A stretch of 64,000 nt of DNA, taken from contig NZ_CYSR01000002.1 in the NCBI RefSeq assembly GCF_001458395.1, forward strand, positions 186,001-250,000, read 5' to 3'. The DNA comes from Leisingera aquaemixtae. Its GTDB lineage: Bacteria > Pseudomonadota > Alphaproteobacteria > Rhodobacterales > Rhodobacteraceae. Shown here piece by piece: positions 1 through 64,000 of this stretch (position 1 is its first letter; every line of letters starts with the position of its first letter). Made by a program: the position numbers and the translations under genes. The notes beneath the pieces are model-generated. The model was not told where the DNA came from. It made no database searches and saw nothing but the letters and a program-made list of their open reading frames with translations.

Positions 1-15
1 CAGGCTCATGCTGTT

Positions 16-1152
16 TTAGCTGCCGTCCAGCGCGGTCGAAACGCTCGACAGGGATCCGACCGGCGTCACCAGCAGCGAGATGGTCTTGGTCCACTGCGCA
101 TACGGCGCTTCGGTAACATAAAGCGTGTCGTCGTCGCGGATCACAAAATCGCGGGCGACAAACAGCCCGTTCGGCTGGGTCAGGTTCAGCACATAGACCA
201 TGCGCTGGGCGCCGATCAGATCGTCGCGGCCCAGCACCTGATTGGCGATTTCGGCAGGCTCGTTGCGCAGCACAAACACGCCCGTAGGGTCCGAGGCGGT
301 GGAGATCAGGCCGCCGACCTGGGCAATGGCCTCCAGCGCGGACAGGTCCTGGCTTTCAAACGGCACCCGCGCCTGGGCGGAGGTTGCGCCAAGGGCGGTG
401 AAGGAGCGGGTGTCCTCCTCCACCAGAATGCGGTCGCCGCCGCGCAGGGCGACATCCAGCGCCGGGTTGTCGAACAGGTCCTGGAACCAGATCTTGCCCT
501 TTTCGTGGCCGCGGATCACGGTTACCTGGGCAATCTCCGGCTGGATCGTCACACCGCCGGCCTTGGCCAGCATGGAGGACAGGGTCCGGGTCGGGCGTTC
601 GATCGGATAGACGCCCTGGGCGCCGACGGAGCCGGTGAGGCTGACAGTCGCCCCGTCGCCCGCCAAGCGGCGCACCTGCACCTGCGGATCCGGGGTCTGG
701 TCTTCCAGCTCCCGGGTGATGGTCTCGCGCAGCTGATCCGGTGTATTGCCGGACGCCCGCAGGCGGCCTGCATAGGGCACAAAGATATAGCCGGCGCTGT
801 CGACCTGCACCTCTTCCAGCACAGTGGCATTGGTGGCCTCGGCGGCCAGCAGCCCGTCATCGACGTTTTCCCAGACCGTCAGGCCCAGCACATCGCCGGG
901 GCGGATGGTGTCAGAAGTCAGCCGCCCCGCCGAGGTGAACCCGGAGGAGAACCCCAGGGCAGGCACCACCGCCGTGGCGCGGGCCACCCGGTCGTTGACG
1001 GAGACGATAAAGGCATCGCCTTCCCGCTGCACGGACCCGGCGAAGATCTGGCGCTTGTTGGGGCCGACTTTGGGCAGGCCGCAGGAGGCGGCCAGCGTCA
1101 AGGCGGCCAGCATGGCCACCGGACGCGCCCAGCGAAGGGGAACGGATTTCAC
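16..1152 (-). CDS. Polysaccharide export outer-membrane lipoprotein (Wza/KpsD-like)
   Basis: Predicted outer-membrane channel subunit for capsule or exopolysaccharide export. The N-terminus is a lipoprotein signal: basic MKSVPLRW, a hydrophobic stretch, then LAAS-Cys24. A poly-export domain follows (about residues 85-165, with the phrase RPGDVLGLTVWENV), then two SLBB-like segments (GDGATVSLTGSV and ARVPFESQDLS). At 378 aa it matches Wza length rather than the longer KpsD. I chose the GTG at 1152 because a GAGGAG ribosome site lies just upstream and the signal peptide begins there; a TTG at 1188 would add 12 residues. It lies downstream of a KpsS-like gene on the same strand, which supports a capsule locus continuing beyond the window edge. 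The polymer exported cannot be told. Confidence 0.85.
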   Translation of the reverse strand: MKSVPLRWARPVAMLAALTLAASCGLPKVGPNKRQIFAGSVQREGDAFIVSVNDRVARATAVVPALGFSSGFTSAGRLTSDTIRPGDVLGLTVWENVDDGLLAAEATNATVLEEVQVDSAGYIFVPYAGRLRASGNTPDQLRETITRELEDQTPDPQVQVRRLAGDGATVSLTGSVGAQGVYPIERPTRTLSSMLAKAGGVTIQPEIAQVTVIRGHEKGKIWFQDLFDNPALDVALRGGDRILVEEDTRSFTALGATSAQARVPFESQDLSALEAIAQVGGLISTASDPTGVFVLRNEPAEIANQVLGRDDLIGAQRMVYVLNLTQPNGLFVARDFVIRDDDTLYVTEAPYAQWTKTISLLVTPVGSLSSVSTALDGS

Positions 1153-1247
1153 TGCTCGGTCTCCTCGACCAATTATTGTTTGCCTCAAGTTTTACCGGCA
1201 ACCTAACCGGGCAGCAGGGAAAAATCCAGTCTTAGGGCAAATCTGCG

Positions 1248-2540
1248 TCAGGTCACCAGGCGCAACTGTTGCCGCGGTGCCGCTGTGCCCAGGCGCAGCG
1301 CGTCATAGGGATCTTCCTCCACCAGCATCATATCCGCCACCTGGCGCAGCAGCTGGCGGCGCCCGTTGCGCGAATAATACCCTCCGGGCACCTGCGAGGT
1401 CTCCAGCAGGAAGCGGCGGTAATCCTTGTAGGCGCGGCTGTCAGGGCGCCTGGCGGCGGCAAAGAATTCCGCCAGCGGCTGCTCCGAGACAAACTCAGGC
1501 TTGCCATAGACCGCGCGGCCGAATACCCGCAGCGGGATGCCGCGCCACAGCACCTGCTGGCCGGCGGTGGAGTTGACGGTCACCGCTGTGCGCGCCTCGT
1601 TCAAAAGCTGCGCCAGCTTGCCGCCGCGCACGTAATGCACCCGGCCGGCGATGCCGTGCTCCCGCGCCAGCCGCCGCAGGGTGCGGCGCACCTGGGCGCG
1701 GCCATCCTCCAGCGGGTGCGCCTTGATCACCAGGTGGTGGTGGCGCGGGGCGCCTGCGGCGAAACCGCCGATCACTTCCGCCAGGAAATCGCCCATGCTG
1801 CTGAACGGGGAATGCATCTGGAAAGAGCTGTCATGCTCCAGCTGCAGCAGCGCAAGGTGATAGGGAAAGCCGCCGCCGCGGATGCGCTGCTCCGCCAGCC
1901 GCCGCTCCAGCGCCTGGGCGGGCATCAGCAGCAAGCGCTTGAGGTAGAGCTGGAATTCCTTGGTTACAGGCAGCGCCCGGTGCGGGCGGAAGTTGCGGTA
2001 CTTGCGGTTCCGGAACATCACGAACCAATGGTACAGCGCGCCATAGAAAACATGCTGGCGCATATCGCCCCAATGCGCAGGCGGCAGCGGCGCCTCCATG
2101 TCCGACAGCGCCAGCGCTTCCTGCATCTGCGGCACGGTCATGTCCATCAGCCGCGAATGGCCATTGGCGCCGCCGCGCTCATAGGTCACCCAGTAGGGAC
2201 GCAAATAACCTTCCTCAAACACATGCACCGTCAGGCCGCGCTGCCGGGCCGCCGCCACCGCGGCGGCGTGAACGGGCCGGGTGTCGCCGTAAAGCACAAG
2301 ATCGGTGATGCCGCGGCTGTCCAGCAGCCCGGCCAGCACGTCAGGCCACTCCCGCTGCGTTCCAGTGAAGGGGATGTAGCTCTCCCTGCCGCGCCAGAAG
2401 GCTTGATCGCCTGCATTGAACCCGACCCGCGCCACCTCGCAGCCCGCCGCCTGCAGCATTTTTCCGAGCGCTGCAAAGAACGGCCCGTGCGGGCCTTGCA
2501 GGAACAGAAAGCTCCGGTGCTTTTCGGCAGGGGTGGGCAT
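1248..2540 (-). CDS. kpsS: Capsule polysaccharide biosynthesis protein, KpsS family
   Basis: The 430-aa protein has the hallmarks of the capsule_synth family: the opening FLFLQGPHGPFFAALG, the phrase VHVFEEGYLRPYWVTYE around residue 110, and a C-terminal TVNSTAGQQVLWRGIPLRVFG nucleotide-sugar-binding-like region. In group 2 capsules KpsS (with KpsC) adds beta-Kdo residues to a phospholipid anchor at the cytoplasmic face of the inner membrane. No signal peptide or membrane span is seen, as expected. A GTG at 2543 directly precedes the ATG at 2540; neither has a clear ribosome site. It is followed by the export lipoprotein gene after 95 bp. Function by family is secure; the exact polymer is unknown. 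Confidence 0.82.
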   Translation of the reverse strand: MPTPAEKHRSFLFLQGPHGPFFAALGKMLQAAGCEVARVGFNAGDQAFWRGRESYIPFTGTQREWPDVLAGLLDSRGITDLVLYGDTRPVHAAAVAAARQRGLTVHVFEEGYLRPYWVTYERGGANGHSRLMDMTVPQMQEALALSDMEAPLPPAHWGDMRQHVFYGALYHWFVMFRNRKYRNFRPHRALPVTKEFQLYLKRLLLMPAQALERRLAEQRIRGGGFPYHLALLQLEHDSSFQMHSPFSSMGDFLAEVIGGFAAGAPRHHHLVIKAHPLEDGRAQVRRTLRRLAREHGIAGRVHYVRGGKLAQLLNEARTAVTVNSTAGQQVLWRGIPLRVFGRAVYGKPEFVSEQPLAEFFAAARRPDSRAYKDYRRFLLETSQVPGGYYSRNGRRQLLRQVADMMLVEEDPYDALRLGTAAPRQQLRLVT

Positions 2541-2706
2541 CACAGGGGGGGCTGAACTCGAAAGACTAAGATAAGGATCGGATAATATTTGAGTGCGGCG
2601 AAACTAAGGCTTCAGCGGGGGGGATGGCAAGCCGGGGCTTGTGAAGACCGCACGGCTTGGCTACCTCTGCCGCAGGATAGACATTGCACCGGCGGGGAGC
2701 GCACCC

Positions 2707-3294
2707 ATGTTCACAGGCATCATCACTGACGTTGGCACCATCGCCGAACTGGAGCAGCAGGGCGACCTGCGGGCAAGGATCCGCACCGGCTATGACACCG
2801 CCACCATCGACATCGGCGCCTCGATCGCCTCCGATGGTGTCTGCCTGACGGTGATCGCGCTGGGCGACGACTGGTACGACGTGCAGGTCTCGGCGGAAAC
2901 CGTCTCAAAGACCAACCTCGGCGCCTGGACCGTGGGCAAGCGGGTGAACCTAGAGCGCGCGTTGAAAGTGGGCGACGAACTGGGCGGCCATATCGTGTCC
3001 GGCCATGTGGACGGCGTCGCCGAAGTGGTGGCCATGACGGACGAGGGCGACAGCACCCGGGTCACCCTGCGCGCGCCGCAGGCGCTGGCCCGTTTCATCG
3101 CCCCCAAGGGCTCGGTGGCGCTCAATGGCACCTCGCTGACGGTGAATGACGTGGATGGCTGCGATTTCGGCATCAACTTCATTCCGCACACCAAGGAGGT
3201 CACCACCTGGGGCGATGTAAAGGCGGGGGATCAGATCAACCTGGAAATCGACACCCTGGCCCGCTACGTCGCGCGGCTGCACGACGCCGGATAA
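2707..3294 (+). CDS. ribE: Riboflavin synthase alpha subunit
   Basis: Converts two molecules of 6,7-dimethyl-8-ribityllumazine to riboflavin. The 195-aa protein begins MFTGIITDVGT, the conserved start of the family, and shows two lumazine-binding repeats, with GHIVSGHVDGV marking the start of the second and SVALNGTSLTVNDV within it. The ATG at 2707 has a GGGGAG ribosome site; the open frame extends 22 codons upstream from a GTG but that stretch is unlike the family. It stands apart from ribBX-ribH, separated by an opposite-strand gene. No FMN riboswitch is seen upstream. Known alternative symbol: ribC. Confidence 0.96.
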   Translation: MFTGIITDVGTIAELEQQGDLRARIRTGYDTATIDIGASIASDGVCLTVIALGDDWYDVQVSAETVSKTNLGAWTVGKRVNLERALKVGDELGGHIVSGHVDGVAEVVAMTDEGDSTRVTLRAPQALARFIAPKGSVALNGTSLTVNDVDGCDFGINFIPHTKEVTTWGDVKAGDQINLEIDTLARYVARLHDAG

Positions 3295-3371
3295 GGGCAG
3301 GGCTCTTTCATCTTTCCTGAAATACTCCGGGGTGAGGCCGCCAGGCCGAGGGGCAGCGCCCCTCATGCTCC

Positions 3372-3405
3372 GGGGCGTCGGGGAGCAAACGCTCCCGCCC
3401 CTTTT
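3372..3405. terminator. Stem-loop terminator between convergent genes
   Basis: GGGGC and GGGAGC pair with GCTCCC and GCCCC around an AAAC loop, followed by TTTT. It lies between the ends of ribE (plus) and the proline-racemase-family gene (minus). A second short hairpin (GAGGGGC/GCCCCTC) precedes it at about 3348-3364. Confidence 0.55.
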
Positions 3406-3463
3406 GCCTGCATCACAGATACCGTCAAAAGCGTTGGGCCGCGCGCGCCGCCAAGGCGGCGCG

Positions 3464-4516
3464 TCACCACATGTCGCCAACGGTGTAGCCTGCCGGGAAG
3501 GGGTCGCTGGGGTCCAGCGTGTACTGGCTCAGCCCGTAGATCCAGCCTTGCCCTGACAGCGTTGGGACAATCGCTTGGTAGGGCCCAACCTGCGTTTCCT
3601 CCACGATCCGCCCGGTAAAGGTGGTGCCCAGCGGCCCGGCGTTCACATAGCTCTGGCCTAGCCCCAACAGCCCGCGCGCGTGCAGCACCGCCATCTTGGC
3701 GCAGGTGCCGGTGCCGCAGGGCGAGCGGTCGAGGATACCGCTGGCGTCCTGCGGGCGCTCCGGATCGAACGGGCCGGTCGAAAGGGTGACCGCTCCGCGC
3801 CCATGGGTTCCTTCCGCCTCCGGCGCGCCCCAAAGGTTGGTGATGGACGGGCCGGAGATCCCGGGATTGTCCGGATGCACCACCGGCAGCTGCTCGGCGG
3901 CGGCGTGGCGGATCGCCTCTGACACCCGAACGATCTCCGCGCCGTTGTCCGCATCGAGCGCAACGCCCAGAGTTTCGGCCCCGGCCAGCACAAAGAACAT
4001 GCCGCCCCAAGCCACATCCACAGTGACGGTGCCCATTCCTGCCACCTCCACCTGCGCATCCAGATGCATGGCAAAAGCCGGCACGTTCCTGAACTCTACC
4101 CGCGTCACCTTGCCATCGCGGCATTCGGCCTTCACCCGGATCAGCCCGGCGGGGGCCTCCAGGGTCAGCTCCGTCACCGGCTCCGTCATCGGCACGATTC
4201 CGGTCTCCAGCAGCACCGTCACCACGCAGATGGTGTTGGAGCCGGACATCGGCGGGTATTCGGTCTGCTCGAAGATGATGAACCCCGCATCGGCCTCCGG
4301 GTGGCAGGGCGGCACGATGGCATTGCCGCACAGGCCGGGATTGCCGCGCGGCTCGCGCAGCATCGAGAGGCGGATCTCGTCATGGTTGGCGGCCATGTCC
4401 TGCATCTTCTCGAACACCGAGCTGCCCCGCAGCAGCGGCATGCCGCCGGTGATCACCCGGCCCGGTTCCCCCTCGGCATGAGCTTCGACGGCTTGCAGTA
4501 TGCGGGATGCGCGCAT
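3464..4516 (-). CDS. Proline racemase family protein (4-hydroxyproline epimerase or 3-hydroxyproline dehydratase type)
   Basis: The 350-aa protein belongs to the PLP-independent proline racemase superfamily, which abstracts the alpha proton of proline derivatives with a pair of active-site residues. Two motifs are visible: NPGLCGNAI near residue 90 and DRSPCGTGT near residue 255. Both candidate catalytic cysteines are present, which favours racemase or epimerase chemistry over dehydration. The first motif is LCGN rather than the usual MCGH, so the substrate is uncertain. The ATG at 4516 has a GGGAGGA ribosome site seven bases upstream; the open frame runs much further but opposite ribBX. It is divergent from ribBX across a 195-bp region with two palindromes. 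Likely role is hydroxyproline catabolism. Confidence 0.8.
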   Translation of the reverse strand: MRASRILQAVEAHAEGEPGRVITGGMPLLRGSSVFEKMQDMAANHDEIRLSMLREPRGNPGLCGNAIVPPCHPEADAGFIIFEQTEYPPMSGSNTICVVTVLLETGIVPMTEPVTELTLEAPAGLIRVKAECRDGKVTRVEFRNVPAFAMHLDAQVEVAGMGTVTVDVAWGGMFFVLAGAETLGVALDADNGAEIVRVSEAIRHAAAEQLPVVHPDNPGISGPSITNLWGAPEAEGTHGRGAVTLSTGPFDPERPQDASGILDRSPCGTGTCAKMAVLHARGLLGLGQSYVNAGPLGTTFTGRIVEETQVGPYQAIVPTLSGQGWIYGLSQYTLDPSDPFPAGYTVGDMW

Positions 4517-4542
4517 GTCCGGTCCTCCCATCCATCTGGCAT

Positions 4543-4588
4543 CTGGGATCCTGAATTGGATCCAAAGCCAGTTGTGCACAGCTGCACA
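4543..4588. promoter_or_regulatory. Two palindromic operator candidates in a divergent promoter region
   Basis: TTGGATCCAA at 4556-4565 is a perfect 10-bp palindrome, with a related GGGATCCTG just to its left. TGTGCA-CAGC-TGCACA at 4573-4588 is a perfect 6-bp inverted repeat with a 4-bp spacer. Both lie 40-70 bp upstream of the racemase-family start and 125-155 bp upstream of ribBX. They look like sites for a dimeric regulator, possibly of the GntR or LysR type; which gene they control is inferred only from proximity. Confidence 0.35.
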
Positions 4589-4711
4589 GGCCGCGTCCAG
4601 ACCCCTTGGTGCCGTTTGCGGGACTGGCATTTGCCGCCGGCCTGGGCTATCTGGCTGGGAAAGAACCCGCAGTGCCAGGCGTGCTGCCCATGCACATCGA
4701 AAGGCTGCCAT

Positions 4712-5839
4712 ATGAGCTTTGAAAAACCGGGGCCGGTTGAGGCGCAACTGCGCGATGCGATCAGCCCGATTGAAGAGATCATTGAAGAGGCCCGCCAGGG
4801 CCGCATGTTCATCCTGGTCGACCATGAGGACCGCGAGAACGAAGGCGACCTGGTGATCCCGGCGCAGCACGCCGATGCCGCCGCGATCAATTTCATGGCC
4901 ACCCATGGCCGCGGTCTGATCTGCCTGACCCTGCCGGCCGAGCGGATCGAGGAGCTGGGCCTGCCGATGATGGCGCTGCACAACTCGTCGCGCCATGAGA
5001 CCGCCTTCACCGTCTCCATCGAGGCGCGCGAGGGGGTCTCCACCGGCATCTCCGCCGCTGACCGCGCGCTGACCGTGGCCACCGCCATCGACCCGGAGAA
5101 ATCCGCCGCCGACATCGCCACGCCGGGCCATGTGTTCCCGCTGCGCGCGCGCCGGGGCGGGGTGCTGGTCCGCGCAGGCCACACCGAAGCGGGCTGCGAC
5201 GTGGCGCGGCTGGCGGGCCATTACCCGGCGTCGGTGATCTGCGAGATCATGAAGGAAGACGGCACCATGGCGCGCCTGCCCGACTTGGTCGAATACGCAC
5301 AGAAACACGGGCTGAAGATCGGCACCATTTCCGACCTGATCACCTATCGCGCGCGCAACGACAACCTGGTGGTGGAAACCTCGCGCGAGACCGTGACCTC
5401 GGAATTCGGCGGCGAGTGGGAAATGCGGCTGTTCACCGACCAGACCCACGGCATCGAGCATGTGGTGATGATCAAGGGGGACATCACCACGCCGGAGCCG
5501 GTGCTGGTGCGCACCCATGCGCTGCATGAGGCGACGGACATCCTGGGTCTTGGCCCCAAGTCGGCCCGCCAGCTGCCCCGCGCGATGGAGATCATCGCCG
5601 AAGAGGGCCGCGGCGTGGTGACCCTGTTCCGCCAGCCGCGCAACGCGCTTTATGCCAACGAGGATGAGGGCCCGCGCACGGTGACCATCAAACAGACCGG
5701 CATCGGCGCCCAGATCCTGTCGGGCCTGGGCCTGCATGAGCTGGTCCTGCTGACCGACTCGCCCTCCACGAAATACGTCGGGCTGGACGCCTATGGCCTG
5801 TCCATCACCGGCAGCCGCCCCATTCTGAAGGACGCTTGA
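4712..5839 (+). CDS. ribB: 3,4-dihydroxy-2-butanone 4-phosphate synthase with degenerate GTP cyclohydrolase II domain (RibBX)
   Basis: The N-terminal half (about residues 15-205) is a DHBP synthase that makes the four-carbon unit of riboflavin from ribulose 5-phosphate: VDHEDRENEGDLVIPA and HNSSRHETAFTVSI are seen. The C-terminal half resembles GTP cyclohydrolase II but lacks its zinc cysteines: the usual Cys-rich segment is replaced by VRTHALHEATDILGLGPKSA. This fits the RibBX variant described in proteobacteria, in which the second domain is not a working cyclohydrolase. A separate RibA is therefore expected elsewhere in the genome. The ATG at 4712 is the family start; the open frame extends far upstream as a shadow. 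It is one base from ribH, in one operon. Confidence 0.92.
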   Translation: MSFEKPGPVEAQLRDAISPIEEIIEEARQGRMFILVDHEDRENEGDLVIPAQHADAAAINFMATHGRGLICLTLPAERIEELGLPMMALHNSSRHETAFTVSIEAREGVSTGISAADRALTVATAIDPEKSAADIATPGHVFPLRARRGGVLVRAGHTEAGCDVARLAGHYPASVICEIMKEDGTMARLPDLVEYAQKHGLKIGTISDLITYRARNDNLVVETSRETVTSEFGGEWEMRLFTDQTHGIEHVVMIKGDITTPEPVLVRTHALHEATDILGLGPKSARQLPRAMEIIAEEGRGVVTLFRQPRNALYANEDEGPRTVTIKQTGIGAQILSGLGLHELVLLTDSPSTKYVGLDAYGLSITGSRPILKDA

Positions 5840-5840
5840 T

Positions 5841-6392
5841 ATGGCCGGACATGAAACCCACTACACCCTGCCGCGCGCAAAGTTCGACAAGCCGGTGAAG
5901 CTGCTGATCGTTGTCGCGCCCTACTACAAGGATATCGCCGACAATCTGGTCGCCGGCGCCGCGGCAGAGATCGAAGCCGCAGGCGGCACCTTTGAAATCG
6001 TGGAAGTGCCTGGCGCGCTGGAAGTGCCGACCGCAATTGCGATTGCCGACCGCAGCTCAAACTTCGACGGCTATGTGGCGCTGGGCTGCGTGATCCGCGG
6101 CGAGACCACACACTACGACACCGTCTGCAACGACAGCTCCCGCGCGATCCAGCTGATGGGGCTGCAGGGCCTGTGCATCGGCAACGGCATCCTGACCGTG
6201 GAAAACCGCAAACAGGCCGAGGTGCGCGCAGATACCGCCGATCAGAACAAAGGCGGCGGCGCGGCGGCTGCGGCCTTGCATCTGATCGCACTCACGCGTA
6301 AGTGGGGCGCCCAGACCAAAGGCATCGGCTTCAAAGCGCCCGCAGGGGCGTATCAGGTCGCCGGTACAGACAACGGATCCACCAGCGCATGA
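5841..6392 (+). CDS. ribH: 6,7-dimethyl-8-ribityllumazine synthase
   Basis: Condenses the DHBP product of RibBX with 5-amino-6-ribitylamino-uracil to give the substrate of RibE; members form icosahedral or pentameric shells. The 183-aa protein shows VPGALEVPTAIAIA, ALGCVIRGETTHYDTVCN with the catalytic His of the GETTHYD loop, and GNGILTVEN. It begins one base after the ribBX stop and its own stop overlaps the nusB start (ATGA), so the three genes are translationally coupled. Confidence 0.95.
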   Translation: MAGHETHYTLPRAKFDKPVKLLIVVAPYYKDIADNLVAGAAAEIEAAGGTFEIVEVPGALEVPTAIAIADRSSNFDGYVALGCVIRGETTHYDTVCNDSSRAIQLMGLQGLCIGNGILTVENRKQAEVRADTADQNKGGGAAAAALHLIALTRKWGAQTKGIGFKAPAGAYQVAGTDNGSTSA

Positions 6393-6871
6393 GCACCCAG
6401 GACAGCCGCCCCAAGGGCAATGGCAAGAATCAGATGAGATCGGCAGCGCGGCTTTATGCGCTGCAGGCGCTGTTCCAGATGGAACAGAGCGGCCAGACCT
6501 TTGACCAGGTGATCGTCGAGTTCGAGGACCACCGGTTCGGCGCTGTCTATGAAGGTGACGAGATGGCGGAAGGCGATGCCAAGGTCTTCCGCAAGCTGGT
6601 GCGTGAGGCGGTGAACTATCAGGCGCGGATCGACCAGATGACCGACCGCGCCCTGGTGGCGAAATGGCCGATCGCCCGCATCGACCCGACCCTGCGGGCG
6701 CTGTTCCGCGCGGCGGGGGCTGAGCTGACCCAGTCCGACACCCCGCCCAAAGTGGTGATCAACGAGTTTGTCGACATTGCCCGCGCCTTCTTTCCCGAAG
6801 GCAAGGAGCCGAAGTTCGTCAATGCCGTCCTGGACCACATGGCACGGGAGGCTAGGCCGGACGCGTTCTAA
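6389..6871 (+). CDS. nusB: Transcription antitermination factor NusB
   Basis: Small all-helical RNA-binding protein that, with NusE/S10, binds boxA in rRNA leaders. The 160-aa sequence has RSAARLYALQALFQME near the start, then ALVAKWPIARIDPTLRALFRAA and PPKVVINEFVDIARAF, the typical NusB core. The start is the ATG overlapping the ribH stop; the residues before it in the same frame belong to ribH read out of frame. The ribH-nusB pairing is very common in bacteria. A terminator follows 28 bp after the stop. Confidence 0.95.
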   Translation: MSTQDSRPKGNGKNQMRSAARLYALQALFQMEQSGQTFDQVIVEFEDHRFGAVYEGDEMAEGDAKVFRKLVREAVNYQARIDQMTDRALVAKWPIARIDPTLRALFRAAGAELTQSDTPPKVVINEFVDIARAFFPEGKEPKFVNAVLDHMAREARPDAF

Positions 6872-6898
6872 GACCGGCCTGCACAGGGTTTTGAGGAT

Positions 6899-6927
6899 AA
6901 AAGGGCGCGCCGCAGGGCGCGCTTTTT
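6899..6927 (+). terminator. Rho-independent terminator after nusB
   Basis: AAAA-GCGCGC pairs with GCGCGC-TTTTT across a short loop. It closes the ribBX-ribH-nusB operon. Confidence 0.7.
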
Positions 6928-7042
6928 GTTTCAGGGGCTGGTGCTGCGCAAAGGGTGCGACAAATTCCGCTCATTCTGCCCGCAACCGCTGGACGGCGCT
7001 GCAAAGGCTGATAACCTCTTCGAGCTTATCTGGAGGACTCAG

Positions 7043-7372
7043 ATGCCTGAACTGGTGAAAATGTATATCCGCAATGTTGTGATCGGCTTTGGTATCGCGG
7101 CCGCCTTTGTCGCGGTGCTGCTGTGGTTCAACGTGATGAACCTCTGGTCGCTTGTCACCGCCTCGGATGCGGGGCTGCTGGCGGCGTTCCTGCTCTGGTT
7201 CATGCATGGCATCGTCTTTGCCGGGGTGCAGTTCGCCTGGGCCGTAATGGCGATGGCTGAAAAAGGCACTGGCCCCCGCCGCGGCACGCCTGTGGTTGAT
7301 GCGTTTCAGCCGGTGAAAGTGCCCGCCGAAAAGCCATCCCAGGCACAGCGTCAGTTGCGCACCCGCCGCTGA
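7043..7372 (+). CDS. Small inner-membrane protein of unknown function
   Basis: The 109-aa protein has two clear hydrophobic segments, about residues 10-30 (NVVIGFGIAAAFVAVLLWF) and 42-70, and a soluble basic tail ending in RTRR. No family was recognised. The ATG at 7043 follows a strong TGGAGGA ribosome site. It has its own terminators on both sides (6899-6927 and 7395-7430) and so is probably a single-gene unit. Confidence 0.7.
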   Translation: MPELVKMYIRNVVIGFGIAAAFVAVLLWFNVMNLWSLVTASDAGLLAAFLLWFMHGIVFAGVQFAWAVMAMAEKGTGPRRGTPVVDAFQPVKVPAEKPSQAQRQLRTRR

Positions 7373-7394
7373 TACGCAGAATAACGGAAATCCG

Positions 7395-7430
7395 AACCGC
7401 GCTTTCCTGACGGAGGGCGCGGTTTTCTTT
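7395..7430 (+). terminator. Rho-independent terminator
   Basis: AACCGCGC pairs with GCGCGGTT, followed by a T-rich run (TTCTTTT). It closes the small membrane protein gene. Confidence 0.7.
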
Positions 7431-7444
7431 TGCGGAGGGGGGGG

Positions 7445-7665
7445 ACGCGGCGGGACCACCAGTCAACCGTGCGGCTTTGATTCCCGAGGACCTGTATATA
7501 CAGGTGGGCGCCAGGTAAACGGACCAGGATCCGGACAGAGCCAGCTCCCTCGGAATTGCTTAAGGCCACCGGAATGCTGCCTGTCACGAGAAGGGCAGAA
7601 CCCGCCAAGGCCGTAAGTAAGCTGCCCGGCCCCTTGTTGCAAGGGGAACGCAAGGCGGGCTTTCA
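7445..7665 (+). ncRNA. Candidate structured RNA, 6S-like outline, family not established
   Basis: No convincing protein is encoded here but the sequence folds well by eye. GGCGGG (7449-7454) can pair with CCCGCC (7601-7606). Inside, CCGTG.GGC can pair with GCCACCGG, and ATTCC.GAGG (7480-7489) with CCTCGGAAT (7548-7556). A 16-bp perfect palindrome ACCTGTATATACAGGT sits at 7490-7505, and a small CTGCC/GGCAG hairpin lies on the 3' side. The closing stem, open middle and terminal stem over about 158 nt resemble 6S RNA, but I could not confirm conserved 6S sequence. A second hairpin (CCCCTTG/CAAGGGG, 7630-7646) and a second GGCGGG (7654-7659) follow. It may instead be a leader of mmcB. Confidence 0.35.
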
Positions 7666-7698
7666 TCATTTCCCGGCAGAACCGCGGGATTGCAATTT

Positions 7699-7713
7699 GT
7701 TCACCAATTGTTC
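7699..7713 (+). promoter_or_regulatory. SOS/LexA box, GTTC-N7-GTTC
   Basis: GTTCACCAATTGTTC is a perfect match to the alphaproteobacterial LexA-binding direct repeat GTTC-N7-GTTC. It ends 12 bp before the mmcB start, in the position of a promoter or early leader, so LexA bound here would block transcription. Confidence 0.8.
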
Positions 7714-7725
7714 ACATTCACGCCC

Positions 7726-8208
7726 ATGATGGAAGATCTGCAGCCCGGACAAAAACTGGCCCGAGGGGTGTCGCGCTGTCTGCGTTCGCTTGGATTCGCG
7801 CCGCTGGAGGAATTCGTGCCCGCCCGCGGCTTGCGGGTGGACGTGATGGCGCTGGGGCCGAAGGGCGAGCTTTGGGTGATCGAATGCAAATCCAGCCGCG
7901 CCGATTTTCAGGCCGACAGCAAGTGGGAAGGCTATCTGGAGTGGTGCGACCGCTATTTCTGGGCGGTGGACATGGATTTTCCGGCCGAGCTGCTGCCGGA
8001 CGGCACCGGGCTGATCATCGCTGATCCCTATGATGCGGAAATCATCCGCATGGCGCCGGAGGACAAGCTGGCGCCGGCCCGGCGCAAGAAGCTGGTGCAG
8101 AAATTCGCCATGGACGCTGCCCGCCGCCTGCAATTCCTGCGCGATCCGGTCCCGGGCAAGGACGGGCTGCTGCTGGGCGGGGCAGGGGGCGCAGATCTGG
8201 AAGTATAA
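7726..8208 (+). CDS. mmcB: MmcB-family DNA repair protein
   Basis: The 160-aa protein matches the MmcB family, known from mitomycin C resistance in Caulobacter. The core reads RGLRVDVMALGPKGELWVIECKSSRADFQADSKWEGYLEWCDRYFWAV: the spaced Asp...Glu-x-Lys (VDVM... IECKSS) is a PD-(D/E)xK nuclease-fold signature. ATG codons at 7726 and 7729 are both possible and no good ribosome site is seen. The longer frame from 7690 would begin inside the LexA box and is rejected. The GTTC-N7-GTTC box just upstream supports SOS induction, as reported for Caulobacter mmcB. Confidence 0.85.
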   Translation: MMEDLQPGQKLARGVSRCLRSLGFAPLEEFVPARGLRVDVMALGPKGELWVIECKSSRADFQADSKWEGYLEWCDRYFWAVDMDFPAELLPDGTGLIIADPYDAEIIRMAPEDKLAPARRKKLVQKFAMDAARRLQFLRDPVPGKDGLLLGGAGGADLEV

Positions 8209-8277
8209 GGCGGAGGGGCGCGCTCCCGCGCCTGCAGGTGCCCCGGCTGCGCCCGGGTCCCCTTGGCAGCCTTGGGC

Positions 8278-8382
8278 CCAGCAGAGCGCCTTCGGCGCCC
8301 TGCTGGCGGCCGCGCGCTGCGGCCGCGTTTGCGGCAGAACCGGAAACCGGTCTTGCGGCAGAACCGGAAACCGGTCTTGCGG
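8278..8382. repeat. Hairpin and 24-bp tandem repeat between convergent genes
   Basis: A stem-loop CCAGCAG-GCGCC-TTC-GGCGC-CTGCTGG lies at 8278-8306 without a T run. Two exact tandem copies of a 24-bp unit follow (8329-8352 and 8353-8376), with a partial third to 8382. Each unit contains the inverted repeat ACCGG-AAA-CCGGT. The 200-bp stretch between mmcB and the next gene holds nothing else recognised. Confidence 0.6.
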
Positions 8383-8409
8383 CGGGCGCGGCGGTTCAGA
8401 CGGGCCGGA

Positions 8410-8595
8410 TCACTTGATGCTGCGCGCCGCCTGGGCTGCTGCGCGGATCTCATCGGCGATCTCTTCCGCCTCTTCCGGATCGAAGTCCATCGGAATCTCG
8501 GCGCCGCCCGCCTCGATGAAGATCCGCACCATGCCCTGATCGGTCGGGCCGATTTGCAGGTTTGCCTCGATGTCGCGTTCGGTATTGATACTCAT
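8410..8595 (-). CDS. Small acidic protein, DUF6324-like
   Basis: A 61-aa acidic protein: DIEANLQIGPTDQGMVRIFIEAGGAEIPMDFDPEEAEEIADEIRAAAQAAR. This resembles a short conserved family in Rhodobacteraceae annotated DUF6324; the assignment is from memory of that pattern. A strand-rich first half followed by an amphipathic helix is suggested. Function unknown. The start is an ATG with a weak GAGTGC ribosome site. It converges with mmcB and diverges from the GNAT gene. Confidence 0.65.
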   Translation of the reverse strand: MSINTERDIEANLQIGPTDQGMVRIFIEAGGAEIPMDFDPEEAEEIADEIRAAAQAARSIK

Positions 8596-8683
8596 CTTGC
8601 ACTCCCTAGCCGGTCAGCGGAATGCAGCCGGTGCTAGCCCGCCGCACGCTGAAAGGCAAGCCGCCTTTGCGCTACACTGAGGC

Positions 8684-9181
8684 ATGACGGATGTGATCTT
8701 GCGCCGATTCGCCCCGACCGACATGCAATGGCTGGTAGCCCGCCACCAGGATCTCTATGCCCGCGAGGCGGGCTTCGACCAGACCTTCGGGCCGCTGGTC
8801 GCCGACATCCTGCACAGTTTCTGCGCAGGCCATGATCCCGCCTGCGAGCGGGGCTGGATGGCCGAAAGCCGCGGCGAACGGCTGGGGACGGTGTTCTGCA
8901 TGAAGAAGGACGCGGAGACCGCGCAATTGCGGCTGTTCCTGCTGACCCCGGAGGCCCGCGGCAAGGGCCTGGGCAAGCGGCTGCTGCGTGAATGCGTGGA
9001 ATTTGCCCGGGCCGCGGGATACCGGGGCATGATGCTGACAACCCATGAAAGCCACCGCACCGCCTGCGCCCTGTACCGCGCGTTCGGCTGGCAGCTGACG
9101 GGCAGCCGCCCGGTGCGCAGCTATGGCCAGGACTTGGTGGAACAGACTTGGCGGCTGACGTTCGAAACCGTCGGCGCCTGA
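8684..9181 (+). CDS. GNAT family N-acetyltransferase
   Basis: Acetyl-CoA-dependent acetyltransferase of unknown substrate. The 165-aa protein contains the acetyl-CoA-binding motif A, LFLLTPEARGKGLGKRLLRE (about residues 84-103, R/Q-x-x-G-x-G/A as RGKGLG), followed by the motif B region SHRTACALYRAFGWQLTG. It is preceded by a MarR-like gene in some fused homologues, but here only the acetyltransferase domain is present. It stands alone between the DUF6324-like gene and tRNA-His. Confidence 0.8.
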   Translation: MTDVILRRFAPTDMQWLVARHQDLYAREAGFDQTFGPLVADILHSFCAGHDPACERGWMAESRGERLGTVFCMKKDAETAQLRLFLLTPEARGKGLGKRLLRECVEFARAAGYRGMMLTTHESHRTACALYRAFGWQLTGSRPVRSYGQDLVEQTWRLTFETVGA

Positions 9182-9365
9182 TTTCCGCTGGGCGGGCTGC
9201 GCTGGATTCGGCTGCAATTGCAATCGCTTGTGGATAAATCCAAGGCGGATGCGGCGGATTGCAGAAGGTCTCGCATCAGACGTCCGGCAGCCGCGGTTTT
9301 CTGCGGCAGAAACGTGAAAAAACCTCTTGCGTGCCTCTGGGACGTGCTATAAATGCCCCCTCAGT

Positions 9366-9442
9366 GCCGCCTTAGCTCAGTTGGTTAGAGCGCTGGATTG
9401 TGGATCCAGAGGTCCCCCGTTCAAGCCGGGGAGGCGGTACCA
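9366..9442 (+). tRNA. tRNA-His (GUG)
   Basis: A full cloverleaf can be drawn. Acceptor GCCGCCT pairs with AGGCGGT, the anticodon stem CTGGA/TCCAG holds the loop TTGTGGA with anticodon GUG, and the T arm is CCCCCGTTCAAGCCGGGG. The CCA is encoded. There is no G-1 pairing position; the first pair is G1-U72 and the discriminator is A73. This is the unusual tRNA-His type known from many alphaproteobacteria, in which HisRS does not use G-1/C73. Confidence 0.95.
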
Positions 9443-9636
9443 TCCCCCCCCCATCAGAAATCGCCATCCAGGCCGCTCCGAGCACCTTTGTCGGACAGTC
9501 CTTCGGTCTTGGGCTGTTGCTGCTGTTGATAGCGGCGGCACAGAGCGTGCTCCGCGATGCCATCGCCGGGTTTCAGTGCCGGAGGAGTGGCGGGAAGCAG
9601 GCCGGCCGCCGCCTGAACCAGCGGCCGGCCCCGGCC

Positions 9637-9993
9637 TCAATCAGCCGTGGTTGTCGTCGTCGTGGTGGTCGTGGTGGTGCCGTCATCGTCGTCGGCAATC
9701 ACGACCAGGAACAGGGCGCCCGCAATCACCCCGGCTGTGGCGCCAGCCGAAAGGCCGGTCTCCGGCATGCGGCTGGTGCTGGACTGGGCCACGGCTTCGG
9801 CACCTGGCGCCTGGCAGGTCACCTGCAGCGAGCCGTTTGGAAGATAGCTGGCGGAAACCGGTACCCCGGCACCGCAGGCCAGACGGCGCTTGGCCTCTTC
9901 CAGGGCCGGGTCCGCGGCCTGGGCAAAAGCCGCCTGGCCGGCGAAGGCGAGCGGAATTATCAGCGTGGCCGCCTGCAAGATACTGGTATACAT
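9637..9993 (-). CDS. Secreted or membrane hypothetical protein with poly-threonine tail
   Basis: The 118-aa protein has a signal peptide (MYTSILQAATLIIPLAFAGQAAFAQA). A short domain with two cysteines follows (RRLACGAGVPVSASYLPNGSLQVTCQAP), then a hydrophobic segment (SAGATAGVIAGALFLVVIA), DDDDG, and a run of eleven threonines. The Thr run comes from a low-complexity GTC/GTG-rich stretch on the plus strand. The layout suggests an anchored periplasmic protein. No family was recognised. It is divergent from another secreted hypothetical protein at 10159. Confidence 0.6.
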   Translation of the reverse strand: MYTSILQAATLIIPLAFAGQAAFAQAADPALEEAKRRLACGAGVPVSASYLPNGSLQVTCQAPGAEAVAQSSTSRMPETGLSAGATAGVIAGALFLVVIADDDDGTTTTTTTTTTTAD

Positions 9994-10158
9994 GGATAAA
10001 CAACCTTATGATTAGGAACGTATTCAGATTAGTTAACGGCTGAGCACCGGGCAATAACGCAGATACCCGGGATCCGGGTTCCGGCAAGATGCCGCGCAGT
10101 GCCGCTGCGCGGAGCGGGCGGCGGCGGGTGCTTTCAGCGATGCAGCGGGGGTAACGAG

Positions 10159-10740
10159 ATGCTGAATTCAATTGCCAAGACCTTGACCGCAGGGGTTTCC
10201 TGCCTGGGCCTGGCCGCCGCGCCGGCCCTGGCGCAAAGCCCGGGACCGTTTGTTTACACGGTGGTGGTGCCGGGCGGAGAGTTCGGCTCGGCGGCCTTTC
10301 TGGCGGAGCTGCTGGCGACGCTGGCTACGGCCAAGGCCTTTTGCCGCGCGACTGGTGATTCGGCGCTGCAGGTCGACTGCCTGTCCGAGCGGCTGGAAGC
10401 CGCAGCGGGCATTATTCCCGAGGATACCGATTACGACGAGGTGCGCAGCGTGCTGCAGGACACCTCCGGCAGGCTCAGGCAGCTGGCCCGCCAGAACCGC
10501 GATCCCGACCGGCGCCGGGTGACCGTCTCCAGCGCAAGCGACCCGGCAGAGCGCACTAACCGGCCGCTCACGCCGGTGCGCGCCTCGGCTCAGGCGGCGG
10601 TCAACCGCGAAGCCGCCCGCATTCTGGATGACGCAGCCACCGTCCTGCTGCGCAGCGCGGAAACGGCGCAGGACCGGCAGACCCAATACGCTCAGATCGC
10701 CGCTGCAATCGATTCCAACAAGGTTCTGCTGAGGTCCTGA
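10159..10740 (+). CDS. Secreted hypothetical protein
   Basis: A 193-aa protein with a signal peptide (MLNSIAKTLTAGVSCLGLAAAPALAQS). The mature part is mostly helical, with two cysteines (FCRATGDSALQVDCLSERLEAAAG) and several basic Arg/Asp-rich stretches (RQNRDPDRRRVTV). I do not recognise the family. The ATG at 10159 follows a GGGGGTAACGAG ribosome site; an in-frame ATG at 10099 would add 20 residues that spoil the signal peptide. The 165 bp upstream, shared with the divergent poly-Thr gene, show no clear operator. Confidence 0.65.
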   Translation: MLNSIAKTLTAGVSCLGLAAAPALAQSPGPFVYTVVVPGGEFGSAAFLAELLATLATAKAFCRATGDSALQVDCLSERLEAAAGIIPEDTDYDEVRSVLQDTSGRLRQLARQNRDPDRRRVTVSSASDPAERTNRPLTPVRASAQAAVNREAARILDDAATVLLRSAETAQDRQTQYAQIAAAIDSNKVLLRS

Positions 10741-10750
10741 GCCGGGTGGC

Positions 10751-11056
10751 TCAGTCCGTGATTTGCACCGTTTGACGCAGCGCGCCGGTCTCGCGGTCGT
10801 AGATCAGGATGCGGTTGTCCCGGCTGACCACCGCGATCCAGTCCCGGCCCAGGGTCACCGCCTCTGCCTCCGCTCCGGCGGGCAAGGCGATTTCCGCAGG
10901 CAGCGGCGCATCACTTGCCTGCAGGCGGATGACAAGCAGTGAGATTATCACTACAAGCCCGCCAATCATCACCACGGTCAGCGTGGTCACCAGCCGCCGC
11001 AGAAACCGGATCTGCGGCGGCTCCGTTTGGATTTCGGTCTCGGAAGGATCAGTCAT
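10751..11056 (-). CDS. Small membrane-anchored protein, DUF6476-like
   Basis: A 101-aa protein with a short acidic N-terminus, one membrane span (about residues 23-43, TLTVVMIGGLVVIISLLVIRL) and a C-terminal beta-rich tail (AEAVTLGRDWIAVVSRDNRILIYDRETGALRQTVQI) that looks like one blade of a propeller or a PQQ-like repeat. It resembles a small Rhodobacteraceae family annotated DUF6476. Its ATG (11056-11054) shares the palindrome CATG with the divergent ATG of the RluD-family gene, so the two coding sequences overlap by two bases head to head. The longer frame to 11407 runs opposite that gene and is rejected. Confidence 0.7.
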   Translation of the reverse strand: MTDPSETEIQTEPPQIRFLRRLVTTLTVVMIGGLVVIISLLVIRLQASDAPLPAEIALPAGAEAEAVTLGRDWIAVVSRDNRILIYDRETGALRQTVQITD

Positions 11057-12080
11057 GGGCAGCCGCCGGATTGAGTTTGTCATCGCGGAAAACCCGCCTA
11101 AGCGGCTTGATAAAGCGGTTTCGCGCGATGTGCCAGAGGAGGCCGCCCTGTCGCGCACCCGGCTGGCGCGGCTGATCGGGGAGGGGGCGCTGACCGTGGA
11201 TGGCGCCGTGGTGCAGGACCCCAAGGCCAACGTGGCGGCTGGCGCGGTTATCGCGATCGAAGTGGAAGAGGCTGAAGACAGCCATATCGGCCCCGAGGAC
11301 ATCCCGCTGGAGATCGTCTTTGAAGACGGCGACCTGATCGTGATCAACAAGCCTGCGGGTATGGTGGTGCATCCGGCGCCGGGCTCGCCTTCTGGCACCC
11401 TGGTCAACGCGCTGCTGCATCATTTCGGCGGCAACCTGTCGGGTGTCGGCGGGGTCAAGCGCCCTGGCATCGTGCACCGCATCGATAAGGAGACCAGCGG
11501 CCTCCTCGTGGTGGCCAAATCAGATGCCGCGCATCAGGGGCTTGCCGTGCAATTCGAGAAACACACGGTGGAGCGCTACTACCAGGCGGTCTGTTACGGC
11601 GTGCCGGACGGCAACGACCCGCGTCTGCGCGGCGTCAAAGGGGCGAGCTTCGAGCCTGGCAATATCCTCAAGCTCACCACTCATTTGGCACGGCACAAGA
11701 CCGACCGGCAAAAACAGGCGGTGCTGTTCCAGGGCGGGCGCCACGCGGTGACACGGGCCCGCATCTGCGAAAGCTTTGGCAATCCGCCCTGCGCGGCGCT
11801 GATCGAATGCTGGCTGGAAACCGGCCGCACTCACCAGATCCGGGTGCATATGGCCCATGCCGGCCACAGTCTGGTGGGCGACCCCACCTATGGCGGCCGC
11901 CGCAAGCTGCCCGCCAAAGCGCTGAGCGAGGAGGCGCAGGCCGCAGTGCGGGCGTTCCCGCGCCAGGCCCTGCACGCCGCGGTGCTGGGGTTCGCGCACC
12001 CGGTCACCGGCGAACCGCTCAGGTTCGAGGCGCCCCTGCCGCAGGATATGGCGGATTTGCTGGCGGCTTTGCGCCAGTAA
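11055..12080 (+). CDS. rluD: RluD-family 23S rRNA pseudouridine synthase
   Basis: Isomerises uridine to pseudouridine in RNA. The 341-aa protein has an N-terminal S4 RNA-binding domain (LSRTRLARLIGEGALTVDGAVV) and a catalytic domain with the motif GIVHRIDKETSGLLVVAK, where the Asp of HRIDKETSG is the nucleophile; ETGRTHQIRVHMAHAGHSLVGD marks the C-terminal part. The family is RluA/C/D; RluD is the best guess because of the S4 domain, but RluC-like specificity cannot be excluded. The ATG at 11055 has a GGAAGGA ribosome site that lies inside the first codons of the divergent gene. It is followed by rpoH. Confidence 0.85.
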   Translation: MGSRRIEFVIAENPPKRLDKAVSRDVPEEAALSRTRLARLIGEGALTVDGAVVQDPKANVAAGAVIAIEVEEAEDSHIGPEDIPLEIVFEDGDLIVINKPAGMVVHPAPGSPSGTLVNALLHHFGGNLSGVGGVKRPGIVHRIDKETSGLLVVAKSDAAHQGLAVQFEKHTVERYYQAVCYGVPDGNDPRLRGVKGASFEPGNILKLTTHLARHKTDRQKQAVLFQGGRHAVTRARICESFGNPPCAALIECWLETGRTHQIRVHMAHAGHSLVGDPTYGGRRKLPAKALSEEAQAAVRAFPRQALHAAVLGFAHPVTGEPLRFEAPLPQDMADLLAALRQ

Positions 12081-12150
12081 TTTGCGCCAGTAAACTATCA
12101 GCAAATAAGTGTGTTCTGCCCTGTGATGCAATTCACAGACGGCAGCGCCG

Positions 12151-12246
12151 GCGCTAACATAGAAGAATTCCACAAGCGGTCCTTGAAAAGGACTTAGCGC
12201 TAACACATATGCGCTAATGTTAAGTCCTTATACATTTTGGGAGGGA
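12151..12246 (+). promoter_or_regulatory. rpoH leader: repeated GCGCTAA words, inverted repeat and heat-shock-like promoter
   Basis: GCGCTAA occurs three times (12151, 12197, 12211). AAGGACTTA (12188-12196) and TAAGTCCTT (12221-12229) form a perfect 9-bp inverted repeat with a 24-bp loop holding two of those words, about 10 bp before the GGGAGGG ribosome site. CTTGAA (12182-12187), a 17-bp spacer and ACATAT (12205-12210) resemble a sigma-32 promoter, which would allow rpoH to respond to its own product. These are sequence matches, not tested elements. Confidence 0.4.
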
Positions 12247-12254
12247 CACTTTAT

Positions 12255-13151
12255 ATGGCGAATTATGCAAACCTGCCTGCCCCGACGCCCGAAGGCGGCC
12301 TGAACCGGTATCTCCAGGAAATCCGCAAATTTCCTCTGCTGGAGCCGGAAGAGGAATACATGCTGGCCAAGCGCTGGGTGGAAGAACAGGATGCGGCCTC
12401 GGCCCATAAGATGGTGACCTCCCATCTGCGGCTCGCGGCCAAGATCGCCATGGGCTACCGCGGCTATGGCCTGCCGCAGGCCGAAGTGATCTCCGAGGCG
12501 AATGTTGGCCTGATGCAGGCGGTGAAACGCTTTGACCCGGAAAAGGGCTTCCGCCTGGCGACCTACGCCATGTGGTGGATCCGCGCCTCGATCCAGGAAT
12601 ATATCCTGCGCTCCTGGTCGCTGGTGAAGCTGGGCACCACCTCGGCGCAAAAGAAACTGTTTTTCAACCTGCGCAAGGCCAAGGCCCGCATCGGCGCGCT
12701 GGAAGATGGCGACCTGCGCCCCGAGAACGTCAAGCGGATCGCGACCGACCTTGGCGTGACCGAGGATGAAGTGATCTCGATGAACCGCCGCATGTCGGGC
12801 GGCGACGCCTCGCTGAATGCCACCGTCGGCAGCGAGGGCGAGGGCACCATGCAGTGGCAGGACTGGCTTGAGGATGAAGATGCCGATCAGGCCGGCGATT
12901 ATGAGGCCCGCGATGAGCTGGAAGCGCGGCGCGAGCTGCTGGCCGAGGCGCTGGACGTGCTCAACGACCGCGAGAAGGACATTCTGACCCAGCGCCGCCT
13001 GATGGATCAGGCTGTGACGCTTGAGGATCTGAGCTCGCAGTACAACGTCAGCCGCGAACGCATCCGCCAGATCGAGGTGCGGGCGTTCGAAAAGCTGCAG
13101 AAGAAGATGCGTGAACTGGCCAGCGAAAAAGGCATGCTGTCCAGCGTCTGA
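12255..13151 (+). CDS. rpoH: RNA polymerase sigma factor RpoH (sigma-32)
   Basis: Heat-shock sigma factor. The 298-aa protein shows the RpoH order: region 1.2 (LNRYLQEIRKFPLLEPEEEYMLAKRW), the RpoH box region (QKKLFFNLRKAKARI), region 2 with FDPEKGFRLATYAMWWIRASIQEYILRSWSLVK, and region 4 helix-turn-helix (TLEDLSSQYNVSRERIRQIEVRAFEKLQ). The ATG at 12255 was chosen by the family N-terminus and a GGGAGGG site; a TTG at 12237 is in frame but unlikely. Roseobacters often have two RpoH paralogues; only one is here. A strong terminator follows. Confidence 0.96.
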   Translation: MANYANLPAPTPEGGLNRYLQEIRKFPLLEPEEEYMLAKRWVEEQDAASAHKMVTSHLRLAAKIAMGYRGYGLPQAEVISEANVGLMQAVKRFDPEKGFRLATYAMWWIRASIQEYILRSWSLVKLGTTSAQKKLFFNLRKAKARIGALEDGDLRPENVKRIATDLGVTEDEVISMNRRMSGGDASLNATVGSEGEGTMQWQDWLEDEDADQAGDYEARDELEARRELLAEALDVLNDREKDILTQRRLMDQAVTLEDLSSQYNVSRERIRQIEVRAFEKLQKKMRELASEKGMLSSV

Positions 13152-13175
13152 CCTCTGCGTTCCCAAACAGCGTTC

Positions 13176-13208
13176 AAAGGCGGTGCCGCGGCGCCGCCTT
13201 TTTTTTGC
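13176..13208 (+). terminator. Rho-independent terminator after rpoH
   Basis: AAAGGCGG pairs with CCGCCTTT across a GC-rich loop, followed by a run of eight T. Confidence 0.85.
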
Positions 13209-13229
13209 GTGCTCGGTGGTGCCGGGCTG

Positions 13230-13520
13230 CTGGCGGTTGTGCTGGCTTTACGGCAGCAGTGTTTCCCCAATGTTTCGCGCGCGAAACATTGGGTCAGCCT
13301 GGCTGACCTGAAGGGCTGGCGGTTGCTGGCGGGGGGACCTGTCTGGCGCGTGCCTGGCCGCTGCGGGCTGGGTGCGCTCAAGCTGGATAGGGATGGCTGG
13401 CGAAGCTGCTGGCTGCAAGGCTGGCGCGTGGCTGGCTGAAATCACTCTGGTGGCTGGCGTCGCTGGCGGTCTGGCTGGCCCGAAGGGTGGCTGGAGCGCT
13501 GGCTGCTTGCGGCCTGGTGA
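13230..13520. repeat. Intergenic stretch dense in GCTGGC words
   Basis: About a dozen copies of GCTGGC, often as GGCTGGC or GCTGGCGG, occur on the plus strand in roughly 290 bp at irregular spacing. The strand is strongly G- and T-rich. Two short open frames (13248-13598 minus and 13372-13602 plus) are only low-complexity readings of this repeat and have no ribosome site. The whole 545-bp gap between rpoH and the next gene contains no credible gene. Confidence 0.6.
13266..13293. other. Perfect 28-bp palindrome
   Basis: The left half is CCCAATGTTTCGCG and the right half its exact reverse complement. The centre TGTTTC-GCGCGC-GAAACA resembles a ParB parS site (TGTTTC-ACGT-GAAACA) but has a 6-bp core instead of 4. 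It lies 58 bp after the rpoH terminator. It could be a protein-binding site or a cruciform-forming element; no neighbour explains it. Confidence 0.75.
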
Positions 13521-13696
13521 GTCTGGCTTGCTCGCAATTTCTGTATCCTGTGTATCGGGCGGCACAAGGGCGGTCAAGGGAAAATGCAATAAAATCAAAT
13601 AGTTGATAGATTTACTCGGTTATTGCCGCCGCAGGGCACTGGTCAGGGCGGCTGTGCGGCCCTACATTCACATCCTCTGGCACAGGAGGAGGAGCC

Positions 13697-13966
13697 ATGG
13701 CTGGCGGCTGGGCGCAGGACGGCGCGGTGAATGAGCAGATCGAAGCTTCGATCAATGATGAACTTGCACGCCTGAAGGCGCAAAAGCGCCCGGTGGGCGA
13801 AAGCCGGACCCATTGCGCCGAGTGTGAGGAGCCGATCCCGGAAAAGCGCCGCGCCGCCATCCCGGGCGTCAAGCTGTGCATCGACTGCCAGCAGGAACGC
13901 GATGGCGCGCATCAGGCGCGCGGCGGCATCAACCGGCGCGGCTCCAAGGACAGCCAACTGAAATAA
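13697..13966 (+). CDS. DksA/TraR-family C4 zinc-finger protein
   Basis: An 89-aa protein with a four-cysteine zinc finger: CAEC near residue 39 and CIDC near residue 64, separated by EEPIPEKRRAAIPGVKL, the usual DksA/TraR finger. It lacks the long N-terminal coiled coil of true DksA and so resembles the short YbiI/TraR-like members, whose effect on RNA polymerase is less certain. The ATG at 13697 follows an AGGAGGAGGAG ribosome site, predicting strong translation. Confidence 0.85.
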   Translation: MAGGWAQDGAVNEQIEASINDELARLKAQKRPVGESRTHCAECEEPIPEKRRAAIPGVKLCIDCQQERDGAHQARGGINRRGSKDSQLK

Positions 13967-13991
13967 GCGCTGCCGGCGTCCGGCCGGGCTC

Positions 13992-14216
13992 TTACCGCCT
14001 TCTGCGCCGCAGCCAACGGCGGATCAGCTTTATGTCCATGGCGGCCACCAGAACGCCAAGCGGGACCATCCAGAACCCAAGCACCGGCAGGAACCCGAAG
14101 ATCCCGCCAAGGATCAGCAGGATACCCAGCACCAGCCTCAGCCCGCGCGGCACATGCGCGCGGACCCAAGCAAAGAACGGGCGGAAGCGGTCTTTGAAAC
14201 TGTCCTTCCCGGCCAC
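13992..14216 (-). CDS. Small membrane protein, PGPGW-like
   Basis: A 74-aa protein with a basic N-terminus, two hydrophobic segments (LRLVLGILLILGGIFGFLPVLGFWMVPLGVLVAAM) and a strongly basic end (IKLIRRWLRRRRR). The pattern resembles the PGPGW family of small transmembrane proteins, though the name motif is not intact. The start is a GTG at 14216 that directly abuts the TAA of the upstream gene, so translation is probably coupled to it. Function unknown. Confidence 0.65.
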   Translation of the reverse strand: MAGKDSFKDRFRPFFAWVRAHVPRGLRLVLGILLILGGIFGFLPVLGFWMVPLGVLVAAMDIKLIRRWLRRRRR

Positions 14217-14699
14217 TTAAGGCTCCGCCGCCAGGCTCATCCGCAGAATGTGCTGCGGACCGGCAAGGCCACGAGGGTAGATGCCGCCGGTATCGGCAAA
14301 ACCGCCCTTCAGGTAGCAGCGGATGGCACCGGGGTTCTGCATGTTGACCGTCAGCACCACCGCGCTGCGCTCCGGGTAGCGGGCGGCAAGATAGGGCTTC
14401 AGGGCAAGCACAGCCGCAGTGGCATAGCCTTTGCCCTGATCGCGGCTGTGGATCATAAAGGCGCGCAGGCCCAGCTCATCCGCCCGGGCGAACTCATAGG
14501 TCTCGTGATACAGCCGGTCGGTCTTGAAGAAGCCCACCGCGCGGGTGTCGTTGAGGATAGCGTGAAAATCCACGCCCTCCTCATCTTCTTCAAAGGCCTG
14601 CGCCACGGTGCCGCTAAAGCGGATCTGATCCGGCGTCACCTGGATGCGGGAGACCAGATCAAATTCGCTGCGGGCCACCGGGCGCAGGCAGAGGCGCAT
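14217..14699 (-). CDS. GNAT family N-acetyltransferase
   Basis: A 160-aa acetyltransferase-fold protein. Motif A is LGLRAFMIHSRDQGKGYATAAVLALKPYLA, with the Q/R-x-x-G-x-G/A signature as RDQGKGYA; NPGAIRCYLKGGFADTG is the usual following segment. The substrate is unknown. It overlaps the stop of pepF by one base (TGATG) and is followed without gap by the small membrane protein, forming a three-gene unit. Confidence 0.78.
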   Translation of the reverse strand: MRLCLRPVARSEFDLVSRIQVTPDQIRFSGTVAQAFEEDEEGVDFHAILNDTRAVGFFKTDRLYHETYEFARADELGLRAFMIHSRDQGKGYATAAVLALKPYLAARYPERSAVVLTVNMQNPGAIRCYLKGGFADTGGIYPRGLAGPQHILRMSLAAEP

Positions 14700-16519
14700 C
14701 AGTCCTCCATCGCCTCCAGATCATCAATGAAGCCGGAGATCATGCTGAGGCCCTTGTCCCAGAACTTGGGGTCGGTGGCATCGAGGCCAAAGGGCGCCAG
14801 CAGTTCCTTGTGGTGCTTGGAGCCGCCAGCCTTCAACATCTCGAAATACTTGTCCTCGAAGCCTTCGGCGCCGCTCGCATAGACGGAGTAGAGCGCGTTC
14901 ACCAGGCCATCGCCGAAAGCATAGGCGTAGACGTAGAAGGGCGAGTGCACGAAGTGCGGGATATAGGCCCAGAAGGTCTCGTAACCGTCCATGTACTCAA
15001 ACGCCTCGCCCAAGGATTCCGCCTGCACCGACATCCAGATGGCGTTGATGTCGTCCGGGGTCAGCTCACCCTCGGCACGGGCGGCGTGCAGTTTGCATTC
15101 GAAGTCATAAAAGGCGATCTGGCGCACAACCGTGTTGATCATGTCCTCGACCTTGCCGGCCAAGAGCACCTTGCGCTGCTCCTTGGTTTCGGCCTTGTCC
15201 AGCATCTTGCGGAAGGTGAGCATCTCGCCAAAGACAGACGCGGTTTCCGCCAGCGTCAGCGGGGTGGAGGACAGCATCTCGCCCTGTTCGGCCGCCAGCA
15301 CCTGATGCACGCCGTGGCCCAGTTCATGCGCCAGGGTCATCACGTCGCGCGGTTTGCCCAGATAGTTGAGCATCACATAGGGGTGCACGTTGGTGACGGT
15401 CGGATGGGCAAAGGCGCCGGGGGCCTTGCCGGGTTTCACGCCGGCGTCGATCCAGCCGTCCGAGAAGAAGGGGGCTGCGATTTCGCCCATACGGGGGTCA
15501 AAGGCCTCATAGGCCTCCATCACCGTCTTTTCGGCCTCGTCCCAGCCGATAATGCGGCTATCCTCCAGCGGCAGCGGCGCGTTGCGGTCCCAGACCTGCA
15601 TCACGTCCAGCCCCAGCCATTTGCGCTTCAGCTCGTAATAGCGGTGGCTGAGCTTGGGGTAGGCGGCAACCACCGCCTCGCGCAGTGCCTCGACCACTTC
15701 CGGTTCAACATCGTTGGACAGGTGGCGGCCGGTCTGAGCGCTGGGCATGCCGCGCCAGCGGTCGATGATTTCCTTTTCCTTGGCTTGCGTGTTGTGGACG
15801 CGGGCGAAGGTCTTGATGTTCTCGCCGAAAACCCGTGCCAGTTCGCGGGCGGCGGCCTCGCGCTTGCTGCGGTCCTGCTCGGTCAGCAGGTTCAGGGTGC
15901 CTTCGATGTTCAGTTCTTCGCCGTCGACAGTGAAGGTCAGGCCCGCGATGGTCTCATCAAACAGCTTTTCCCACGCATCGCCGACAATGCCGAGGTCGTG
16001 CATGAACTTTTCCAGCTCGTCCGACAGTTGGTAGGGCTTCATGGCGCGGATGCGGCGGAACACGCTGGCATAGCGGGCGAGTTCTTCATTGGCCTCCAGA
16101 TGCGCCTGCATCGCGTCATCTTCGATCCGGTTCAGCTCCAGCGTGAAGAACACCAGCGGGGTGGTGGCGATGGTCACTTTTTCCTGGCAGTCCGACAGGA
16201 AGGCCGCGCGGTCCGCGTCGGTGGTCAGCTGGTAATAGCGCAGGCCCGCAAAGGACATGATGCGCCCGGCGATGTTGTTGATCTTTTCGTTGCGCTGCAC
16301 GCATTCCAGCAGGCCGTCTGCGTCCAGATCCGCCAGCTTGCCCTCGTAGTCGGCGGCAAAGGCGGCGCATTCCTTTTGCAGCCAGTCCAGATCGCGGGCC
16401 AGTTCGGGCGCGTCCTCGGAGGTGTAGAGGTCGCTGAGGTCCCATTCCGGCAGGTTGCCGAGGCCGCCGGAACCGGCAGTGGCGTTTGCGTCGCGGACGG
16501 GGAAGGGAAGCTGGAACAT
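14699..16519 (-). CDS. pepF: Oligoendopeptidase F (M3 metallopeptidase)
   Basis: Cytoplasmic zinc endopeptidase that cuts short peptides. The 606-aa protein carries LAHELGHGVHQ (HExxH zinc motif) with a downstream glutamate in LAETASVFGEML, and the M3B features YVMLNYLGKPRDVMTLAHE and FVHSPFYVYAYAFGDGLVNALY. An ATG at 16534 is in frame, but the ATG at 16519 has an AGGAG site at proper spacing and begins MFQLPFPV, so I chose the latter. It is the first gene of a unit with the GNAT and small membrane protein. Confidence 0.93.
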   Translation of the reverse strand: MFQLPFPVRDANATAGSGGLGNLPEWDLSDLYTSEDAPELARDLDWLQKECAAFAADYEGKLADLDADGLLECVQRNEKINNIAGRIMSFAGLRYYQLTTDADRAAFLSDCQEKVTIATTPLVFFTLELNRIEDDAMQAHLEANEELARYASVFRRIRAMKPYQLSDELEKFMHDLGIVGDAWEKLFDETIAGLTFTVDGEELNIEGTLNLLTEQDRSKREAAARELARVFGENIKTFARVHNTQAKEKEIIDRWRGMPSAQTGRHLSNDVEPEVVEALREAVVAAYPKLSHRYYELKRKWLGLDVMQVWDRNAPLPLEDSRIIGWDEAEKTVMEAYEAFDPRMGEIAAPFFSDGWIDAGVKPGKAPGAFAHPTVTNVHPYVMLNYLGKPRDVMTLAHELGHGVHQVLAAEQGEMLSSTPLTLAETASVFGEMLTFRKMLDKAETKEQRKVLLAGKVEDMINTVVRQIAFYDFECKLHAARAEGELTPDDINAIWMSVQAESLGEAFEYMDGYETFWAYIPHFVHSPFYVYAYAFGDGLVNALYSVYASGAEGFEDKYFEMLKAGGSKHHKELLAPFGLDATDPKFWDKGLSMISGFIDDLEAMED

Positions 16520-16678
16520 GGGGGCTCCTGTCATGAGAAATGCTTTGACCCAACATCTAAGCGGCGGCTTGCGGGATCACAAGCAGCCGGGGGCGGATCA
16601 GCGCAGGAGAATGACAGAGACGGGTAACGGCCGGGGAAAAGGGGCGCGCGCTGAACAGGCAACGGGATGTCGCGGGGG

Positions 16679-17641
16679 TCAGCCGCCGTGCTGCTCGAAC
16701 AGGCGGCACATGCGGGAGAACACATGGGCGCGGATGTCCGGGGTTTCCATCATCACCTCATGCTGGCCGCCTTCGATCAGGTCCAGCTCGCCGCCGGGCC
16801 AGCGGTCCATGCGGGCGTGAATGGCCTCGCAGTTGACGATCTGCTCGTCGGTGCCCAGGAAGGTGATGCAGGGCAGCGCGGGGGAGGGCTGCTGCGCCAG
16901 CCAGGCGCATTCCTCCAGGCTGACGCGCAGCCATTGGATGGTGGGGCCGCCAAGCGCCAGGTCCGGCTGCGCCTCCAGCTGGGCGTGCATCATCCGGTAC
17001 ATCTCCGGATCGGTGGTCAGGGTGTTGCCTTCAAACGGGGTGACCTGGACATATTGCTCCAGCGCAGTGGTCGGCAGCAGCCGCTCGTGCAGGCGCAGAT
17101 ACGGCGCGATCCCGCTGAGGACGCGCACCAGCGGGCGCATCATCGGCGGGATCTGGATGCCCCACATCGGGCCGGTGAAACAGCAGGCATTGACGTCCAG
17201 CCCTTCGATCAGCGCCCGCAAGCCGATGGCGCCGCCCATGGAATGGCCCACCAGGAACCAGGGCCGGGGCAGCTCCAGCTGGTCCGCCAGCGCCGTGAGT
17301 GCCTGCACGTCTTTCTGGAAATCGGTGAAATGGCCCACGTGGCCCAGGCGGCGTTCGGCCAGCATCCGCCCGGCCAGCCCCTGGCCGCGCCAGTCCGCGG
17401 TGAGGGTGGCATAGCCGCAGGCGGCAAACTCCGCCGCGGCAAGGCCGTATTTCTCGATATACTCAGTGCGCCCGGGGAACAGCAGGACCGTGCCCTTGGC
17501 CGTCCCCCCGGGGTGCCAATGGCCCGCACGGATGCGCAGGCCGTCAGCGGTCTGGACCCAATGGGCTGCGCCTTTCTCCGGCCCCTGCGCGATCTCCGCG
17601 AACAGGGGGGCGGGCTGCAGCTCCACCGGGGCGCCGTCCAT
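16679..17641 (-). CDS. Alpha/beta hydrolase, lysophospholipase/monoacylglycerol lipase-like
   Basis: A 320-aa serine hydrolase. The nucleophile elbow GHSMGG is near residue 135; oxyanion-side FPGRTEYIEKYG near 55 and the late ...GGQHEVMMETP, giving the catalytic His, complete the pattern. The layout matches the S33-type lysophospholipase PldB family. The substrate is likely a lipid ester but is not shown by the sequence. Its start overlaps the stop of the SCP2-domain gene by one base, which strengthens a link to lipid handling. 143 bp separate it from the pepF start region. Confidence 0.85.
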   Translation of the reverse strand: MDGAPVELQPAPLFAEIAQGPEKGAAHWVQTADGLRIRAGHWHPGGTAKGTVLLFPGRTEYIEKYGLAAAEFAACGYATLTADWRGQGLAGRMLAERRLGHVGHFTDFQKDVQALTALADQLELPRPWFLVGHSMGGAIGLRALIEGLDVNACCFTGPMWGIQIPPMMRPLVRVLSGIAPYLRLHERLLPTTALEQYVQVTPFEGNTLTTDPEMYRMMHAQLEAQPDLALGGPTIQWLRVSLEECAWLAQQPSPALPCITFLGTDEQIVNCEAIHARMDRWPGGELDLIEGGQHEVMMETPDIRAHVFSRMCRLFEQHGG

Positions 17642-17931
17642 CAGGCCAGCGCCGCCGCCAGCTTCATCGCGGCGCCCATGTCGCCGTCGATGGTTAGCTT
17701 GCCGGACATGAAGGCGGCGGTCGGGTTCAGCTCACCGTCCAGGATCGCCTGGAACGTGTCGGCATCTGCGGTCATCGTCACGTCCGCTTCTTCATCGCCG
17801 GCACGGGCGCCGGCGCCGTCCAGCATGATGGCGCCCAGGCCTTCGATCTGGAACTTGGCGGTGGAATCGAATTCGCCCGCATCCAGTTTGCCGTTCAGGG
17901 CTTCTGCCGCCTGTTCAAGGGTAACGCTCAT
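17641..17931 (-). CDS. SCP2 sterol-binding domain protein
   Basis: A 96-aa stand-alone SCP2-like lipid-binding domain: FQIEGLGAIMLDGAG, DVTMTADADTFQAILDGELNPTAAFMSGKLTIDGDMGAAMKLA are the typical motifs. Such proteins bind hydrophobic ligands such as fatty acyl chains. The ATG at 17931 was chosen by the domain N-terminus; the frame runs 20 codons further. It is translationally coupled to the following hydrolase, so the two may act on the same lipid. Confidence 0.85.
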   Translation of the reverse strand: MSVTLEQAAEALNGKLDAGEFDSTAKFQIEGLGAIMLDGAGARAGDEEADVTMTADADTFQAILDGELNPTAAFMSGKLTIDGDMGAAMKLAAALA

Positions 17932-18031
17932 ATCGGTCCTCAATCTATTTTGCGCGCTTATAGCACAAACCTGTGAAGCATGTGCATCCAATACTGGAAA
18001 ATACAGCGCGCGGGATTACACTGGGGGCATC

Positions 18032-18598
18032 ATGCTGGCAAATTTTCCAAAGCTCAAAGCTATCGTGGCGGCAACAGCGTCCGCTGCCGCGTTTTCCCTC
18101 TCCGGGCAGGCGCTGGCGCAGGCCGTGCCGGCCGATGTGCTGCTGCAGGATCTGGCCTCTGCCGGCGCAACGGAGGCTGCGGCGATTGACCGCGAGCTGC
18201 AGGCGCTGTGGGCCAAAAGCGGCTCGCCCTCCATGGACCTGCTGCTGCGGCGCGGCACCGACGCGATTGAACGCGGCGATCTGCAGCAGGCGGCAGAGCA
18301 TCTGACGGCGCTGACAGACCATGCGCCGGAGTTCGCCCGCGGCTGGTATGAGCGCGCGCGGGTCTATTTCGCGATGGGGCTTTACGGCCCGTCAGTTGCC
18401 GACCTGGAGCGCGCGCTGGCCTTGAATCCCAAGGATTACAACGCCATCTACGCGCTGGGCGCGCTGTTCGAACAGTTCCGTGAGCCTGCGCGCGCCTATC
18501 AGGCCTACCAGCGCGCCAAGGCTATACATCCGCACCACGAGGAAGTAAGCAGCGCCCTCGAACGTCTGAAGCTCTCTGTCGAGGGCAGGGAACTCTAA
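18032..18598 (+). CDS. Periplasmic tetratricopeptide-repeat protein
   Basis: A 188-aa protein with a signal peptide (KLKAIVAATASAAAFSLSGQALAQA) and about three TPR units (residues 70-175), for example FARGWYERARVYFAMGLYGPSVADLERALALNP. TPR proteins usually scaffold protein contacts; the partner is unknown. The ATG at 18032 is preceded by GGGGGC; longer in-frame sequence overlaps the SCP2 gene on the other strand. It precedes the Suv3-like helicase by 27 bp on the same strand and may be co-transcribed. Confidence 0.8.
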   Translation: MLANFPKLKAIVAATASAAAFSLSGQALAQAVPADVLLQDLASAGATEAAAIDRELQALWAKSGSPSMDLLLRRGTDAIERGDLQQAAEHLTALTDHAPEFARGWYERARVYFAMGLYGPSVADLERALALNPKDYNAIYALGALFEQFREPARAYQAYQRAKAIHPHHEEVSSALERLKLSVEGREL

Positions 18599-18625
18599 GC
18601 CCTCTCGGGGGCGGGGGCTGAAGCA

Positions 18626-21577
18626 ATGGCAAGCGCATCGCGGATCGTGGCCGTCCTGGGCCCGACCAACACCGGCAAAACCCATTACGCCATCGAACGC
18701 ATGCTGGGCTACCGCACCGGGGTGATGGGATTCCCGCTGCGCCTGCTTGCGCGCGAGGTCTACGACAAGGTGGTTGCGGCCCGCGGGCCCTCGGTGGTGG
18801 CGCTGGTCACCGGCGAGGAGCGCATCGTGCCGCCGCGGGCGCAGTACTGGATCTGCACGGTGGAGGCGATGCCCGAGGGCATGGGCTGCGACTTCCTCGC
18901 CATCGACGAGATCCAGCTCTGCGCCGACCCGGAGCGCGGCCATGTCTTCACCGACCGGCTGCTGCGCGCCCGCGGCACGTTGGAAACTCTGTTCCTGGGC
19001 GCCGACACCATGCGCGGCCCGATTTCGGCACTGGTGCCGGGCGTCGAGTTCCACCGCCGCGAGCGGATGTCCGATCTGGTCTACACGGGTTCGAAAAAGA
19101 TAAGCCGGATGCCGCCGCGCACCGCCATCGTCGGGTTCTCGGTTGATAATGTCTATGCCATTGCCGAGCTGATCCGCCGCCAGAAGGGCGGCGCGGCGGT
19201 GGTTATGGGGGCGCTTTCCCCGCGCACCCGCAACGCCCAGGTGGCGCTCTACCAGAATGGCGAGGTCGATTACCTGGTCGCCACCGACGCCATCGGCATG
19301 GGGCTCAACCTCGATATCGACCATGTGGCGTTTTCCTCCACCACCAAATTTGACGGCCGCCGGATGCGCCCCTTGGCGCCCAATGAACTGGCGCAGATCG
19401 CAGGCCGCGCCGGCCGCGGCATGAGCCACGGCACCTTTGGTGTTACCGGCGATGCCCGGCCGCTGGATGAAGGCACCGCCTCGGCGGTCATGAACCACCA
19501 GTTCACGCCGCTGAAAAAACTGAACTGGCGCTCTGCCGATCTGCAGTTCGGCACCGTCGAGGCGCTGATCAACTCGCTCGAATCAAGCCCCTCGAACGAG
19601 CATCTGACCAAGGCGCGCGAGGCCGACGACCTGGGCGCGCTGAAGATGCTGTCGCGCGAATCCGCCATCATCGCCCGCACCACCAATGCGCAATCGGTGA
19701 AACTGCTGTGGGATGTCTGCCGGATTCCCGACTTCCGCGGCATCAGCCATGCGGAACATACCTCGCTTCTGGGCGTTATTTTTGAGCATCTGCACGGCGG
19801 CGGTGTGGTGCCGGACGACTGGTTGGCCCGCCAGATCAAGCGGATTGACCGGACCGACGGCAACATAGATACCCTGTCCAAGCGTCTGGCCTTTATCCGG
19901 ACGTGGACATATGTCGCGCAGCGGAATGGCTGGCTGCGTGACGAAAGCCATTGGCGCGGGGAGACGCGCGCTGTAGAAGACAGACTGTCAGACGCGCTGC
20001 ACGAGCGCTTGACTCAGCGATTTGTGGACCGGCGCACATCCGTGCTTCTGCGCCGGCTCAAACAGAAGGAGGCCCTTTTGGCCGAAGTGAATGACAAGGG
20101 TGAAGTGACGGTCGAAGGCGAATTCGTCGGCCGTCTGGAAGGGTTCCGGTTCAGCCCGGACAAAGGCGCGCAGGGTGCTGAGGCAAAAGCCTTGAAAGCG
20201 GCCTCGCTGCAGGCTTTGGCGCCGCAATTCCATCTGCGTGCGGACCGGTTCTATAACGCACCCGATACCGAGATCGATTATACCGAGCAGGGCGGCCTGA
20301 TGTGGGGCGGCGATGCGGTGGGCAAGCTGGTGGCCGGCGCGGACGCGCTGAGCCCGCAGATCGAGGTGTTCGTCGACGACGCCGCCGGGCCGGATGTCGC
20401 CCAGAAGGTTGAGCGCCGCCTGCTGCATTTCATCACCCGCAAGATCAACGCGCTGTTCGAGCCGCTGCTGAACCTGCAAAAGGACGAAGAGCTGACCGGC
20501 CTGGCGCGCGGTTTTGCCTTCCGGATGGTCGAAAACCTCGGCGTGCTGCCGCGTGCAGGCGTTGCGCAGGAGGTGAAGGATCTGGATCAGGACGCCCGCG
20601 GCGCGCTGCGCAAGCACGGCATCCGCTTCGGCCAGTTCACCATCTTCATGCCGCTTCTGCTGAAGCCTGCGCCGACGCGTCTGCGCCTGGTGCTGTGGTC
20701 GCTGGCCAACGGTCTGCAGGACTTCCCCGAGGCGCCGCCGCCGGGCCTGGTCACCGTGCCGTCGATCAAGGACGCGCCCGAGGGCTATGACACCATGTGC
20801 GGCTACCGTGCCGCAGGCGAGCGGATGATCCGCATCGACATGCTGGAGCGCCTGGCCGACATGCTGCGCGCCGAAGACAGCCGCGGCGGTTTTGAAGCCA
20901 AGGCCGACATGCTGTCGATCACCGGCATGACGCTGGAGCAGTTCGCCGACCTGATGCAGGGCCTGGGCTACAGCGCCGAGAAGGGCGAGCGCCAGAAGGT
21001 CAAGCCGGTGGATGCCGTCGTGACCGAAACCGGCACCCCGTCCGAAGACAAGCCGGTGATGGACGCCGCCGCAGAGGTCGAGAACACGCCTGCTGCCGCA
21101 CCGGCAGAAGAAGGTGAAGCCGCACCCGCGGACGTGCCCGCAGGCACCGAAGCGATCGAAGATGCAGGCGTTGCCCCGGTGGCCGAGGAACCGGCCGAGC
21201 CGGTGGCTGAGACGCCGGTTGCAGAGACTGCTGCGGCTGAAACCCCGGTGGGCGAAGCGGCCGACGCCGCGCTCGACGCAGCGGAGACGGAAGTCTTTTA
21301 CACCTTCACCTGGGGCGGCACCCGGGGCGGCCGCCAGGGCGGCCAGCGCCAGCAGAACCGCCGTCCGCAGGGCGACGGCAAACCGGGCGGCAAGGGCAAG
21401 CCGCGCGGCGGCAAAGGCGGCGGCGAAGGCGGCCACGGCAAACCGGGCCGCAAGGGCGGTCCGCGCCAGGACAAGGGCGCCAAGACCTATTCCTCGCGTC
21501 CCGCCAAGAAGGAAAAGCAGATCGACCCGGACAACCCCTTTGCCGCTGCGCTGATGGGGCTGAAACAGGGCGACTGA
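18626..21577 (+). CDS. Suv3-like RNA helicase with acidic and basic low-complexity tail
   Basis: A 983-aa SF2 helicase. Motif I is GPTNTGKT (residues 12-19), Walker B is DEIQ near 95, and motif VI is QIAGRAGRG near 265, the arrangement of the SUPV3L1/Suv3 family common in alphaproteobacteria, where the enzyme probably works in RNA decay. The middle part is the Suv3 C-terminal domain. From about residue 795 there is an Ala/Glu/Pro-rich acidic stretch, then about 895-965 a Gly/Lys/Arg-rich RGG-like segment likely to bind RNA. It is 7 bp before an S4 RNA-binding gene, supporting a joint RNA role. Confidence 0.88.
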   Translation: MASASRIVAVLGPTNTGKTHYAIERMLGYRTGVMGFPLRLLAREVYDKVVAARGPSVVALVTGEERIVPPRAQYWICTVEAMPEGMGCDFLAIDEIQLCADPERGHVFTDRLLRARGTLETLFLGADTMRGPISALVPGVEFHRRERMSDLVYTGSKKISRMPPRTAIVGFSVDNVYAIAELIRRQKGGAAVVMGALSPRTRNAQVALYQNGEVDYLVATDAIGMGLNLDIDHVAFSSTTKFDGRRMRPLAPNELAQIAGRAGRGMSHGTFGVTGDARPLDEGTASAVMNHQFTPLKKLNWRSADLQFGTVEALINSLESSPSNEHLTKAREADDLGALKMLSRESAIIARTTNAQSVKLLWDVCRIPDFRGISHAEHTSLLGVIFEHLHGGGVVPDDWLARQIKRIDRTDGNIDTLSKRLAFIRTWTYVAQRNGWLRDESHWRGETRAVEDRLSDALHERLTQRFVDRRTSVLLRRLKQKEALLAEVNDKGEVTVEGEFVGRLEGFRFSPDKGAQGAEAKALKAASLQALAPQFHLRADRFYNAPDTEIDYTEQGGLMWGGDAVGKLVAGADALSPQIEVFVDDAAGPDVAQKVERRLLHFITRKINALFEPLLNLQKDEELTGLARGFAFRMVENLGVLPRAGVAQEVKDLDQDARGALRKHGIRFGQFTIFMPLLLKPAPTRLRLVLWSLANGLQDFPEAPPPGLVTVPSIKDAPEGYDTMCGYRAAGERMIRIDMLERLADMLRAEDSRGGFEAKADMLSITGMTLEQFADLMQGLGYSAEKGERQKVKPVDAVVTETGTPSEDKPVMDAAAEVENTPAAAPAEEGEAAPADVPAGTEAIEDAGVAPVAEEPAEPVAETPVAETAAAETPVGEAADAALDAAETEVFYTFTWGGTRGGRQGGQRQQNRRPQGDGKPGGKGKPRGGKGGGEGGHGKPGRKGGPRQDKGAKTYSSRPAKKEKQIDPDNPFAAALMGLKQGD

Positions 21578-21584
21578 TCCGGCC

Positions 21585-21959
21585 ATGGCCGACGGCGCGC
21601 CCCGGATCCGCATCGACAAATGGCTGTGGTATGCGCGGTTTTTCAAGACCCGCAGCCTGGCCGCCAAACAGGTCGGCGCGGGCCATGTGCGCGTCAACGG
21701 CACCAAGGCATCGAAACCGGCTCAGAACGTCTCCCCCGGGGACGTTCTGACCTTCGCCCAGGGCAAGGTGATCCGCGTGGTCCGCATCGAGGCCACCGGC
21801 GAACGCCGCGGCCCGGCGCCGGAAGCGCAGGCCCTTTATTCCGACATGACGGAAAAGCAGGAAAAAATTCCGGCCAATCCCAGGTTCGAAGGAAAAGGCC
21901 GCCCGGACAAAAAAGCCCGCAGGGCGCTTGATCTTACTCGCAAGCAGGATACCCTTTGA
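21585..21959 (+). CDS. S4-domain RNA-binding protein, Hsp15-like
   Basis: A 124-aa protein with an S4 domain at residues 6-70 (RIRIDKWLWYARFFKTRSLAAKQVGAGHVRVNGTKASKP), like HslR/Hsp15, which rescues stalled 50S subunits in heat-shocked E. coli. The basic tail (GKGRPDKKARRALDLTRKQ) fits. The start has only seven bases after the helicase stop, so the two are coupled. The ribosome role is inferred from the family. Confidence 0.85.
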   Translation: MADGAPRIRIDKWLWYARFFKTRSLAAKQVGAGHVRVNGTKASKPAQNVSPGDVLTFAQGKVIRVVRIEATGERRGPAPEAQALYSDMTEKQEKIPANPRFEGKGRPDKKARRALDLTRKQDTL

Positions 21960-22021
21960 CGGCTTGAAGCCTTGGCCGGTCTGGATTAGCTAGGCGCAAA
22001 CGGATAACGGGACTCGGTACT

Positions 22022-22360
22022 ATGACCTATGTCGTGACGGAAAACTGCATCGCCTGCAAATACACCGATTGTGTCGAGGTGTGCCCGGTGGACTGCTTCT
22101 ATGAGGGCGAGAACACCCTGGTGATCCACCCCGACGAATGCATCGACTGCGGCGTCTGCGAGCCGGAATGCCCGGCGGACGCGATCCGTCCGGACACCGA
22201 GCCGGACATGGACAAGTGGGTTGAATTCAACCGCAAATACTCTGAAATGTGGCCGGTGATCGTGTCCAAGAAGGACCCGCTGCCCGACGCCGAAGAACGC
22301 GACGGCGAAGAGGGCAAGATGGAGAAGTATTTCTCCGAGGCACCCGGCGAAGGCGGCTGA
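22022..22360 (+). CDS. fdxA: Ferredoxin FdxA (7Fe type)
   Basis: A 112-aa ferredoxin of the FdxA family carrying one 3Fe-4S and one 4Fe-4S cluster. Cysteines are in [18 protein letters not shown] and [12 protein letters not shown]; the C-terminal extension [15 protein letters not shown] is characteristic. It is a cytoplasmic electron carrier. The ATG at 22022 follows a weak site. The gap to carD downstream is 299 bp, so carD has its own promoter. Confidence 0.95.
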
Positions 22361-22659
22361 TTCTCCCTCCTGCGCAGCGATGGCGCAATTGTGCAAAAAA
22401 CCGCCGCATTGCATAGGGATTTTGCGGTCCCTGACCAGCGGGCTGTCTTTCAGGCGGCCCATTTTTATGATATACTCAGGCCACAATAGGCAAAAGAAAT
22501 CGGAGTCCGCCCCGGGCGCACGCCTTAAGCGGTGCGTACTTTGGGCGGTATTTCTGCGAAGAAAATGTCCCGGGGACTGGTCCAGACGAACTGGCCGGAG
22601 TCCGGTGCTTTTTCGCGTTAATGCCGGTGCCGCCCGGCTGTGAGTGAGGAAAAACCTGT
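22361..22659 (+). promoter_or_regulatory. Structured upstream region of carD
   Basis: A promoter-like TATACT lies near 22470. Downstream, CCGCCC (22507-22512) can pair with GGGCGG (22543-22548), enclosing a GCGCAC...GTGCGT hairpin with a TTAA loop. CGGAGTCCG occurs twice (22501-22509 and 22596-22604), the second inside a small CCGG-AGT-CCGG hairpin followed by TTTTT. This suggests a structured leader of roughly 180 nt. No known riboswitch was recognised. Confidence 0.35.
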
Positions 22660-23169
22660 ATGACCAAGTCGAAGAAGCTCGAATTCCGCCCCGATGATTA
22701 CGTGGTTTACCCGGCGCATGGCGTTGGCCAGATCATCTCGATCGAGGAGCAGGAAGTGGCCGGCTTTGCGCTGGAGCTTTTCGTGATCACTTTTGAGAAG
22801 GACAAGATGACCCTGCGGGTGCCGACCAACAAGGCGACCGAAGTGGGGATGCGTTCGCTGAGCTCGCCCGATGTGATCGAGCAGGCGATGAAGACGCTCA
22901 AGGGCAAGGCCAAGGTGAAGCGCGCGATGTGGTCGCGCCGCGCCCAGGAGTATGAGCAGAAGATCAACTCCGGCGACCTGATCTCGATCGCCGAAGTGGT
23001 CCGCGACCTGCATCGCACGGACGATCAGCGCGAGCAGAGCTACTCCGAGCGCCAGCTGTATGAGGCCGCGCTGGAGCGCCTGACCCGCGAAGTGGCCGCC
23101 GTCTCCGGCAATGATGAGATCGCCGCCGCCAAGCAGGTGGATGAGGTTCTGACCTCCCGTGCTGCCTGA
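22660..23169 (+). CDS. carD: CarD family transcriptional regulator
   Basis: A 169-aa CarD/CdnL-type protein. The N-terminal RNA-polymerase-interaction Tudor-like domain covers residues 8-65 (FRPDDYVVYPAHGVGQIISIEEQEVAG), and the rest is a helical DNA-binding domain (MWSRRAQEYEQKINSGDLISIAEVVRDLHR). The family stabilises open promoter complexes, notably at rRNA promoters. The ATG follows GAGGAAAAACCTGT. A terminator shared with cobS follows. Confidence 0.92.
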   Translation: MTKSKKLEFRPDDYVVYPAHGVGQIISIEEQEVAGFALELFVITFEKDKMTLRVPTNKATEVGMRSLSSPDVIEQAMKTLKGKAKVKRAMWSRRAQEYEQKINSGDLISIAEVVRDLHRTDDQREQSYSERQLYEAALERLTREVAAVSGNDEIAAAKQVDEVLTSRAA

Positions 23170-23187
23170 TCAGCCCGATCCCAAGAC

Positions 23188-23225
23188 AAAAGGGCCGTGC
23201 CTGCGAGGGCGCGGCCCTTTTTTTT
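23188..23225. terminator. Bidirectional terminator between carD and cobS
   Basis: AAAGGGCCG pairs with CGGCCCTTT, with A runs on one side and T runs on the other, between convergent genes. Confidence 0.8.
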
Positions 23226-23236
23226 ACCCGTCCGGC

Positions 23237-23995
23237 TCAGCTGCAGATGACGAGCAACGCGAGCAGCCCCGCAATTTCCGCCACCTGCTGCGCCGCGCCC
23301 AGAATGTCGCCGGTCTGGCCGCCGATCTTGGCCCTGGCCAGCGCGCCCAGCCCCATAGCGGCTGCACCCATTGCCAGGGCGGTGCCAAAGGCCGCCGCGC
23401 CAATCAGCGGCAATGACAGGAATACTGCAAGCCCTGCGGCCAGAAGGCAGGGCAGAGCGCGGGGGCGTCCCACGGTTTGCGACAGCCCCGCCGAGCGCGC
23501 ATTGGGCAGCGCCGCCATCAGCGCGGGCATCACCGCCCGGCTCATCATCGCCAGCGCCAGCAGCGGCCAGGGTCCTGCAACCTGCAGCAAGGCGGCCAGC
23601 GCGGTCCAGCGCAGGCCGAACCCCAGGATCAGCGCGATCACCCCGTAGGCCCCGGTGCGGCTGTCCTTCATGATCTCCAGCCGCCGCTCGCGGTTGAAGC
23701 CGCCCCACAGCCCGTCGGCGGTATCGGCCAGCCCGTCCTCATGCATGGCACCGGTCAGCAGCACCTGAACCGCCAGCGCCAGCCCGGCGGCCACCGCGGG
23801 CGGCAGGCCCGCCGCCAGCGCCAGCGCGGCCAGCAGTGCTGCGGGCAGGGCCACCGCCAGCCCGGCCAGCGGAAATGCCCAGACCGCCTTGGCCTGACGC
23901 TCAAACGCTTGCGGCGGCAGATGCGGCAGCGGCAGCCGGGTCAGCAGCACCAGCGCCAGAAGCACGTCATTTGCCTGGATGTCGTTTTTTCGCAT
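23237..23995 (-). CDS. cobS: Adenosylcobinamide-GDP ribazoletransferase (cobalamin synthase)
   Basis: Joins adenosylcobinamide-GDP and alpha-ribazole in the last steps of coenzyme B12 synthesis. The 252-aa polytopic membrane protein opens with [16 protein letters not shown] and has the conserved metal/substrate motif [16 protein letters not shown] near residue 85, then [18 protein letters not shown]. It is divergent from cobT, whose product supplies alpha-ribazole phosphate. Alternative symbol cobV. The 101-bp shared intergenic region is too short for a cobalamin riboswitch. Confidence 0.95.
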
Positions 23996-24096
23996 TTACG
24001 GGCCTATTGCGGGGCTTGCGGCACTGCCGCCAGCGGTTAAACAGATTGCCAACCGCTTTATCCGCGTCACCCGCTCAGATGCAACGAGGCTTTCAC

Positions 24097-25113
24097 ATGC
24101 TGCCACAGCTTTCCTCCCTTGATGATTTCCGCGCCGCACTGGCTGCAGCGCCGGCCCAGGACCAGGCCGCGCTGCAGGGCGCTGCCGCCCGCAACAGCCA
24201 GCTGACCAAACCGCCGGGCGCGCTGGGGCGGCTGGAAGACCTGGCGATCTGGTACGGCGGCTGGCGCGGCAGCGACCGGCCCGAAATCGCCGCGCCGCAG
24301 GTGATCGTCTTTGCCGGCAATCACGGCGTGACAGCGCAAGGCGTTTCGGCCTTTCCGCCGGAGGTTACCGCGCAGATGGTTATCAACTTCCAGCACGGCG
24401 GCGCCGCGATCAACCAGCTGGCCAAGCTGGCAGGCGCCCGCATGGATGTGCATGCGCTGGAGCTGGACCGCCCGGCCGGCGATTTCACCCAAGGCCCGGC
24501 CATGACCCAGGATGAGCTGCTGGCCGCCCTGCGGACGGGCTGGACCGCAGTGGACCCCATCGCCGACCTGCTGGTGGTTGGCGAGATGGGCATCGGCAAC
24601 ACCACCCCGGCGGCGGCGCTGGCCTGTGCCCTGTTCGGCGGAGACGCGGCTGACTGGACCGGCCGCGGCACCGGCGTGGATGATGCCGGTCTTGCCAACA
24701 AGACCCGGGTGGTGGCCGAAGGCGTGGCGCTGCACAAAGACGCCATCCGGGATGGGCTGGATGCGCTGGCCTGCCTCGGCGGGCGCGAGATTGCCGCCAT
24801 GGCCGGCGCCATTGCCGCGGCCCGGGTGCTGCGCATCCCGGTGATCCTGGACGGCTTCATCTGCTGCGCCGCCGCCGCCTGCCTGCTGCAAACCGCAGAC
24901 GGGGCGCTGGACCACGCCTTGGCGGGCCACCAAAGCGCCGAGGGCGCCCATCCGGTGCTGCTCGGCAAACTGGGCAAGCAGCCGCTCTTGTCGCTGGGTC
25001 TGCGGCTGGGCGAGGCCTCCGGCGCGGCGCTGGCGATCCAGGTGCTGAAAGGCGCGATTGCCTGTCACAGCGGTATGGCAACCTTTGCCGAGGCGGGGGT
25101 CTCGGACGGCTGA
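24097..25113 (+). CDS. cobT: Nicotinate-nucleotide--dimethylbenzimidazole phosphoribosyltransferase
   Basis: Makes alpha-ribazole 5'-phosphate from dimethylbenzimidazole and nicotinate mononucleotide. The 338-aa protein has [44 protein letters not shown] and the C-terminal GHQSAEGAH motif, all family landmarks; the catalytic Glu is expected near residue 305. The ATG at 24097 has a GAGG site eight bases upstream; ATG codons at 24079 and further up are less likely. It is divergent from cobS. Some databases call this cobU. Confidence 0.95.
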
Positions 25114-25137
25114 GCGTCTGTCTCAGTTGCTAAAACG

Positions 25138-25166
25138 AAGCCCCGGCCTGCGCCGGGGCTTTTTTA
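25138..25166. terminator. Terminator between cobT and the Kef-type antiporter gene
   Basis: AAGCCCCGG pairs with CCGGGGCTT, followed by TTTTTT. The final bases overlap the stop of the convergent gene. Confidence 0.85.
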
Positions 25167-27053
25167 TTCGGCGGCCTCGGAGGATTTCTTCCGCTTGCGC
25201 TCTGCCATTTCGAAAATCGCGCTTTCGAGGGCCTTTTCCAGTTCCCGCGCCCGTTCGATATAGGCGGGGTTCTGGCTGGCCGGGGTGCCGGGGACCCAGT
25301 GCTCGGCCAGATCGCGCAGGTTCTGGCGGTCGTGATTGTAGAAAGTCTGCGCCGCCTGCGCCGCCTCGTATTCGGTGAGGCCCACGTTCTCCAGCACGTA
25401 GCGGCCCGCCCGGACCGAGCTGTCGAATAGCTCGCGCACGATGTCGTCGGCGCCGGCCTGATAGAGCTCGTAGACGTGGTTGCGGTCCTTGGCGCGGGCG
25501 ATGATGTGCAGGTCCGGGTAGGCGCGGCGCACATGGGACACCATCTTGACCACCCCTTCGGGATCATCCAGCGCCACGACAAACACCTTGGCCTTGGCAA
25601 TGCCGGCCGCTTTCAGAAGCTCCGGGCGGGTGGGGTCGCCCAGAAAGCTCTTGACCCCGAAGCGGCGCATCAGCTGCACCGCCTCCATGTCGTGGTCCAG
25701 CACCACGGTCTTGAAACCGCTGGCCTGAACCAGCCGGTTGACGATCTGCCCGAAGCGGCCGATGCCCGCGATGATGACCGGGCCTTCCTCGTCGATCTCG
25801 TCCGGCTCGTGCTCCTGGCGGGCGTCGGCCATGCGTTTGGACAGGAAGTCATAGAGGATGAACAGCAGCGGCGTGATCAGCATCGACAGGGCAATCACCA
25901 GCAGCAGCTTTTCCGACAGGGCCGCCGGGATCACATTCAGCTGGCGCGAGAAGGTGAGCAGCACAAAGCCGAACTCCCCGGCCTGGGCCAGGCTGAGGGT
26001 GAACAGCCACAGCCCGCGGCGGCGCAGGCCAAAGGCGCGGCCAACCGCAAACAGCACTGCGCCCTTGGCAAAGATCACCAGCGCGGCCAGTCCGATCAGG
26101 TCGGCGGGATCCGCCAGGAGCTGGCGGTAGTCGATGCCTGCGCCGACGGTGATGAAGAACAGCCCCAGCAGAAGCCCCTTGAAGGGGTTGAGGTCGCTTT
26201 CCAGTTCATGCCGGAATTCCGAGTTGGCTAGCACCACGCCCGCCAGAAAGGCGCCGAGCGCCGGCGACAGGCCGACCAGCGTCATCAGGAAGGAGATGCC
26301 GACCACGATCATCAGCGCCAGCGCGGTGTACATCTCGCGCAGGTTGGAGGCGTGGATGAAGCGGAACAGCGGCCGGGTGAGGTAGATGCCCGCGAGGATG
26401 ATAAAGGCAATGGCGGCGAGGGTGACCAGCGTCACCGCCCAGCCGGGCAGCCCGTCCACCAGCGACAGGGACCCGTGGCCCGCGCCGTGGCTGTCGCTTT
26501 CCAGAATGATGGAGCCATCGCTGGAGAACTGCGGGATTGCATAAGAGCCAAGCAGCGGCAGGAAGGCCAGTATCGGAATCACCGCAATGTCCTGGGTCAG
26601 CAGCACCGAAAAGGCCGAGCGGCCGCCGCCGGTGCGCATCAGCCCCTTTTCGGACAGCGTCTGCAGCACGATCGCGGTGGAAGAGAGCGACAGCGCCAGG
26701 CCGATGGCCAGGCTGACGTGCCAGGGCTGGCCCATCGCCATGGCTGCCCCCATCAGGGCAAGGGTGGACAGCGAAATCTGCATGCCGCCCAGTCCCAGCA
26801 GCTTGTGCCGCATCGCCCACAGCGCGCGCGGCTCCAGCTCCAGCCCGATCAGGAACAGCATCATGACCACGCCGAACTCCGCGAAATGGCGCAGATCCTC
26901 GGTTTCGGTGCCGGTCAGGCCAAGCACCGGGCCGATGGCAATGCCCGCCGCCAGGTAGCCCAGCACCGAGCCAAGGCCGAGACGTGCGGCCAGCGGCACC
27001 GCGATGACGGCGGCTGCCAGATAAACGGTTGCCTGGTAAAAAAACTCTTCCAT
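25164..27053 (-). CDS. Kef-type monovalent cation:proton antiporter
   Basis: A 629-aa inner-membrane protein of the CPA2 family. About 12 membrane segments occupy residues 1-385, with LALSLSSTAIVLQTLSEKG and AGEFGFVLLTF as conserved parts. A cytosolic TrkA-N/RCK domain follows with the nucleotide-binding motif IIAGIGRFGQIVNRL. A charged C-terminal tail ends the protein. It resembles KefB/KefC, which release K+ in exchange for H+ under electrophile stress; the glutathione gating residues could not be confirmed. The ATG at 27053 (MEEFFYQATVYL) matches the family start; 19 codons upstream are open but unlikely. No KefF/G partner is adjacent. Confidence 0.88.
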   Translation of the reverse strand: MEEFFYQATVYLAAAVIAVPLAARLGLGSVLGYLAAGIAIGPVLGLTGTETEDLRHFAEFGVVMMLFLIGLELEPRALWAMRHKLLGLGGMQISLSTLALMGAAMAMGQPWHVSLAIGLALSLSSTAIVLQTLSEKGLMRTGGGRSAFSVLLTQDIAVIPILAFLPLLGSYAIPQFSSDGSIILESDSHGAGHGSLSLVDGLPGWAVTLVTLAAIAFIILAGIYLTRPLFRFIHASNLREMYTALALMIVVGISFLMTLVGLSPALGAFLAGVVLANSEFRHELESDLNPFKGLLLGLFFITVGAGIDYRQLLADPADLIGLAALVIFAKGAVLFAVGRAFGLRRRGLWLFTLSLAQAGEFGFVLLTFSRQLNVIPAALSEKLLLVIALSMLITPLLFILYDFLSKRMADARQEHEPDEIDEEGPVIIAGIGRFGQIVNRLVQASGFKTVVLDHDMEAVQLMRRFGVKSFLGDPTRPELLKAAGIAKAKVFVVALDDPEGVVKMVSHVRRAYPDLHIIARAKDRNHVYELYQAGADDIVRELFDSSVRAGRYVLENVGLTEYEAAQAAQTFYNHDRQNLRDLAEHWVPGTPASQNPAYIERARELEKALESAIFEMAERKRKKSSEAAE

Positions 27054-27156
27054 ACAGAAGGTATCGCAAGCGCGCCGGTACCTTGGCAATGGCTTTGGCA
27101 GCTGCGGCACGCTGATAAGGCAATTCGGCGCCTGCCCGGGGGCCGGCGCCGCGGAA

Positions 27157-28377
27157 TTATTGCTCCAGCAGGCGGATTTCTTCGCTGAGCTTGCCGATCC
27201 GGTCCAGCCGCCGCGAAATCCGCTCCTGGAAACCGCCGAGCTGGTCGATGATATCGGCCAGGGTTTCGCCAGAATCGGTCAGCCTGGCGCTTTCGATCTT
27301 CAGCAGCACCCGGGTCGAGCTGAGGCCGAGGAAATGCCGGTGCATGACCTGGCAGGCGCTGGTGATGCGCTCGGCTTCCTGATCGACTTCCTTCATGCCG
27401 TCCTGCGAGCGCTTGACCTGGTCCTTCACCAAATCGCCGAGGATCTTGCGCTCGGCCTCCATGTCGACATTCCCCAGTTCGCGGCGTTCTTTTTGCAGCT
27501 GGTTGTCGCATTCGATCAGGATCCGCGCCATGCCTTCGACAAACAGGCTGTTGTTGACGGAGGATTTGATCTTGGCGAAGTTGCTGTTCTTGCCCATCAC
27601 ATGCGCCGCGAACCAGTCCGACATCTCGCGCGACATGGAGCCATAGTTCTGCGACAGCACGGTGACCGGGCCGCCCGACGGCTCAATCCGCGAGGCCAGC
27701 ACCCGCAGGTTGTGCGGGATCGTGTGCATGGCGTCGAAATCGGCGATCAGACCTTCGGTTTCCTCGACCAGGGTTTCGGCATTGCGCAGCATGCCGGTCA
27801 GCTCCCGGATGCGGGCGTGCGGCTGGTTGCTGAGGCCGGTATCGCGGGCGATCAGCTCCTGGCTCAGCGCGTGGGCGGCGAACTGGTGGTAATTCTCGTA
27901 GCCGTGACTGCCCAGCCAGTCGAGCAGGTACTGGGCGCTGTCCTCAGGTTTGACCCCCTGGTCTTTCTCGCGCTTGAGCATCTGGGCGTAAAAGGCGCGC
28001 ACCTCGCCGAACAGTTTGCTGCTGGGCTTGATCCGGGCAGAGAGGTAGCCGTCCTGGCAGGGGACAACCACGGCAAACACCCAGTAGTACAGCCCGTCCT
28101 TGGACTTGTTCTTGACATAGGCGCCCATGGGGTCGCCGCGCTGGATCGTGTCCCAGAACAAAGAAAACACGCCCTTGGGCATGTCCGGGTGGCGGATCAG
28201 CTTGTGCGGCGCGCCGATCAGCTCCTCCCAGGGGTAGGCGCCCACCCGCCGGAACACATAGTTCCCGGCCTGGATCACGCCGCGGCCGTCAGTCCTGGAG
28301 AAGAACACTTCATGGAGGCCAAAGGGAGCCTCGCCGCTGCTTGGGCGCGTTTCAACACGGCGGTCAACAAAAGACAC
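27157..28377 (-). CDS. Aer-like PAS-domain protein without a methyl-accepting domain
   Basis: The N-terminus (residues 10-120) is an Aer-type PAS domain: GRGVIQAGNYVFRRVGAYPWEELIGAPHKLIRHPDMPKGVFSLFWDTI closely follows the flavin-binding PAS of Aer aerotaxis receptors. The remaining 280 residues are helical with heptad-like segments, but I see no HAMP domain, membrane span or MCP hairpin motif, so it is a soluble sensor of unknown output. No ATG exists near the N-terminus; GTG at 28377 (406 aa) or at 28389 are the candidates. The open frame further upstream runs antiparallel into the Lrp gene region and is rejected. It follows the Lrp-family gene by 65 bp. Confidence 0.72.
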   Translation of the reverse strand: MSFVDRRVETRPSSGEAPFGLHEVFFSRTDGRGVIQAGNYVFRRVGAYPWEELIGAPHKLIRHPDMPKGVFSLFWDTIQRGDPMGAYVKNKSKDGLYYWVFAVVVPCQDGYLSARIKPSSKLFGEVRAFYAQMLKREKDQGVKPEDSAQYLLDWLGSHGYENYHQFAAHALSQELIARDTGLSNQPHARIRELTGMLRNAETLVEETEGLIADFDAMHTIPHNLRVLASRIEPSGGPVTVLSQNYGSMSREMSDWFAAHVMGKNSNFAKIKSSVNNSLFVEGMARILIECDNQLQKERRELGNVDMEAERKILGDLVKDQVKRSQDGMKEVDQEAERITSACQVMHRHFLGLSSTRVLLKIESARLTDSGETLADIIDQLGGFQERISRRLDRIGKLSEEIRLLEQ

Positions 28378-28442
28378 GGCAAATTCCACTTCTGTTTGAG
28401 TAGTCGTTGCGTTCGTCTTACGCCCAAACCCTTCCCGAGTAG

Positions 28443-28898
28443 TTAAGTCGGCAGCGGCGCATCTCGTTTTAATTGTGCCATTACGATCTGGCTCTGGACG
28501 CGTGAAACGCCCGGGTGGGGCAGCAGAATTTCGTGAATCAGCGTGTTCAGCGCCTGCAGGTCGGCGCAGTAGACGCGCAGCAGGTAATCGGCCTCGCCGG
28601 TCATCGTCCAGGCGGAGGTGATCTGCGGCTGGCTGGCCACCAGCCGGGCGAACCCCTTGGACTGCTCGGGGCCGTGGCTGCCCAGATGCACCTGCACAAA
28701 TCCCTGCACCGCAAGCCCCAGTTTGGCCGGGTTCAGCCGCGCCGCATAGCCCTCGATATAGCCTTCCGTCTCCAGCCGCTGGCGCCGCCGCCCGGCCTGG
28801 CTGGGCGACAGGTTGAGCAGCTCGCCAAGCTGCTGCGCGGTCAGATGCGCGTCTTTTTGCAGCGCCGCGAGAAGTTTCGTGTCTGTCGGATCCAGCAT
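28443..28898 (-). CDS. Lrp/AsnC family transcriptional regulator
   Basis: A 151-aa regulator: N-terminal helix-turn-helix (DTKLLAALQKDAHLTAQQLGELLNLSPSQAGRRRQRLE) and a C-terminal RAM effector domain (ITSAWTMTGEADYLLRVYCADLQALNTLIHE). It is divergent from hppD across 152 bp, so it probably controls that gene, perhaps in response to an aromatic or branched amino acid. GAAAACCTG words recur in the shared region (28930 and 28974). Confidence 0.9.
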   Translation of the reverse strand: MLDPTDTKLLAALQKDAHLTAQQLGELLNLSPSQAGRRRQRLETEGYIEGYAARLNPAKLGLAVQGFVQVHLGSHGPEQSKGFARLVASQPQITSAWTMTGEADYLLRVYCADLQALNTLIHEILLPHPGVSRVQSQIVMAQLKRDAPLPT

Positions 28899-29050
28899 GC
28901 GGGATTTCTCCGTTTTTCAGGAAGAATGTGAAAAACCTGCGCATAAAGCAAGCGGCGCGCGCTAAACTACGCGGAAAACCTGTATCGGAAATGCGGTATT
29001 CTTGGCGCAAGATTTAATCCTGTCCCCACATCAGATGAAGGAGACGCGCA

Positions 29051-30151
<1,101 letters not shown>

Positions 30152-30173
30152 CCGCTGGCGCTTGAGTGACAGG

Positions 30174-30203
30174 GCCGGGTCCGCACTGCGGGCCCGGCTT
30201 TTT
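30174..30203 (+). terminator. Terminator after hppD
   Basis: GCCGGG-CCGCA pairs with TGCGG-CCCGGC, followed by TTTTT. Confidence 0.8.
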
Positions 30204-30293
30204 CGTGTTCGTCTGCGTGTTCGGGGCCCGGCTGCCTGCAGACCGGGGGCAGGGGGTAGGGGGCAGGGGCAAAATGCCGTCCCGCCCGGATGC

Positions 30294-32846
30294 TTAGCTG
30301 TTGGGCATCTTCAGAGTGCGGTTGCGGCCGCCCTTCTGGTACTGCAGCTGGCTTTCGCCGATGGCAATCACCCGGCCGCCGTCCATGCGGTCGCCGACCC
30401 GCACCTTCATGTAGCGGCCCGACGGCAGCCGGACCAGCGCGCGGCGGTCAGAGGCGGTGCCGTAAACCCCGATCAGGTTCAGCTTGCGCAGATTGAGGGC
30501 GTTGTTGACCGTGGCGCGGCGGGCGACCGACGCTTCGGTCGGGATGCGCGGCGCGGCAGCAGCGGCAGCGGCGGGCACGGCCGCGGCGGTCTGCACCTGG
30601 TTCTGGGCATTGCGGCGGGCGCGGTCCACCAGATTGGCGAAATTCGCAGGCCGCTCGCGCGGCACCGCCGAGGCGGCAATGGCCAGGGCGGTGGCCGCCA
30701 TCTGCTCTTCCCCGGCCGGTTTCACGCTGGCCGGGCGCTGGCGCGGGCGCAGCGAGGCGAGTTCGGCCCGGCTGAGGCCGCCCAGCCGGGCGCGCTCGGT
30801 CTGTTCCTCCAGATCCGCGGGCCGGGCTTTGGGGCGCTTGCGCGACAGCACCTGATTGCGGGCCACCTCTTCGGCCAGGGCTTCGGCGGCCGGGTCGCTG
30901 CGCTCCGGTGCGCGCGGCGGCACCTTCTTCGGGCGGCCCAGGTAGACCGTGATGCCGTCGGGGTTGAGTGTGCCTTTGGGGCTGGCCTTGACCAGTCCGC
31001 GGGCGTCCAGGTCAAAGTCCGCACCCGCCACGGCGGGGGAGGCAATCGCCGCCAGCCTGTCATCCTCGGCAAAGGACTCCGGCTGCGGCAGCGCCACCGC
31101 ATCGGCGGCGATGTCCGGCTGGTCAATGGAGGCGGTATAAAGCTCATCAAGGCCAGGCGCAGCGGGGCTGGTTCCAAGATCCGGCGCAACCGGCCATACC
31201 CCGGTCGCGGCATAGCGCGCAGCCAAGGCCAGTTCGTCCAGCGGCTCTTGCTGCGGTGCCTGCGCCGGGGCGGCAGGCGCCGGCAAGCCTTCCTCCGTTT
31301 CGAAGTCCTCCAGCGCGTCCGGAATTGCCGCGTCAGCCTCAGCGGTCTCGTCAGGCAGCTCCGCGCCATCCGCGGCAGCTTCGTCTTCGGCAGAGGGCTC
31401 CTGCCCGCTGTCAAGCACGTCCGCCAGGGCCGCTTCGCCAGTGGGGGCATCCGCGGCAGCGCCAAGGACCTGCACGCCGGGGTCGGGCTGATCCGCCAGC
31501 ACGCTGACCTGCGGCGCGATGGCGGCATCATCCGCATCCGTGCCGGGCTGCGGCACCACGGCGGCCGGGCTGTCTGCCCCGTCCGGCGGGGGGCTGCCGG
31601 GTGCGCCTTCGGGTGCAAGGCCGCTGTTCTCGGCAGGCGTGTCCGAGAAGAAGCCGCTTTCACCGAATACCGCCCAAACTGCGACAGTGGCCATGAACAG
31701 CAGCAGCAGGGCCGTCAGGATCACCCCAAGGTAGCGCGGCTTGCCTTTGGCTGCCGGTTTGCCGGCATCCTCCTTGGGCAGCGGGGCCGGAGCTGCGGCA
31801 GCTTCACGCAGCGCTGCGGGGGCGGGCGGGATCTTTGGCTGCGGCGCGGCGGCGCCGGCCTGATCCGCGGGCTTGGCCGCAACGGTGGCCCCCAGCGGTT
31901 TCGCCGCAAGAGGCGGGGGAACCCGGTCAGGCGCTGGCGCCGGACCCTGAACAGGCGGAGCTGAGGAGTTTGCGGCCGCAGCTTTGCTGCGGATGCTGGA
32001 GAACCCGTTGCCCTCCTGCGCGGAGCCGCCGGCTGCCGGTGCCGGCGGCGCAGGCGGAAGGCTGACCGGCGCCTTCGCATCGGCGGGCAGCGCCGGGGCA
32101 TCCACAGGCGCGTCTTCTTTTGCTGCTTCCGCGTCCGGTTTCTGCGCGGGCGCCTGGGGCGGCTGCGGCGGGTCCAGGCTGGCGGCCGGAGCGGGCGGCT
32201 GCTGCTCCGCCGGCTGTTCGGCGGCAGTGTCCGCGGACGGCTCCGGTGTGTCCTCTGCCGGGGCGGGCGGGCTGTCTTCTGCCGCGTCCTCTGCCACTGG
32301 CGCCGGCAGCTTGGCCGGGCCGGCAACCTCTACCGCTTCGCTGTCGGGCTCTACCTCGGTGCCGCGGATCGCACGGGTGGTGCCAAAGAACGGCTCGCCC
32401 TGAAATCCGCTGTCTTCGGGTGCCGCGACAAAGCTCACCGGGCCAAAGCCATGCTCCACCGCAAAGGTTTCCGCCTCGTCCAGCGTTTCCAGCGCCACGG
32501 CGGCAACATGGGTCAGGCTGCCGTCGGCGCTGATGTCAAAGGCCAGCTCGTCCACCGGATAAGGCGTCGCCCCTTCCAGCGCAGCCCTGGCGGCGGCAAT
32601 CCGCGCCTCTGCCGGCAGCTCACCGGTTTCCAATGTCAGATAGCGGATCTGGTCCTCTGGCAGGATCAGCTTGCTGAACACGCCGTCCGGCGCCAGCCGC
32701 AGCGCATCGGCGCGTATGTCCGCCAGCGCAGCAGGCAGATCCCCGGCGTCAAACGGGGTGCTGCCCACGTGCCGCCAGCCGTCTTCGGCGCGATAGAGAA
32801 GCGCAATACCATCAGCGGAAAGCGAAAGAGCAAAAGCCGGTTTCAT
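30294..32846 (-). CDS. Large single-span membrane protein with PilP-like C-terminus
   Basis: An 850-aa protein. Residues 1-160 form a small alpha/beta domain (MKPAFALSLSADGIALLYRAEDG). About 170-375 is a Pro/Ala/Glu-rich disordered stretch, then one membrane span (YLGVILTALLLLFMATVAVWAVFG), a second long acidic linker with RP-rich patches, and a C-terminal domain of about 65 residues (LIGVYGTASDRRALVRLPSGRYMKVRVGDRMDGGRVIAIGES) resembling PilP/secretin-pilotin domains. In related genomes such proteins are often mislabelled translation initiation factor 2. An ATG at 32873 is also possible. A role linking cytoplasm and periplasm is inferred only. Confidence 0.75.
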   Translation of the reverse strand: MKPAFALSLSADGIALLYRAEDGWRHVGSTPFDAGDLPAALADIRADALRLAPDGVFSKLILPEDQIRYLTLETGELPAEARIAAARAALEGATPYPVDELAFDISADGSLTHVAAVALETLDEAETFAVEHGFGPVSFVAAPEDSGFQGEPFFGTTRAIRGTEVEPDSEAVEVAGPAKLPAPVAEDAAEDSPPAPAEDTPEPSADTAAEQPAEQQPPAPAASLDPPQPPQAPAQKPDAEAAKEDAPVDAPALPADAKAPVSLPPAPPAPAAGGSAQEGNGFSSIRSKAAAANSSAPPVQGPAPAPDRVPPPLAAKPLGATVAAKPADQAGAAAPQPKIPPAPAALREAAAAPAPLPKEDAGKPAAKGKPRYLGVILTALLLLFMATVAVWAVFGESGFFSDTPAENSGLAPEGAPGSPPPDGADSPAAVVPQPGTDADDAAIAPQVSVLADQPDPGVQVLGAAADAPTGEAALADVLDSGQEPSAEDEAAADGAELPDETAEADAAIPDALEDFETEEGLPAPAAPAQAPQQEPLDELALAARYAATGVWPVAPDLGTSPAAPGLDELYTASIDQPDIAADAVALPQPESFAEDDRLAAIASPAVAGADFDLDARGLVKASPKGTLNPDGITVYLGRPKKVPPRAPERSDPAAEALAEEVARNQVLSRKRPKARPADLEEQTERARLGGLSRAELASLRPRQRPASVKPAGEEQMAATALAIAASAVPRERPANFANLVDRARRNAQNQVQTAAAVPAAAAAAAPRIPTEASVARRATVNNALNLRKLNLIGVYGTASDRRALVRLPSGRYMKVRVGDRMDGGRVIAIGESQLQYQKGGRNRTLKMPNS

Positions 32847-33023
32847 GCCGTGGGTCAAACCATCCAAATCCATACTGCCCGGGGCCGCCCGACGCGCCCG
32901 GTGTTTTGCCGCGGACCTTAAAGCAGGAGATTGCCGAGTTAAAGGAAAAGACTTCCGGCGGGGCTTGCGGGCGGCAGTTTGCCGTCCCCATCTAAGGGGC
33001 ATTCGAAAAAGGAGCTTTTGAAG

Positions 33024-33755
33024 ATGAAAGCAAGGAAACTTCTGGCCGCCGCACTGATGCTGTCGATGGGGGCAGGCGCTGCAGCCGCAAGCGAAGCCGC
33101 CGCGCAGCGGCAGATCACGGTCAATGGCGAAAGCACCCTGCAGATGGCGCCGGAACTGGCAACCATCACCCTGGGCGTGACCGAGGAGGCAGAGGAAGCC
33201 GCGGCTGCCATGGCGGCTGTGTCCGAGGCGATGGGGGCGGTGATTGCGCAGCTGAAAGACGGCGGCATCGCCGGTGCCGACATGCAGACCCAGCAGATCG
33301 CGATGCATCCGGTCTGGTCGCAGGACCGCTCCTACGACAACGGCGGCCGGCGCGAGATCACTGGTTTTCAGGCGTCGAACACGCTGATGGTGCGGGTGCG
33401 CGATCTGGACCGTCTGGGGATGGTGCTGGATACAGTGCTGACCGCGGGCGCCAACCAGTTCCAGGGGTTGAGCTTTGGCGTTGAGGATCCCGCCGCGGTC
33501 ACCGACAGGATCCGCGGCGAGGCGGTCAAGGATGCGATGCGCAAGGCGCAGCAGCTGGCCGAAGCCGCCGGCATGGATCTGGGCCCGGTGCGCACAATCA
33601 CCGAGAACGGCGGCGGTGGCGGGCCGCGTCCGATGATGGCCATGGACATGGCCCGCAGCGAGGCGATGCCGGTCGAAGCGGGCGAGCTGACCTTCACCCA
33701 TAATGTCTCGGTGGTGTTCGACATGGCCGAGCCGGGTAGCGCGGCAAGCGAATAA
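33024..33755 (+). CDS. SIMPL domain-containing periplasmic protein (YggE/BP26-like)
   Basis: A 243-aa protein with a signal peptide (MKARKLLAAALMLSMGAGAAAASEAAA) and a SIMPL domain: QITVNGESTLQMAPELATITLGV at its start and VKDAMRKAQQLAEAAGMDLGPVRTI later. The family includes YggE and Brucella BP26, which form ring oligomers in the periplasm and are linked to oxidative stress. The ATG at 33024 was chosen for the signal peptide, with GGAG upstream at 33011. It is divergent from the PilP-like protein gene. Confidence 0.88.
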   Translation: MKARKLLAAALMLSMGAGAAAASEAAAQRQITVNGESTLQMAPELATITLGVTEEAEEAAAAMAAVSEAMGAVIAQLKDGGIAGADMQTQQIAMHPVWSQDRSYDNGGRREITGFQASNTLMVRVRDLDRLGMVLDTVLTAGANQFQGLSFGVEDPAAVTDRIRGEAVKDAMRKAQQLAEAAGMDLGPVRTITENGGGGGPRPMMAMDMARSEAMPVEAGELTFTHNVSVVFDMAEPGSAASE

Positions 33756-33757
33756 CT

Positions 33758-33790
33758 AAAAAGGCCGGGCAGGGCGCCCGGCCTTTCTCT
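33758..33790. terminator. Terminator between SIMPL gene and metY
   Basis: AAAGGCCGGGC pairs with GCCCGGCCTTT; A-rich on the left and T-rich on the right, suiting convergent genes. Confidence 0.85.
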
Positions 33791-33807
33791 TTCAGGTAAA
33801 CCGTGTC

Positions 33808-35100
33808 TCAGCCGCAGGCCTTGGCCAGCGCCTGGTCCAGGTCGCGGATCAGGTCGTCCGCATCCTCGATGCCGATGGACACGCGCACCACATTCGGGCC
33901 CGCGCCTGCCGCTTCCTGCTGCTCCGGCGTCAGCTGCCGGTGGGTGGTGGAGGCGGAGTGGATGATCAGCGAGCGGGTGTCGCCCAGGTTGGCGACGTGG
34001 CTGAAAATCTCCAGCGAATCCACCAGTTTGACGCAGGCCTCATAGCCGCCCTTGACGGCAAAGGTAAACAGCCCGCCGGTGCCCTTGGGATAGCAGGCCT
34101 GGGCGCGCTCGTAATAGGGCGAGGACGGCAGCCCGGCATAGGTCACATAATCGATCCGGTCGTCTTTCTCCAGCCAGTCGGCCACCTTGCGCGCGTTCTC
34201 GCAATGGCGCTGCATCCGCAGGGACAGCGTCTCGACACCCATCAGCGTGTAATGCGCCGCCTGCGGGTTCATCGTCATGCCAAGATCGCGCAGGCCGATG
34301 GCGATGCCGTGGAAGGTATAGGCCAGCGGGCCAAAGGTCTCGTGGAACTTGAGGCCGTGATAGGCCGGCTCCTGCGCGGACAGCGAGGGGAACTTGTCAT
34401 TTGCGGACCAGTCGAACTTGCCGCTGTCGATCACGCAGCCGCCGGTCACGGTGCCGTTGCCGGTCAGGTATTTTGTGGTCGAATGCACCACCAGCGTGGC
34501 CCCCTGGGCAATCGGGTTGCACAGATACGGCGTGGCAGAGGTGTTGTCGACGATCAGCGGGATGCCGGCGCCATCGGTGATGTCCGCCAGCGCCCGGATA
34601 TCGGTCACATAGCCGCCCGGGTTGGCGATGGATTCGCAGAACACCGCGCGGGTGTTTTCGTCGATCGCCGCCTTCACTGCGTCCAGATCGTCGGTGTCGA
34701 CGAATTTCGCCGACCAGCCGAAGCGCTTGATGGTCTGGCTGAACTGGGTGACGGTGCCGCCATACAGCCGGGTCGAGGCCACCACATTGCAGCCCGGTCC
34801 CATCAGCGGGAACAGCGCCATGATCTGCGCCGCATGGCCGGAGGAGCAGCAGACCGCGCCAACGCCGCCCTCCAGCGTCGCCAGCCGCTCCTGCAGCACG
34901 GCGACGGTAGGGTTGGTCAGGCGGGAATAGATAAACCCGACCTCCTGCAGGTTGAACAGGGCCGCAGCGTGTTCGGCATCGCGGAAGACATAAGCGGTGG
35001 TTTGGTAAATCGGCGTCTGCCGCGCGCCAGTGGCCGGGTCCGGCTTGGCGCCAGCATGAATCTGCAAGGTGTCAAAGCCATAAGACGGGGCATCGGTCAT
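33808..35100 (-). CDS. metY: O-acetylhomoserine aminocarboxypropyltransferase (PLP enzyme)
   Basis: Uses O-acetylhomoserine and sulfide or methanethiol to make homocysteine or methionine. The 430-aa Cys/Met-metabolism PLP enzyme begins MTDAPSYGFDTLQIHAGA, has YSRLTNPTVAVLQERLATLEGG and the PLP lysine in VVHSTTKYLTGNG. Length and N-terminus fit MetY rather than MetZ or MetB. The ATG at 35100 has an AGGGAGA site. The 350 bp upstream to the integrated element contain no SAM-II or SAH riboswitch that I can recognise and no other gene. Confidence 0.92.
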   Translation of the reverse strand: MTDAPSYGFDTLQIHAGAKPDPATGARQTPIYQTTAYVFRDAEHAAALFNLQEVGFIYSRLTNPTVAVLQERLATLEGGVGAVCCSSGHAAQIMALFPLMGPGCNVVASTRLYGGTVTQFSQTIKRFGWSAKFVDTDDLDAVKAAIDENTRAVFCESIANPGGYVTDIRALADITDGAGIPLIVDNTSATPYLCNPIAQGATLVVHSTTKYLTGNGTVTGGCVIDSGKFDWSANDKFPSLSAQEPAYHGLKFHETFGPLAYTFHGIAIGLRDLGMTMNPQAAHYTLMGVETLSLRMQRHCENARKVADWLEKDDRIDYVTYAGLPSSPYYERAQACYPKGTGGLFTFAVKGGYEACVKLVDSLEIFSHVANLGDTRSLIIHSASTTHRQLTPEQQEAAGAGPNVVRVSIGIEDADDLIRDLDQALAKACG

Positions 35101-35451
35101 GAGTGGGTCTCCCTGAAAACTCTCCTGCGTCGCGCGCACAACAGCATGGCTGCGGGCAGAAGGCAATCGCGCCAATGCCGCAGCGGAAATGGGGCCGGGC
35201 TGCGGTTTGCCCTGCAGTTCACGGACCTCTTAAGACTGGGGGGGCAGCGCGGCAAGCAGGCTCCAGCGCCTGAGTTGCAGCCTGCGATTGCGGGCGGGAA
35301 GGCCAGATCCACCGTTCACCGGCATACCTGGGATCCGGCTGCCGGTTCAGCCGGCCTGGCTTTCGGTGCAGATGCTGCAGTCAGAAAGAGTTCCAGCGGC
35401 GGCTGCGGCGTTATACGCGCTGCAAAATCCGAAGCAGAAACAAGTGGGTAT

Positions 35452-35476
35452 CTGAAGTGATGGTGCCCCCACACGG
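35452..35476 (+). repeat. attL core (copy 1)
   Basis: 25-bp core beginning CTGAAGTGATGG and ending CCACACGG, in plus orientation, at the left junction. It copies the 3' end of the tRNA-Thr gene. To the left is ordinary chromosome upstream of metY; to the right is element DNA. Confidence 0.9.
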
Positions 35477-35570
35477 TAGTTCTGCTCCCGTTACAGGCAC
35501 TGCTTCAGCCGGTAGCCCCAGCAAACTAAGGGCTATCCGAGGTTGCGGGTGCAGGTCAACAGGCGCGGCG

Positions 35571-35592
35571 TGGTCTACGCTGTGGTCTACGG
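35571..35592 (+). promoter_or_regulatory. Candidate integrase arm-binding sites
   Basis: TGGTCTACGC (35571-35580) and TGGTCTACGG (35583-35592) are direct repeats 12 bp apart. The same word, TGGTCTACGG, occurs at 39401-39410 over the integrase start codon, and inverted at 38206-38215. Words shared by both ends of an integrating element are typical of arm sites for tyrosine recombinases. Confidence 0.45.
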
Positions 35593-35730
35593 TTCTGTCT
35601 CCCTCTTATCTGTGATCCTTCGACCAGTCTCGCTGGCCCTGCGGTGAGCGCGGTCACCCCACTGGGGGGGAACCGCAGTTGCGTATATATGTGTAGGCCG
35701 CTCAGATTTCTGACCCCAAAACCTTCCCTG

Positions 35731-37644
35731 TCATGCCGCCATGCACTCCACTGGTCCGAAGACGACTTGCAGCGCGTCATTGCCGCGTCCACCTCCGACG
35801 TTGACCTCCATCAGTCCAAGGCGCTCGATGGCTGCCTCGAAGTTACGGTGTTTGCGGATGCAGCGGTTGAAGTTGGAGCGGTCCTTCTCACCGATGTAGT
35901 CCATGATCGCAGAGAACAGGATTGGTTCGCCACATCGCACCCTTCGTTGGCGCTCGACGAACTCGACAGCTTGCTTGACCCGGCCCGATAGCGGCTTGTG
36001 ACGAGGTCGCCAACTGGTCAGCCGACACCCTGGGAACCATTGCGGCAAAGCCTTGGCCAGCCCATACCGCCGCCCCGCGATGATGTAGGCGCTGCACGGC
36101 AGGCATTTGCCCGCATCAAAACCCCGCACCGTTCCTCGCCCTACAGCCTGGATGACCCCGTGCCCCAGCTCTCCCAGCTCAATCTGTTTGACGAGATCGG
36201 CGGGCGGGTGGTCAGTCACGGACCGGCCTGCGCTGGCATAAGCCAAGCCAAGAAGCTGGCTGTCGGGAAGATGCAGCAGCCCAGCCAGTACCACATTCGG
36301 CACATCCTTGAAGGCGTTGGTCGCCTGATGCGCTCCCCAGTGCAGGAAGCTCACGCGGGAGAAGTCAGCTTTCTTCACGTAACGCCGGATCAGCCCAACC
36401 GGGTCAATGCCAGCCTGCGCCTTGTGGTGAACGACCAGCCAGGGTTCATTGGGCTTGGTGTCGATGACGGTGGCAACCTCGCGGGCAAGCTGGTCAGCGT
36501 TGCGCCTCCAGCCATCCTTACCGCCCCCTTGGTCCATCAGGTGGATCTGCAGCGGGGCATAGTCCTTGGGTGTCGAACGCAAGCGAACCAGACCGCCGCT
36601 GCGGGCCTCCCAGGCGCTATACGTGTGGCGGACCCGTCCTGATGCGTCGAGGACAAGGAGCGGTGTGAAGTCTGCAGGCAGTGCGTCTCGGATGTTGAGC
36701 GCGATGACCAGGTTGCTGTGCATACGGGTGATCCGTGCCGTCCGGCCAACCAAAGCCTTGAGCTTGTACAGCAGCCGCCGGAAGCCTTCCCTAGCGGACA
36801 CATCATCTGTGGCGACCGAGGATAACGCCTCCAACGCCGGTATCCGCAGGAGCTGCCCAGGTGACGACGTGGTCAGATCGAACTGAAGATCCTGGACCTG
36901 ATCCGCCAGGGCGGGATTGGTCCTGCGCAGTGGGGACAGCATGGCGGCCAGTTCGTCGGCTGACATAGTGATGACCTCACCCGGCTCAATGGTCTCGTCC
37001 CAGATCCGCACGGTGCGGGGCTGACCAAGATAGTGGAACTCACTGACCTGCGAGAACACGCGGCCAGCGCAACGCCTTGTCAGCATCTGCTGTGTGGTGA
37101 ACAGGATCTGCGCCCCGTCATGCTCTGTGGCCGAGAGTTCGCCGACCTCCTCGTCCGAACACAGGACCGCGAAGTCCGCCTCGTTCAGTCCAGCTTCATC
37201 GACCAGCCGCCGGATCTCGTCCAACCGGGACAGGCAGACCAAGACACCGACATCAAGATGATCAGGGCTTGCCACGACCCGCCGCAGGAAATGGATCAGC
37301 GCTGTGGTCTTGCCCATTCCGGGGTCGAGACTGCTGAGGTGGATGGTGGGGGCGCACGACCCGTCAGCCATATCGCACAAGGTCGCGACGACATCAGCCA
37401 GGGCTTCAAGCTGCGGCTCGGTTGCGGTCATGCCTCTGGCTTCGAGCGTGGCTTCGAGATCGGCGAGGACCTGGTCGGACAACGACGACGTGGTCGAACT
37501 GGTACAACTATCATCAGCTTCTATGGAAGAATGTACCACCTCAGCTGAAGCATCAGCCACAGGTATCAGCGAAAGTTCAAGCTGGCGGGGGGAAAGGCTT
37601 TGCGCCTGGAGTGTCGCCGGTTCGGCTTGTGAAATGAATGTCAT
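35731..37644 (-). CDS. SF2-like DEAD-type ATPase/helicase of the integrated element
   Basis: A 637-aa protein. Walker A is DPGMGKTT (about residues 107-114), a Walker B-like WDET is near 216, and a motif VI-like QAVGRGTVRG is near 500, an arrangement expected of superfamily 2. Cysteines in GKCLPCSAYIIAGRR may form part of a metal site. No nuclease or primase motif was found. The ATG at 37644 has a GAGG site; a GTG at 37698 would add 18 residues. It lies between the arms of the 205-bp inverted repeat. A role in element replication or in defence is possible, but neither is shown. Confidence 0.7.
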   Translation of the reverse strand: MTFISQAEPATLQAQSLSPRQLELSLIPVADASAEVVHSSIEADDSCTSSTTSSLSDQVLADLEATLEARGMTATEPQLEALADVVATLCDMADGSCAPTIHLSSLDPGMGKTTALIHFLRRVVASPDHLDVGVLVCLSRLDEIRRLVDEAGLNEADFAVLCSDEEVGELSATEHDGAQILFTTQQMLTRRCAGRVFSQVSEFHYLGQPRTVRIWDETIEPGEVITMSADELAAMLSPLRRTNPALADQVQDLQFDLTTSSPGQLLRIPALEALSSVATDDVSAREGFRRLLYKLKALVGRTARITRMHSNLVIALNIRDALPADFTPLLVLDASGRVRHTYSAWEARSGGLVRLRSTPKDYAPLQIHLMDQGGGKDGWRRNADQLAREVATVIDTKPNEPWLVVHHKAQAGIDPVGLIRRYVKKADFSRVSFLHWGAHQATNAFKDVPNVVLAGLLHLPDSQLLGLAYASAGRSVTDHPPADLVKQIELGELGHGVIQAVGRGTVRGFDAGKCLPCSAYIIAGRRYGLAKALPQWFPGCRLTSWRPRHKPLSGRVKQAVEFVERQRRVRCGEPILFSAIMDYIGEKDRSNFNRCIRKHRNFEAAIERLGLMEVNVGGGRGNDALQVVFGPVECMAA

Positions 37645-37797
37645 GGGGGGCCTCGTCTCATGTGCAAGCCGAGCGCAGCGCTCCGCGTTTGCGGGCACCG
37701 TGGTGGCGTTTCGGCTATTCTGATGGTGGGCCTTAATTCCCCGGCCTCGCTGGACGCAGTAACCAATCAGGCAGTCGCCAGTGCAGGTGGCCCGAGG

Positions 37798-37956
37798 TCA
37801 GTCCGCAGTCAAGATCTCGACGAGGTTATCAAGCTGGGTCTTGTCCCCGCGCCAGTCTGGAGCGTGATCGTCCAGCAGCTTCCAGAACTCGGGGCCATGG
37901 TCATGGTGCTTCAAATGCGCCAGCTCGTGGATGAGGACGTAGTCAATGCAGGCCCT
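37798..37956 (-). pseudogene. 3' fragment of a YgjP/DUF45-type metallopeptidase gene
   Basis: 53 codons read ACIDYVLIHELAHLKHHD, then HGPEFWKLLDDHAPDW and a short tail ending LTAD-stop. HELAH with a following H..FW and P.W is the signature of YgjP-like zinc peptidases. The N-terminal two thirds are missing: the frame is cut exactly where the right arm of the 205-bp inverted repeat begins. The gene was probably broken by the rearrangement that created the repeat. Confidence 0.8.
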
Positions 37957-38161
37957 TGACCGCGCTCACCGCAGGGCCAGCGAGACTGGTCGAAGGATCA
38001 CAGATAAGAGGGAGACAGAACCGTAGACCACAGCGTAGACCACGCCGCGCCTGTTGACCTGCACCCGCAACCTCGGATAGCCCTTAGTTTGCTGGGGCTA
38101 CCGGCTGAAGCAGTGCCTGTAACGGGAGCAGAACTACCGTGTGGGGGCACCATCACTTCAG
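37957..38161 (-). repeat. 205-bp inverted repeat, right arm
   Basis: Exact reverse complement of 35452-35656. It ends with the inverted attachment core and abuts the truncated metallopeptidase on its left. Confidence 0.9.
38137..38161 (-). repeat. Internal attachment core (copy 2, inverted), attP-like junction
   Basis: The 25-bp core in minus orientation. On the minus strand it is preceded by about 60 bp identical but for two changes to the element's right end and followed by 180 bp identical to its left end, as in the joined attP of a circular form. Confidence 0.85.
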
Positions 38162-38221
38162 CTAACACATTGGTTTTGCTCCAGCTTTTTTGCACGCGCA
38201 AGGAGCCGTAGACCATGTCGG
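38162..38221 (-). repeat. Inverted copy of the integrase leader and first codons
   Basis: Matches the reverse complement of 39395-39453, including the AAGGAG site and ATGTCGG of the integrase, with one extra T and one C for T. It begins one base before the integrase stop codon region, so the integrase gene is flanked by two opposing copies of its own leader. Confidence 0.85.
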
Positions 38222-38222
38222 C

Positions 38223-39401
38223 TCATGTGACAGCTTTCATCCACTTCTGCAGCACCTCGACAGGGTAGCCAGCGCCGTATCCGTGACCCACGCCATCGGT
38301 CTGCCAACCGCCGATTTGATCGACGATGTCGGCAGGGCACTCAACAGCACGGAGCCTGTCCCGCATCGAATGGCGGAAGCTGTGCATGGTACAGCCATCG
38401 GGTGCCATCTGCTTGATCCACTTGTTCAAGGCAGCGCTGGCCGCGTTCGCGTTTGTCTGGTCCTTCTTGTTGTAGCGCGGGAACAGGAACTTGGTGTCGG
38501 CTGCCTGTGCCATCAGGCGTTCGGCTGCCCATCGGGCTTCACCCTCAAGCGGCACAATGCGTTCGCTGCCCTTGGTCTTCAGGCGACGCCATTGATGGGG
38601 GCGCACCTGGGCAACAAGCGACCCATCTGGCCTGCGCTCAATGTCTTCCCTTACAATGCCCGCCGCCTCAGCGAGACGCATCCCCGTGTCGGAGACGAGG
38701 GCAACGAGCCACCGGATGTCGTCGTCCATCTGGCGACACTGGCGTTGAACCTCACTCAGGGCATCGGCAGGGATCGGGTTGCGATCACTAACCCCGGCCT
38801 CTCGGTCGTAGTACACCCCGTTGAACGGGTTGGTCAGGGTCAGTCCAAGCTCGCTTGCGGCAAAGTTGGTGATAGCCCGCACGGTTCCGAAAATACGGGT
38901 GATGCTGCTGCCCGCCAGACCTCGTTTGATCAGCGCATCCCTGAACTTGTTGGCATCGGCCTTGGTGTAGGCGTCGAGATGCTTGTCACCACAAGCGTCG
39001 ATGACATAGCCGCAGGACCTCTCAACTGCCCGGTGAAAGGTATCAGGGCGACCTTGTCCCTTGAGACGCAGATAGATGCCCACCGCTTCGGACAGCTTCA
39101 CAGAGGCCGAAGAAACCTCCGGCGGCGATGAGCTTGCTACGACACGGCCGTCTCCTTGCAGCCTGAGCATGTGTTTGCCGGGCAGGTCCGCGTCTTTAGA
39201 GCGGAGGTGAAACCAGTACTCGTCGAGCTGATCCGCAGCCCTCCTGGCCCGAGCTTCCGCCACGCGAGCGGCCCTTGTTCGCAGAGAATATGCAATCCGA
39301 GGGGAGGAATAATGCTTCTTCAGGTCTTTGGGGATGCGGCGGCTGAAGTAGAAGACGCCATCTTTCACGAAGGTGAACGCAGGCGAAATGGTCTCCGACA
39401 T
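38223..39401 (-). CDS. int: Tyrosine-type site-specific integrase
   Basis: A 392-aa recombinase with the short N-terminal arm-binding type start (FYFSRRIPKDLKKHY), a SAM-like core-binding domain and a complete-looking catalytic domain. Arg242 is in DTGMRLAEAAG, Lys276/278 in LKTKGSE, His340 and Arg343 in MHSFRHSMRDRLR, Trp366 in GGWQTDG, and the tyrosine is Tyr375 or Tyr379 in HGYGAGYP. The ATG has an AAGGAG site. It reads in the same direction as tRNA-Thr and starts 61 bp after its CCA, so it may be expressed from the tRNA promoter. A TTGCACGTGCAA palindrome lies in its leader. Confidence 0.93.
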   Translation of the reverse strand: MSETISPAFTFVKDGVFYFSRRIPKDLKKHYSSPRIAYSLRTRAARVAEARARRAADQLDEYWFHLRSKDADLPGKHMLRLQGDGRVVASSSPPEVSSASVKLSEAVGIYLRLKGQGRPDTFHRAVERSCGYVIDACGDKHLDAYTKADANKFRDALIKRGLAGSSITRIFGTVRAITNFAASELGLTLTNPFNGVYYDREAGVSDRNPIPADALSEVQRQCRQMDDDIRWLVALVSDTGMRLAEAAGIVREDIERRPDGSLVAQVRPHQWRRLKTKGSERIVPLEGEARWAAERLMAQAADTKFLFPRYNKKDQTNANAASAALNKWIKQMAPDGCTMHSFRHSMRDRLRAVECPADIVDQIGGWQTDGVGHGYGAGYPVEVLQKWMKAVT

Positions 39402-39426
39402 GGTCTACGGCTCCTTGCACGTGCAA
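39401..39426 (-). promoter_or_regulatory. Integrase leader: palindrome and arm-site word
   Basis: TTGCACGTGCAA (39415-39426) is a perfect 12-bp palindrome just upstream of the ribosome site. TGGTCTACGG (39401-39410) overlaps the start codon and repeats the words in the left end. Binding of integrase or another protein here could repress integrase synthesis. Confidence 0.4.
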
Positions 39427-39453
39427 AAAGCTGGAGCAAAACCAATGTGTTAG

Positions 39454-39478
39454 CTGAAGTGATGGTGCCCCCACACGG
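39454..39478 (+). repeat. attR core (copy 3) overlapping tRNA-Thr
   Basis: The 25-bp core in plus orientation. Bases 39463-39478 are the 3' end of tRNA-Thr and 39454-39462 lie beyond its CCA. The tRNA remains complete on this side. Confidence 0.9.
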
Positions 39479-39538
39479 ACTCGAACCGCGGACCTACTGA
39501 TTACAAATCAGTTGCTCTACCAGCTGAGCTATAGGGGC
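39463..39538 (-). tRNA. tRNA-Thr (UGU)
   Basis: A 76-nt cloverleaf on the minus strand. Acceptor GCCCCTA pairs with TGGGGGC, the anticodon stem ACTGA/TCAGT has loop TTTGTAA with anticodon UGU, and the T arm has GTTCGAGTC. CCA is encoded and the discriminator is A. It is the integration target of the element to its left and may drive the integrase. Confidence 0.96.
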
Positions 39539-39748
39539 ACTTAGCTGTGAAACCGCGCTTAACATCCTTCGCGGGTCCCTCGCAAGAGGTCTTTTCAGCA
39601 AAAGAACAGGCTTGCGGGCAAGCAGGGCCTCAGCGCGCTTGGCAAGTGCTGAAGGGCCCCGGTCCAAGTGGCTTTTTACAGCCGTGCCGGCATGGCCGGA
39701 CAGCGGCTGCGCAGCACCCGGCGGACAGGTCAAAAGGCCGGTTCAGAC

Positions 39749-40267
39749 TTACTGCAAGGGCTGGCCGTTGCGCCCGAAGGTCAGGGTTTCGCGGCTCAGG
39801 TCGTCGTATGTCACCTCAACAGCAACCTGCTGGATCGAGCCCGGTGGATAGCTGCGGTACGGCATCCCGTCCTCTGCCTTGATCATGTTCGGCAAGCCTT
39901 CGTCCAGGTGGCACTCCGGCAGCGGCCAGAGTTCCGGCGCGGCGCCGTTTACCCCCAGCCTGACCTGCGCCAGGCCGCAGCGCCAGGACCACAGGTGGGT
40001 GACATACAGCAGGTCCTGGCCGCCGAACTGGCGCACGTGGATCCAGCTGGCCCGGGTTGCGGCCAGTATCGGCTTCACCTCGGCTGCGGTGGTGAACCGG
40101 CCGGTGGCCTCCTGCGGCTCCGCCGCCAGCGCGGGGGCGGCCGGCGCAGGCGCAGACAGCGCCGCAGCCTCCGGCGCAGGCGCAGACAGCGCCGCAGCCT
40201 CCGGCGCTGCGCCGTCCGGGCCCGGCTGTGCCGATGCCGCGATGATCGTCAGGATCACATCAATCAT
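39749..40267 (-). CDS. Secreted hypothetical protein with 10-residue tandem repeat
   Basis: A 172-aa protein with a short signal peptide (MIDVILTIIAASAQPG), an Ala/Pro-rich linker carrying the exact repeat PEAAALSAPA twice (a 30-bp tandem repeat at 40141-40200), and a C-terminal domain with conserved-looking cysteines (LWSWRCGLAQVRLGVNG, PECHLDEGLPN). I do not recognise the family. The ATG at 40267 has a GGAG site; a longer frame exists but lacks a site. The 210 bp between this gene and tRNA-Thr contain only the tRNA promoter region. Confidence 0.65.
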   Translation of the reverse strand: MIDVILTIIAASAQPGPDGAAPEAAALSAPAPEAAALSAPAPAAPALAAEPQEATGRFTTAAEVKPILAATRASWIHVRQFGGQDLLYVTHLWSWRCGLAQVRLGVNGAAPELWPLPECHLDEGLPNMIKAEDGMPYRSYPPGSIQQVAVEVTYDDLSRETLTFGRNGQPLQ

Positions 40268-40435
40268 GTTCTCGCTCCATTTGAGGGCCCGCGCGCTGAC
40301 ACAGGGGCGCCCGAAATTCCCAACGGCCTGTTGCACGGCATCCTGCCGCCTTGTAGCTACCTTAGCAGGCAGGTCTGCCTGCGGCCTTAACAGGCAGTCC
40401 TAACCGCCCGGCAGAGACGGAAAACGGGGAAAACA

Positions 40436-41425
40436 ATGGCAAATGCCCCCTTCAACGTGATGATCACCGGCCAGGCGGGCCGGCTGCAGTATGAGGCCGT
40501 GCTGTTTGCCGCCTCGCTGCGCCGCTGTTCGCCCGGGTTTACAGGCCGCCTGTTTGTGGCGGTGCCGCAGCCGGGGCCCCGGTGGGACAAGGACCCCAGC
40601 ATCCGCAATCCGGAGGTGCTGCAGGCGCTGGCGGAACTGGATGCGGAAATCCTGCCGTTTGAGAACCAGGTGTTCGGCGCCGCTTACCCCTATGGCAACA
40701 AGATCGAGGCGCTGCAGGCCCTGCCTGAGGGGGAGCCGTTTGTCTTTTTCGACACCGACACACTGATCACCGGCGAGCTGGCGGAGGTGCCGTTTGATTT
40801 CTCCCGGCCCTCGGCGTCCCTGCGGGTCGAGGGGACCTGGCCCGAGCCGACGCTGTACGGGCCCGGCTATACCGGCATCTGGCAGTCGCTTTACAGCCGT
40901 TTCGGCCTGGATTTCCCGTCCAGCCTCGACCTCAGCCAGCCGGATGAATACTGGAAGCGCTACCTCTATTTCAACGCGGGCTTTTTCTACGGTGCCTGTC
41001 CGCGGGCCTTTGGCGCGCGGTTCCTGGCCTATGCGCAGTCGGTCCGGGACGATCCGCCAGCCGAACTGACCGGCCAGAGCCTCGACCCCTGGCTCGACCA
41101 GATCGTGCTGCCGCTGGTGATCCACGCCTTCGGCGGCGGCCGCGACGCGCTGCCGCCCGGGTATCTGGATGGCGGGACCAGCTGCCACTACCGGCTGTTT
41201 CCGCTGCTTTACGCGCGCGAGAGCGACCGGGTGGTGGAGCTGCTGCACGAAATCACCGCGCCGAACCGGATCAAGAAAGTGCTGAAAGCCTATGAGCCGA
41301 TCAAGCGCATGGTCTATCAGGGCCGCGGTGCGAAGGTGCGGGCGCTGTTTGACCGCGAAAACCTGCCGCGGCGCGAGCAGGTAATCCGCAACCGGATCAA
41401 AAAGGAAGGCTTCTGGATGCGCTGA
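40436..41425 (+). CDS. Glycosyltransferase-like protein
   Basis: A 329-aa protein with a GT-A type outline. FNVMITGQAGRLQYEAVLFAASLRR starts a nucleotide-binding fold, EPFVFFDTDTLITGELAEVP contains a DxD motif (DTDT) for metal and sugar-nucleotide binding near residue 105, and YLYFNAGFFYGACPRAFG resembles the GT8 family. The C-terminus is basic. Acceptor and sugar are unknown. The ATG is preceded by GGGGAAAACA. It lies alone between the secreted hypothetical gene and the convergent thiamine operon. Confidence 0.65.
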   Translation: MANAPFNVMITGQAGRLQYEAVLFAASLRRCSPGFTGRLFVAVPQPGPRWDKDPSIRNPEVLQALAELDAEILPFENQVFGAAYPYGNKIEALQALPEGEPFVFFDTDTLITGELAEVPFDFSRPSASLRVEGTWPEPTLYGPGYTGIWQSLYSRFGLDFPSSLDLSQPDEYWKRYLYFNAGFFYGACPRAFGARFLAYAQSVRDDPPAELTGQSLDPWLDQIVLPLVIHAFGGGRDALPPGYLDGGTSCHYRLFPLLYARESDRVVELLHEITAPNRIKKVLKAYEPIKRMVYQGRGAKVRALFDRENLPRREQVIRNRIKKEGFWMR

Positions 41426-41573
41426 GGCCGGCGTGTCTTTCTGCTCACTGAAATGCGCGCCACATGCCGCGGGCATATGGCGGCAGCCGGGCCGCCGAGG
41501 CATTGGGGAGACGCGCCGGGAAGTTCCGTCCCGAAACCGGCCTCAAAACCATCTGCCAGCGGCCCTTTGCGCT

Positions 41574-42278
41574 TCAGCGGCGCAGCCAGCGGTGCACGTC
41601 TTCTTTGCCGTGGCGGCAGGCTGCTTGCAGGCTGCTGCCCTTGGCCAGATGGCAGGCGATGGCCGTGGCCAAGCTGCAGCCCGTGCCGCGTTTGGACACC
41701 GCCAGCCGCGGCGCGGCAAAGGCGAGGGGCGGGCCATCTGGGGTGAACAGCAGGTCGGTGCTTTCCGCCCCGGTGCCATGGCCGCCTTTGACCAGCACCG
41801 CGCGCACCCCCAGCGCCAGCAGCGCAGCGGCCTGCGCCTCAGGGCTGCCCGGCACGCCGGACAAAACCTCCAGCTCCGCCAGGTTCGGCGTCACCAGCGC
41901 CGCCCGGCGCAGCAGCGCGCCAAAACCGTCCGCCGCCATCAGCGTGCCGCCGGAACTTGCCTTCAGTACCGGGTCCACCACGATGGGCAGCCCCGCGGGC
42001 AAAACCGCGCCCAACGCCTCTGCCACTGCGGCGGACCCCAGCATCCCGATCTTCGCCGCACCGGGCCGCGGCGGCGTTGCCAGGGCGGCGCGCGCCTGGT
42101 CTGCAGCACTCTGAGCGGGGCAGGGGTGAACGGCCAGCACGGCCTCATTGGTCTGCACCGTCACGGCTGTCACCACCGGGCGCACGGACACCCCCAGCGC
42201 TGCCGCCATCGCCGTATCGCGGCTCAGGCCCGCGCCGCCGCTGCTGTCGGTGCCGCCAATCGCCAGGATCCAGGTCAT
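41574..42278 (-). CDS. thiD: Hydroxymethylpyrimidine/phosphomethylpyrimidine kinase
   Basis: Phosphorylates HMP and HMP-P for thiamine synthesis. The 234-aa ribokinase-fold protein starts MTWILAIGGTDSSGGAGLSRD and has the catalytic region VSKRGTGCSLATAIA with the anion-hole GTGC. It is the last gene of the thi operon, and its start overlaps the thiF stop (ATGA). ATG at 42278 is the family start. Confidence 0.93.
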   Translation of the reverse strand: MTWILAIGGTDSSGGAGLSRDTAMAAALGVSVRPVVTAVTVQTNEAVLAVHPCPAQSAADQARAALATPPRPGAAKIGMLGSAAVAEALGAVLPAGLPIVVDPVLKASSGGTLMAADGFGALLRRAALVTPNLAELEVLSGVPGSPEAQAAALLALGVRAVLVKGGHGTGAESTDLLFTPDGPPLAFAAPRLAVSKRGTGCSLATAIACHLAKGSSLQAACRHGKEDVHRWLRR

Positions 42279-43243
42279 CCGCCGTCCCCTGCGGCCAGCA
42301 GCGCCAGGTTCCCGTATCCCGCCTGCCGCAAGTCCTGCGCCGCGCCCCAGGCCCGCAAACCCGTGCGGCAGCACAGCACGATCCGGCCCGCGCGCGGCAG
42401 CTCTGCCGCAAGCAGGCCGGCGCGGGCCATCCGGCGGGCCTGCGGCGCAGGCAGGCGCGGGGCTTCGGCGGCCTCGCGCAGCTCGATCACCGTATCGTCA
42501 GGGCGGATATGAGACGCCGCAATGAACGGCAGGGCATCCTCCGGCTCCGTGGCATCATCAAAGCGGAACGCGCTGACCTGCAGGTCCTGCAGCCGGAAAA
42601 TAAACAACTGTCCCCGCGGGGGCGGCTGGTGATTGAGCAGCGCTTTCAGGGCAAGCTGCGCCTGCAGCGCGCCGATTATGCCCACGGCAGGCCCCATCAC
42701 GCCCGCGCTTGCGCAGGTCGCGGACTGCGCGGGCAGATCCGGGAACACCGCGCGCAAGGACGGCCCGCCGCCGCAGAAGCCCCCGGCATACCCGGACTGT
42801 CCCAGCGCCGAGGCGGAGATCAGCGTCTTGCCCTGCTGCCGGCACGTGTCCGAGAGGATGTAGGACACCGCAAAACTGTCCGCGGCATCCACCACCAGAT
42901 CGGCCTCCGCAACCATCGCAGCGGCATTGGCGGCGTCCAGCGGCTGCACAAGGGCCGTCACTTGCAGATCCGGGTTGGCCGCCAGCAGATGCCGCCGCGC
43001 GGCCTCGGCCTTGGGGCGGCCGAGATCGGCCATGGAATAGAGCACCTGCCGGTGCAGGTTGCTCTCCTCCACCACGTCGCCATCCATCACCGTGATACGC
43101 CCAACGCCCGCGCCGCCCAGATACTGCAGCACCGGGCAGCCGAGGCCTCCGGCGCCCACCACCAGCACATGCGCCTTGGCAAGGCGTTCCTGACCCCCGG
43201 CACCGACTTCGGGCAGGATCATCTGGCGCGCATAGCGGCTCAT
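42275..43243 (-). CDS. thiF: ThiF/MoeB-family adenylyltransferase fused to a rhodanese-like domain
   Basis: A 322-aa protein that should adenylate the C-terminal Gly-Gly of ThiS. The E1-like domain (1-235) has VLVVGAGGLGCPVLQYLGGAGVG and VVDAADSFAVSYILSD. The usual zinc CxxC pair is missing: the first site reads GPSLRAVFPD. A rhodanese-like domain ends the protein with VLCCRTGLRA as the likely active-site loop, so sulfur transfer to ThiS may occur on the same chain. It overlaps thiE and thiD by four bases each. MoeB-like activity cannot be excluded, but the operon favours thiamine. Confidence 0.88.
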   Translation of the reverse strand: MSRYARQMILPEVGAGGQERLAKAHVLVVGAGGLGCPVLQYLGGAGVGRITVMDGDVVEESNLHRQVLYSMADLGRPKAEAARRHLLAANPDLQVTALVQPLDAANAAAMVAEADLVVDAADSFAVSYILSDTCRQQGKTLISASALGQSGYAGGFCGGGPSLRAVFPDLPAQSATCASAGVMGPAVGIIGALQAQLALKALLNHQPPPRGQLFIFRLQDLQVSAFRFDDATEPEDALPFIAASHIRPDDTVIELREAAEAPRLPAPQARRMARAGLLAAELPRAGRIVLCCRTGLRAWGAAQDLRQAGYGNLALLAAGDGG

Positions 43244-43836
43244 GTGCGGCAGGCCTCCACCCATTCGCGGGTGCGCGCCTCGGGGTCCTCTGCCAGCTGG
43301 ATATCGGTCACCACCGCCGCACTGTCGGCCCCCGCGGCAAAGACCCCCGGCAGCCGCTCCGGCGTCAGCCCGCCGATCGCAACCAGGGGGGTGTCTCCCG
43401 CCATCCGCTTCCAGCGCGCCACCTGCTCCAGCCCCTGCGGCCCCCATTTCATCTTCTTCAGCAGCGTCGGATAGACCGGCCCCAGCGCGACATAGGCCGG
43501 CCCGAAGGACAGCGCGCGCTCCAGCTCTGCCTCATCATGGGTCGACAGCCCGAACCGCACACCGCGGCGGCGCAGCGCGGCAAAGTCTGCGGTGTCCATG
43601 TCCTCCTGCCCCAGATGCACGAAATTGCAGTTCAGTTCCAACGCCGCCTGCCAGTAGTCATTGACCACCAGCTGCGCGCCATGCACCGCGCAAAAGTCGC
43701 GCGCGCGCGCGATCTGGCGACGGACTTCTGCCTCGGGCTGGTCCTTGATGCGCAGCTGTACCAGCCTAGCCCCCTGCGGCACCAGCAGCTCCAGCCGGCC
43801 GACATGGCCGGTGATCAGATAGAACCGTTCCATCAT
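43240..43836 (-). CDS. thiE: Thiamine phosphate synthase
   Basis: Couples HMP pyrophosphate with the thiazole phosphate. The 198-aa TIM-barrel protein shows [46 protein letters not shown] and [27 protein letters not shown], including the phosphate-binding Gly loops. The TenI-like variant is conceivable, but the operon position between thiG and thiF supports ThiE. ATG codons at 43836 and 43833 are tandem; the first overlaps the thiG stop as ATGA. Confidence 0.9.
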
Positions 43837-44600
43837 GCAAACTCCGCCAGGCCCAGAACCGGGGTGGAGGGCACCGCCATATCGCGCCGTTCCATCGGAT
43901 CGGCCTCATACCCAAGGCGTCCGGCCTCAACCGCCAGGGCCATTGCGCGGGCCATCCCGGCAGGGTCGCCCGCCTTGGCCACTGCGGTGTTCAGCAGCAC
44001 CGCATCCATGCCCAGCTCCATCGCTTGCGCCGCGTCCGAAGGCCGCCCGATCCCGGCATCCACGATCAGCGGCACGTCCGGGAAATGCGCCCGCATCGCC
44101 CGCAAGCCATCCGGGGTGCGCAGCCCCTGGCCGGAGCCGATCGGCGCCCCCCAGGGCATCAGCACCTCGCAACCCGCCTCCAGCAGCTTCTCCCCCGCCA
44201 CCAGATCGTCGGTGGTATAAGGAAAGACCTGGAACCCCTCGGCGCTGAGGATCCGCGACGCCTCCACCAGACCAAACACATCCGGCTGCAGCGTGTCGGA
44301 ATGGCCGATCACCTCCAGCTTGATCCAGGGCGTATCAAACAGCTCCCGCGCCATACGGGCCGTCGTCACCGCCTCCTGCACCGAATGGCAGCCGGCGGTA
44401 TTGGGCAGGATCCGGCAGCCGGTCTCCCGCAGGCTGTCCCAGAACCCGGCGCCGGAGCCATCGGCGGTTTCGCGGCGCAAGCTGACGGTGATGATTTCCG
44501 TGCCGCTGGATTTCACCGCCGCCGCCAGAACCGCAGGCGAGGGGTATTGCGCCGTCCCCAGCAGCAGACGCGAGGTGATCTCTGTTCCGTAAACGCGCAT
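43833..44600 (-). CDS. thiG: Thiazole synthase
   Basis: Forms the thiazole phosphate from DXP, dehydroglycine and ThiS thiocarboxylate. The 255-aa barrel has the Schiff-base lysine in [17 protein letters not shown] near residue 97, and the phosphate site [40 protein letters not shown] at 44600 has a GGGAGG site and begins [15 protein letters not shown], as in the family; the 28 codons upstream overlap thiS. It starts one base after the thiS stop. Confidence 0.94.
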
Positions 44601-44767
44601 CTCAGCCTCCCTGCATCGGCGCCAGGACTTCCAGCCGGTCGCCTTCACACAGCTGCACCTCTTCCCGCTGTTCGCGGGCCACAAAGCTGCCGTTCAGCGC
44701 GGTCGCAACCGCCGAGCAGGCAAAGCCCAGCTCGTGCAGGACCGCCTGCAGATCGGTTGCCGACACG

Positions 44768-47571
<2,804 letters not shown>

Positions 47572-47693
47572 TCAAAAACACCAATTGAGCCGGGACGGAG
47601 GAAAACGGGCAGGGGGGTGTACAGCCGGTGTACGGCCTGTGCACGCATGCTGCCTGTTCGAAACACGGGGTTGCCGCCGGGGCGCGCACCATG

Positions 47694-47824
47694 CTCCTAG
47701 CTTCCTACGCCAGTATCAACTGGGTCAGGTTCAAAGGGTCGCGCCGCCGGTCCGGGTTGCCCCGCACCATGACGCCTCTCAGTCCCTTGGGCGGGACTCC
47801 CCTGCGTGCCTATAGGGCTAGGGG
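47694..47824 (-). ncRNA. TPP riboswitch (THI element)
   Basis: On the minus strand the aptamer reads AGGGGAGTCC, GGGACTGAGAGG, ACCCTTTGAACCTGA, CAGTTGATACTGGCGTAGG, the conserved THI-box order. The closing stem P1 is CCTAGC pairing with GCTAGG. The expression platform lies in the 146 bp before thiC. It should reduce thiC operon expression when thiamine pyrophosphate is present. Confidence 0.95.
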
Positions 47825-47962
47825 AGGGACGGGCTGCGCGTCAACCGGAATCTTTGTAGATTTTTTTTATTGATCAAATTCAGCTTCTTGCTGGGTGATT
47901 GCCGCCGGATGCGGGGCAAAACGCTGCAGCGCAGCTTTGGTGCTTGATCGGGGGCTGCAAAA

Positions 47963-47972
47963 TTATCTATAA
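47963..47972 (+). promoter_or_regulatory. BioR operator
   Basis: TTATCTATAA fits the palindromic BioR consensus TTATMKATAA known for the GntR-family biotin repressor of alphaproteobacteria. It lies 54 bp upstream of bioB. bioR itself is not in the window. Confidence 0.8.
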
Positions 47973-48026
47973 AAATCCGCAACGCCATCCGCGCATGGCC
48001 AACAGGTATAGAGAACAGGAGACAGC

Positions 48027-49004
48027 ATGCTGGACGCTGCACCCATCCGCACCGACTGGACCCGCGAGGAAGCGGAAGCGATTTACAACAAGCCTTTCAT
48101 GGACTTGCTGTTTCAGGCGCACACCGTGCACCGGCAGTATTTCGACCCCAACCAGGTGCAGAAATCCAAGCTGCTCAGCATCAAGACCGGCGGTTGCGCC
48201 GAGGATTGCGCCTATTGCTCGCAGTCGGCGCGCAATGGCGCGCAGCTCTCGGCCTCCAAGCTGATCGAGGTGCAGCGGGTGATCGCCGAAGCCAAGAAAG
48301 CCAAGGAAGGCGGCGCGACCCGCTACTGCATGGGGGCCGCCTGGCGCTCACCCAAGGACCGCGACATGGCCGCGCTTGAGGCGATGGTGCAGGGCGTCAA
48401 GGACCTGGGCATGGAAACCTGCATGACCCTGGGCATGCTGGACGAGGAGCAGGTGTTCCGCCTCAAGGACGCAGGCCTCGACTATTACAACCACAACATC
48501 GACACCTCGGAGCGCTACTACTCCGAGATCATCACCACCCGCACCTTTGCCGACCGTATCGACACCCTGAACCGGGTGCGCGAGGCGGGTATCAAGGTCT
48601 GCTCCGGCGGCATCGTCGGCATGGGGGAGAAGCAGCTTGATCGCATCGACATGATGCTGGCGCTGGCCACGCTCGAGGTGCATCCAGATTCGGTGCCGGT
48701 CAACATGCTGATCCCGATCGCCGACACGCCGCTCGCCAATGTCGAAAAACTGGATCCGATCGAATTCGTCCGTTCCGTGGCGCTGGCCCGTATCCTGATG
48801 CCGAAGAGCCACGTGCGCCTGTCGGCAGGCCGCACCGATATGTCGGACGAGATGCAGGCGATGTGCTTCTTTGCCGGCGCAAACTCGATCTTCGTGGGCG
48901 ACACGCTGCTGACGGCGGACAACCCTGAAGAAGACAAGGACCAGCAGCTGTTTGACCGTCTGGGCATCACCGCGATGGCGGCAGGCTGCGACGGCAGCCG
49001 CTGA
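48027..49004 (+). CDS. bioB: Biotin synthase
   Basis: Radical SAM enzyme inserting sulfur into dethiobiotin. The 325-aa protein has the cluster motif CAEDCAYC (Cys57, Cys61, Cys64), [13 protein letters not shown] and [13 protein letters not shown]-like sequence, with the Arg and Cys ligands of the 2Fe-2S site expected later. The ATG follows ACAGGAGA. It is the first gene of bioBFDAGC, with each following start overlapping or nearly touching the previous stop. Confidence 0.97.
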
Positions 49005-50143
49005 TGGCGGGCGCCTTCCCCCGGCATGAGAAATCGCTGGAAGCGCTGCGCACGCGCGGTCGCTACCGGCAGCTGATGCCGCGGGACGGGCATGACTTTG
49101 CCTCCAACGACTACCTTGGTCTGGCGGGCAGCGACGTGCTGCGCGCCGCCGCCGCCGCTGCGCTGGCGCGCGGTGTGCCGGTCGGGGCCGGCGGTGCGCG
49201 CCTCTTGCGCGGCAATGACGCGGAACACCAGCTGCTGGAGGCGGAGGCGGCCGCATTCTTCGGAACCGAGGCCGCGCTGTTCATGGGCGGCGGCTTCAAC
49301 GCCAATCAGGCGATCTTTTCGACCCTGCCGCAGCAGGGGGATCTGGTGCTCTATGACGCGCTGATCCACGCCAGCACCCATGACGGGATGCGGTTGGGCC
49401 GGGCCGAAACCCGCAGCTTTGCCCATGGCGATGCGGAGGATGCCGCACGGGTGCTGAAGACATGGCGTGCTGAGGGCGGCACAGGGCAGGCCTGGATCGC
49501 GGTTGAGGCGGTTTATTCCATGGACGGCGACCTGGCGCCGCTCGGTGCGCTGATGGCGCTGGCGGATGCCGAAGGCGCGGTGCTGGTGGTGGATGAGGCG
49601 CATTCGACCGGCGTGTTCGGCGATCTGGGCCGCGGGCTGGCACATGAAATCGCGCACCGCCCCAACGTCCTTTCCTTACATACCTGCGGCAAGGCGCTGG
49701 GCGCTTCCGGCGCATTGATCTGCGGCCAGCGGGTTCTGATCGAGACGCTGATCAACAAGGCGCGCGGGTTCATCTTTGCCACGGCGCCGTCGCCCTTGAA
49801 CGCGGCACTGGTGCGGGCCGCCTTGCAGGAGCTGCAGCAGAACCCGGGCCGCCGCGAGCGGGCGTGGCAGGGGATCACCCATGCCCAAGACGAAGCCAAA
49901 CGCCTGTGCGGGCTGGAGGGTTTCCAGAGCCAAATTCTGCCGGTGGTGATCGGCGACGACAAGCGCACCATGGCGCTGGCCTCAGCCATGCAAGTCCATG
50001 GCTATGACATCCGCGGCATCCGCCCGCCGACGGTGCCGCGCGGCACCTCGCGGCTGCGGCTGTCGATCACGTTGAATACGGGGGCAGAGGTCATCACCCA
50101 GATGTTCGAAGACCTCGCCCGGGAAATGGAGAGTACAGCATGA
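49004..50143 (+). CDS. bioF: 8-amino-7-oxononanoate synthase
   Basis: PLP enzyme joining pimeloyl-ACP and alanine. The 379-aa protein has [10 protein letters not shown] near the N-terminus, [16 protein letters not shown] and the PLP lysine in [27 protein letters not shown] ends the domain. Its ATG shares one base with the bioB stop. Confidence 0.95.
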
Positions 50144-50766
50144 GCGCGCTGATCGTCACCGGAACCGATACCGGCATCGGCAAGACCATCTTCTCCGCCG
50201 GTCTGGTGCAGGCGCTGGGCGCGACCTATTGGAAGCCGGTGCAATCCGGGCTGGAGGAGGAGACCGACAGCCAGATCGTCGCCCGCCTGTCCGGCCGCCC
50301 GGCGCTGCCGGAGGGATTCCTGCTGCAACTGCCCGCCTCGCCGCATCTGTCGGCGGAGGCCGAAGGGGTGGAGATCGACCCGGACGCGCTGCCTTTGCCC
50401 GAGGTGGACGGCGTGCTGGTCGCCGAGGGAGCAGGCGGGCTGATGGTGCCCCTGAACCGCGAGGTTCTGTATCTCGACCTGTTTGCTCGCTGGGGCGCGC
50501 CGGTGATCCTTTGCGCGCGGACCCAGCTGGGAACCATCAATCACACGCTGCTGTCGCTGAAGGCGCTGCGTGACGCAGGCTGTGCGGTGGTCGGCGTGGC
50601 CTTCATCGGCGACGCGGAACCAGAGGTCGAGGAAACCATCTGCCAGTTCGGCCAGGTGGCGCATCTGGGAAGGCTGCCGGTGCTGGACGAGCTGACCTCT
50701 GACGCGTTGGCCGTGGCCTTCCGGGCCAGCATCCGCGTGGATCTGATCAAGGAGGCGCTGGCATGA
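50140..50766 (+). CDS. bioD: Dethiobiotin synthetase
   Basis: ATP-dependent ring closure of diaminopelargonic acid. The 208-aa protein starts with the P-loop [23 protein letters not shown] and has [11 protein letters not shown]. Start and stop overlap the neighbouring genes (ATGA at each side), which places it firmly in the operon. Confidence 0.95.
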
Positions 50767-52061
50767 GCGCCGCGGACCTCACCCAGTTGGAATTCGACCA
50801 GAAGCACCTCTGGCACCCTTACACCAACGTGGCCAAGCCTGGCCCGACCTTTGTGGTGAAGGAAAGCGAAGGCGTGCATATCACGCTGGACGACGGCACA
50901 AGGCTGATCGACGCCATGTCGTCCTGGTGGTGCATGATGCACGGCCATAAAAACCCGGCAATCACCAAGGCAATCCACGACCAACTCGACACCCTGCCGC
51001 ACGTGATGTTCGGCGGGCTGACCCACGATCCGGCCATCGACCTGGGCCGCAAGCTTTTGGAGATCACTCCCGAAAGCCTCACCCGCATCTTCTATTGCGA
51101 CAGCGGCTCGGTCTCGGTCGAGGTGGCGATGAAGATGGCGGTGCAGTATCAGCACGCCATCGGCCAGCCAGAGCGCAAGGAGTTTGCCACCATCCGCTCC
51201 GGCTATCACGGCGATACCTGGAAGGCGATGAGCGTCTGCGACCCGGACACCGGCATGCACCACCTGTTTCAGGGCGCGCTGAGCGTGCAGCATTTCGTCT
51301 CCCGCCCGCCGATCCGCATTCATGAGGACTGGAACGACAATCCGGCGCAGAACGGCCTGGGTGAGCTGCGCGCGGCCTTGGAGGCCAACGCGCAGAAGAT
51401 CGCTGCCTTCATCCTGGAACCCGTGGTGCAGGGCACCGGCGGCATGTATTTCTATCACCCGGAGTATCTGAACCAAGCGCGTGCGCTGTGCGATGAACTG
51501 GGCATCCTGCTGATCTTCGACGAGATCGCCACCGGGTTCGGCCGCACCGGAGAGCTGTTTGCCACCAATTTCTGCACTGTCGAGCCGGACATCATCTGCC
51601 TCGGCAAGGGGCTGACCGGCGGCCATATCTCATTTGCCTGCGCCATGACCAACGACCGCGTGGCCCAAGGCATCGGCGGCGGCAATCCCGGGCTGTTCAT
51701 GCACGGGCCGACCTACATGGGCAACCCGCTGGCCTGCGCCGCGGCCAAGGCCTCGCTGGACCTGCTGACCGGGCAGGACTGGCGCGGCACCGTGGCGGCC
51801 ATCGGTGAGCAGATGCAGGCCGAACTGGCCCCGGCCCGCGATCTGCCCAATGTGGCCGACGTGCGGGTGCTGGGCGCCATCGGAGTGATCGAGATGAAAC
51901 ACCGCGTCTCGGCGGATGAGGCCCACGCCCGCGCGCACGAGATGGGCGTGTTCCTGCGCCCCTTCGGCACCAATATCTACACCATGCCGCCCTTCATCAC
52001 CTCGCCGGATCAGCTTAGCGAAATCACCGCGGGCATGCTGCGGCTGGCGCGGGAGCTGTAG
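50763..52061 (+). CDS. bioA: Adenosylmethionine-8-amino-7-oxononanoate aminotransferase
   Basis: Class III PLP aminotransferase using SAM as amino donor. The 432-aa protein has [10 protein letters not shown] at its start, [35 protein letters not shown] and the PLP lysine in [12 protein letters not shown]. It overlaps bioD by four bases; bioG begins three bases after its stop. Confidence 0.96.
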
Positions 52062-52064
52062 GCC

Positions 52065-52682
52065 ATGGAGTTCCGCTGGCTCAAACAGAACAGCGCGGCC
52101 GAGGCCATTATGGTCTTCGGCGGCTGGGCTGTGGGGCCGGAGGTGTTCTGGCATCTGGATGGCCCGCAGGACATCCTGTTTGCCAGCGGATATGGCGACC
52201 TGGGCGCGGATCTGCCGGATCTGTCCGGTTATGAGCAGGTCAGCCTGCTGGCGTGGTCGTTTGGGGTTGCGGCCTATGCGCACTGGCAGCAGGGGCGGCC
52301 AGACCCGTTCCGCCGCAAGGTGGCGGTGAACGGCAGTCTGAAGCCGGTGAACCGCAGCGCGGGCATCCCGCCTGCGGTCTTCCGCAAGACAGCCGAGACG
52401 CTGAGCCTGGAAAGCTTTCAAAGTTTCCTGACCCGCGTCTTCGGGCAGCCGCAACCCCCCGAACCGCTGGATGTGGAGGCGCGCCGGTCCGAGCTTATGG
52501 CCGTCGAGCGGCGTGGTGACGCGCCGCAGACGCGGTTTGACCGGATCTGGATCAGTTCCGGTGACAAGATCTTTCCGCCGGCCAACCTGCAGCGGGCCTG
52601 GGCAGGGCAGGCGGTCCGCCTGATCGACGCGCCGCATGCGCCGTTCGGCCAGTTCGCGACGTGGGAGGCGCTGCTGCAATGA
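52065..52682 (+). CDS. bioG: Pimeloyl-ACP methyl ester esterase, BioG type
   Basis: A 205-aa DUF452/BioG alpha/beta hydrolase. The nucleophile is in LLAWSFGVAAYA (Ser of WSFG), near residue 65; a His near the C-terminus in APHAPFGQF completes the site. In the BioC pathway such an enzyme releases pimeloyl-ACP from its methyl ester, replacing BioH. Its location right before bioC supports this. Its stop overlaps the bioC start (ATGA). Confidence 0.9.
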   Translation: MEFRWLKQNSAAEAIMVFGGWAVGPEVFWHLDGPQDILFASGYGDLGADLPDLSGYEQVSLLAWSFGVAAYAHWQQGRPDPFRRKVAVNGSLKPVNRSAGIPPAVFRKTAETLSLESFQSFLTRVFGQPQPPEPLDVEARRSELMAVERRGDAPQTRFDRIWISSGDKIFPPANLQRAWAGQAVRLIDAPHAPFGQFATWEALLQ

Positions 52683-53470
52683 AAGACATGACGCCTCCTC
52701 AGCTGGATCAGTCGCGGGTGCGGCAAAGCTTCCGGCGCGGGCTGCAAAGCTATCACCGCACCGCTTCGGTGCAGGCAGACATTGCCGCCCGGCTGGCAGA
52801 GCTGCTGCAGGCCCAGGGCGCGCCGGGGCAGTTTGAGGCCGCCCTGGAATTCGGCTGCGGCACCGGCCATCTGACCCGTCAGCTGGTGCAGCGGTTCGGG
52901 ATTGGCAGCCTGCTGCTGAACGATCTGGTGCCGGAAGCGGCATCGGCATTGCAGGAGACAGGCGGCGCTGCGCCTGTGCAGGCCCGGTTTCAGGCCGGGC
53001 CGGTCGAAAGCCTGCCGCTGCCGCACGGGCTGGACCTGATCGCCTCGGCCTCCACCGTGCAATGGATCCCGGACCTGCCTGCGCTGACGGCGCGGCTGGC
53101 GGCGCGGCTCAACCCCGGCGGCTGGCTGGTGCTGTCGGGGTTCGGGCGCAGCCAGTTCCGCGAGCTGGCGGCGCTGGGCTCCGCCGCGGCGGCGCCCAGC
53201 TATCTGGATGCCGGGGAGTGGCGGGCGGTGCTGCCGCAATGCCTGGACCTACTGGCGGTCACCCAGGCGCCGGTGGTGCTGGAATTCGACACCGCACTGG
53301 CGCTGCTGAAACATCTGCGCCAGACCGGTGTCAACGGCCATGCCCAGCAAAGCTGGTCGCGGCGGCATCTGCGGGACTTCGAGGACGCTTACCGGGCGCG
53401 GTTCGGCTGCGATGGAAAGCTGCCGCTGACCTATGATCCGGTGCTGCTGGTGGCCCGCCGCAGGGCCTGA
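52679..53470 (+). CDS. bioC: Malonyl-ACP O-methyltransferase BioC
   Basis: A 263-aa SAM-dependent methyltransferase that starts biotin's pimelate branch. SAM-binding motif I is ALEFGCGTGHLTRQL near residue 60, and LIASASTVQWIPDLPALTARLAARLNPGG is the typical post-I region of BioC. SRVRQSFRRGLQSYHRTASVQADIAARL matches its N-terminus. ATG at 52679 overlaps the bioG stop; the 52661 GTG-type start is unlikely. It ends the biotin operon. Confidence 0.92.
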   Translation: MKDMTPPQLDQSRVRQSFRRGLQSYHRTASVQADIAARLAELLQAQGAPGQFEAALEFGCGTGHLTRQLVQRFGIGSLLLNDLVPEAASALQETGGAAPVQARFQAGPVESLPLPHGLDLIASASTVQWIPDLPALTARLAARLNPGGWLVLSGFGRSQFRELAALGSAAAAPSYLDAGEWRAVLPQCLDLLAVTQAPVVLEFDTALALLKHLRQTGVNGHAQQSWSRRHLRDFEDAYRARFGCDGKLPLTYDPVLLVARRRA

Positions 53471-53652
53471 TCCGCTGCCGCTCTTCCTTCGGCGCCATCC
53501 GCGCTTGAAGCAAGTTTTAGGCTTTTTTCTATCCTTTCACGCCGCCGCTCTGCCACGGCGTTAATCTTTGTCAATGCCGTCCTGTTATGCCGGATCCGGA
53601 GCTGCGCCTGCGCGCGGCATTTCGCAAGACTGGCAGTACGGGAGTGACGCCA

Positions 53653-54621
53653 ATGAAAGTGAAAGCCTTTGCGGCAGCGCTGGCGGCGCTGGCGGTTTCC
53701 GGGGCCGTTGAGGCCGCGGATATGGGGGATGTGGAAACGCCCATCCGCCTGTCGCTGAACAACTGGACCGGCCAGCGCCTGTCGACCTATATCGCGGGCG
53801 GCATGCTGGCAGAGGCGGGCTATAAGGTCGAATACGTCGAAGCGGATCTGAACGCCCTCTATGAGCAGATCGCCACTGGCGAGGTTCATGCCATGATGGA
53901 AATCTGGACCACCAGCGACCCTGAGGACTATATCTCCGTGCGCGATGCGGGCCGGGTGGAAGAGCTGGGCGACTTGGGACTGGATGCGCGCAACGGCGTG
54001 GTTTACCCGCCCTATGTCGCACAGATGTGCCCGGGGCTGCCCAACTGGGAAGCGCTGCGCGACTGCGCCGGTATCTTCTCCGAAGACGGCAATGGCAAGC
54101 GCGGGCGCTATCTGGCCTATCCGGAATCCTGGGGCTCTCCCGGGGCAGACCGGATCCGGGCGCTGGATCTGCCGTTTGACGTGGTCGCGGCTGAGTCCGA
54201 GGCGGCGATGATCGAGGAATTCCAGCAGGCCTACAAGGACAAGCGCCCGGTGATCGCCACCTTCTGGGCGCCGCATTGGGCGATGTCCTCTTATGCGCTG
54301 CAATTCGTGCGCCTGCCCAAGCCGGAGCCGGCCTGCTATAGCGACCCGTCTTGGGGCCCCAACCCCAAGGCCGCCGGCGACTGTGACTTTGCCCGCGGCG
54401 GCGTGGTCAAGGCCAGCTGGTCCGGGTTTAAGGAACGCTGGCCCGCAGCCCATGAAATCCTCAAGAACTACGAGCTGAGCATCTGGGACCAGCAGCCGCT
54501 GATCGGGCTGGTGGATGTGCGGGGCGAGACGGTTCAGGGCGCCGCCCGGGGCTGGCTGGCGGTGAACCGCGCCAAATGGGTGCCGGCGGTCGAGGAGGCC
54601 ACCGGCAAGGGCCGCTCCTGA
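53653..54621 (+). CDS. Glycine betaine/choline-type ABC transporter substrate-binding protein (1)
   Basis: A 322-aa periplasmic protein of the OpuAC/ProX class. The signal peptide is MKVKAFAAALAALAVSGAVEAAD. IRLSLNNWTGQRLSTYIAGGMLAEAGYKVEYVEAD opens the binding fold and ATFWAPHWAMSSYALQFVRLP has the Trp/His pattern typical for quaternary-amine ligands. Cysteine pairs (MCPGLPNWEALRDC and PACYSDPSWGPNPKAAGDC) may form disulfides. It is a paralogue of the protein at 55022, with its own terminator. The ligand is inferred to be a betaine-like compound. Confidence 0.88.
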   Translation: MKVKAFAAALAALAVSGAVEAADMGDVETPIRLSLNNWTGQRLSTYIAGGMLAEAGYKVEYVEADLNALYEQIATGEVHAMMEIWTTSDPEDYISVRDAGRVEELGDLGLDARNGVVYPPYVAQMCPGLPNWEALRDCAGIFSEDGNGKRGRYLAYPESWGSPGADRIRALDLPFDVVAAESEAAMIEEFQQAYKDKRPVIATFWAPHWAMSSYALQFVRLPKPEPACYSDPSWGPNPKAAGDCDFARGGVVKASWSGFKERWPAAHEILKNYELSIWDQQPLIGLVDVRGETVQGAARGWLAVNRAKWVPAVEEATGKGRS

Positions 54622-54660
54622 TCCGGGCTCACCTGGGGCTAACTGCGGACCAATTAGAGC

Positions 54661-54694
54661 AACAGCGCCCTTCGCGATGCGGGGCGCTGTTTTG
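54661..54694 (+). terminator. Terminator after the first binding-protein gene
   Basis: AACAGCGCCC pairs with GGGCGCTGTT, followed by TTG. It separates the first binding-protein gene from the transporter operon. The rest of the 400-bp gap (to 55021) is an AT-richer promoter region without a recognised operator. Confidence 0.7.
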
Positions 54695-55021
54695 CGCGTT
54701 TGGCCCTGCGGCTTGCGGCGGCAGCCGCAGCCGCGTAAGCCCGGCGCGGGCGGGAAAAGTGATTCCGGAAGTTGTGCGTTTGCACAAAAACTTGAACCGT
54801 CAATCAGAATATTTTGCGGTTTGCGGCGCAATTGCTCGACAAAGCGTCGTAATATGTTCCAATACTTGCATTATCCCCGGCCACACTTGGCTCATGGGTG
54901 CCTGCTGACAGCAACAGGGCCGGCTGACAGGCCTGGCAGGCGCCATGAACCGCCGGGTTCCAAATGACGCGCCACAGCCGGAAACAGGCGGCGCAAAAGG
55001 ATAATGACAGGGAGTATTGAG

Positions 55022-55987
55022 ATGACTTTTAAAGGATATGCGCTGGCACTGAGCGCCGCCGCAATGACGGTGGCTGCGGGCATCGCCTCGGCCGCGGAAC
55101 TGGGCGACACCAGCAAGCCGATCAAGCTGGCGGTGAATGAATGGACCGGCCAGCATGTGACCACCCACATCGCGGGCGAAATGCTCAAGGCCGCGGGCTA
55201 TGACGTGGAATATGTCTCTGCCGGCATGATGAACCAGTTCCAGGCGATTGCTGATGGCGATATCCACGCGACGCTGGAAATCTGGTCTTCCAACGTGTCC
55301 GACGAATACGGCAAGAAGATCGAAGAAGGCACCGTGGTGGAGCTGGGCGACCTTGAACTGAACGCCCGCGAAGGCATCGCCTATCCCGCGCATGTGGCCG
55401 AGATCTGCCCCGGCCTGCCCGCGCGGGAGGCGCTGAAGGACTGCGCGATGCAATTCGCCACCGCCGAAACCCTGCCCGAAGGCCGCCTGGTGGACTACCC
55501 CGCGGACTGGGGCACACCGGGCGCGGACCGCATGACCGGCCTGGGGCTGCCCTTCAAGGCGGTGCCCGCAGGATCTGAGGCAGCGCTGATCGTCGAGCTG
55601 CGCGCCGCGACAGAGCGCAAGACACCGCTGCTGATCACCTTCTGGCAGCCGCATTGGGCGATGTCGGCCTATGACGTCAAGTTCGTCGACCTGCCGCCGG
55701 GCGAAGAGGCCTGCTTCAGCGACCCGGCCTGGGGCCCGAACCCGGACGCGGTGAACGACTGCGACTTCTCCCCCTCGCGCATCTTCAAGGCCGCCTGGTC
55801 CGGGATGGAGGAAACCTGGCCCGCGGCGTATGAAATCCTGTCGAACTACACCCTGGCCGTTGAGGATCAGCAGCCGATGATGGGCGCGGTCGACGTGGAC
55901 GGCGGCAAGGTCGAAGAGGTGGTTGCCGAATGGATGACCGCCAACGAGGACAAGTGGCGCCCGGTTGTCGACGCCGCCATCAACTGA
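55022..55987 (+). CDS. Glycine betaine/choline-type ABC transporter substrate-binding protein (2)
   Basis: A 321-aa paralogue of the protein at 53653: signal peptide MTFKGYALALSAAAMTVAAGIASAAE, IKLAVNEWTGQHVTTHIAGEMLKAAGYDVEYV, and ITFWQPHWAMSAYDVKFVDLP. Cysteines in EICPGLPAREALKDC and ACFSDPAWGPNPDAVNDC are at matching positions. It is followed by the ATPase and permease genes, so it is probably the main binding protein. The ATG at 55022 has an AGGGAG site. Confidence 0.9.
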   Translation: MTFKGYALALSAAAMTVAAGIASAAELGDTSKPIKLAVNEWTGQHVTTHIAGEMLKAAGYDVEYVSAGMMNQFQAIADGDIHATLEIWSSNVSDEYGKKIEEGTVVELGDLELNAREGIAYPAHVAEICPGLPAREALKDCAMQFATAETLPEGRLVDYPADWGTPGADRMTGLGLPFKAVPAGSEAALIVELRAATERKTPLLITFWQPHWAMSAYDVKFVDLPPGEEACFSDPAWGPNPDAVNDCDFSPSRIFKAAWSGMEETWPAAYEILSNYTLAVEDQQPMMGAVDVDGGKVEEVVAEWMTANEDKWRPVVDAAIN

Positions 55988-55997
55988 GCGCAGCCCT

Positions 55998-57050
55998 GTG
56001 ACTGGCTCTGACACGCCTGCCATCACCTGCCGGAATGTCTGGCAGGTGTTTGGCAACAACGCAGACAGCGCCTTGAAGGAGGCGCTGTCGCGGCACGAAA
56101 CCCCCGAAACGGCAGCGCTGGAACTGCGCGGCAAGGGGTTGATCCCTGCGGTGCAGGACGCCTCATTTGACGTGAAGGAGGGGGAGCTGTTTGTGATCAT
56201 GGGGCTGTCGGGTTCCGGCAAGTCCACCCTGATCCGCTGCATCTCGCACCTGCTGCACGCCACCGGCGGCGAGATCCGCATCGACGGCGAGAACATCGTC
56301 GAGGCCAGCCCCAAGCGGCTGATCGAGTTGCGCCGCAAGAAGCTGGGCATGGTGTTCCAGCACTTCGGCCTGTTCCCGCATATGACCGTCGCCGAAAATG
56401 TCGCCTACCCGCTGCGGGTGCAGGGGGTGAAGAAGAAACAGCGGCTGGCCAAGGCGCAGGAGGTGATCGATCTGGTTGGCCTCGGCGGGCGCGAAACCAA
56501 TTACCCGCGCGAACTCTCCGGCGGCCAGCGCCAGCGCGTTGGCATCGCCCGTTCGCTGGTGGCCGATTGCTCGGTCTGGTTCCTGGATGAGCCGTTCTCG
56601 GCGCTTGACCCGCTGATCCGGCGGCAGTTGCAGGACGAATTCCTGGAAATTCAGGCCAAGCTGAAGACCACTATTGTTTTCATCACCCATGACATCAACG
56701 AGGCGCTGAAGCTTGCCGACCGCATCGCCATCATGCGCGACGGCAAGGTGGTGCAGATCGGCACCCCCGCCGACATCGTGCTGCGCCCGGCCGATGATTA
56801 TGTGCGCGAGTTTTCCAAGGACGTGGCAAAGGGGCGGCACGCGCATGTGTCTTCTGTGATGCTGCCGGGCGAGCACCATGTTTATGGCGCCGACGATCCC
56901 GGCTTGCGCCAGGATATGACGCTGGACGCGGCGCTGGCACGCTGCATGGAACTGTACGAACCCGTGCCGGTCCGAACGCCCGAGGGCAAGCTGGTCGGCG
57001 TTGTGAACCCGGCCGATCTGGCCGCGGCCTTGCAGGTGGAGCAGGGGTGA
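55998..57050 (+). CDS. ABC transporter ATP-binding protein, ProV/OpuAA-like
   Basis: A 350-aa ATPase of the quaternary-amine uptake class. Walker A GLSGSGKST, signature LSGGQRQRVGIARSL, Walker B VWFLDEPFSALDP and switch His in FITHDINEALKL are intact. The C-terminal part contains one CBS-like segment, the type of region that senses ionic strength in OpuA. The start is taken as the GTG at 55998, ten bases after the binding-protein stop; a TTG at 55965 would overlap it. Its stop overlaps the permease start. Confidence 0.9.
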   Translation: MTGSDTPAITCRNVWQVFGNNADSALKEALSRHETPETAALELRGKGLIPAVQDASFDVKEGELFVIMGLSGSGKSTLIRCISHLLHATGGEIRIDGENIVEASPKRLIELRRKKLGMVFQHFGLFPHMTVAENVAYPLRVQGVKKKQRLAKAQEVIDLVGLGGRETNYPRELSGGQRQRVGIARSLVADCSVWFLDEPFSALDPLIRRQLQDEFLEIQAKLKTTIVFITHDINEALKLADRIAIMRDGKVVQIGTPADIVLRPADDYVREFSKDVAKGRHAHVSSVMLPGEHHVYGADDPGLRQDMTLDAALARCMELYEPVPVRTPEGKLVGVVNPADLAAALQVEQG

Positions 57051-59086
57051 TGGCGGGTCTGTCGAAAGGGGCCGCGGCCGCATTGTTCGCGGCGGCGGCC
57101 GGCGCGCTGTGCCTGCTGCTGGAAAGCAGCCTGCCGTGGCTGGTGAAATTCCCCGCTGCCTGGGTGCTGCCCGCAACCGACTGGGTGGGCGCCGTCATGG
57201 AGTGGTTCCTGGCGCTGATCAAGCCCGCCGCGCGCAGTTTCTCGGCGCTGATGTATTACCCGATGGAAGCGGCGAACTATGTGCTAAGCAACACGCCCTG
57301 GCCGCTGGTCATCTTCGCTACCACGGCGCTGGCCTGGATTCTGGGCGGCGTGCGGATGGCGCTGATGGCGGTGGTGGGATTGGGCTTTGTGCTGGCCTCG
57401 GGCTATTGGCCCGAAAGCATGAACACTCTGGCGCTGGTGGCCGTCTCGGTCCCCTTGGCGCTGATCATCGGCGGCGGTATCGGCATTTTGGCAAATGAGT
57501 ACCCCCGCATCCGCCAGCCGGTGCAGGCATTGCTGGACGTCATGCAGACAGTGCCGACCTTTGCCTATCTCACGCCGTTGCTGGTGCTGTTCGGCTTTGG
57601 GCCGGTGGTGGGCCTCATCGCCTCTGCCATCTACGCAGCCCCGCCGATGGCCCGCAACGTGCTGCTGGGGCTGGAGCGGGTGGAGCCGGAGATCAAGGAA
57701 GCTGCCGTCATGTCCGGCGGCACCCGCCTGCAGCAGCTGTTCCAGTGCGAGATCCCCTCCGCCGGGCAGCAGATCATGGTGGGCGTCAACCAATGCCTGA
57801 TGGCGGCGCTCTCGATGGTGATCATCGCCGCCGTGATCGGCGGCTTTGACGATATCGGCTGGGAGGTTCTTCTGACGATGCGCAAAGCGCAGTTCGGCCA
57901 GAGCCTGCTGGCCGGTCTGGTGATCGTGATCTTCGCGATCCTGATCGACCGGATGAGCGGCACCCTGACCCAGGACCGGCGCCAGAAGCACGACCCGCGC
58001 GTCGCCTGGGGCATCCTGGCGCTGGGCGTTCTGGTCAGCGCGGTCTTCTGGGGCAGCGTTCAGCAGCCCGGCACCTATGCCCTGTTCAACCCGGTGGCGG
58101 ACAGCGTCGACCGGGGGCTGTCGGCCTTCACCAGTGCCAATGCGGAGGTCCTGACCGCGCTCAAGAACAACGTGATGTTCTACGTGCTGCTGCCCATCCG
58201 CATCGGCCTGGATCAGGCGGTGCTGCCCTTCACCTGGGGCTTTGCCTGGACCCCGGCGATGAGCCTTGTGCTGTTTGCAGCCGGTGCTGCGGCGGCGGTG
58301 GTCTTTGCGGTACGCGGACAGCTGGCGCTGGGCGTGATGCTGCTGATCGCGGCGGGAATGCTGGAAACCGGCATTTCTCAGCTGCCCTGGCCCTTTGTGC
58401 TGGTGGGCGCAGGCGCGCTGGCTTGGGTTGCAGGCGGGCGCGGTCTGGCGATCCTGACGGTTGTGCTCTTGGGCACCATCCTGCTCTCCGGCCTGTGGGA
58501 GCGGGCATTGCTGTCGCTCTACCTTTCCGGCGCGGCGGTCTTTGCCTGCGCTGTGATGGGCGGCGCCATTGGCCTCGTCTCGGCGGTATCGCCCGGTGTC
58601 TGGCGGGTGGTGCGCCCGGTCTGCGACATGCTGCAGACGATCCCGCTGTTCGTGTTTCTGATCCCGGTGCTGATGGTCTTCCAGATCGGCGAGTTCTCCG
58701 CCTTCCTGGCGATCATCGCCTATGCCATCGTGCCGATGATCCGCTACACAAGGCACGGGCTGGTCTCGACGCCCGACGAGATGATCGAGGCCGCGACTGC
58801 CTCTGGTGCCACCAGGTGGCAGATGCTCAAGGACATCCGCGCGCCTTATGCTGCGCCCTCGATCCTGCTGGGCCTCAACCAGACCATTCTCTACGCCTTT
58901 GCGATGCTGGTCATCGCGGCGCTGATCGGTACCACCGGGCTGGGCCAGTCGATCTATCTGGCGCTGGGGCAGGCGGATGTGGGGCTGGGCATCTCGGCCG
59001 GCGCGGCGATGGCGATCCTCGCCCTGATCGCCGACCGCATGGTGCAGGGGTTTGCCGAGGAACGGCGCAAGGCATTGGGACTGTAA
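57050..59086 (+). CDS. ABC transporter permease with duplicated transmembrane domains
   Basis: A 678-aa permease with two BPD-type membrane domains in one chain. The first (about residues 60-310) has the EAA loop ...LLGLERVEPEIKEAAVMSGGTRLQQLFQCEIP; the second (about 400-670) has TPDEMIEAATASGATRWQMLKDIRAP. ProW-type subunits normally carry one such domain and dimerise; here a single chain may form the whole channel. ATG at 57050 overlaps the ATPase stop and has a GGAG site; the GTG three bases earlier is possible. A terminator follows. Confidence 0.9.
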   Translation: MAGLSKGAAAALFAAAAGALCLLLESSLPWLVKFPAAWVLPATDWVGAVMEWFLALIKPAARSFSALMYYPMEAANYVLSNTPWPLVIFATTALAWILGGVRMALMAVVGLGFVLASGYWPESMNTLALVAVSVPLALIIGGGIGILANEYPRIRQPVQALLDVMQTVPTFAYLTPLLVLFGFGPVVGLIASAIYAAPPMARNVLLGLERVEPEIKEAAVMSGGTRLQQLFQCEIPSAGQQIMVGVNQCLMAALSMVIIAAVIGGFDDIGWEVLLTMRKAQFGQSLLAGLVIVIFAILIDRMSGTLTQDRRQKHDPRVAWGILALGVLVSAVFWGSVQQPGTYALFNPVADSVDRGLSAFTSANAEVLTALKNNVMFYVLLPIRIGLDQAVLPFTWGFAWTPAMSLVLFAAGAAAAVVFAVRGQLALGVMLLIAAGMLETGISQLPWPFVLVGAGALAWVAGGRGLAILTVVLLGTILLSGLWERALLSLYLSGAAVFACAVMGGAIGLVSAVSPGVWRVVRPVCDMLQTIPLFVFLIPVLMVFQIGEFSAFLAIIAYAIVPMIRYTRHGLVSTPDEMIEAATASGATRWQMLKDIRAPYAAPSILLGLNQTILYAFAMLVIAALIGTTGLGQSIYLALGQADVGLGISAGAAMAILALIADRMVQGFAEERRKALGL

Positions 59087-59106
59087 ATGTCCGCCAATCA
59101 AAGAAG

Positions 59107-59133
59107 AAGGGCGTCCCCGTGGCGCCCTTTTTT
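59107..59133 (+). terminator. Terminator after the ABC transporter operon
   Basis: AAGGGCG pairs with CGCCCTT, followed by TTTTT. Confidence 0.85.
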
Positions 59134-59209
59134 GATCTGGGGCAACGTTATAGACTGCCAGCCCGCCTATAGCTGCACAGAAGACTGATCTATACCCGGA
59201 GAGACACCG

Positions 59210-59872
59210 ATGGGCTGGCTTGAATTCACCGCCGCGCTGATGCTGTTCCTGGCCAGCCACGCCATTCCCGTGCGCCCGCCGGTGCGGCCCTGGCTGGTCA
59301 GCCGCCTGGGACTGCGCGGCTATATCCTCGCCTACAGTGTGCTGTCGCTGGCGATCCTCGCCTGGCTCGTCGTGGCCGCCGCCCGCGCGCCTTACGTCGG
59401 CGTGCTGCCCCACTGGGAGGGGTTCCGCTGGGTGCCGCTTCTGATGATGCCGCTGGCCTGCCTGCTGGCGGTGGCCGGCATGATCCGGCAGAATCCCCTC
59501 AGCTTTGGCGGGCTGGGCGTGCGCGCCTTTGACCCGGCAGACCCCGGCATCCTTGCCGTCAGCCGCCATCCGCTTTTGGCGGCGATGGCGCTATGGGCCG
59601 GGGCGCATCTGCTGGCTAATGGCGACCTGGCGCATGTGATCCTGTTCGGCCTCTTTGCGGGTTTTGCCTGGATGGGCATGGCGCTGATCGACACGCGCAA
59701 GCAGCGCCAGATGGGGCAGGGCGAATGGCGCCGCCTCAGCCGCAATACGGCACGGCTGAACCTGCTGCGCCTGCGTCCCACTGCCAGCGAGGCGGGATGG
59801 GCGGCGGCGGTGTTCCTGGCCCTCTTGATCCTGCACGCCCCCGTTATCGGCTACAGTCCGCTGCCCTGGTAG
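59210..59872 (+). CDS. NnrU family membrane protein
   Basis: A 220-aa membrane protein with about six hydrophobic segments. FLASHAIPVRPPVRPWLVSRLG, the conserved histidine pattern and AVSRHPLLAAMALWAGAHLLANGD fit the NnrU/NnrU-like family, named for a gene linked to denitrification but widespread outside it. The start has a GGAGAG site. The next gene, with DUF2478, begins 62 bp after its stop; both may relate to metal or nitrogen metabolism, which is speculation. Confidence 0.82.
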   Translation: MGWLEFTAALMLFLASHAIPVRPPVRPWLVSRLGLRGYILAYSVLSLAILAWLVVAAARAPYVGVLPHWEGFRWVPLLMMPLACLLAVAGMIRQNPLSFGGLGVRAFDPADPGILAVSRHPLLAAMALWAGAHLLANGDLAHVILFGLFAGFAWMGMALIDTRKQRQMGQGEWRRLSRNTARLNLLRLRPTASEAGWAAAVFLALLILHAPVIGYSPLPW

Positions 59873-59934
59873 GGGTTGACCGCAGCCGCCGCATGACCAC
59901 CTATGAAATCAGACGACACGGGAGAGACCGACAC

Positions 59935-60453
59935 ATGCACCTGGCCTATGTGATGACCGAAGAGCGCGGCGCCACCGACCGCCTGCTGAGCGAACTGGCC
60001 GAACGGCTGCAGGCCAAAGGCCTCCGCCTGGCCGGCATCGTGCAGACCAATGTGGAATGCTATGATAAGGAGCTGTGCGACATGGATGTGCGGGTTCTGC
60101 CCGACGGCGAGACCATCCGCATCTCGCAATCCCTGGGCGCGGGCGCCCGCGGCTGCCGCCTGAACCCCGAGGCGCTGGAACAGGCGGTCGGGCAGGTCTC
60201 TGCCACCCTGCAATCGGACCCGGCGCCGCAGCTGCTGATCGTCAACAAATTCGGCAAGCACGAGGCTGACGGCCGCGGCATGCGGCCCATCATCGGCGAG
60301 GCGCTGGCGCTGGGCATCCCGGTGATTTCCGGCGTCAACAAGATGAACGTGGAGCCGTTCCAGGCCTTCGCCGATGGCCTGGCCGTGGCGGCAGGCCCTG
60401 ATCTGGACGCGCTGGCCGAATGGGCGGAACGGGCCGTGGGCGAAACAGCCTGA
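59935..60453 (+). CDS. DUF2478 domain protein (NTPase-like)
   Basis: A 172-aa protein of the DUF2478 family, whose genes often lie near molybdate or nitrogenase functions. LAYVMTEERGATDRLLSELAERLQAKGLRLAGIVQTN is the N-terminal nucleotide-binding-like segment, but the usual P-loop Gly-Lys-Ser/Thr is not obvious. LLIVNKFGKHEADGRGMRPIIGEALALGIPVISGVN is the conserved centre. The ATG at 59935 has a GGGAG site; longer readings overlap nnrU. A terminator follows. Confidence 0.8.
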   Translation: MHLAYVMTEERGATDRLLSELAERLQAKGLRLAGIVQTNVECYDKELCDMDVRVLPDGETIRISQSLGAGARGCRLNPEALEQAVGQVSATLQSDPAPQLLIVNKFGKHEADGRGMRPIIGEALALGIPVISGVNKMNVEPFQAFADGLAVAAGPDLDALAEWAERAVGETA

Positions 60454-60485
60454 CCCGGTGATTGCCTTGTGAAAACAATTGGAAG

Positions 60486-60512
60486 GCCCGCGCAGCTCAC
60501 GCGGGCTTTTTT
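60486..60512 (+). terminator. Terminator after the DUF2478 gene
   Basis: GCCCGCG pairs with CGCGGGC, followed by TTTTTT, before the convergent tRNA-Tyr. Confidence 0.85.
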
Positions 60513-60586
60513 ACTGCAAAGAACGGGCTGACGGCCTGTCCAGCTGTTGCTGAACCACCATCGTCTGGTCTGAAAAAGAGAGAAGA

Positions 60587-60670
60587 TGGTGGGCGACCCT
60601 GGAATCGAACCAGGCGTGCGTCTCCGCGAGGGAGTTACAGTCCCCTGCCACACCTTGCGGCCTGTCGCCC
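60587..60670 (-). tRNA. tRNA-Tyr (GUA)
   Basis: Minus-strand class II tRNA of 84 nt. Acceptor GGGCGAC pairs with GTCGCCC, the anticodon stem GGGGA/TCCCT has loop CTGTAAC with anticodon GUA, a long variable arm is present, and the T arm is CCTGG-TTCGATT-CCAGG. CCA is encoded. Confidence 0.96.
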
Positions 60671-60790
60671 ACTGTCAGTTGCATGTTGCACCTGATGTGG
60701 AGGCGTGATTACTAGCAGGCCAAACGGGCGTCAACAGGAAAATCGCAAGTTTTTCGCGCGCCCCGCAAATTCTTTCTGCCGGAGAGCAAA

Positions 60791-61567
60791 ATGTCCAAGA
60801 AACCCAAATGGGTCGTCGAAAAAGAGCAGTCCAAACGGGCTGCTGCCGCGGAAACCGTGTGGCTGTTCGGGCTGCATGCGGTGCGTGATGCGCTGCTTAA
60901 TCCCAAGCGCGAAAAGCTGCGCCTGATGGTGACCCAGAACGCGCAGGCGAAACTGGCGGACGCCATCGCGGACTCCGGCATCGAGGCGGAGGTCATCGAC
61001 CCGCGCAAGTTCAACCCGCCGATCGACCCGCAATCGGTGCATCAGGGCGCCGCGCTGGAAGTGAAGCCCTTGAACTGGGGCGGGCTGGCCGAAAACTGCA
61101 TCGGCCGCGAAGCGCCCCGCGTGCTGCTGCTGGACCGGGTCACCGACCCGCACAACGTCGGCGCTATCCTGCGTTCGGCGGAGGTGCTGGGCGCCAGTGC
61201 GGTGATCGGCACCCGGCATCATTCAGCTCCGGAAACCGGCGCGCTGGCCAAGACCGCCAGCGGCGCGCTGGAACGCCAGCCCTACCTGCGGATGCGCAAT
61301 CTGGCCGACACCATCACCGAACTGCAGAACATGGGCTTTATCGTGCTGGGCCTGGATGGCGAGGCAGAGCAGACCATCGAGGCGGCGCTGGAGGGCAAGC
61401 AGCACCTGCCGGTGGCGCTGGTGCTGGGCGCCGAGGGACCGGGGCTGCGGCAGAAGACCAAGGAAACCGTTGACGCCCTGGTCAAGATCGGTGCCGCGGG
61501 CGGCTTTGGCTCGCTCAATGTTTCCAACGCCGCGGCGATTGCGCTTTACGCCTCGGTTGCGCGCTAG
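60791..61567 (+). CDS. rlmB: 23S rRNA (guanosine-2'-O-)-methyltransferase RlmB-like
   Basis: A 258-aa SpoU/TrmH-family enzyme. Motif 1 is RVTDPHNVGAILRSAEVLGA, motif 2 LVLGAEGPGLR and motif 3 GSLNVSNAAAIALYA, which form the knotted SAM site. The N-terminal substrate-binding domain begins VWLFGLHAVRDALLNP, as in RlmB, after a short Lys/Glu-rich head. Other family members methylate tRNA, but this N-terminal domain favours rRNA G2251. Confidence 0.92.
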   Translation: MSKKPKWVVEKEQSKRAAAAETVWLFGLHAVRDALLNPKREKLRLMVTQNAQAKLADAIADSGIEAEVIDPRKFNPPIDPQSVHQGAALEVKPLNWGGLAENCIGREAPRVLLLDRVTDPHNVGAILRSAEVLGASAVIGTRHHSAPETGALAKTASGALERQPYLRMRNLADTITELQNMGFIVLGLDGEAEQTIEAALEGKQHLPVALVLGAEGPGLRQKTKETVDALVKIGAAGGFGSLNVSNAAAIALYASVAR

Positions 61568-61665
61568 GCGGGCCCGATCCGTCACGGGGTGATCACATCT
61601 GCGTATCCTCCCTTTGCAACAGCACGGCGCTGCGGCAGAGTCGGCAGGCTGCTGAGAGAATGTGA

Positions 61666-62136
61666 ATGGAGAACAACTTGGCTCTGCGCCTGCTGTTTAT
61701 GGCCTTTGCGCTTATGCTTCTGCCGCTGTCCGGTGCCGCCCGGGCAGAGACGGCGGGCGCGGCTGTCTACTCCGCCCGGGCAGGGGTCGCCATTGGCGGC
61801 TATGATCCGGTGGTTTTTTTCGAACAAGGCGCGGCACAGCCCGGGCGGCGCGGTCATGCGGTGATGTGGAAGGGGGTCGTCTGGCGCTTTGCCACCGCCC
61901 GCAACCAGGCCCGGTTCGAGGCCAACCCCCGCGCCTACGCGCCGGCTTTCGGCGGCTATTGCGCCTTTGCGATGTCGCAGGGCAGGCTGATGCACGGCGA
62001 TCCGCTGCTTTGGGCGATTGTCGATGGTGAGCTGTACTTGCTCAACAATCCGGACGCCCGGGATTTCTGGGCGGCCCGCCGCGGCGAGCTGATCGCCCGG
62101 GCGCAGCTGCACTGGCCGGTGATTCTACAAAAATAG
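61666..62136 (+). CDS. YHS domain-containing periplasmic protein
   Basis: A 156-aa protein with a signal peptide (MENNLALRLLFMAFALMLLPLSGAARAE) and a YHS-like domain: AIGGYDPVVFFEQG, WRFATARNQARFEANPRAYAPAFGGYCAFAMSQG, and a C-terminal LLNNPDARDFW. Some homologues carry selenocysteine in this family; here the equivalent position is an ordinary Cys in GGYCAFA. A role in metal or redox handling is inferred. A strong terminator follows. Confidence 0.85.
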   Translation: MENNLALRLLFMAFALMLLPLSGAARAETAGAAVYSARAGVAIGGYDPVVFFEQGAAQPGRRGHAVMWKGVVWRFATARNQARFEANPRAYAPAFGGYCAFAMSQGRLMHGDPLLWAIVDGELYLLNNPDARDFWAARRGELIARAQLHWPVILQK

Positions 62137-62141
62137 CCCGT

Positions 62142-62176
62142 CACCTCACGTTTTCGTGAGGTGGCCTTTTATTTTT
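62142..62176 (+). terminator. Terminator after the YHS gene
   Basis: CACCTCACG-TTTT-CGTGAGGTG, then GCC and a T-rich run. Confidence 0.88.
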
Positions 62177-62341
62177 CCGACTGTGACCCATATTCAATAC
62201 AGACTGCGGAATGGAACCACCGCAGATCTTTTTCACTGTCCCTCGTTCCATACCTCGCGCCCGGTTCGTCCGGGCGCATTTTTGTCTGCAGGCAGCAAAT
62301 CGCGCTTTGCGCCCGCACGCAGCACGGCTAGGGTGCGCGGC

Positions 62342-62812
62342 ATGACAGAGTACAGCGATGAGCATCTGAAAAAGGTCCTGCAGCGCACCAAGGTGGTGGC
62401 TGTGGTCGGCGTTTCAATGAACCCGGTGCGGCCCAGCTATTACGTGGCGCGCTACCTGGGCCTCAAGGGCTACCGGGTAATCCCGGTGAACCCGGGCCAT
62501 GCGGGCAAGATGCTGTTTGGCGAGACGGTGCGGGCCAGCCTGTCGGAGGTTGATGCGCCGGTGGACATGGTCGACATTTTCCGCCGGTCCGAAGCGGTGC
62601 CGCCGATCGTGGATGAGGCGCTGGAGACGTTCCCGAAGCTGCAGACCATCTGGATGCAGATCGGGGTTGAGCACGCAGAAGCCGCCGCCAAGGCCGAGGC
62701 GCGCGGCGTCACCGTGATCCAGAACCGCTGCCCCAAGATCGAATACCAGCGCCTGTTCGGAGAGCTGCGCATGGGCGGTTTTGCCACCGGGATCATTTCC
62801 TCGAAACTTTGA
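62342..62812 (+). CDS. CoA-binding protein, YccU-like
   Basis: A 156-aa CoA-binding Rossmann-type protein: VVAVVGVSMNPVRPSYYVARYLGLKGYRVIPVNPG is the nucleotide-binding start and IWMQIGVEHAEAAAKAEARGVTVIQNRCPKIEYQRL the typical second half. It resembles the N-terminal domain of succinyl-CoA synthetase alpha without the catalytic part. The ATG at 62342 is the family start. Function unknown beyond CoA binding. Confidence 0.87.
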   Translation: MTEYSDEHLKKVLQRTKVVAVVGVSMNPVRPSYYVARYLGLKGYRVIPVNPGHAGKMLFGETVRASLSEVDAPVDMVDIFRRSEAVPPIVDEALETFPKLQTIWMQIGVEHAEAAAKAEARGVTVIQNRCPKIEYQRLFGELRMGGFATGIISSKL

Positions 62813-62918
62813 CGCATGCGGCCGGGCAGGGCGCTCCCGCCTGCTCCAGCCGTCCTGCCGGACGGCCTGCACGGTTGGGCCCGGCGCCGCTGCGCGGCGC
62901 AATCTTTATTGCTGAGAC

Positions 62919-63050
62919 GCCCTTGAAGGGCAGGCGTGCCCTTCAAGGGCCTTGCCGATTGTAATGGTTCTTTGCGCGTCAAGGGCAAGCCGCGCGTGCC
63001 GCGCGGAGGCTGCGCCTCCCTTGACCCGCCGCCCGGCCTGGAATTCAGCC
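62919..63050. repeat. Hairpin-rich intergenic region
   Basis: GCCCTTGAAGGGC (62919-62931) and its reverse complement (62938-62950) form a perfect 13-bp inverted repeat with a 6-bp spacer. TCAAGGG near 62978 and CCCTTGA near 63018 can pair around GC-rich arms. The region lies between convergent genes. It may terminate transcription in both directions or be an interspersed palindromic repeat; no T run follows. Confidence 0.5.
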
Positions 63051-63362
63051 CTTGGGGCGGCCGGCCTTCTCCGCAATGCCGCTGAGGCCCTGGCGTTCGG
63101 CCAGCACTTGCAGCACATCGTCCAAAGCAACATCTCGGGCGGCCAGCATCACCAGGAAATGATAGAGCACGTCGGCCCCTTCGGAGGCGAGGCCCGCCTT
63201 GTCATCCTTCACCGCCTCGATGATGGCCTCAATCGCCTCCTCGCCGAATTTCTCGGCGCATTTCTCCGGCCCCTTGGCCAGCAGCTTGGCGGTCCAGCTG
63301 GTGTCCGGATCGGCCCCCTTGCGGGCCAGGATGGTGGCTTCGAGATCGTGCAGCAGGCTCAT
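63045..63362 (-). CDS. hisE: Phosphoribosyl-ATP diphosphatase
   Basis: Second step of histidine synthesis. The 105-aa all-helical protein has the MazG-like metal motif: KCAEKFGEEAIEAIIEAVKDDKAGLASEGADVLYHFLVMLAARDV, in which Glu residues of EEA and Asp of EGADVLYH bind magnesium. ATG at 63362 is the family start. It follows hisF closely on the same strand (11 bp), so the genes form an operon. The HisI domain is not fused. Confidence 0.94.
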   Translation of the reverse strand: MSLLHDLEATILARKGADPDTSWTAKLLAKGPEKCAEKFGEEAIEAIIEAVKDDKAGLASEGADVLYHFLVMLAARDVALDDVLQVLAERQGLSGIAEKAGRPKG

Positions 63363-63373
63363 CACATGCCCCT

Positions 63374-64000
63374 TCAGTTCAGCCGCATCGGGATGCCGGC
63401 AGCAGCCATGTGTTCCTTGGCTTCCTGGATGGTGTATTCCCCGAAGTGGAAAATCGAGGCCGCCAGCACCGCGCTGGCGCCGCCCTTGGTGACACCTTCC
63501 ACGAGGTGATCCAGGGTGCCGACGCCGCCCGAGGCGATCACCGGCACGTCCACTGCATCGGAAATCGCCTTGGTCAGCGGCAGGTTGAAGCCCGACTTGG
63601 TGCCGTCCCGGTCCATCGAAGTGAGCAGGATCTCCCCCGCACCCTTGGCGGTCACCAGCTTGGCAAATTCCACCGCGTCGATGCCGGTCGGCTTGCGCCC
63701 GCCATGGGTGAAGATCTCCCAGCGGCCCGGCGACACCGTCTTGGCGTCGATGGCGCAGACGATGCACTGGCTGCCGAACTGATCCGCGGCCTCGGCGATC
63801 ACATCGGGATTGGCCACCGCAGCCGAATTGAAGGAGACCTTGTCGGCCCCGGCCAGCAAGAGCGCGCGCACATCTTCCTTGGTTCTGACCCCGCCGCCCA
63901 CGGTCAGCGGCACAAAACACTGCTCGGCTGTGCGCTGCACCACGTCGAACATGGTGCCGCGGTTTTCGTGTGTCGCGTGGATGTCGAGAAAGCAGATCTC
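63374..64000 (-). CDS. hisF: Imidazole glycerol phosphate synthase cyclase subunit (5' end outside window)
   Basis: Partial gene: 208 residues in frame up to the window end, beginning [21 protein letters not shown]. The (beta/alpha)8 barrel has [32 protein letters not shown], the catalytic-side IVCAIDAK and the phosphate sites [15 protein letters not shown] and [15 protein letters not shown]. With HisH it makes the imidazole ring of histidine. The N-terminal residues, including the first catalytic Asp, are missing from the window. It is followed by hisE. Confidence 0.95.

Follow-up and report, generated by a model that had tools for sequence, protein, structure and literature searches.

In the yeast 2-micron circle with its Flp/FRT system, two identical inverted repeats, each with a recombinase site, border two unique segments; the recombinase gene lies next to a repeat, and the segments undergo inversion. 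Flp also acts in the replication-coupled amplification of 2-micron (PMC3737535). tRNA-integrating islands of the Islander type are described with two end sites (PMC4383910). Three att sites, i.e., attL, attR and an internal attLR, are served by one integrase in GIsul2/CR2-sul2; the available part of that report ties the internal site to mobilization of a sub-unit and mentions no inverted complete attP (PMC9376610). For tandem arrays of SGI1, attP sites are reported inside the integrated array, the available text presenting the array as whole tandem copies that can be excised singly (PMC2297512). In vitro, the tRNA-targeting tyrosine integrase of Thermococcus pTN3 inverts DNA flanked by att sites in opposite orientation; it is proposed to act between chromosomal sites, and the excerpted account describes no built-in inverted attP (PMC5495485).

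Here, we identify a small mobile element, inserted in a tRNA gene, with an additional attachment site, complete and inverted, at the boundary between its integrase and its cargo (Table 1). The element lies in a 64-kb stretch of DNA, hereafter the window. Like Islander-type islands, it has a tyrosine integrase at the 3' end of a tRNA gene, direct end repeats and an empty site in relatives; unlike them, the element and its family have a third site, a complete inverted attP, between integrase and cargo. In contrast to the tandem copies of SGI1, this is a single element with an inverted site. Like 2-micron, the family would have identical inverted repeats with recombinase sites on the circle expected from attL x attR recombination (95-100% identity in 13 elements); unlike 2-micron, it integrates into tRNA genes, has a lambda-like attP with arm words and belongs to alphaproteobacteria. 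The conserved plan of the element is one in which the recombination sites are arranged in 2-micron fashion and not in lambda fashion. It raises the questions of how a single integrase manages three sites and leaves the element intact, why its own segment is seen one way round and how arms of 80-120 bp stay identical.

Several observations define the element. First, the 25-mer CTGAAGTGATGGTGCCCCCACACGG occurs in the window in three exact copies and nowhere else, one of them inverted, as the first-pass annotation had claimed; the middle copy turned out to be part of a complete attP, with a P and a P' arm, arm-type repeats for the integrase (three in all) and the 3' end of the tRNA. Second, tRNA-Thr(TGT) overlaps the core with its 3' end, and direct repeats of this 3' end lie at both ends of the element (the cores at 35452 and 39454). 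Third, in a genome of the same genus (G684, locus L197) the left flank, an intact tRNA-Thr and the right flank follow each other without the element, the chromosomal flank on the attR side running into the tRNA. A second genome of the genus (G678, L198) has an empty site too, in which ~110 bp of dissimilar sequence separate the left flank from the tRNA. The earlier proposal that the whole element is excisable through the first and third cores is consistent with these findings, since both the ends of the element and the empty site agree with excision by attL x attR. A further locus of the genus, L196, is degraded, with no tRNA and a fragment of the integrase only, and for this reason carries little weight.

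Table 1. Features of the element, with coordinates in the window
Feature	Position	Strand	Remarks
Inverted repeat around cargo	35424-35656 / 37957-38189		233 bp, 96%; 100% inward of the core
attR core	35452..35476	+	exact 25-mer; direct copy of tRNA-Thr 3' end + 9 bp
P' arm at attR	35477..35656	-	inverted repeat; identical to P' arm of middle site; arm-type repeats (CCGTAGACCA matches) at 35571-35580 and 35583-35592
ATPase-like cargo protein, 655 aa	35731..37698	-	80% identical to Ruegeria TM1040 cargo protein
YgjP/SprT-type metalloprotease gene, C-terminal piece	37797..37956	-	PF01863 2e-17; truncated at middle P' arm
Middle site, complete inverted attP	37957..38221	.	P' arm 37957-38136, core 38137-38161, P arm 38162-38221; arm-type repeats (CCGTAGACCA matches) at 38021-38030, 38033-38042 and 38206-38215
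Candidate promoter in P' arm, TTGACC-N16-GATAGC	38054..38081	+	block conserved among relatives; points through core
Middle core, inverted	38137..38161	-	exact 25-mer
Inverted repeat around integrase	38137-38221 / 39395-39478		85 bp; copies differ by one substitution and a 1-bp indel
Tyrosine integrase, 392 aa	38223..39401	-	DUF6538 (PF20172, 1e-17) and Phage_integrase (PF00589, 2.5e-13); ORF intact
P arm at attL, integrase leader	39395..39453	-	one arm-type repeat at 39401-39410, overlaps start codon
attL core	39454..39478	+	exact 25-mer
tRNA-Thr(TGT), target gene, restored by element	39463..39538	-	ARAGORN; intact in empty-site relatives

The integrase belongs to an alignment of 27 integrases in which the catalytic residues (R242, K275, H340, R343, W366 and Y375) are invariant. 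The 655-aa cargo protein has no Pfam family above the cut-off and contains GMGKTT, which we take to be a Walker-A-like motif. Compared to the element of Ruegeria, that of the window is without restriction genes, and its metalloprotease gene breaks off at 37957; the remaining piece has 86.5% identity to residues 191-242 of the Ruegeria gene. By this comparison, the window element is a reduced member of the family that has kept the arrangement while its cargo shrank by deletion. Neither conjugation genes nor a phage structural family were found among its genes, and a Pfam scan of 20 cargo proteins from relatives gave no conjugation family above the cut-off. One TraG-type match below the cut-off was seen within a restriction subunit among the relatives' cargo. 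The integrase was not found in 50,697 phage records (E 1e-15) and is present on 3 IMG/VR contigs.

Both inverted repeats of the window share the middle core as their centre. As the genome is a 40-contig draft, such a structure might have been assembled from mixed circular and integrated forms. However, the middle arm differs from attL by two changes, and the layout is repeated elsewhere: the finished replicon of Ruegeria sp. TM1040 has it with inverted repeats of 1148 bp (100%) and 85 bp (100%), and so do the single-contig genomes G045, G505 and G671. The search for the three-core layout in related genomes, which the first-pass annotation had proposed, was in this way positive, and we regard an artefact as the source of the middle core as very unlikely, indeed as the least credible of the readings considered here.

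The same order, tRNA - attL - integrase - attP(inverted) - cargo - attR, is conserved across the family. An inverted arm lies behind the integrase gene at 51 of the 61 loci with a full-length relative of the integrase, the window included, although these loci are non-independent, several of them coming from the same genomes in some cases. By contrast, all 40 other island-type integrase loci that were compared, from the same bacterial family, lacked it. This control set was hand-picked from lower-scoring hits with an island-like ORF length; just 12 of its loci are within 600 bp of a tRNA (located 5' in 6 and 3' in 6), and the downstream sequence is shorter than 1.5 kb in 6. The best inverted match in this set scored 29.2 bits compared to 141 bits in the window, and a chance repeat is ruled out by it. 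The arm is not universal in the integrase family, being absent in seven full-length cases with enough downstream sequence (L096, L102, L109, L114, L217, L220 and L222). Addition of seven partial integrases (L041, L048, L049, L050, L052, L053 and L113) to the 61 gives the 68 loci used for orientation; L059 was dropped before counting, as it shares a contig with L042. Outside the tally are the partial or broken integrases L054, L072, L073, L200 and L202-L206, the short loci L009-L028, L074-L093 and L207-L214, and weaker search hits. No arm was found at the partial or broken loci L072, L073, L200, L202, L204 and L206, nor around the integrase of L203.

Loci with the arm include integrases with as little as 44% identity to that of the window, at many tRNA genes, and the plan extends over several families of alphaproteobacteria, with seven kinds of tRNA gene as targets. 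This breadth bears on the idea that the middle site is a fossil, left when the junction attP of two tandem copies was inverted and mostly deleted, or by a local duplication accident. The smaller cargo of the window compared to Ruegeria and the gene cut at the junction are in line with such an event. Nevertheless, the presence of the arm at most loci across diverse integrases and tRNA genes refutes the fossil as a general account, the identity of the arms within many elements (see below) also speaks against it, and we give it very little credence. A simple tandem copy is ruled out by the inversion and the conservation of the middle site. In the literature searched, the family is unnamed and its plan of a tRNA element with two attPs undescribed. 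At 25 of the 41 arm-bearing loci outside closed genomes, a contig ends <1 kb from the middle core, as expected from the long repeat there; this offers a reason for the frequent breaks of draft assemblies just behind these integrases, by which such elements are hidden.

A second inverted repeat of 197-3183 bp surrounds the cargo in 13 elements, 10 of them on finished-type contigs. The two copies are 95-100% identical, the 3183-bp repeat at 100%, and the long repeat reaches into neighbouring genes by varying lengths. The two repeats of an element meet at the core, overlapping by 15-28 nt in 12 of the 13 elements and by 53 nt in the window. The arms flanking the integrase are identical within the element at 29 of 49 loci (out of 62, those whose arm is 60 bp or longer), while between elements whose integrases are 96% and 91% identical the arms are 85% and 65% alike, respectively. 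Because the arms are identical within elements and different between them, the att sites evolve in concert. Moreover, in 16 of 37 elements a 9-base word from the P arm is found two or more times in the element's own P' arm (with up to one mismatch), compared to 3 of 740 shuffled P' arms; the word varies by group (GTAGACCA, GTAGTACA, GTAGCAC, GTAGAAC and TACTGACCA types) and is of a different kind in L098 and L103. The remaining 21 of the 37 elements have no P-arm word twice in the P' arm; in L062, L063 and L219 the cause is that the arm continues into the gene, and in others, e.g., L061, L069, L106 and L107, the reading as arm sites was not borne out.

The first-pass annotation had further proposed that the integrase could flip the ATPase segment through the first and second cores and its own gene through the second and third. 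The single-contig genome G045 contains three elements that share ~5 kb of cargo at 88-90% identity, and this cargo lies one way in L063 and L065 and the opposite way in L064, while the integrase part of L064 and L065 (2171 bp, 90.5%) runs in the same direction. Cargo inversion has evidently occurred in relatives, and its agent may have been either the integrase or homologous recombination between the repeats; the first of the two proposals holds as far as the cargo lies both ways in related elements. The cases are confined to related elements within a single genome or strain (G045; L043/L051), and cargo inversion between assemblies of one species was looked for and not found. For the ATPase cargo, a position at either end may alternatively reflect loss of one copy of a repeat, and Ruegeria retains an inverted ATPase remnant near its middle site; for the 5-kb cargo of G045, differential loss of repeat copies in place of inversion is unlikely. 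L094 was not counted as an inverted relative, its restriction proteins being just 25-35% identical to those of Ruegeria.

The second proposal is not supported by the survey. The tRNA lies 5' of the integrase at 55 of the 68 loci and on its 3' side at none, with no adjacent tRNA recognized at 13, and the integrase segment was never seen flipped where a tRNA is present. L106, which is without a tRNA, has the P' arm directly upstream of the integrase and may represent either a flipped case or a tandem element. Thus, the orientation survey, the empty sites and the cargo of G045 fit excision and cargo inversion but not free flipping of the integrase. Here the family also departs from 2-micron, as the cargo lies both ways but the integrase segment, wherever a tRNA is present, only one way.

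Because the elements of G045, the clear case of inversion, have 0.7-kb repeats, cargo inversion could be RecA-dependent. More generally, the long inverted repeats could be the functional part of the plan, with homologous recombination and gene conversion keeping the arms identical and turning the cargo, and with the middle core as a passenger that the integrase does not use. The length and identity of the long repeats, their uneven extension into neighbouring genes, as gene conversion would give, and the failure to see inversion at the short repeats of 80-120 bp around the integrase, which we expect to be usable well only by the integrase, all agree with this possibility. However, it leaves unexplained why a whole attP lies in the middle, with words of its P and P' arms matching far more often than in shuffled arms, and how the short arms stay identical in most elements; 80-120 bp is short for homologous recombination. 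On balance, we consider it a serious alternative but an unlikely one.

We favor, as the probable explanation, a two-attP plan similar to that of FLP/2-micron in a tRNA-integrating element, in which the stable integrase orientation is cut off from the P' arm and probably silent. The integrase would remove the whole element by attL x attR recombination, as the direct cores and the empty sites suggest. The excised circle would have two identical, opposed attPs, one on either side of the integrase gene, like the inverted FRT pair of 2-micron. Recombination of the inverted attP with attR, or of attP with attP on the circle, would turn the cargo round. The inverted placing of the middle site is safe, because no neighbouring pair of sites deletes the integrase alone or the cargo alone. 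A P' arm directly upstream of the integrase may mark an active, short-lived state, and stable insertions would be those in which the integrase is separated from that arm.

The match with 2-micron, i.e., two identical inverted sites, a recombinase gene bordering one of them and two unique segments, could also extend to function: attP x attP inversion during copying of the circle would convert theta into double rolling-circle replication and raise the copy number. L103 carries a primase-helicase-like protein (AEP-TOTE + DUF5906). However, among the cargo proteins scanned no replication gene is common to the elements, and freely isomerizing circles should give both integrase orientations, which were not seen; amplification of this kind is in our view doubtful.

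Within the favored two-attP plan, the third site might have a regulatory role. In ICEclc, which has two att sites, the far-end promoter Pcirc drives intB13 after circularization. The integrase transcript of ICEclc is listed with Pcirc at 102,729 (PMC2892462); the counterpart in the window element is a candidate predicted from its sequence. In its present orientation, this candidate promoter would run antisense into the integrase gene. Of 34 P' arms, 12 match at least 9 of the 12 consensus bases; the same level is reached by 20% of shuffled sequences and by 3 of the 34 arms when reversed. As scoring gave a weak match, the idea of a strong sigma-70 promoter there was dropped, which leaves the block at candidate status. 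GTGCCTGT recurs beside the core, and for this reason the block may instead be a protein site.

Tentatively, and as one possibility that we hold to be somewhat improbable, the element could be self-locking, with two facing attPs on the circle, an integrase driven from the P' arm through the core, and a third site acting as a built-in latch that couples completed insertion to shut-down. Insertion could occur through either attP. An integrase that ends up beside the tRNA would be severed from the P' promoter and exposed to antisense transcription from the inverted attP, while the other orientation would keep it on until it is turned again, by attL x inverted attP recombination, to the off state. 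A rare burst of integrase could then flip the gene on, commit the element to excision and scramble the direction of the cargo. The self-regulating arrangement suggested in the first-pass annotation stands in part: the integrase does lie one way round, beside the tRNA and away from the P' arm, but a reorienting half was not observed and the promoter in the P' arm is a candidate.

A hairpin over the ribosome site of the integrase was rejected, because an alignment-wide fold gave no common structure. In single folds, a motif resembling a ribosome site lies in a stem in 30 of 34 leaders, compared to 481 of 680 with the upstream part shuffled, and since shuffled leaders still give the stem this often, we attach no meaning to it. 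Some elements of the family carry restriction-modification or other candidate defence genes.

The element in the window carries three copies of a 25-bp attachment core, the middle one inverted, as a first-pass annotation had noted, and that description proved right and understated. One flank of the middle core, 180 bp long, repeats without change the inner side of the left end (35477-35656); the other, ~60 bp, corresponds as far as the start codon to the integrase leader of the right end and differs from it by a single substitution and a single indel. Because it bears arms matching both ends, the middle core sits in a complete inverted attP. The presumed catalytic residues of the integrase do not vary across 27 aligned integrases.

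Sites and genes of the element in the window
Feature	Position	Strand	Remark
25-bp core, attR	35452	+	exact 25-bp match
25-bp core, middle	38137	-	exact 25-bp match
25-bp core, attL	39454	+	exact 25-bp match
tRNA-Thr(TGT)	39463-39538	-	last 16 bases within core
Complete attP, inverted orientation	37957-38221		flanks of middle core match both element ends
Integrase	38223-39401	-	DUF6538 and Phage_integrase domains
ATPase-like cargo gene, 655 aa			in cargo segment
Remnant of YgjP-type metalloprotease gene			last 52 codons, cut at middle site

The site is empty in a genome of the same genus (G684), where the left flank runs directly into an intact tRNA-Thr and this into the right flank; in a second (G678), the site is also empty, and ~110 bp of unlike sequence separate the left flank from the tRNA. 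Counting the window's own, 6 of the 21 genomes in the genus have an integrase match at E 1e-60. A related element is intact in G683 (locus L201), with its integrase adjoining tRNA-Phe and a perfect 75-bp arm, integrases are broken or partial in G692, G682, G675 and G238, and G689 and G693 have only smaller pieces. Separately, chromosomal DNA just past the tRNA (35424-35451 and 39426-39453 in the window; also at locus L198) resembles the P arm, i.e., the integrase-leader side of the core, in empty sites too, perhaps as traces of earlier insertions. To the right of the tRNA, a 24-bp stretch occurs twice, 30 bp apart, within a 195-aa ORF (40153-40206).

We tallied 68 loci with related integrases, one duplicate removed; these loci are not independent, six coming from genome G045 alone and two to four from several others. 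The integrase is full-length (at least 330 of 388 profile positions) at 61 loci, and at 51 of these, the window included, an inverted copy of the upstream arm lies behind the gene (scored present at ≥60 bits). Among 40 hand-picked control loci of other island-type integrases, of which 12 adjoin a tRNA and 6 have <1.5 kb of downstream sequence, the best inverted-arm match reached 29.2 bits. Of the ten armless full-length loci, L095, L104 and L108 end within 800 bp of the gene, and L096, L102, L109, L114, L217, L220 and L222 have no inverted arm though their sequence extends >800 bp past it; L102 retains an inverted 18-nt core and a 383-bp repeat. A second inverted repeat is present in 13 elements, 10 of them on contigs that are finished or of chromosome size (Ruegeria TM1040, G045, G200, G671, G505), with lengths of 233 bp in the window (180 of it inside the core), 1148 bp in L055, 3183 in L056, 765 in L043, 319 in L051, 686 in L063, 767 in L064, 729 in L065, 379 in L067, 394 in L098, 197 in L100, 304 in L101 and 291 in L103. 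At the middle site, 12 of the 13 elements have an overlap of 15-28 nt between the two repeats; in the window, where the flanking sequences happen to be similar, this overlap is 53 nt. A third core in direct orientation (≤1 mismatch) was found in 11 of the 13 and not in L101 or L103. The three-core layout thus recurs in relatives, and we conclude from these comparisons that the third inverted site is a conserved design. At 25 of the 41 arm-bearing loci outside closed genomes, the contig breaks off no more than 1 kb from the middle core, which is what a long repeat beginning at that point would be expected to produce. Among 51 loci that have a tRNA 5′ of the integrase, this gene is Thr (19), Leu (12), Phe (10), Arg (5), Ser (2), Gly (2) and SeC (1).

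On the finished megaplasmid of Ruegeria sp. TM1040 (L055), an integrase 87% identical to that of the window adjoins tRNA-Phe. Two perfect inverted repeats are present: one of 85 bp surrounds this integrase, and one of 1148 bp, each arm of which holds a BRO-family gene, surrounds a cargo of a type I restriction-modification operon, an SprT-type protease and an ATPase. The window element is alike but has neither restriction genes nor the initial part of the protease gene. With the window's genome counted throughout, the integrase was found in 32/295 genomes of the bacterial family at E 1e-30, in 18/394 in a separate search of the family at E 1e-120, in 10/385 of the class at E 1e-60 and in 5/398 of the phylum at E 1e-60, all five within the same class. 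It also occurs in one plasmid record and three IMG/VR contigs; among phage records there was no match at the thresholds applied.

The first-pass annotation had proposed a switch that could excise the whole element, flip the cargo or flip the integrase. That proposal is right in part: besides the conserved third site, inversion of the cargo is real over evolutionary time. The single-contig genome G045 has elements at tRNA-Thr (L063), tRNA-Ser(TGA) (L064) and tRNA-Ser(GGA) (L065) that have ~5 kb of cargo in common (88-90%); this cargo runs in one direction in L063 and L065 and in the opposite direction in L064, while the integrase parts of L064 and L065 run the same way (2171 bp, 90.5%). In a second, weaker set, a gene whose start falls inside or beside the repeat adjoins the middle site in L043 and L201, whereas in L044 and L051 it occupies the far end; L043 and L051 both come from the strain Limimaricola litoreus ASW11-118, on separate contigs. 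The ATPase gene sits at the far end of the element in the window and in Ruegeria, close to the middle site in L057, L035 and L039, and at both ends in L056; in the degraded L196 its direction relative to the flank is reversed. These placements are accounted for equally well by inversion and by the loss of one repeat copy. An inverted remnant of the front of the ATPase gene beside the middle repeat (L055:22109-22255) suggests that the long repeat once carried a second ATPase gene, as in L056.

Free flipping of the integrase half was not borne out: the tRNA is 5′ of the integrase at 55/68 loci and on its 3′ side at 0/68, and this half does not appear to turn freely. At the other 13 loci, no tRNA was recognised next to the integrase. 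In three (L056, L101, L113), a tRNA 3′ half and then the core lie directly upstream; by eye, these halves are Arg-like in two and Phe-like in one, and these elements thus sit on a tRNA fragment, perhaps one that another island left behind. In L106 (~1420-1600, integrase orientation), a P′ arm (the other side of the core) like that of a different element type, L103, lies directly upstream of the integrase arm; this could be a flipped integrase, and we read it as two elements inserted in tandem. The 12 control integrases adjoining a tRNA divide evenly, 6 facing away from it and 6 facing it; in the family studied here, only the orientation facing away was observed. As the two attP sites of an excised circle would be identical or almost so, both orientations would be expected were the sites used at random; something selects one. 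A match to the Rfam Methylobacterium-1 RNA lies near the integrase of L113 (2576-2678).

In the window, the motif CCGTAGACCA (≤1 mismatch) occurs twice per P′ arm and once per P arm, and one more one-mismatch match lies far off at 52111. A 9-base word from the P arm has two or more copies in the same element's P′ arm in 16/37 elements versus 3/740 shuffled P′ arms. The word is GTAGACCA in the window, L035, L039, L041, L055, L057, L094 and L218, GTAGTACA in L046 and L056, GTAGCAC in L051, GTAGAAC in L060, TACTGACCA in L064 and L065, and of another kind in L098 and L103. The test failed in 21/37 elements. In L062, L063 and L219 the arm extends into the gene, so the wrong stretch was examined; in L062 and L063, both arms do contain CCGTAGACCA. 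In the others, the test fails outright. We read the recurring words as putative arm-type sites of the integrase. The integrase start codon in the window overlaps the P-arm copy, and this overlap would account for the repeat extending into the gene. Within elements, the arms round the integrase are identical in 29/49 and ≥97% alike in 39/49; between elements, they diverge, with integrases 96% and P arms 85% identical for L070 versus L071, and 91% and 65% for L069 versus L070. The repeats also take in the 3′ end of whichever tRNA serves as target. This identity within and divergence between elements indicates that the sites exchange sequence or are converted. Coding sequence is included in the integrase-flanking repeat of L062 (181 bp) and L063 (244 bp), 100% in both, as if the repeat were growing by gene conversion.

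Beside the observed layout, empty site, concerted arms, two cargo directions and single integrase direction, we propose that excision would proceed via attL x attR, that the cargo may be inverted by the integrase or by homologous recombination, and that the integrase may be silent in its standing orientation. A block, TTGAC-N16-GATAGC (or GATACC, TAAACT), is present in many P′ arms and points through the core to the integrase start; TTGAC occurs at some position in 28/34 P′ arms read forward and in 5/34 read in reverse, but the best forward sigma-70 scores are just slightly above those of shuffles. In the standing orientation, this candidate promoter at the inverted attP would face the integrase from behind.

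In a search of mostly open-access literature, most subscription papers and all bioRxiv preprints lying outside it, we recognised no description of such an element, and DUF6538 was named in none of the papers searched. This literature covers GIsul2, an island with a third site (PMC9376610), SGI1 in tandem arrangement (PMC2297512), Flp recombinase (PMC3737535), the pTN3 integrase (PMC5495485) and ICEclc (PMC2892462, PMC9286271); PMC8375218 is unrelated. The best comparison for the site layout is the 2-micron plasmid; by membership, the element in the window is not a 2-micron plasmid but a tRNA-integrating element.
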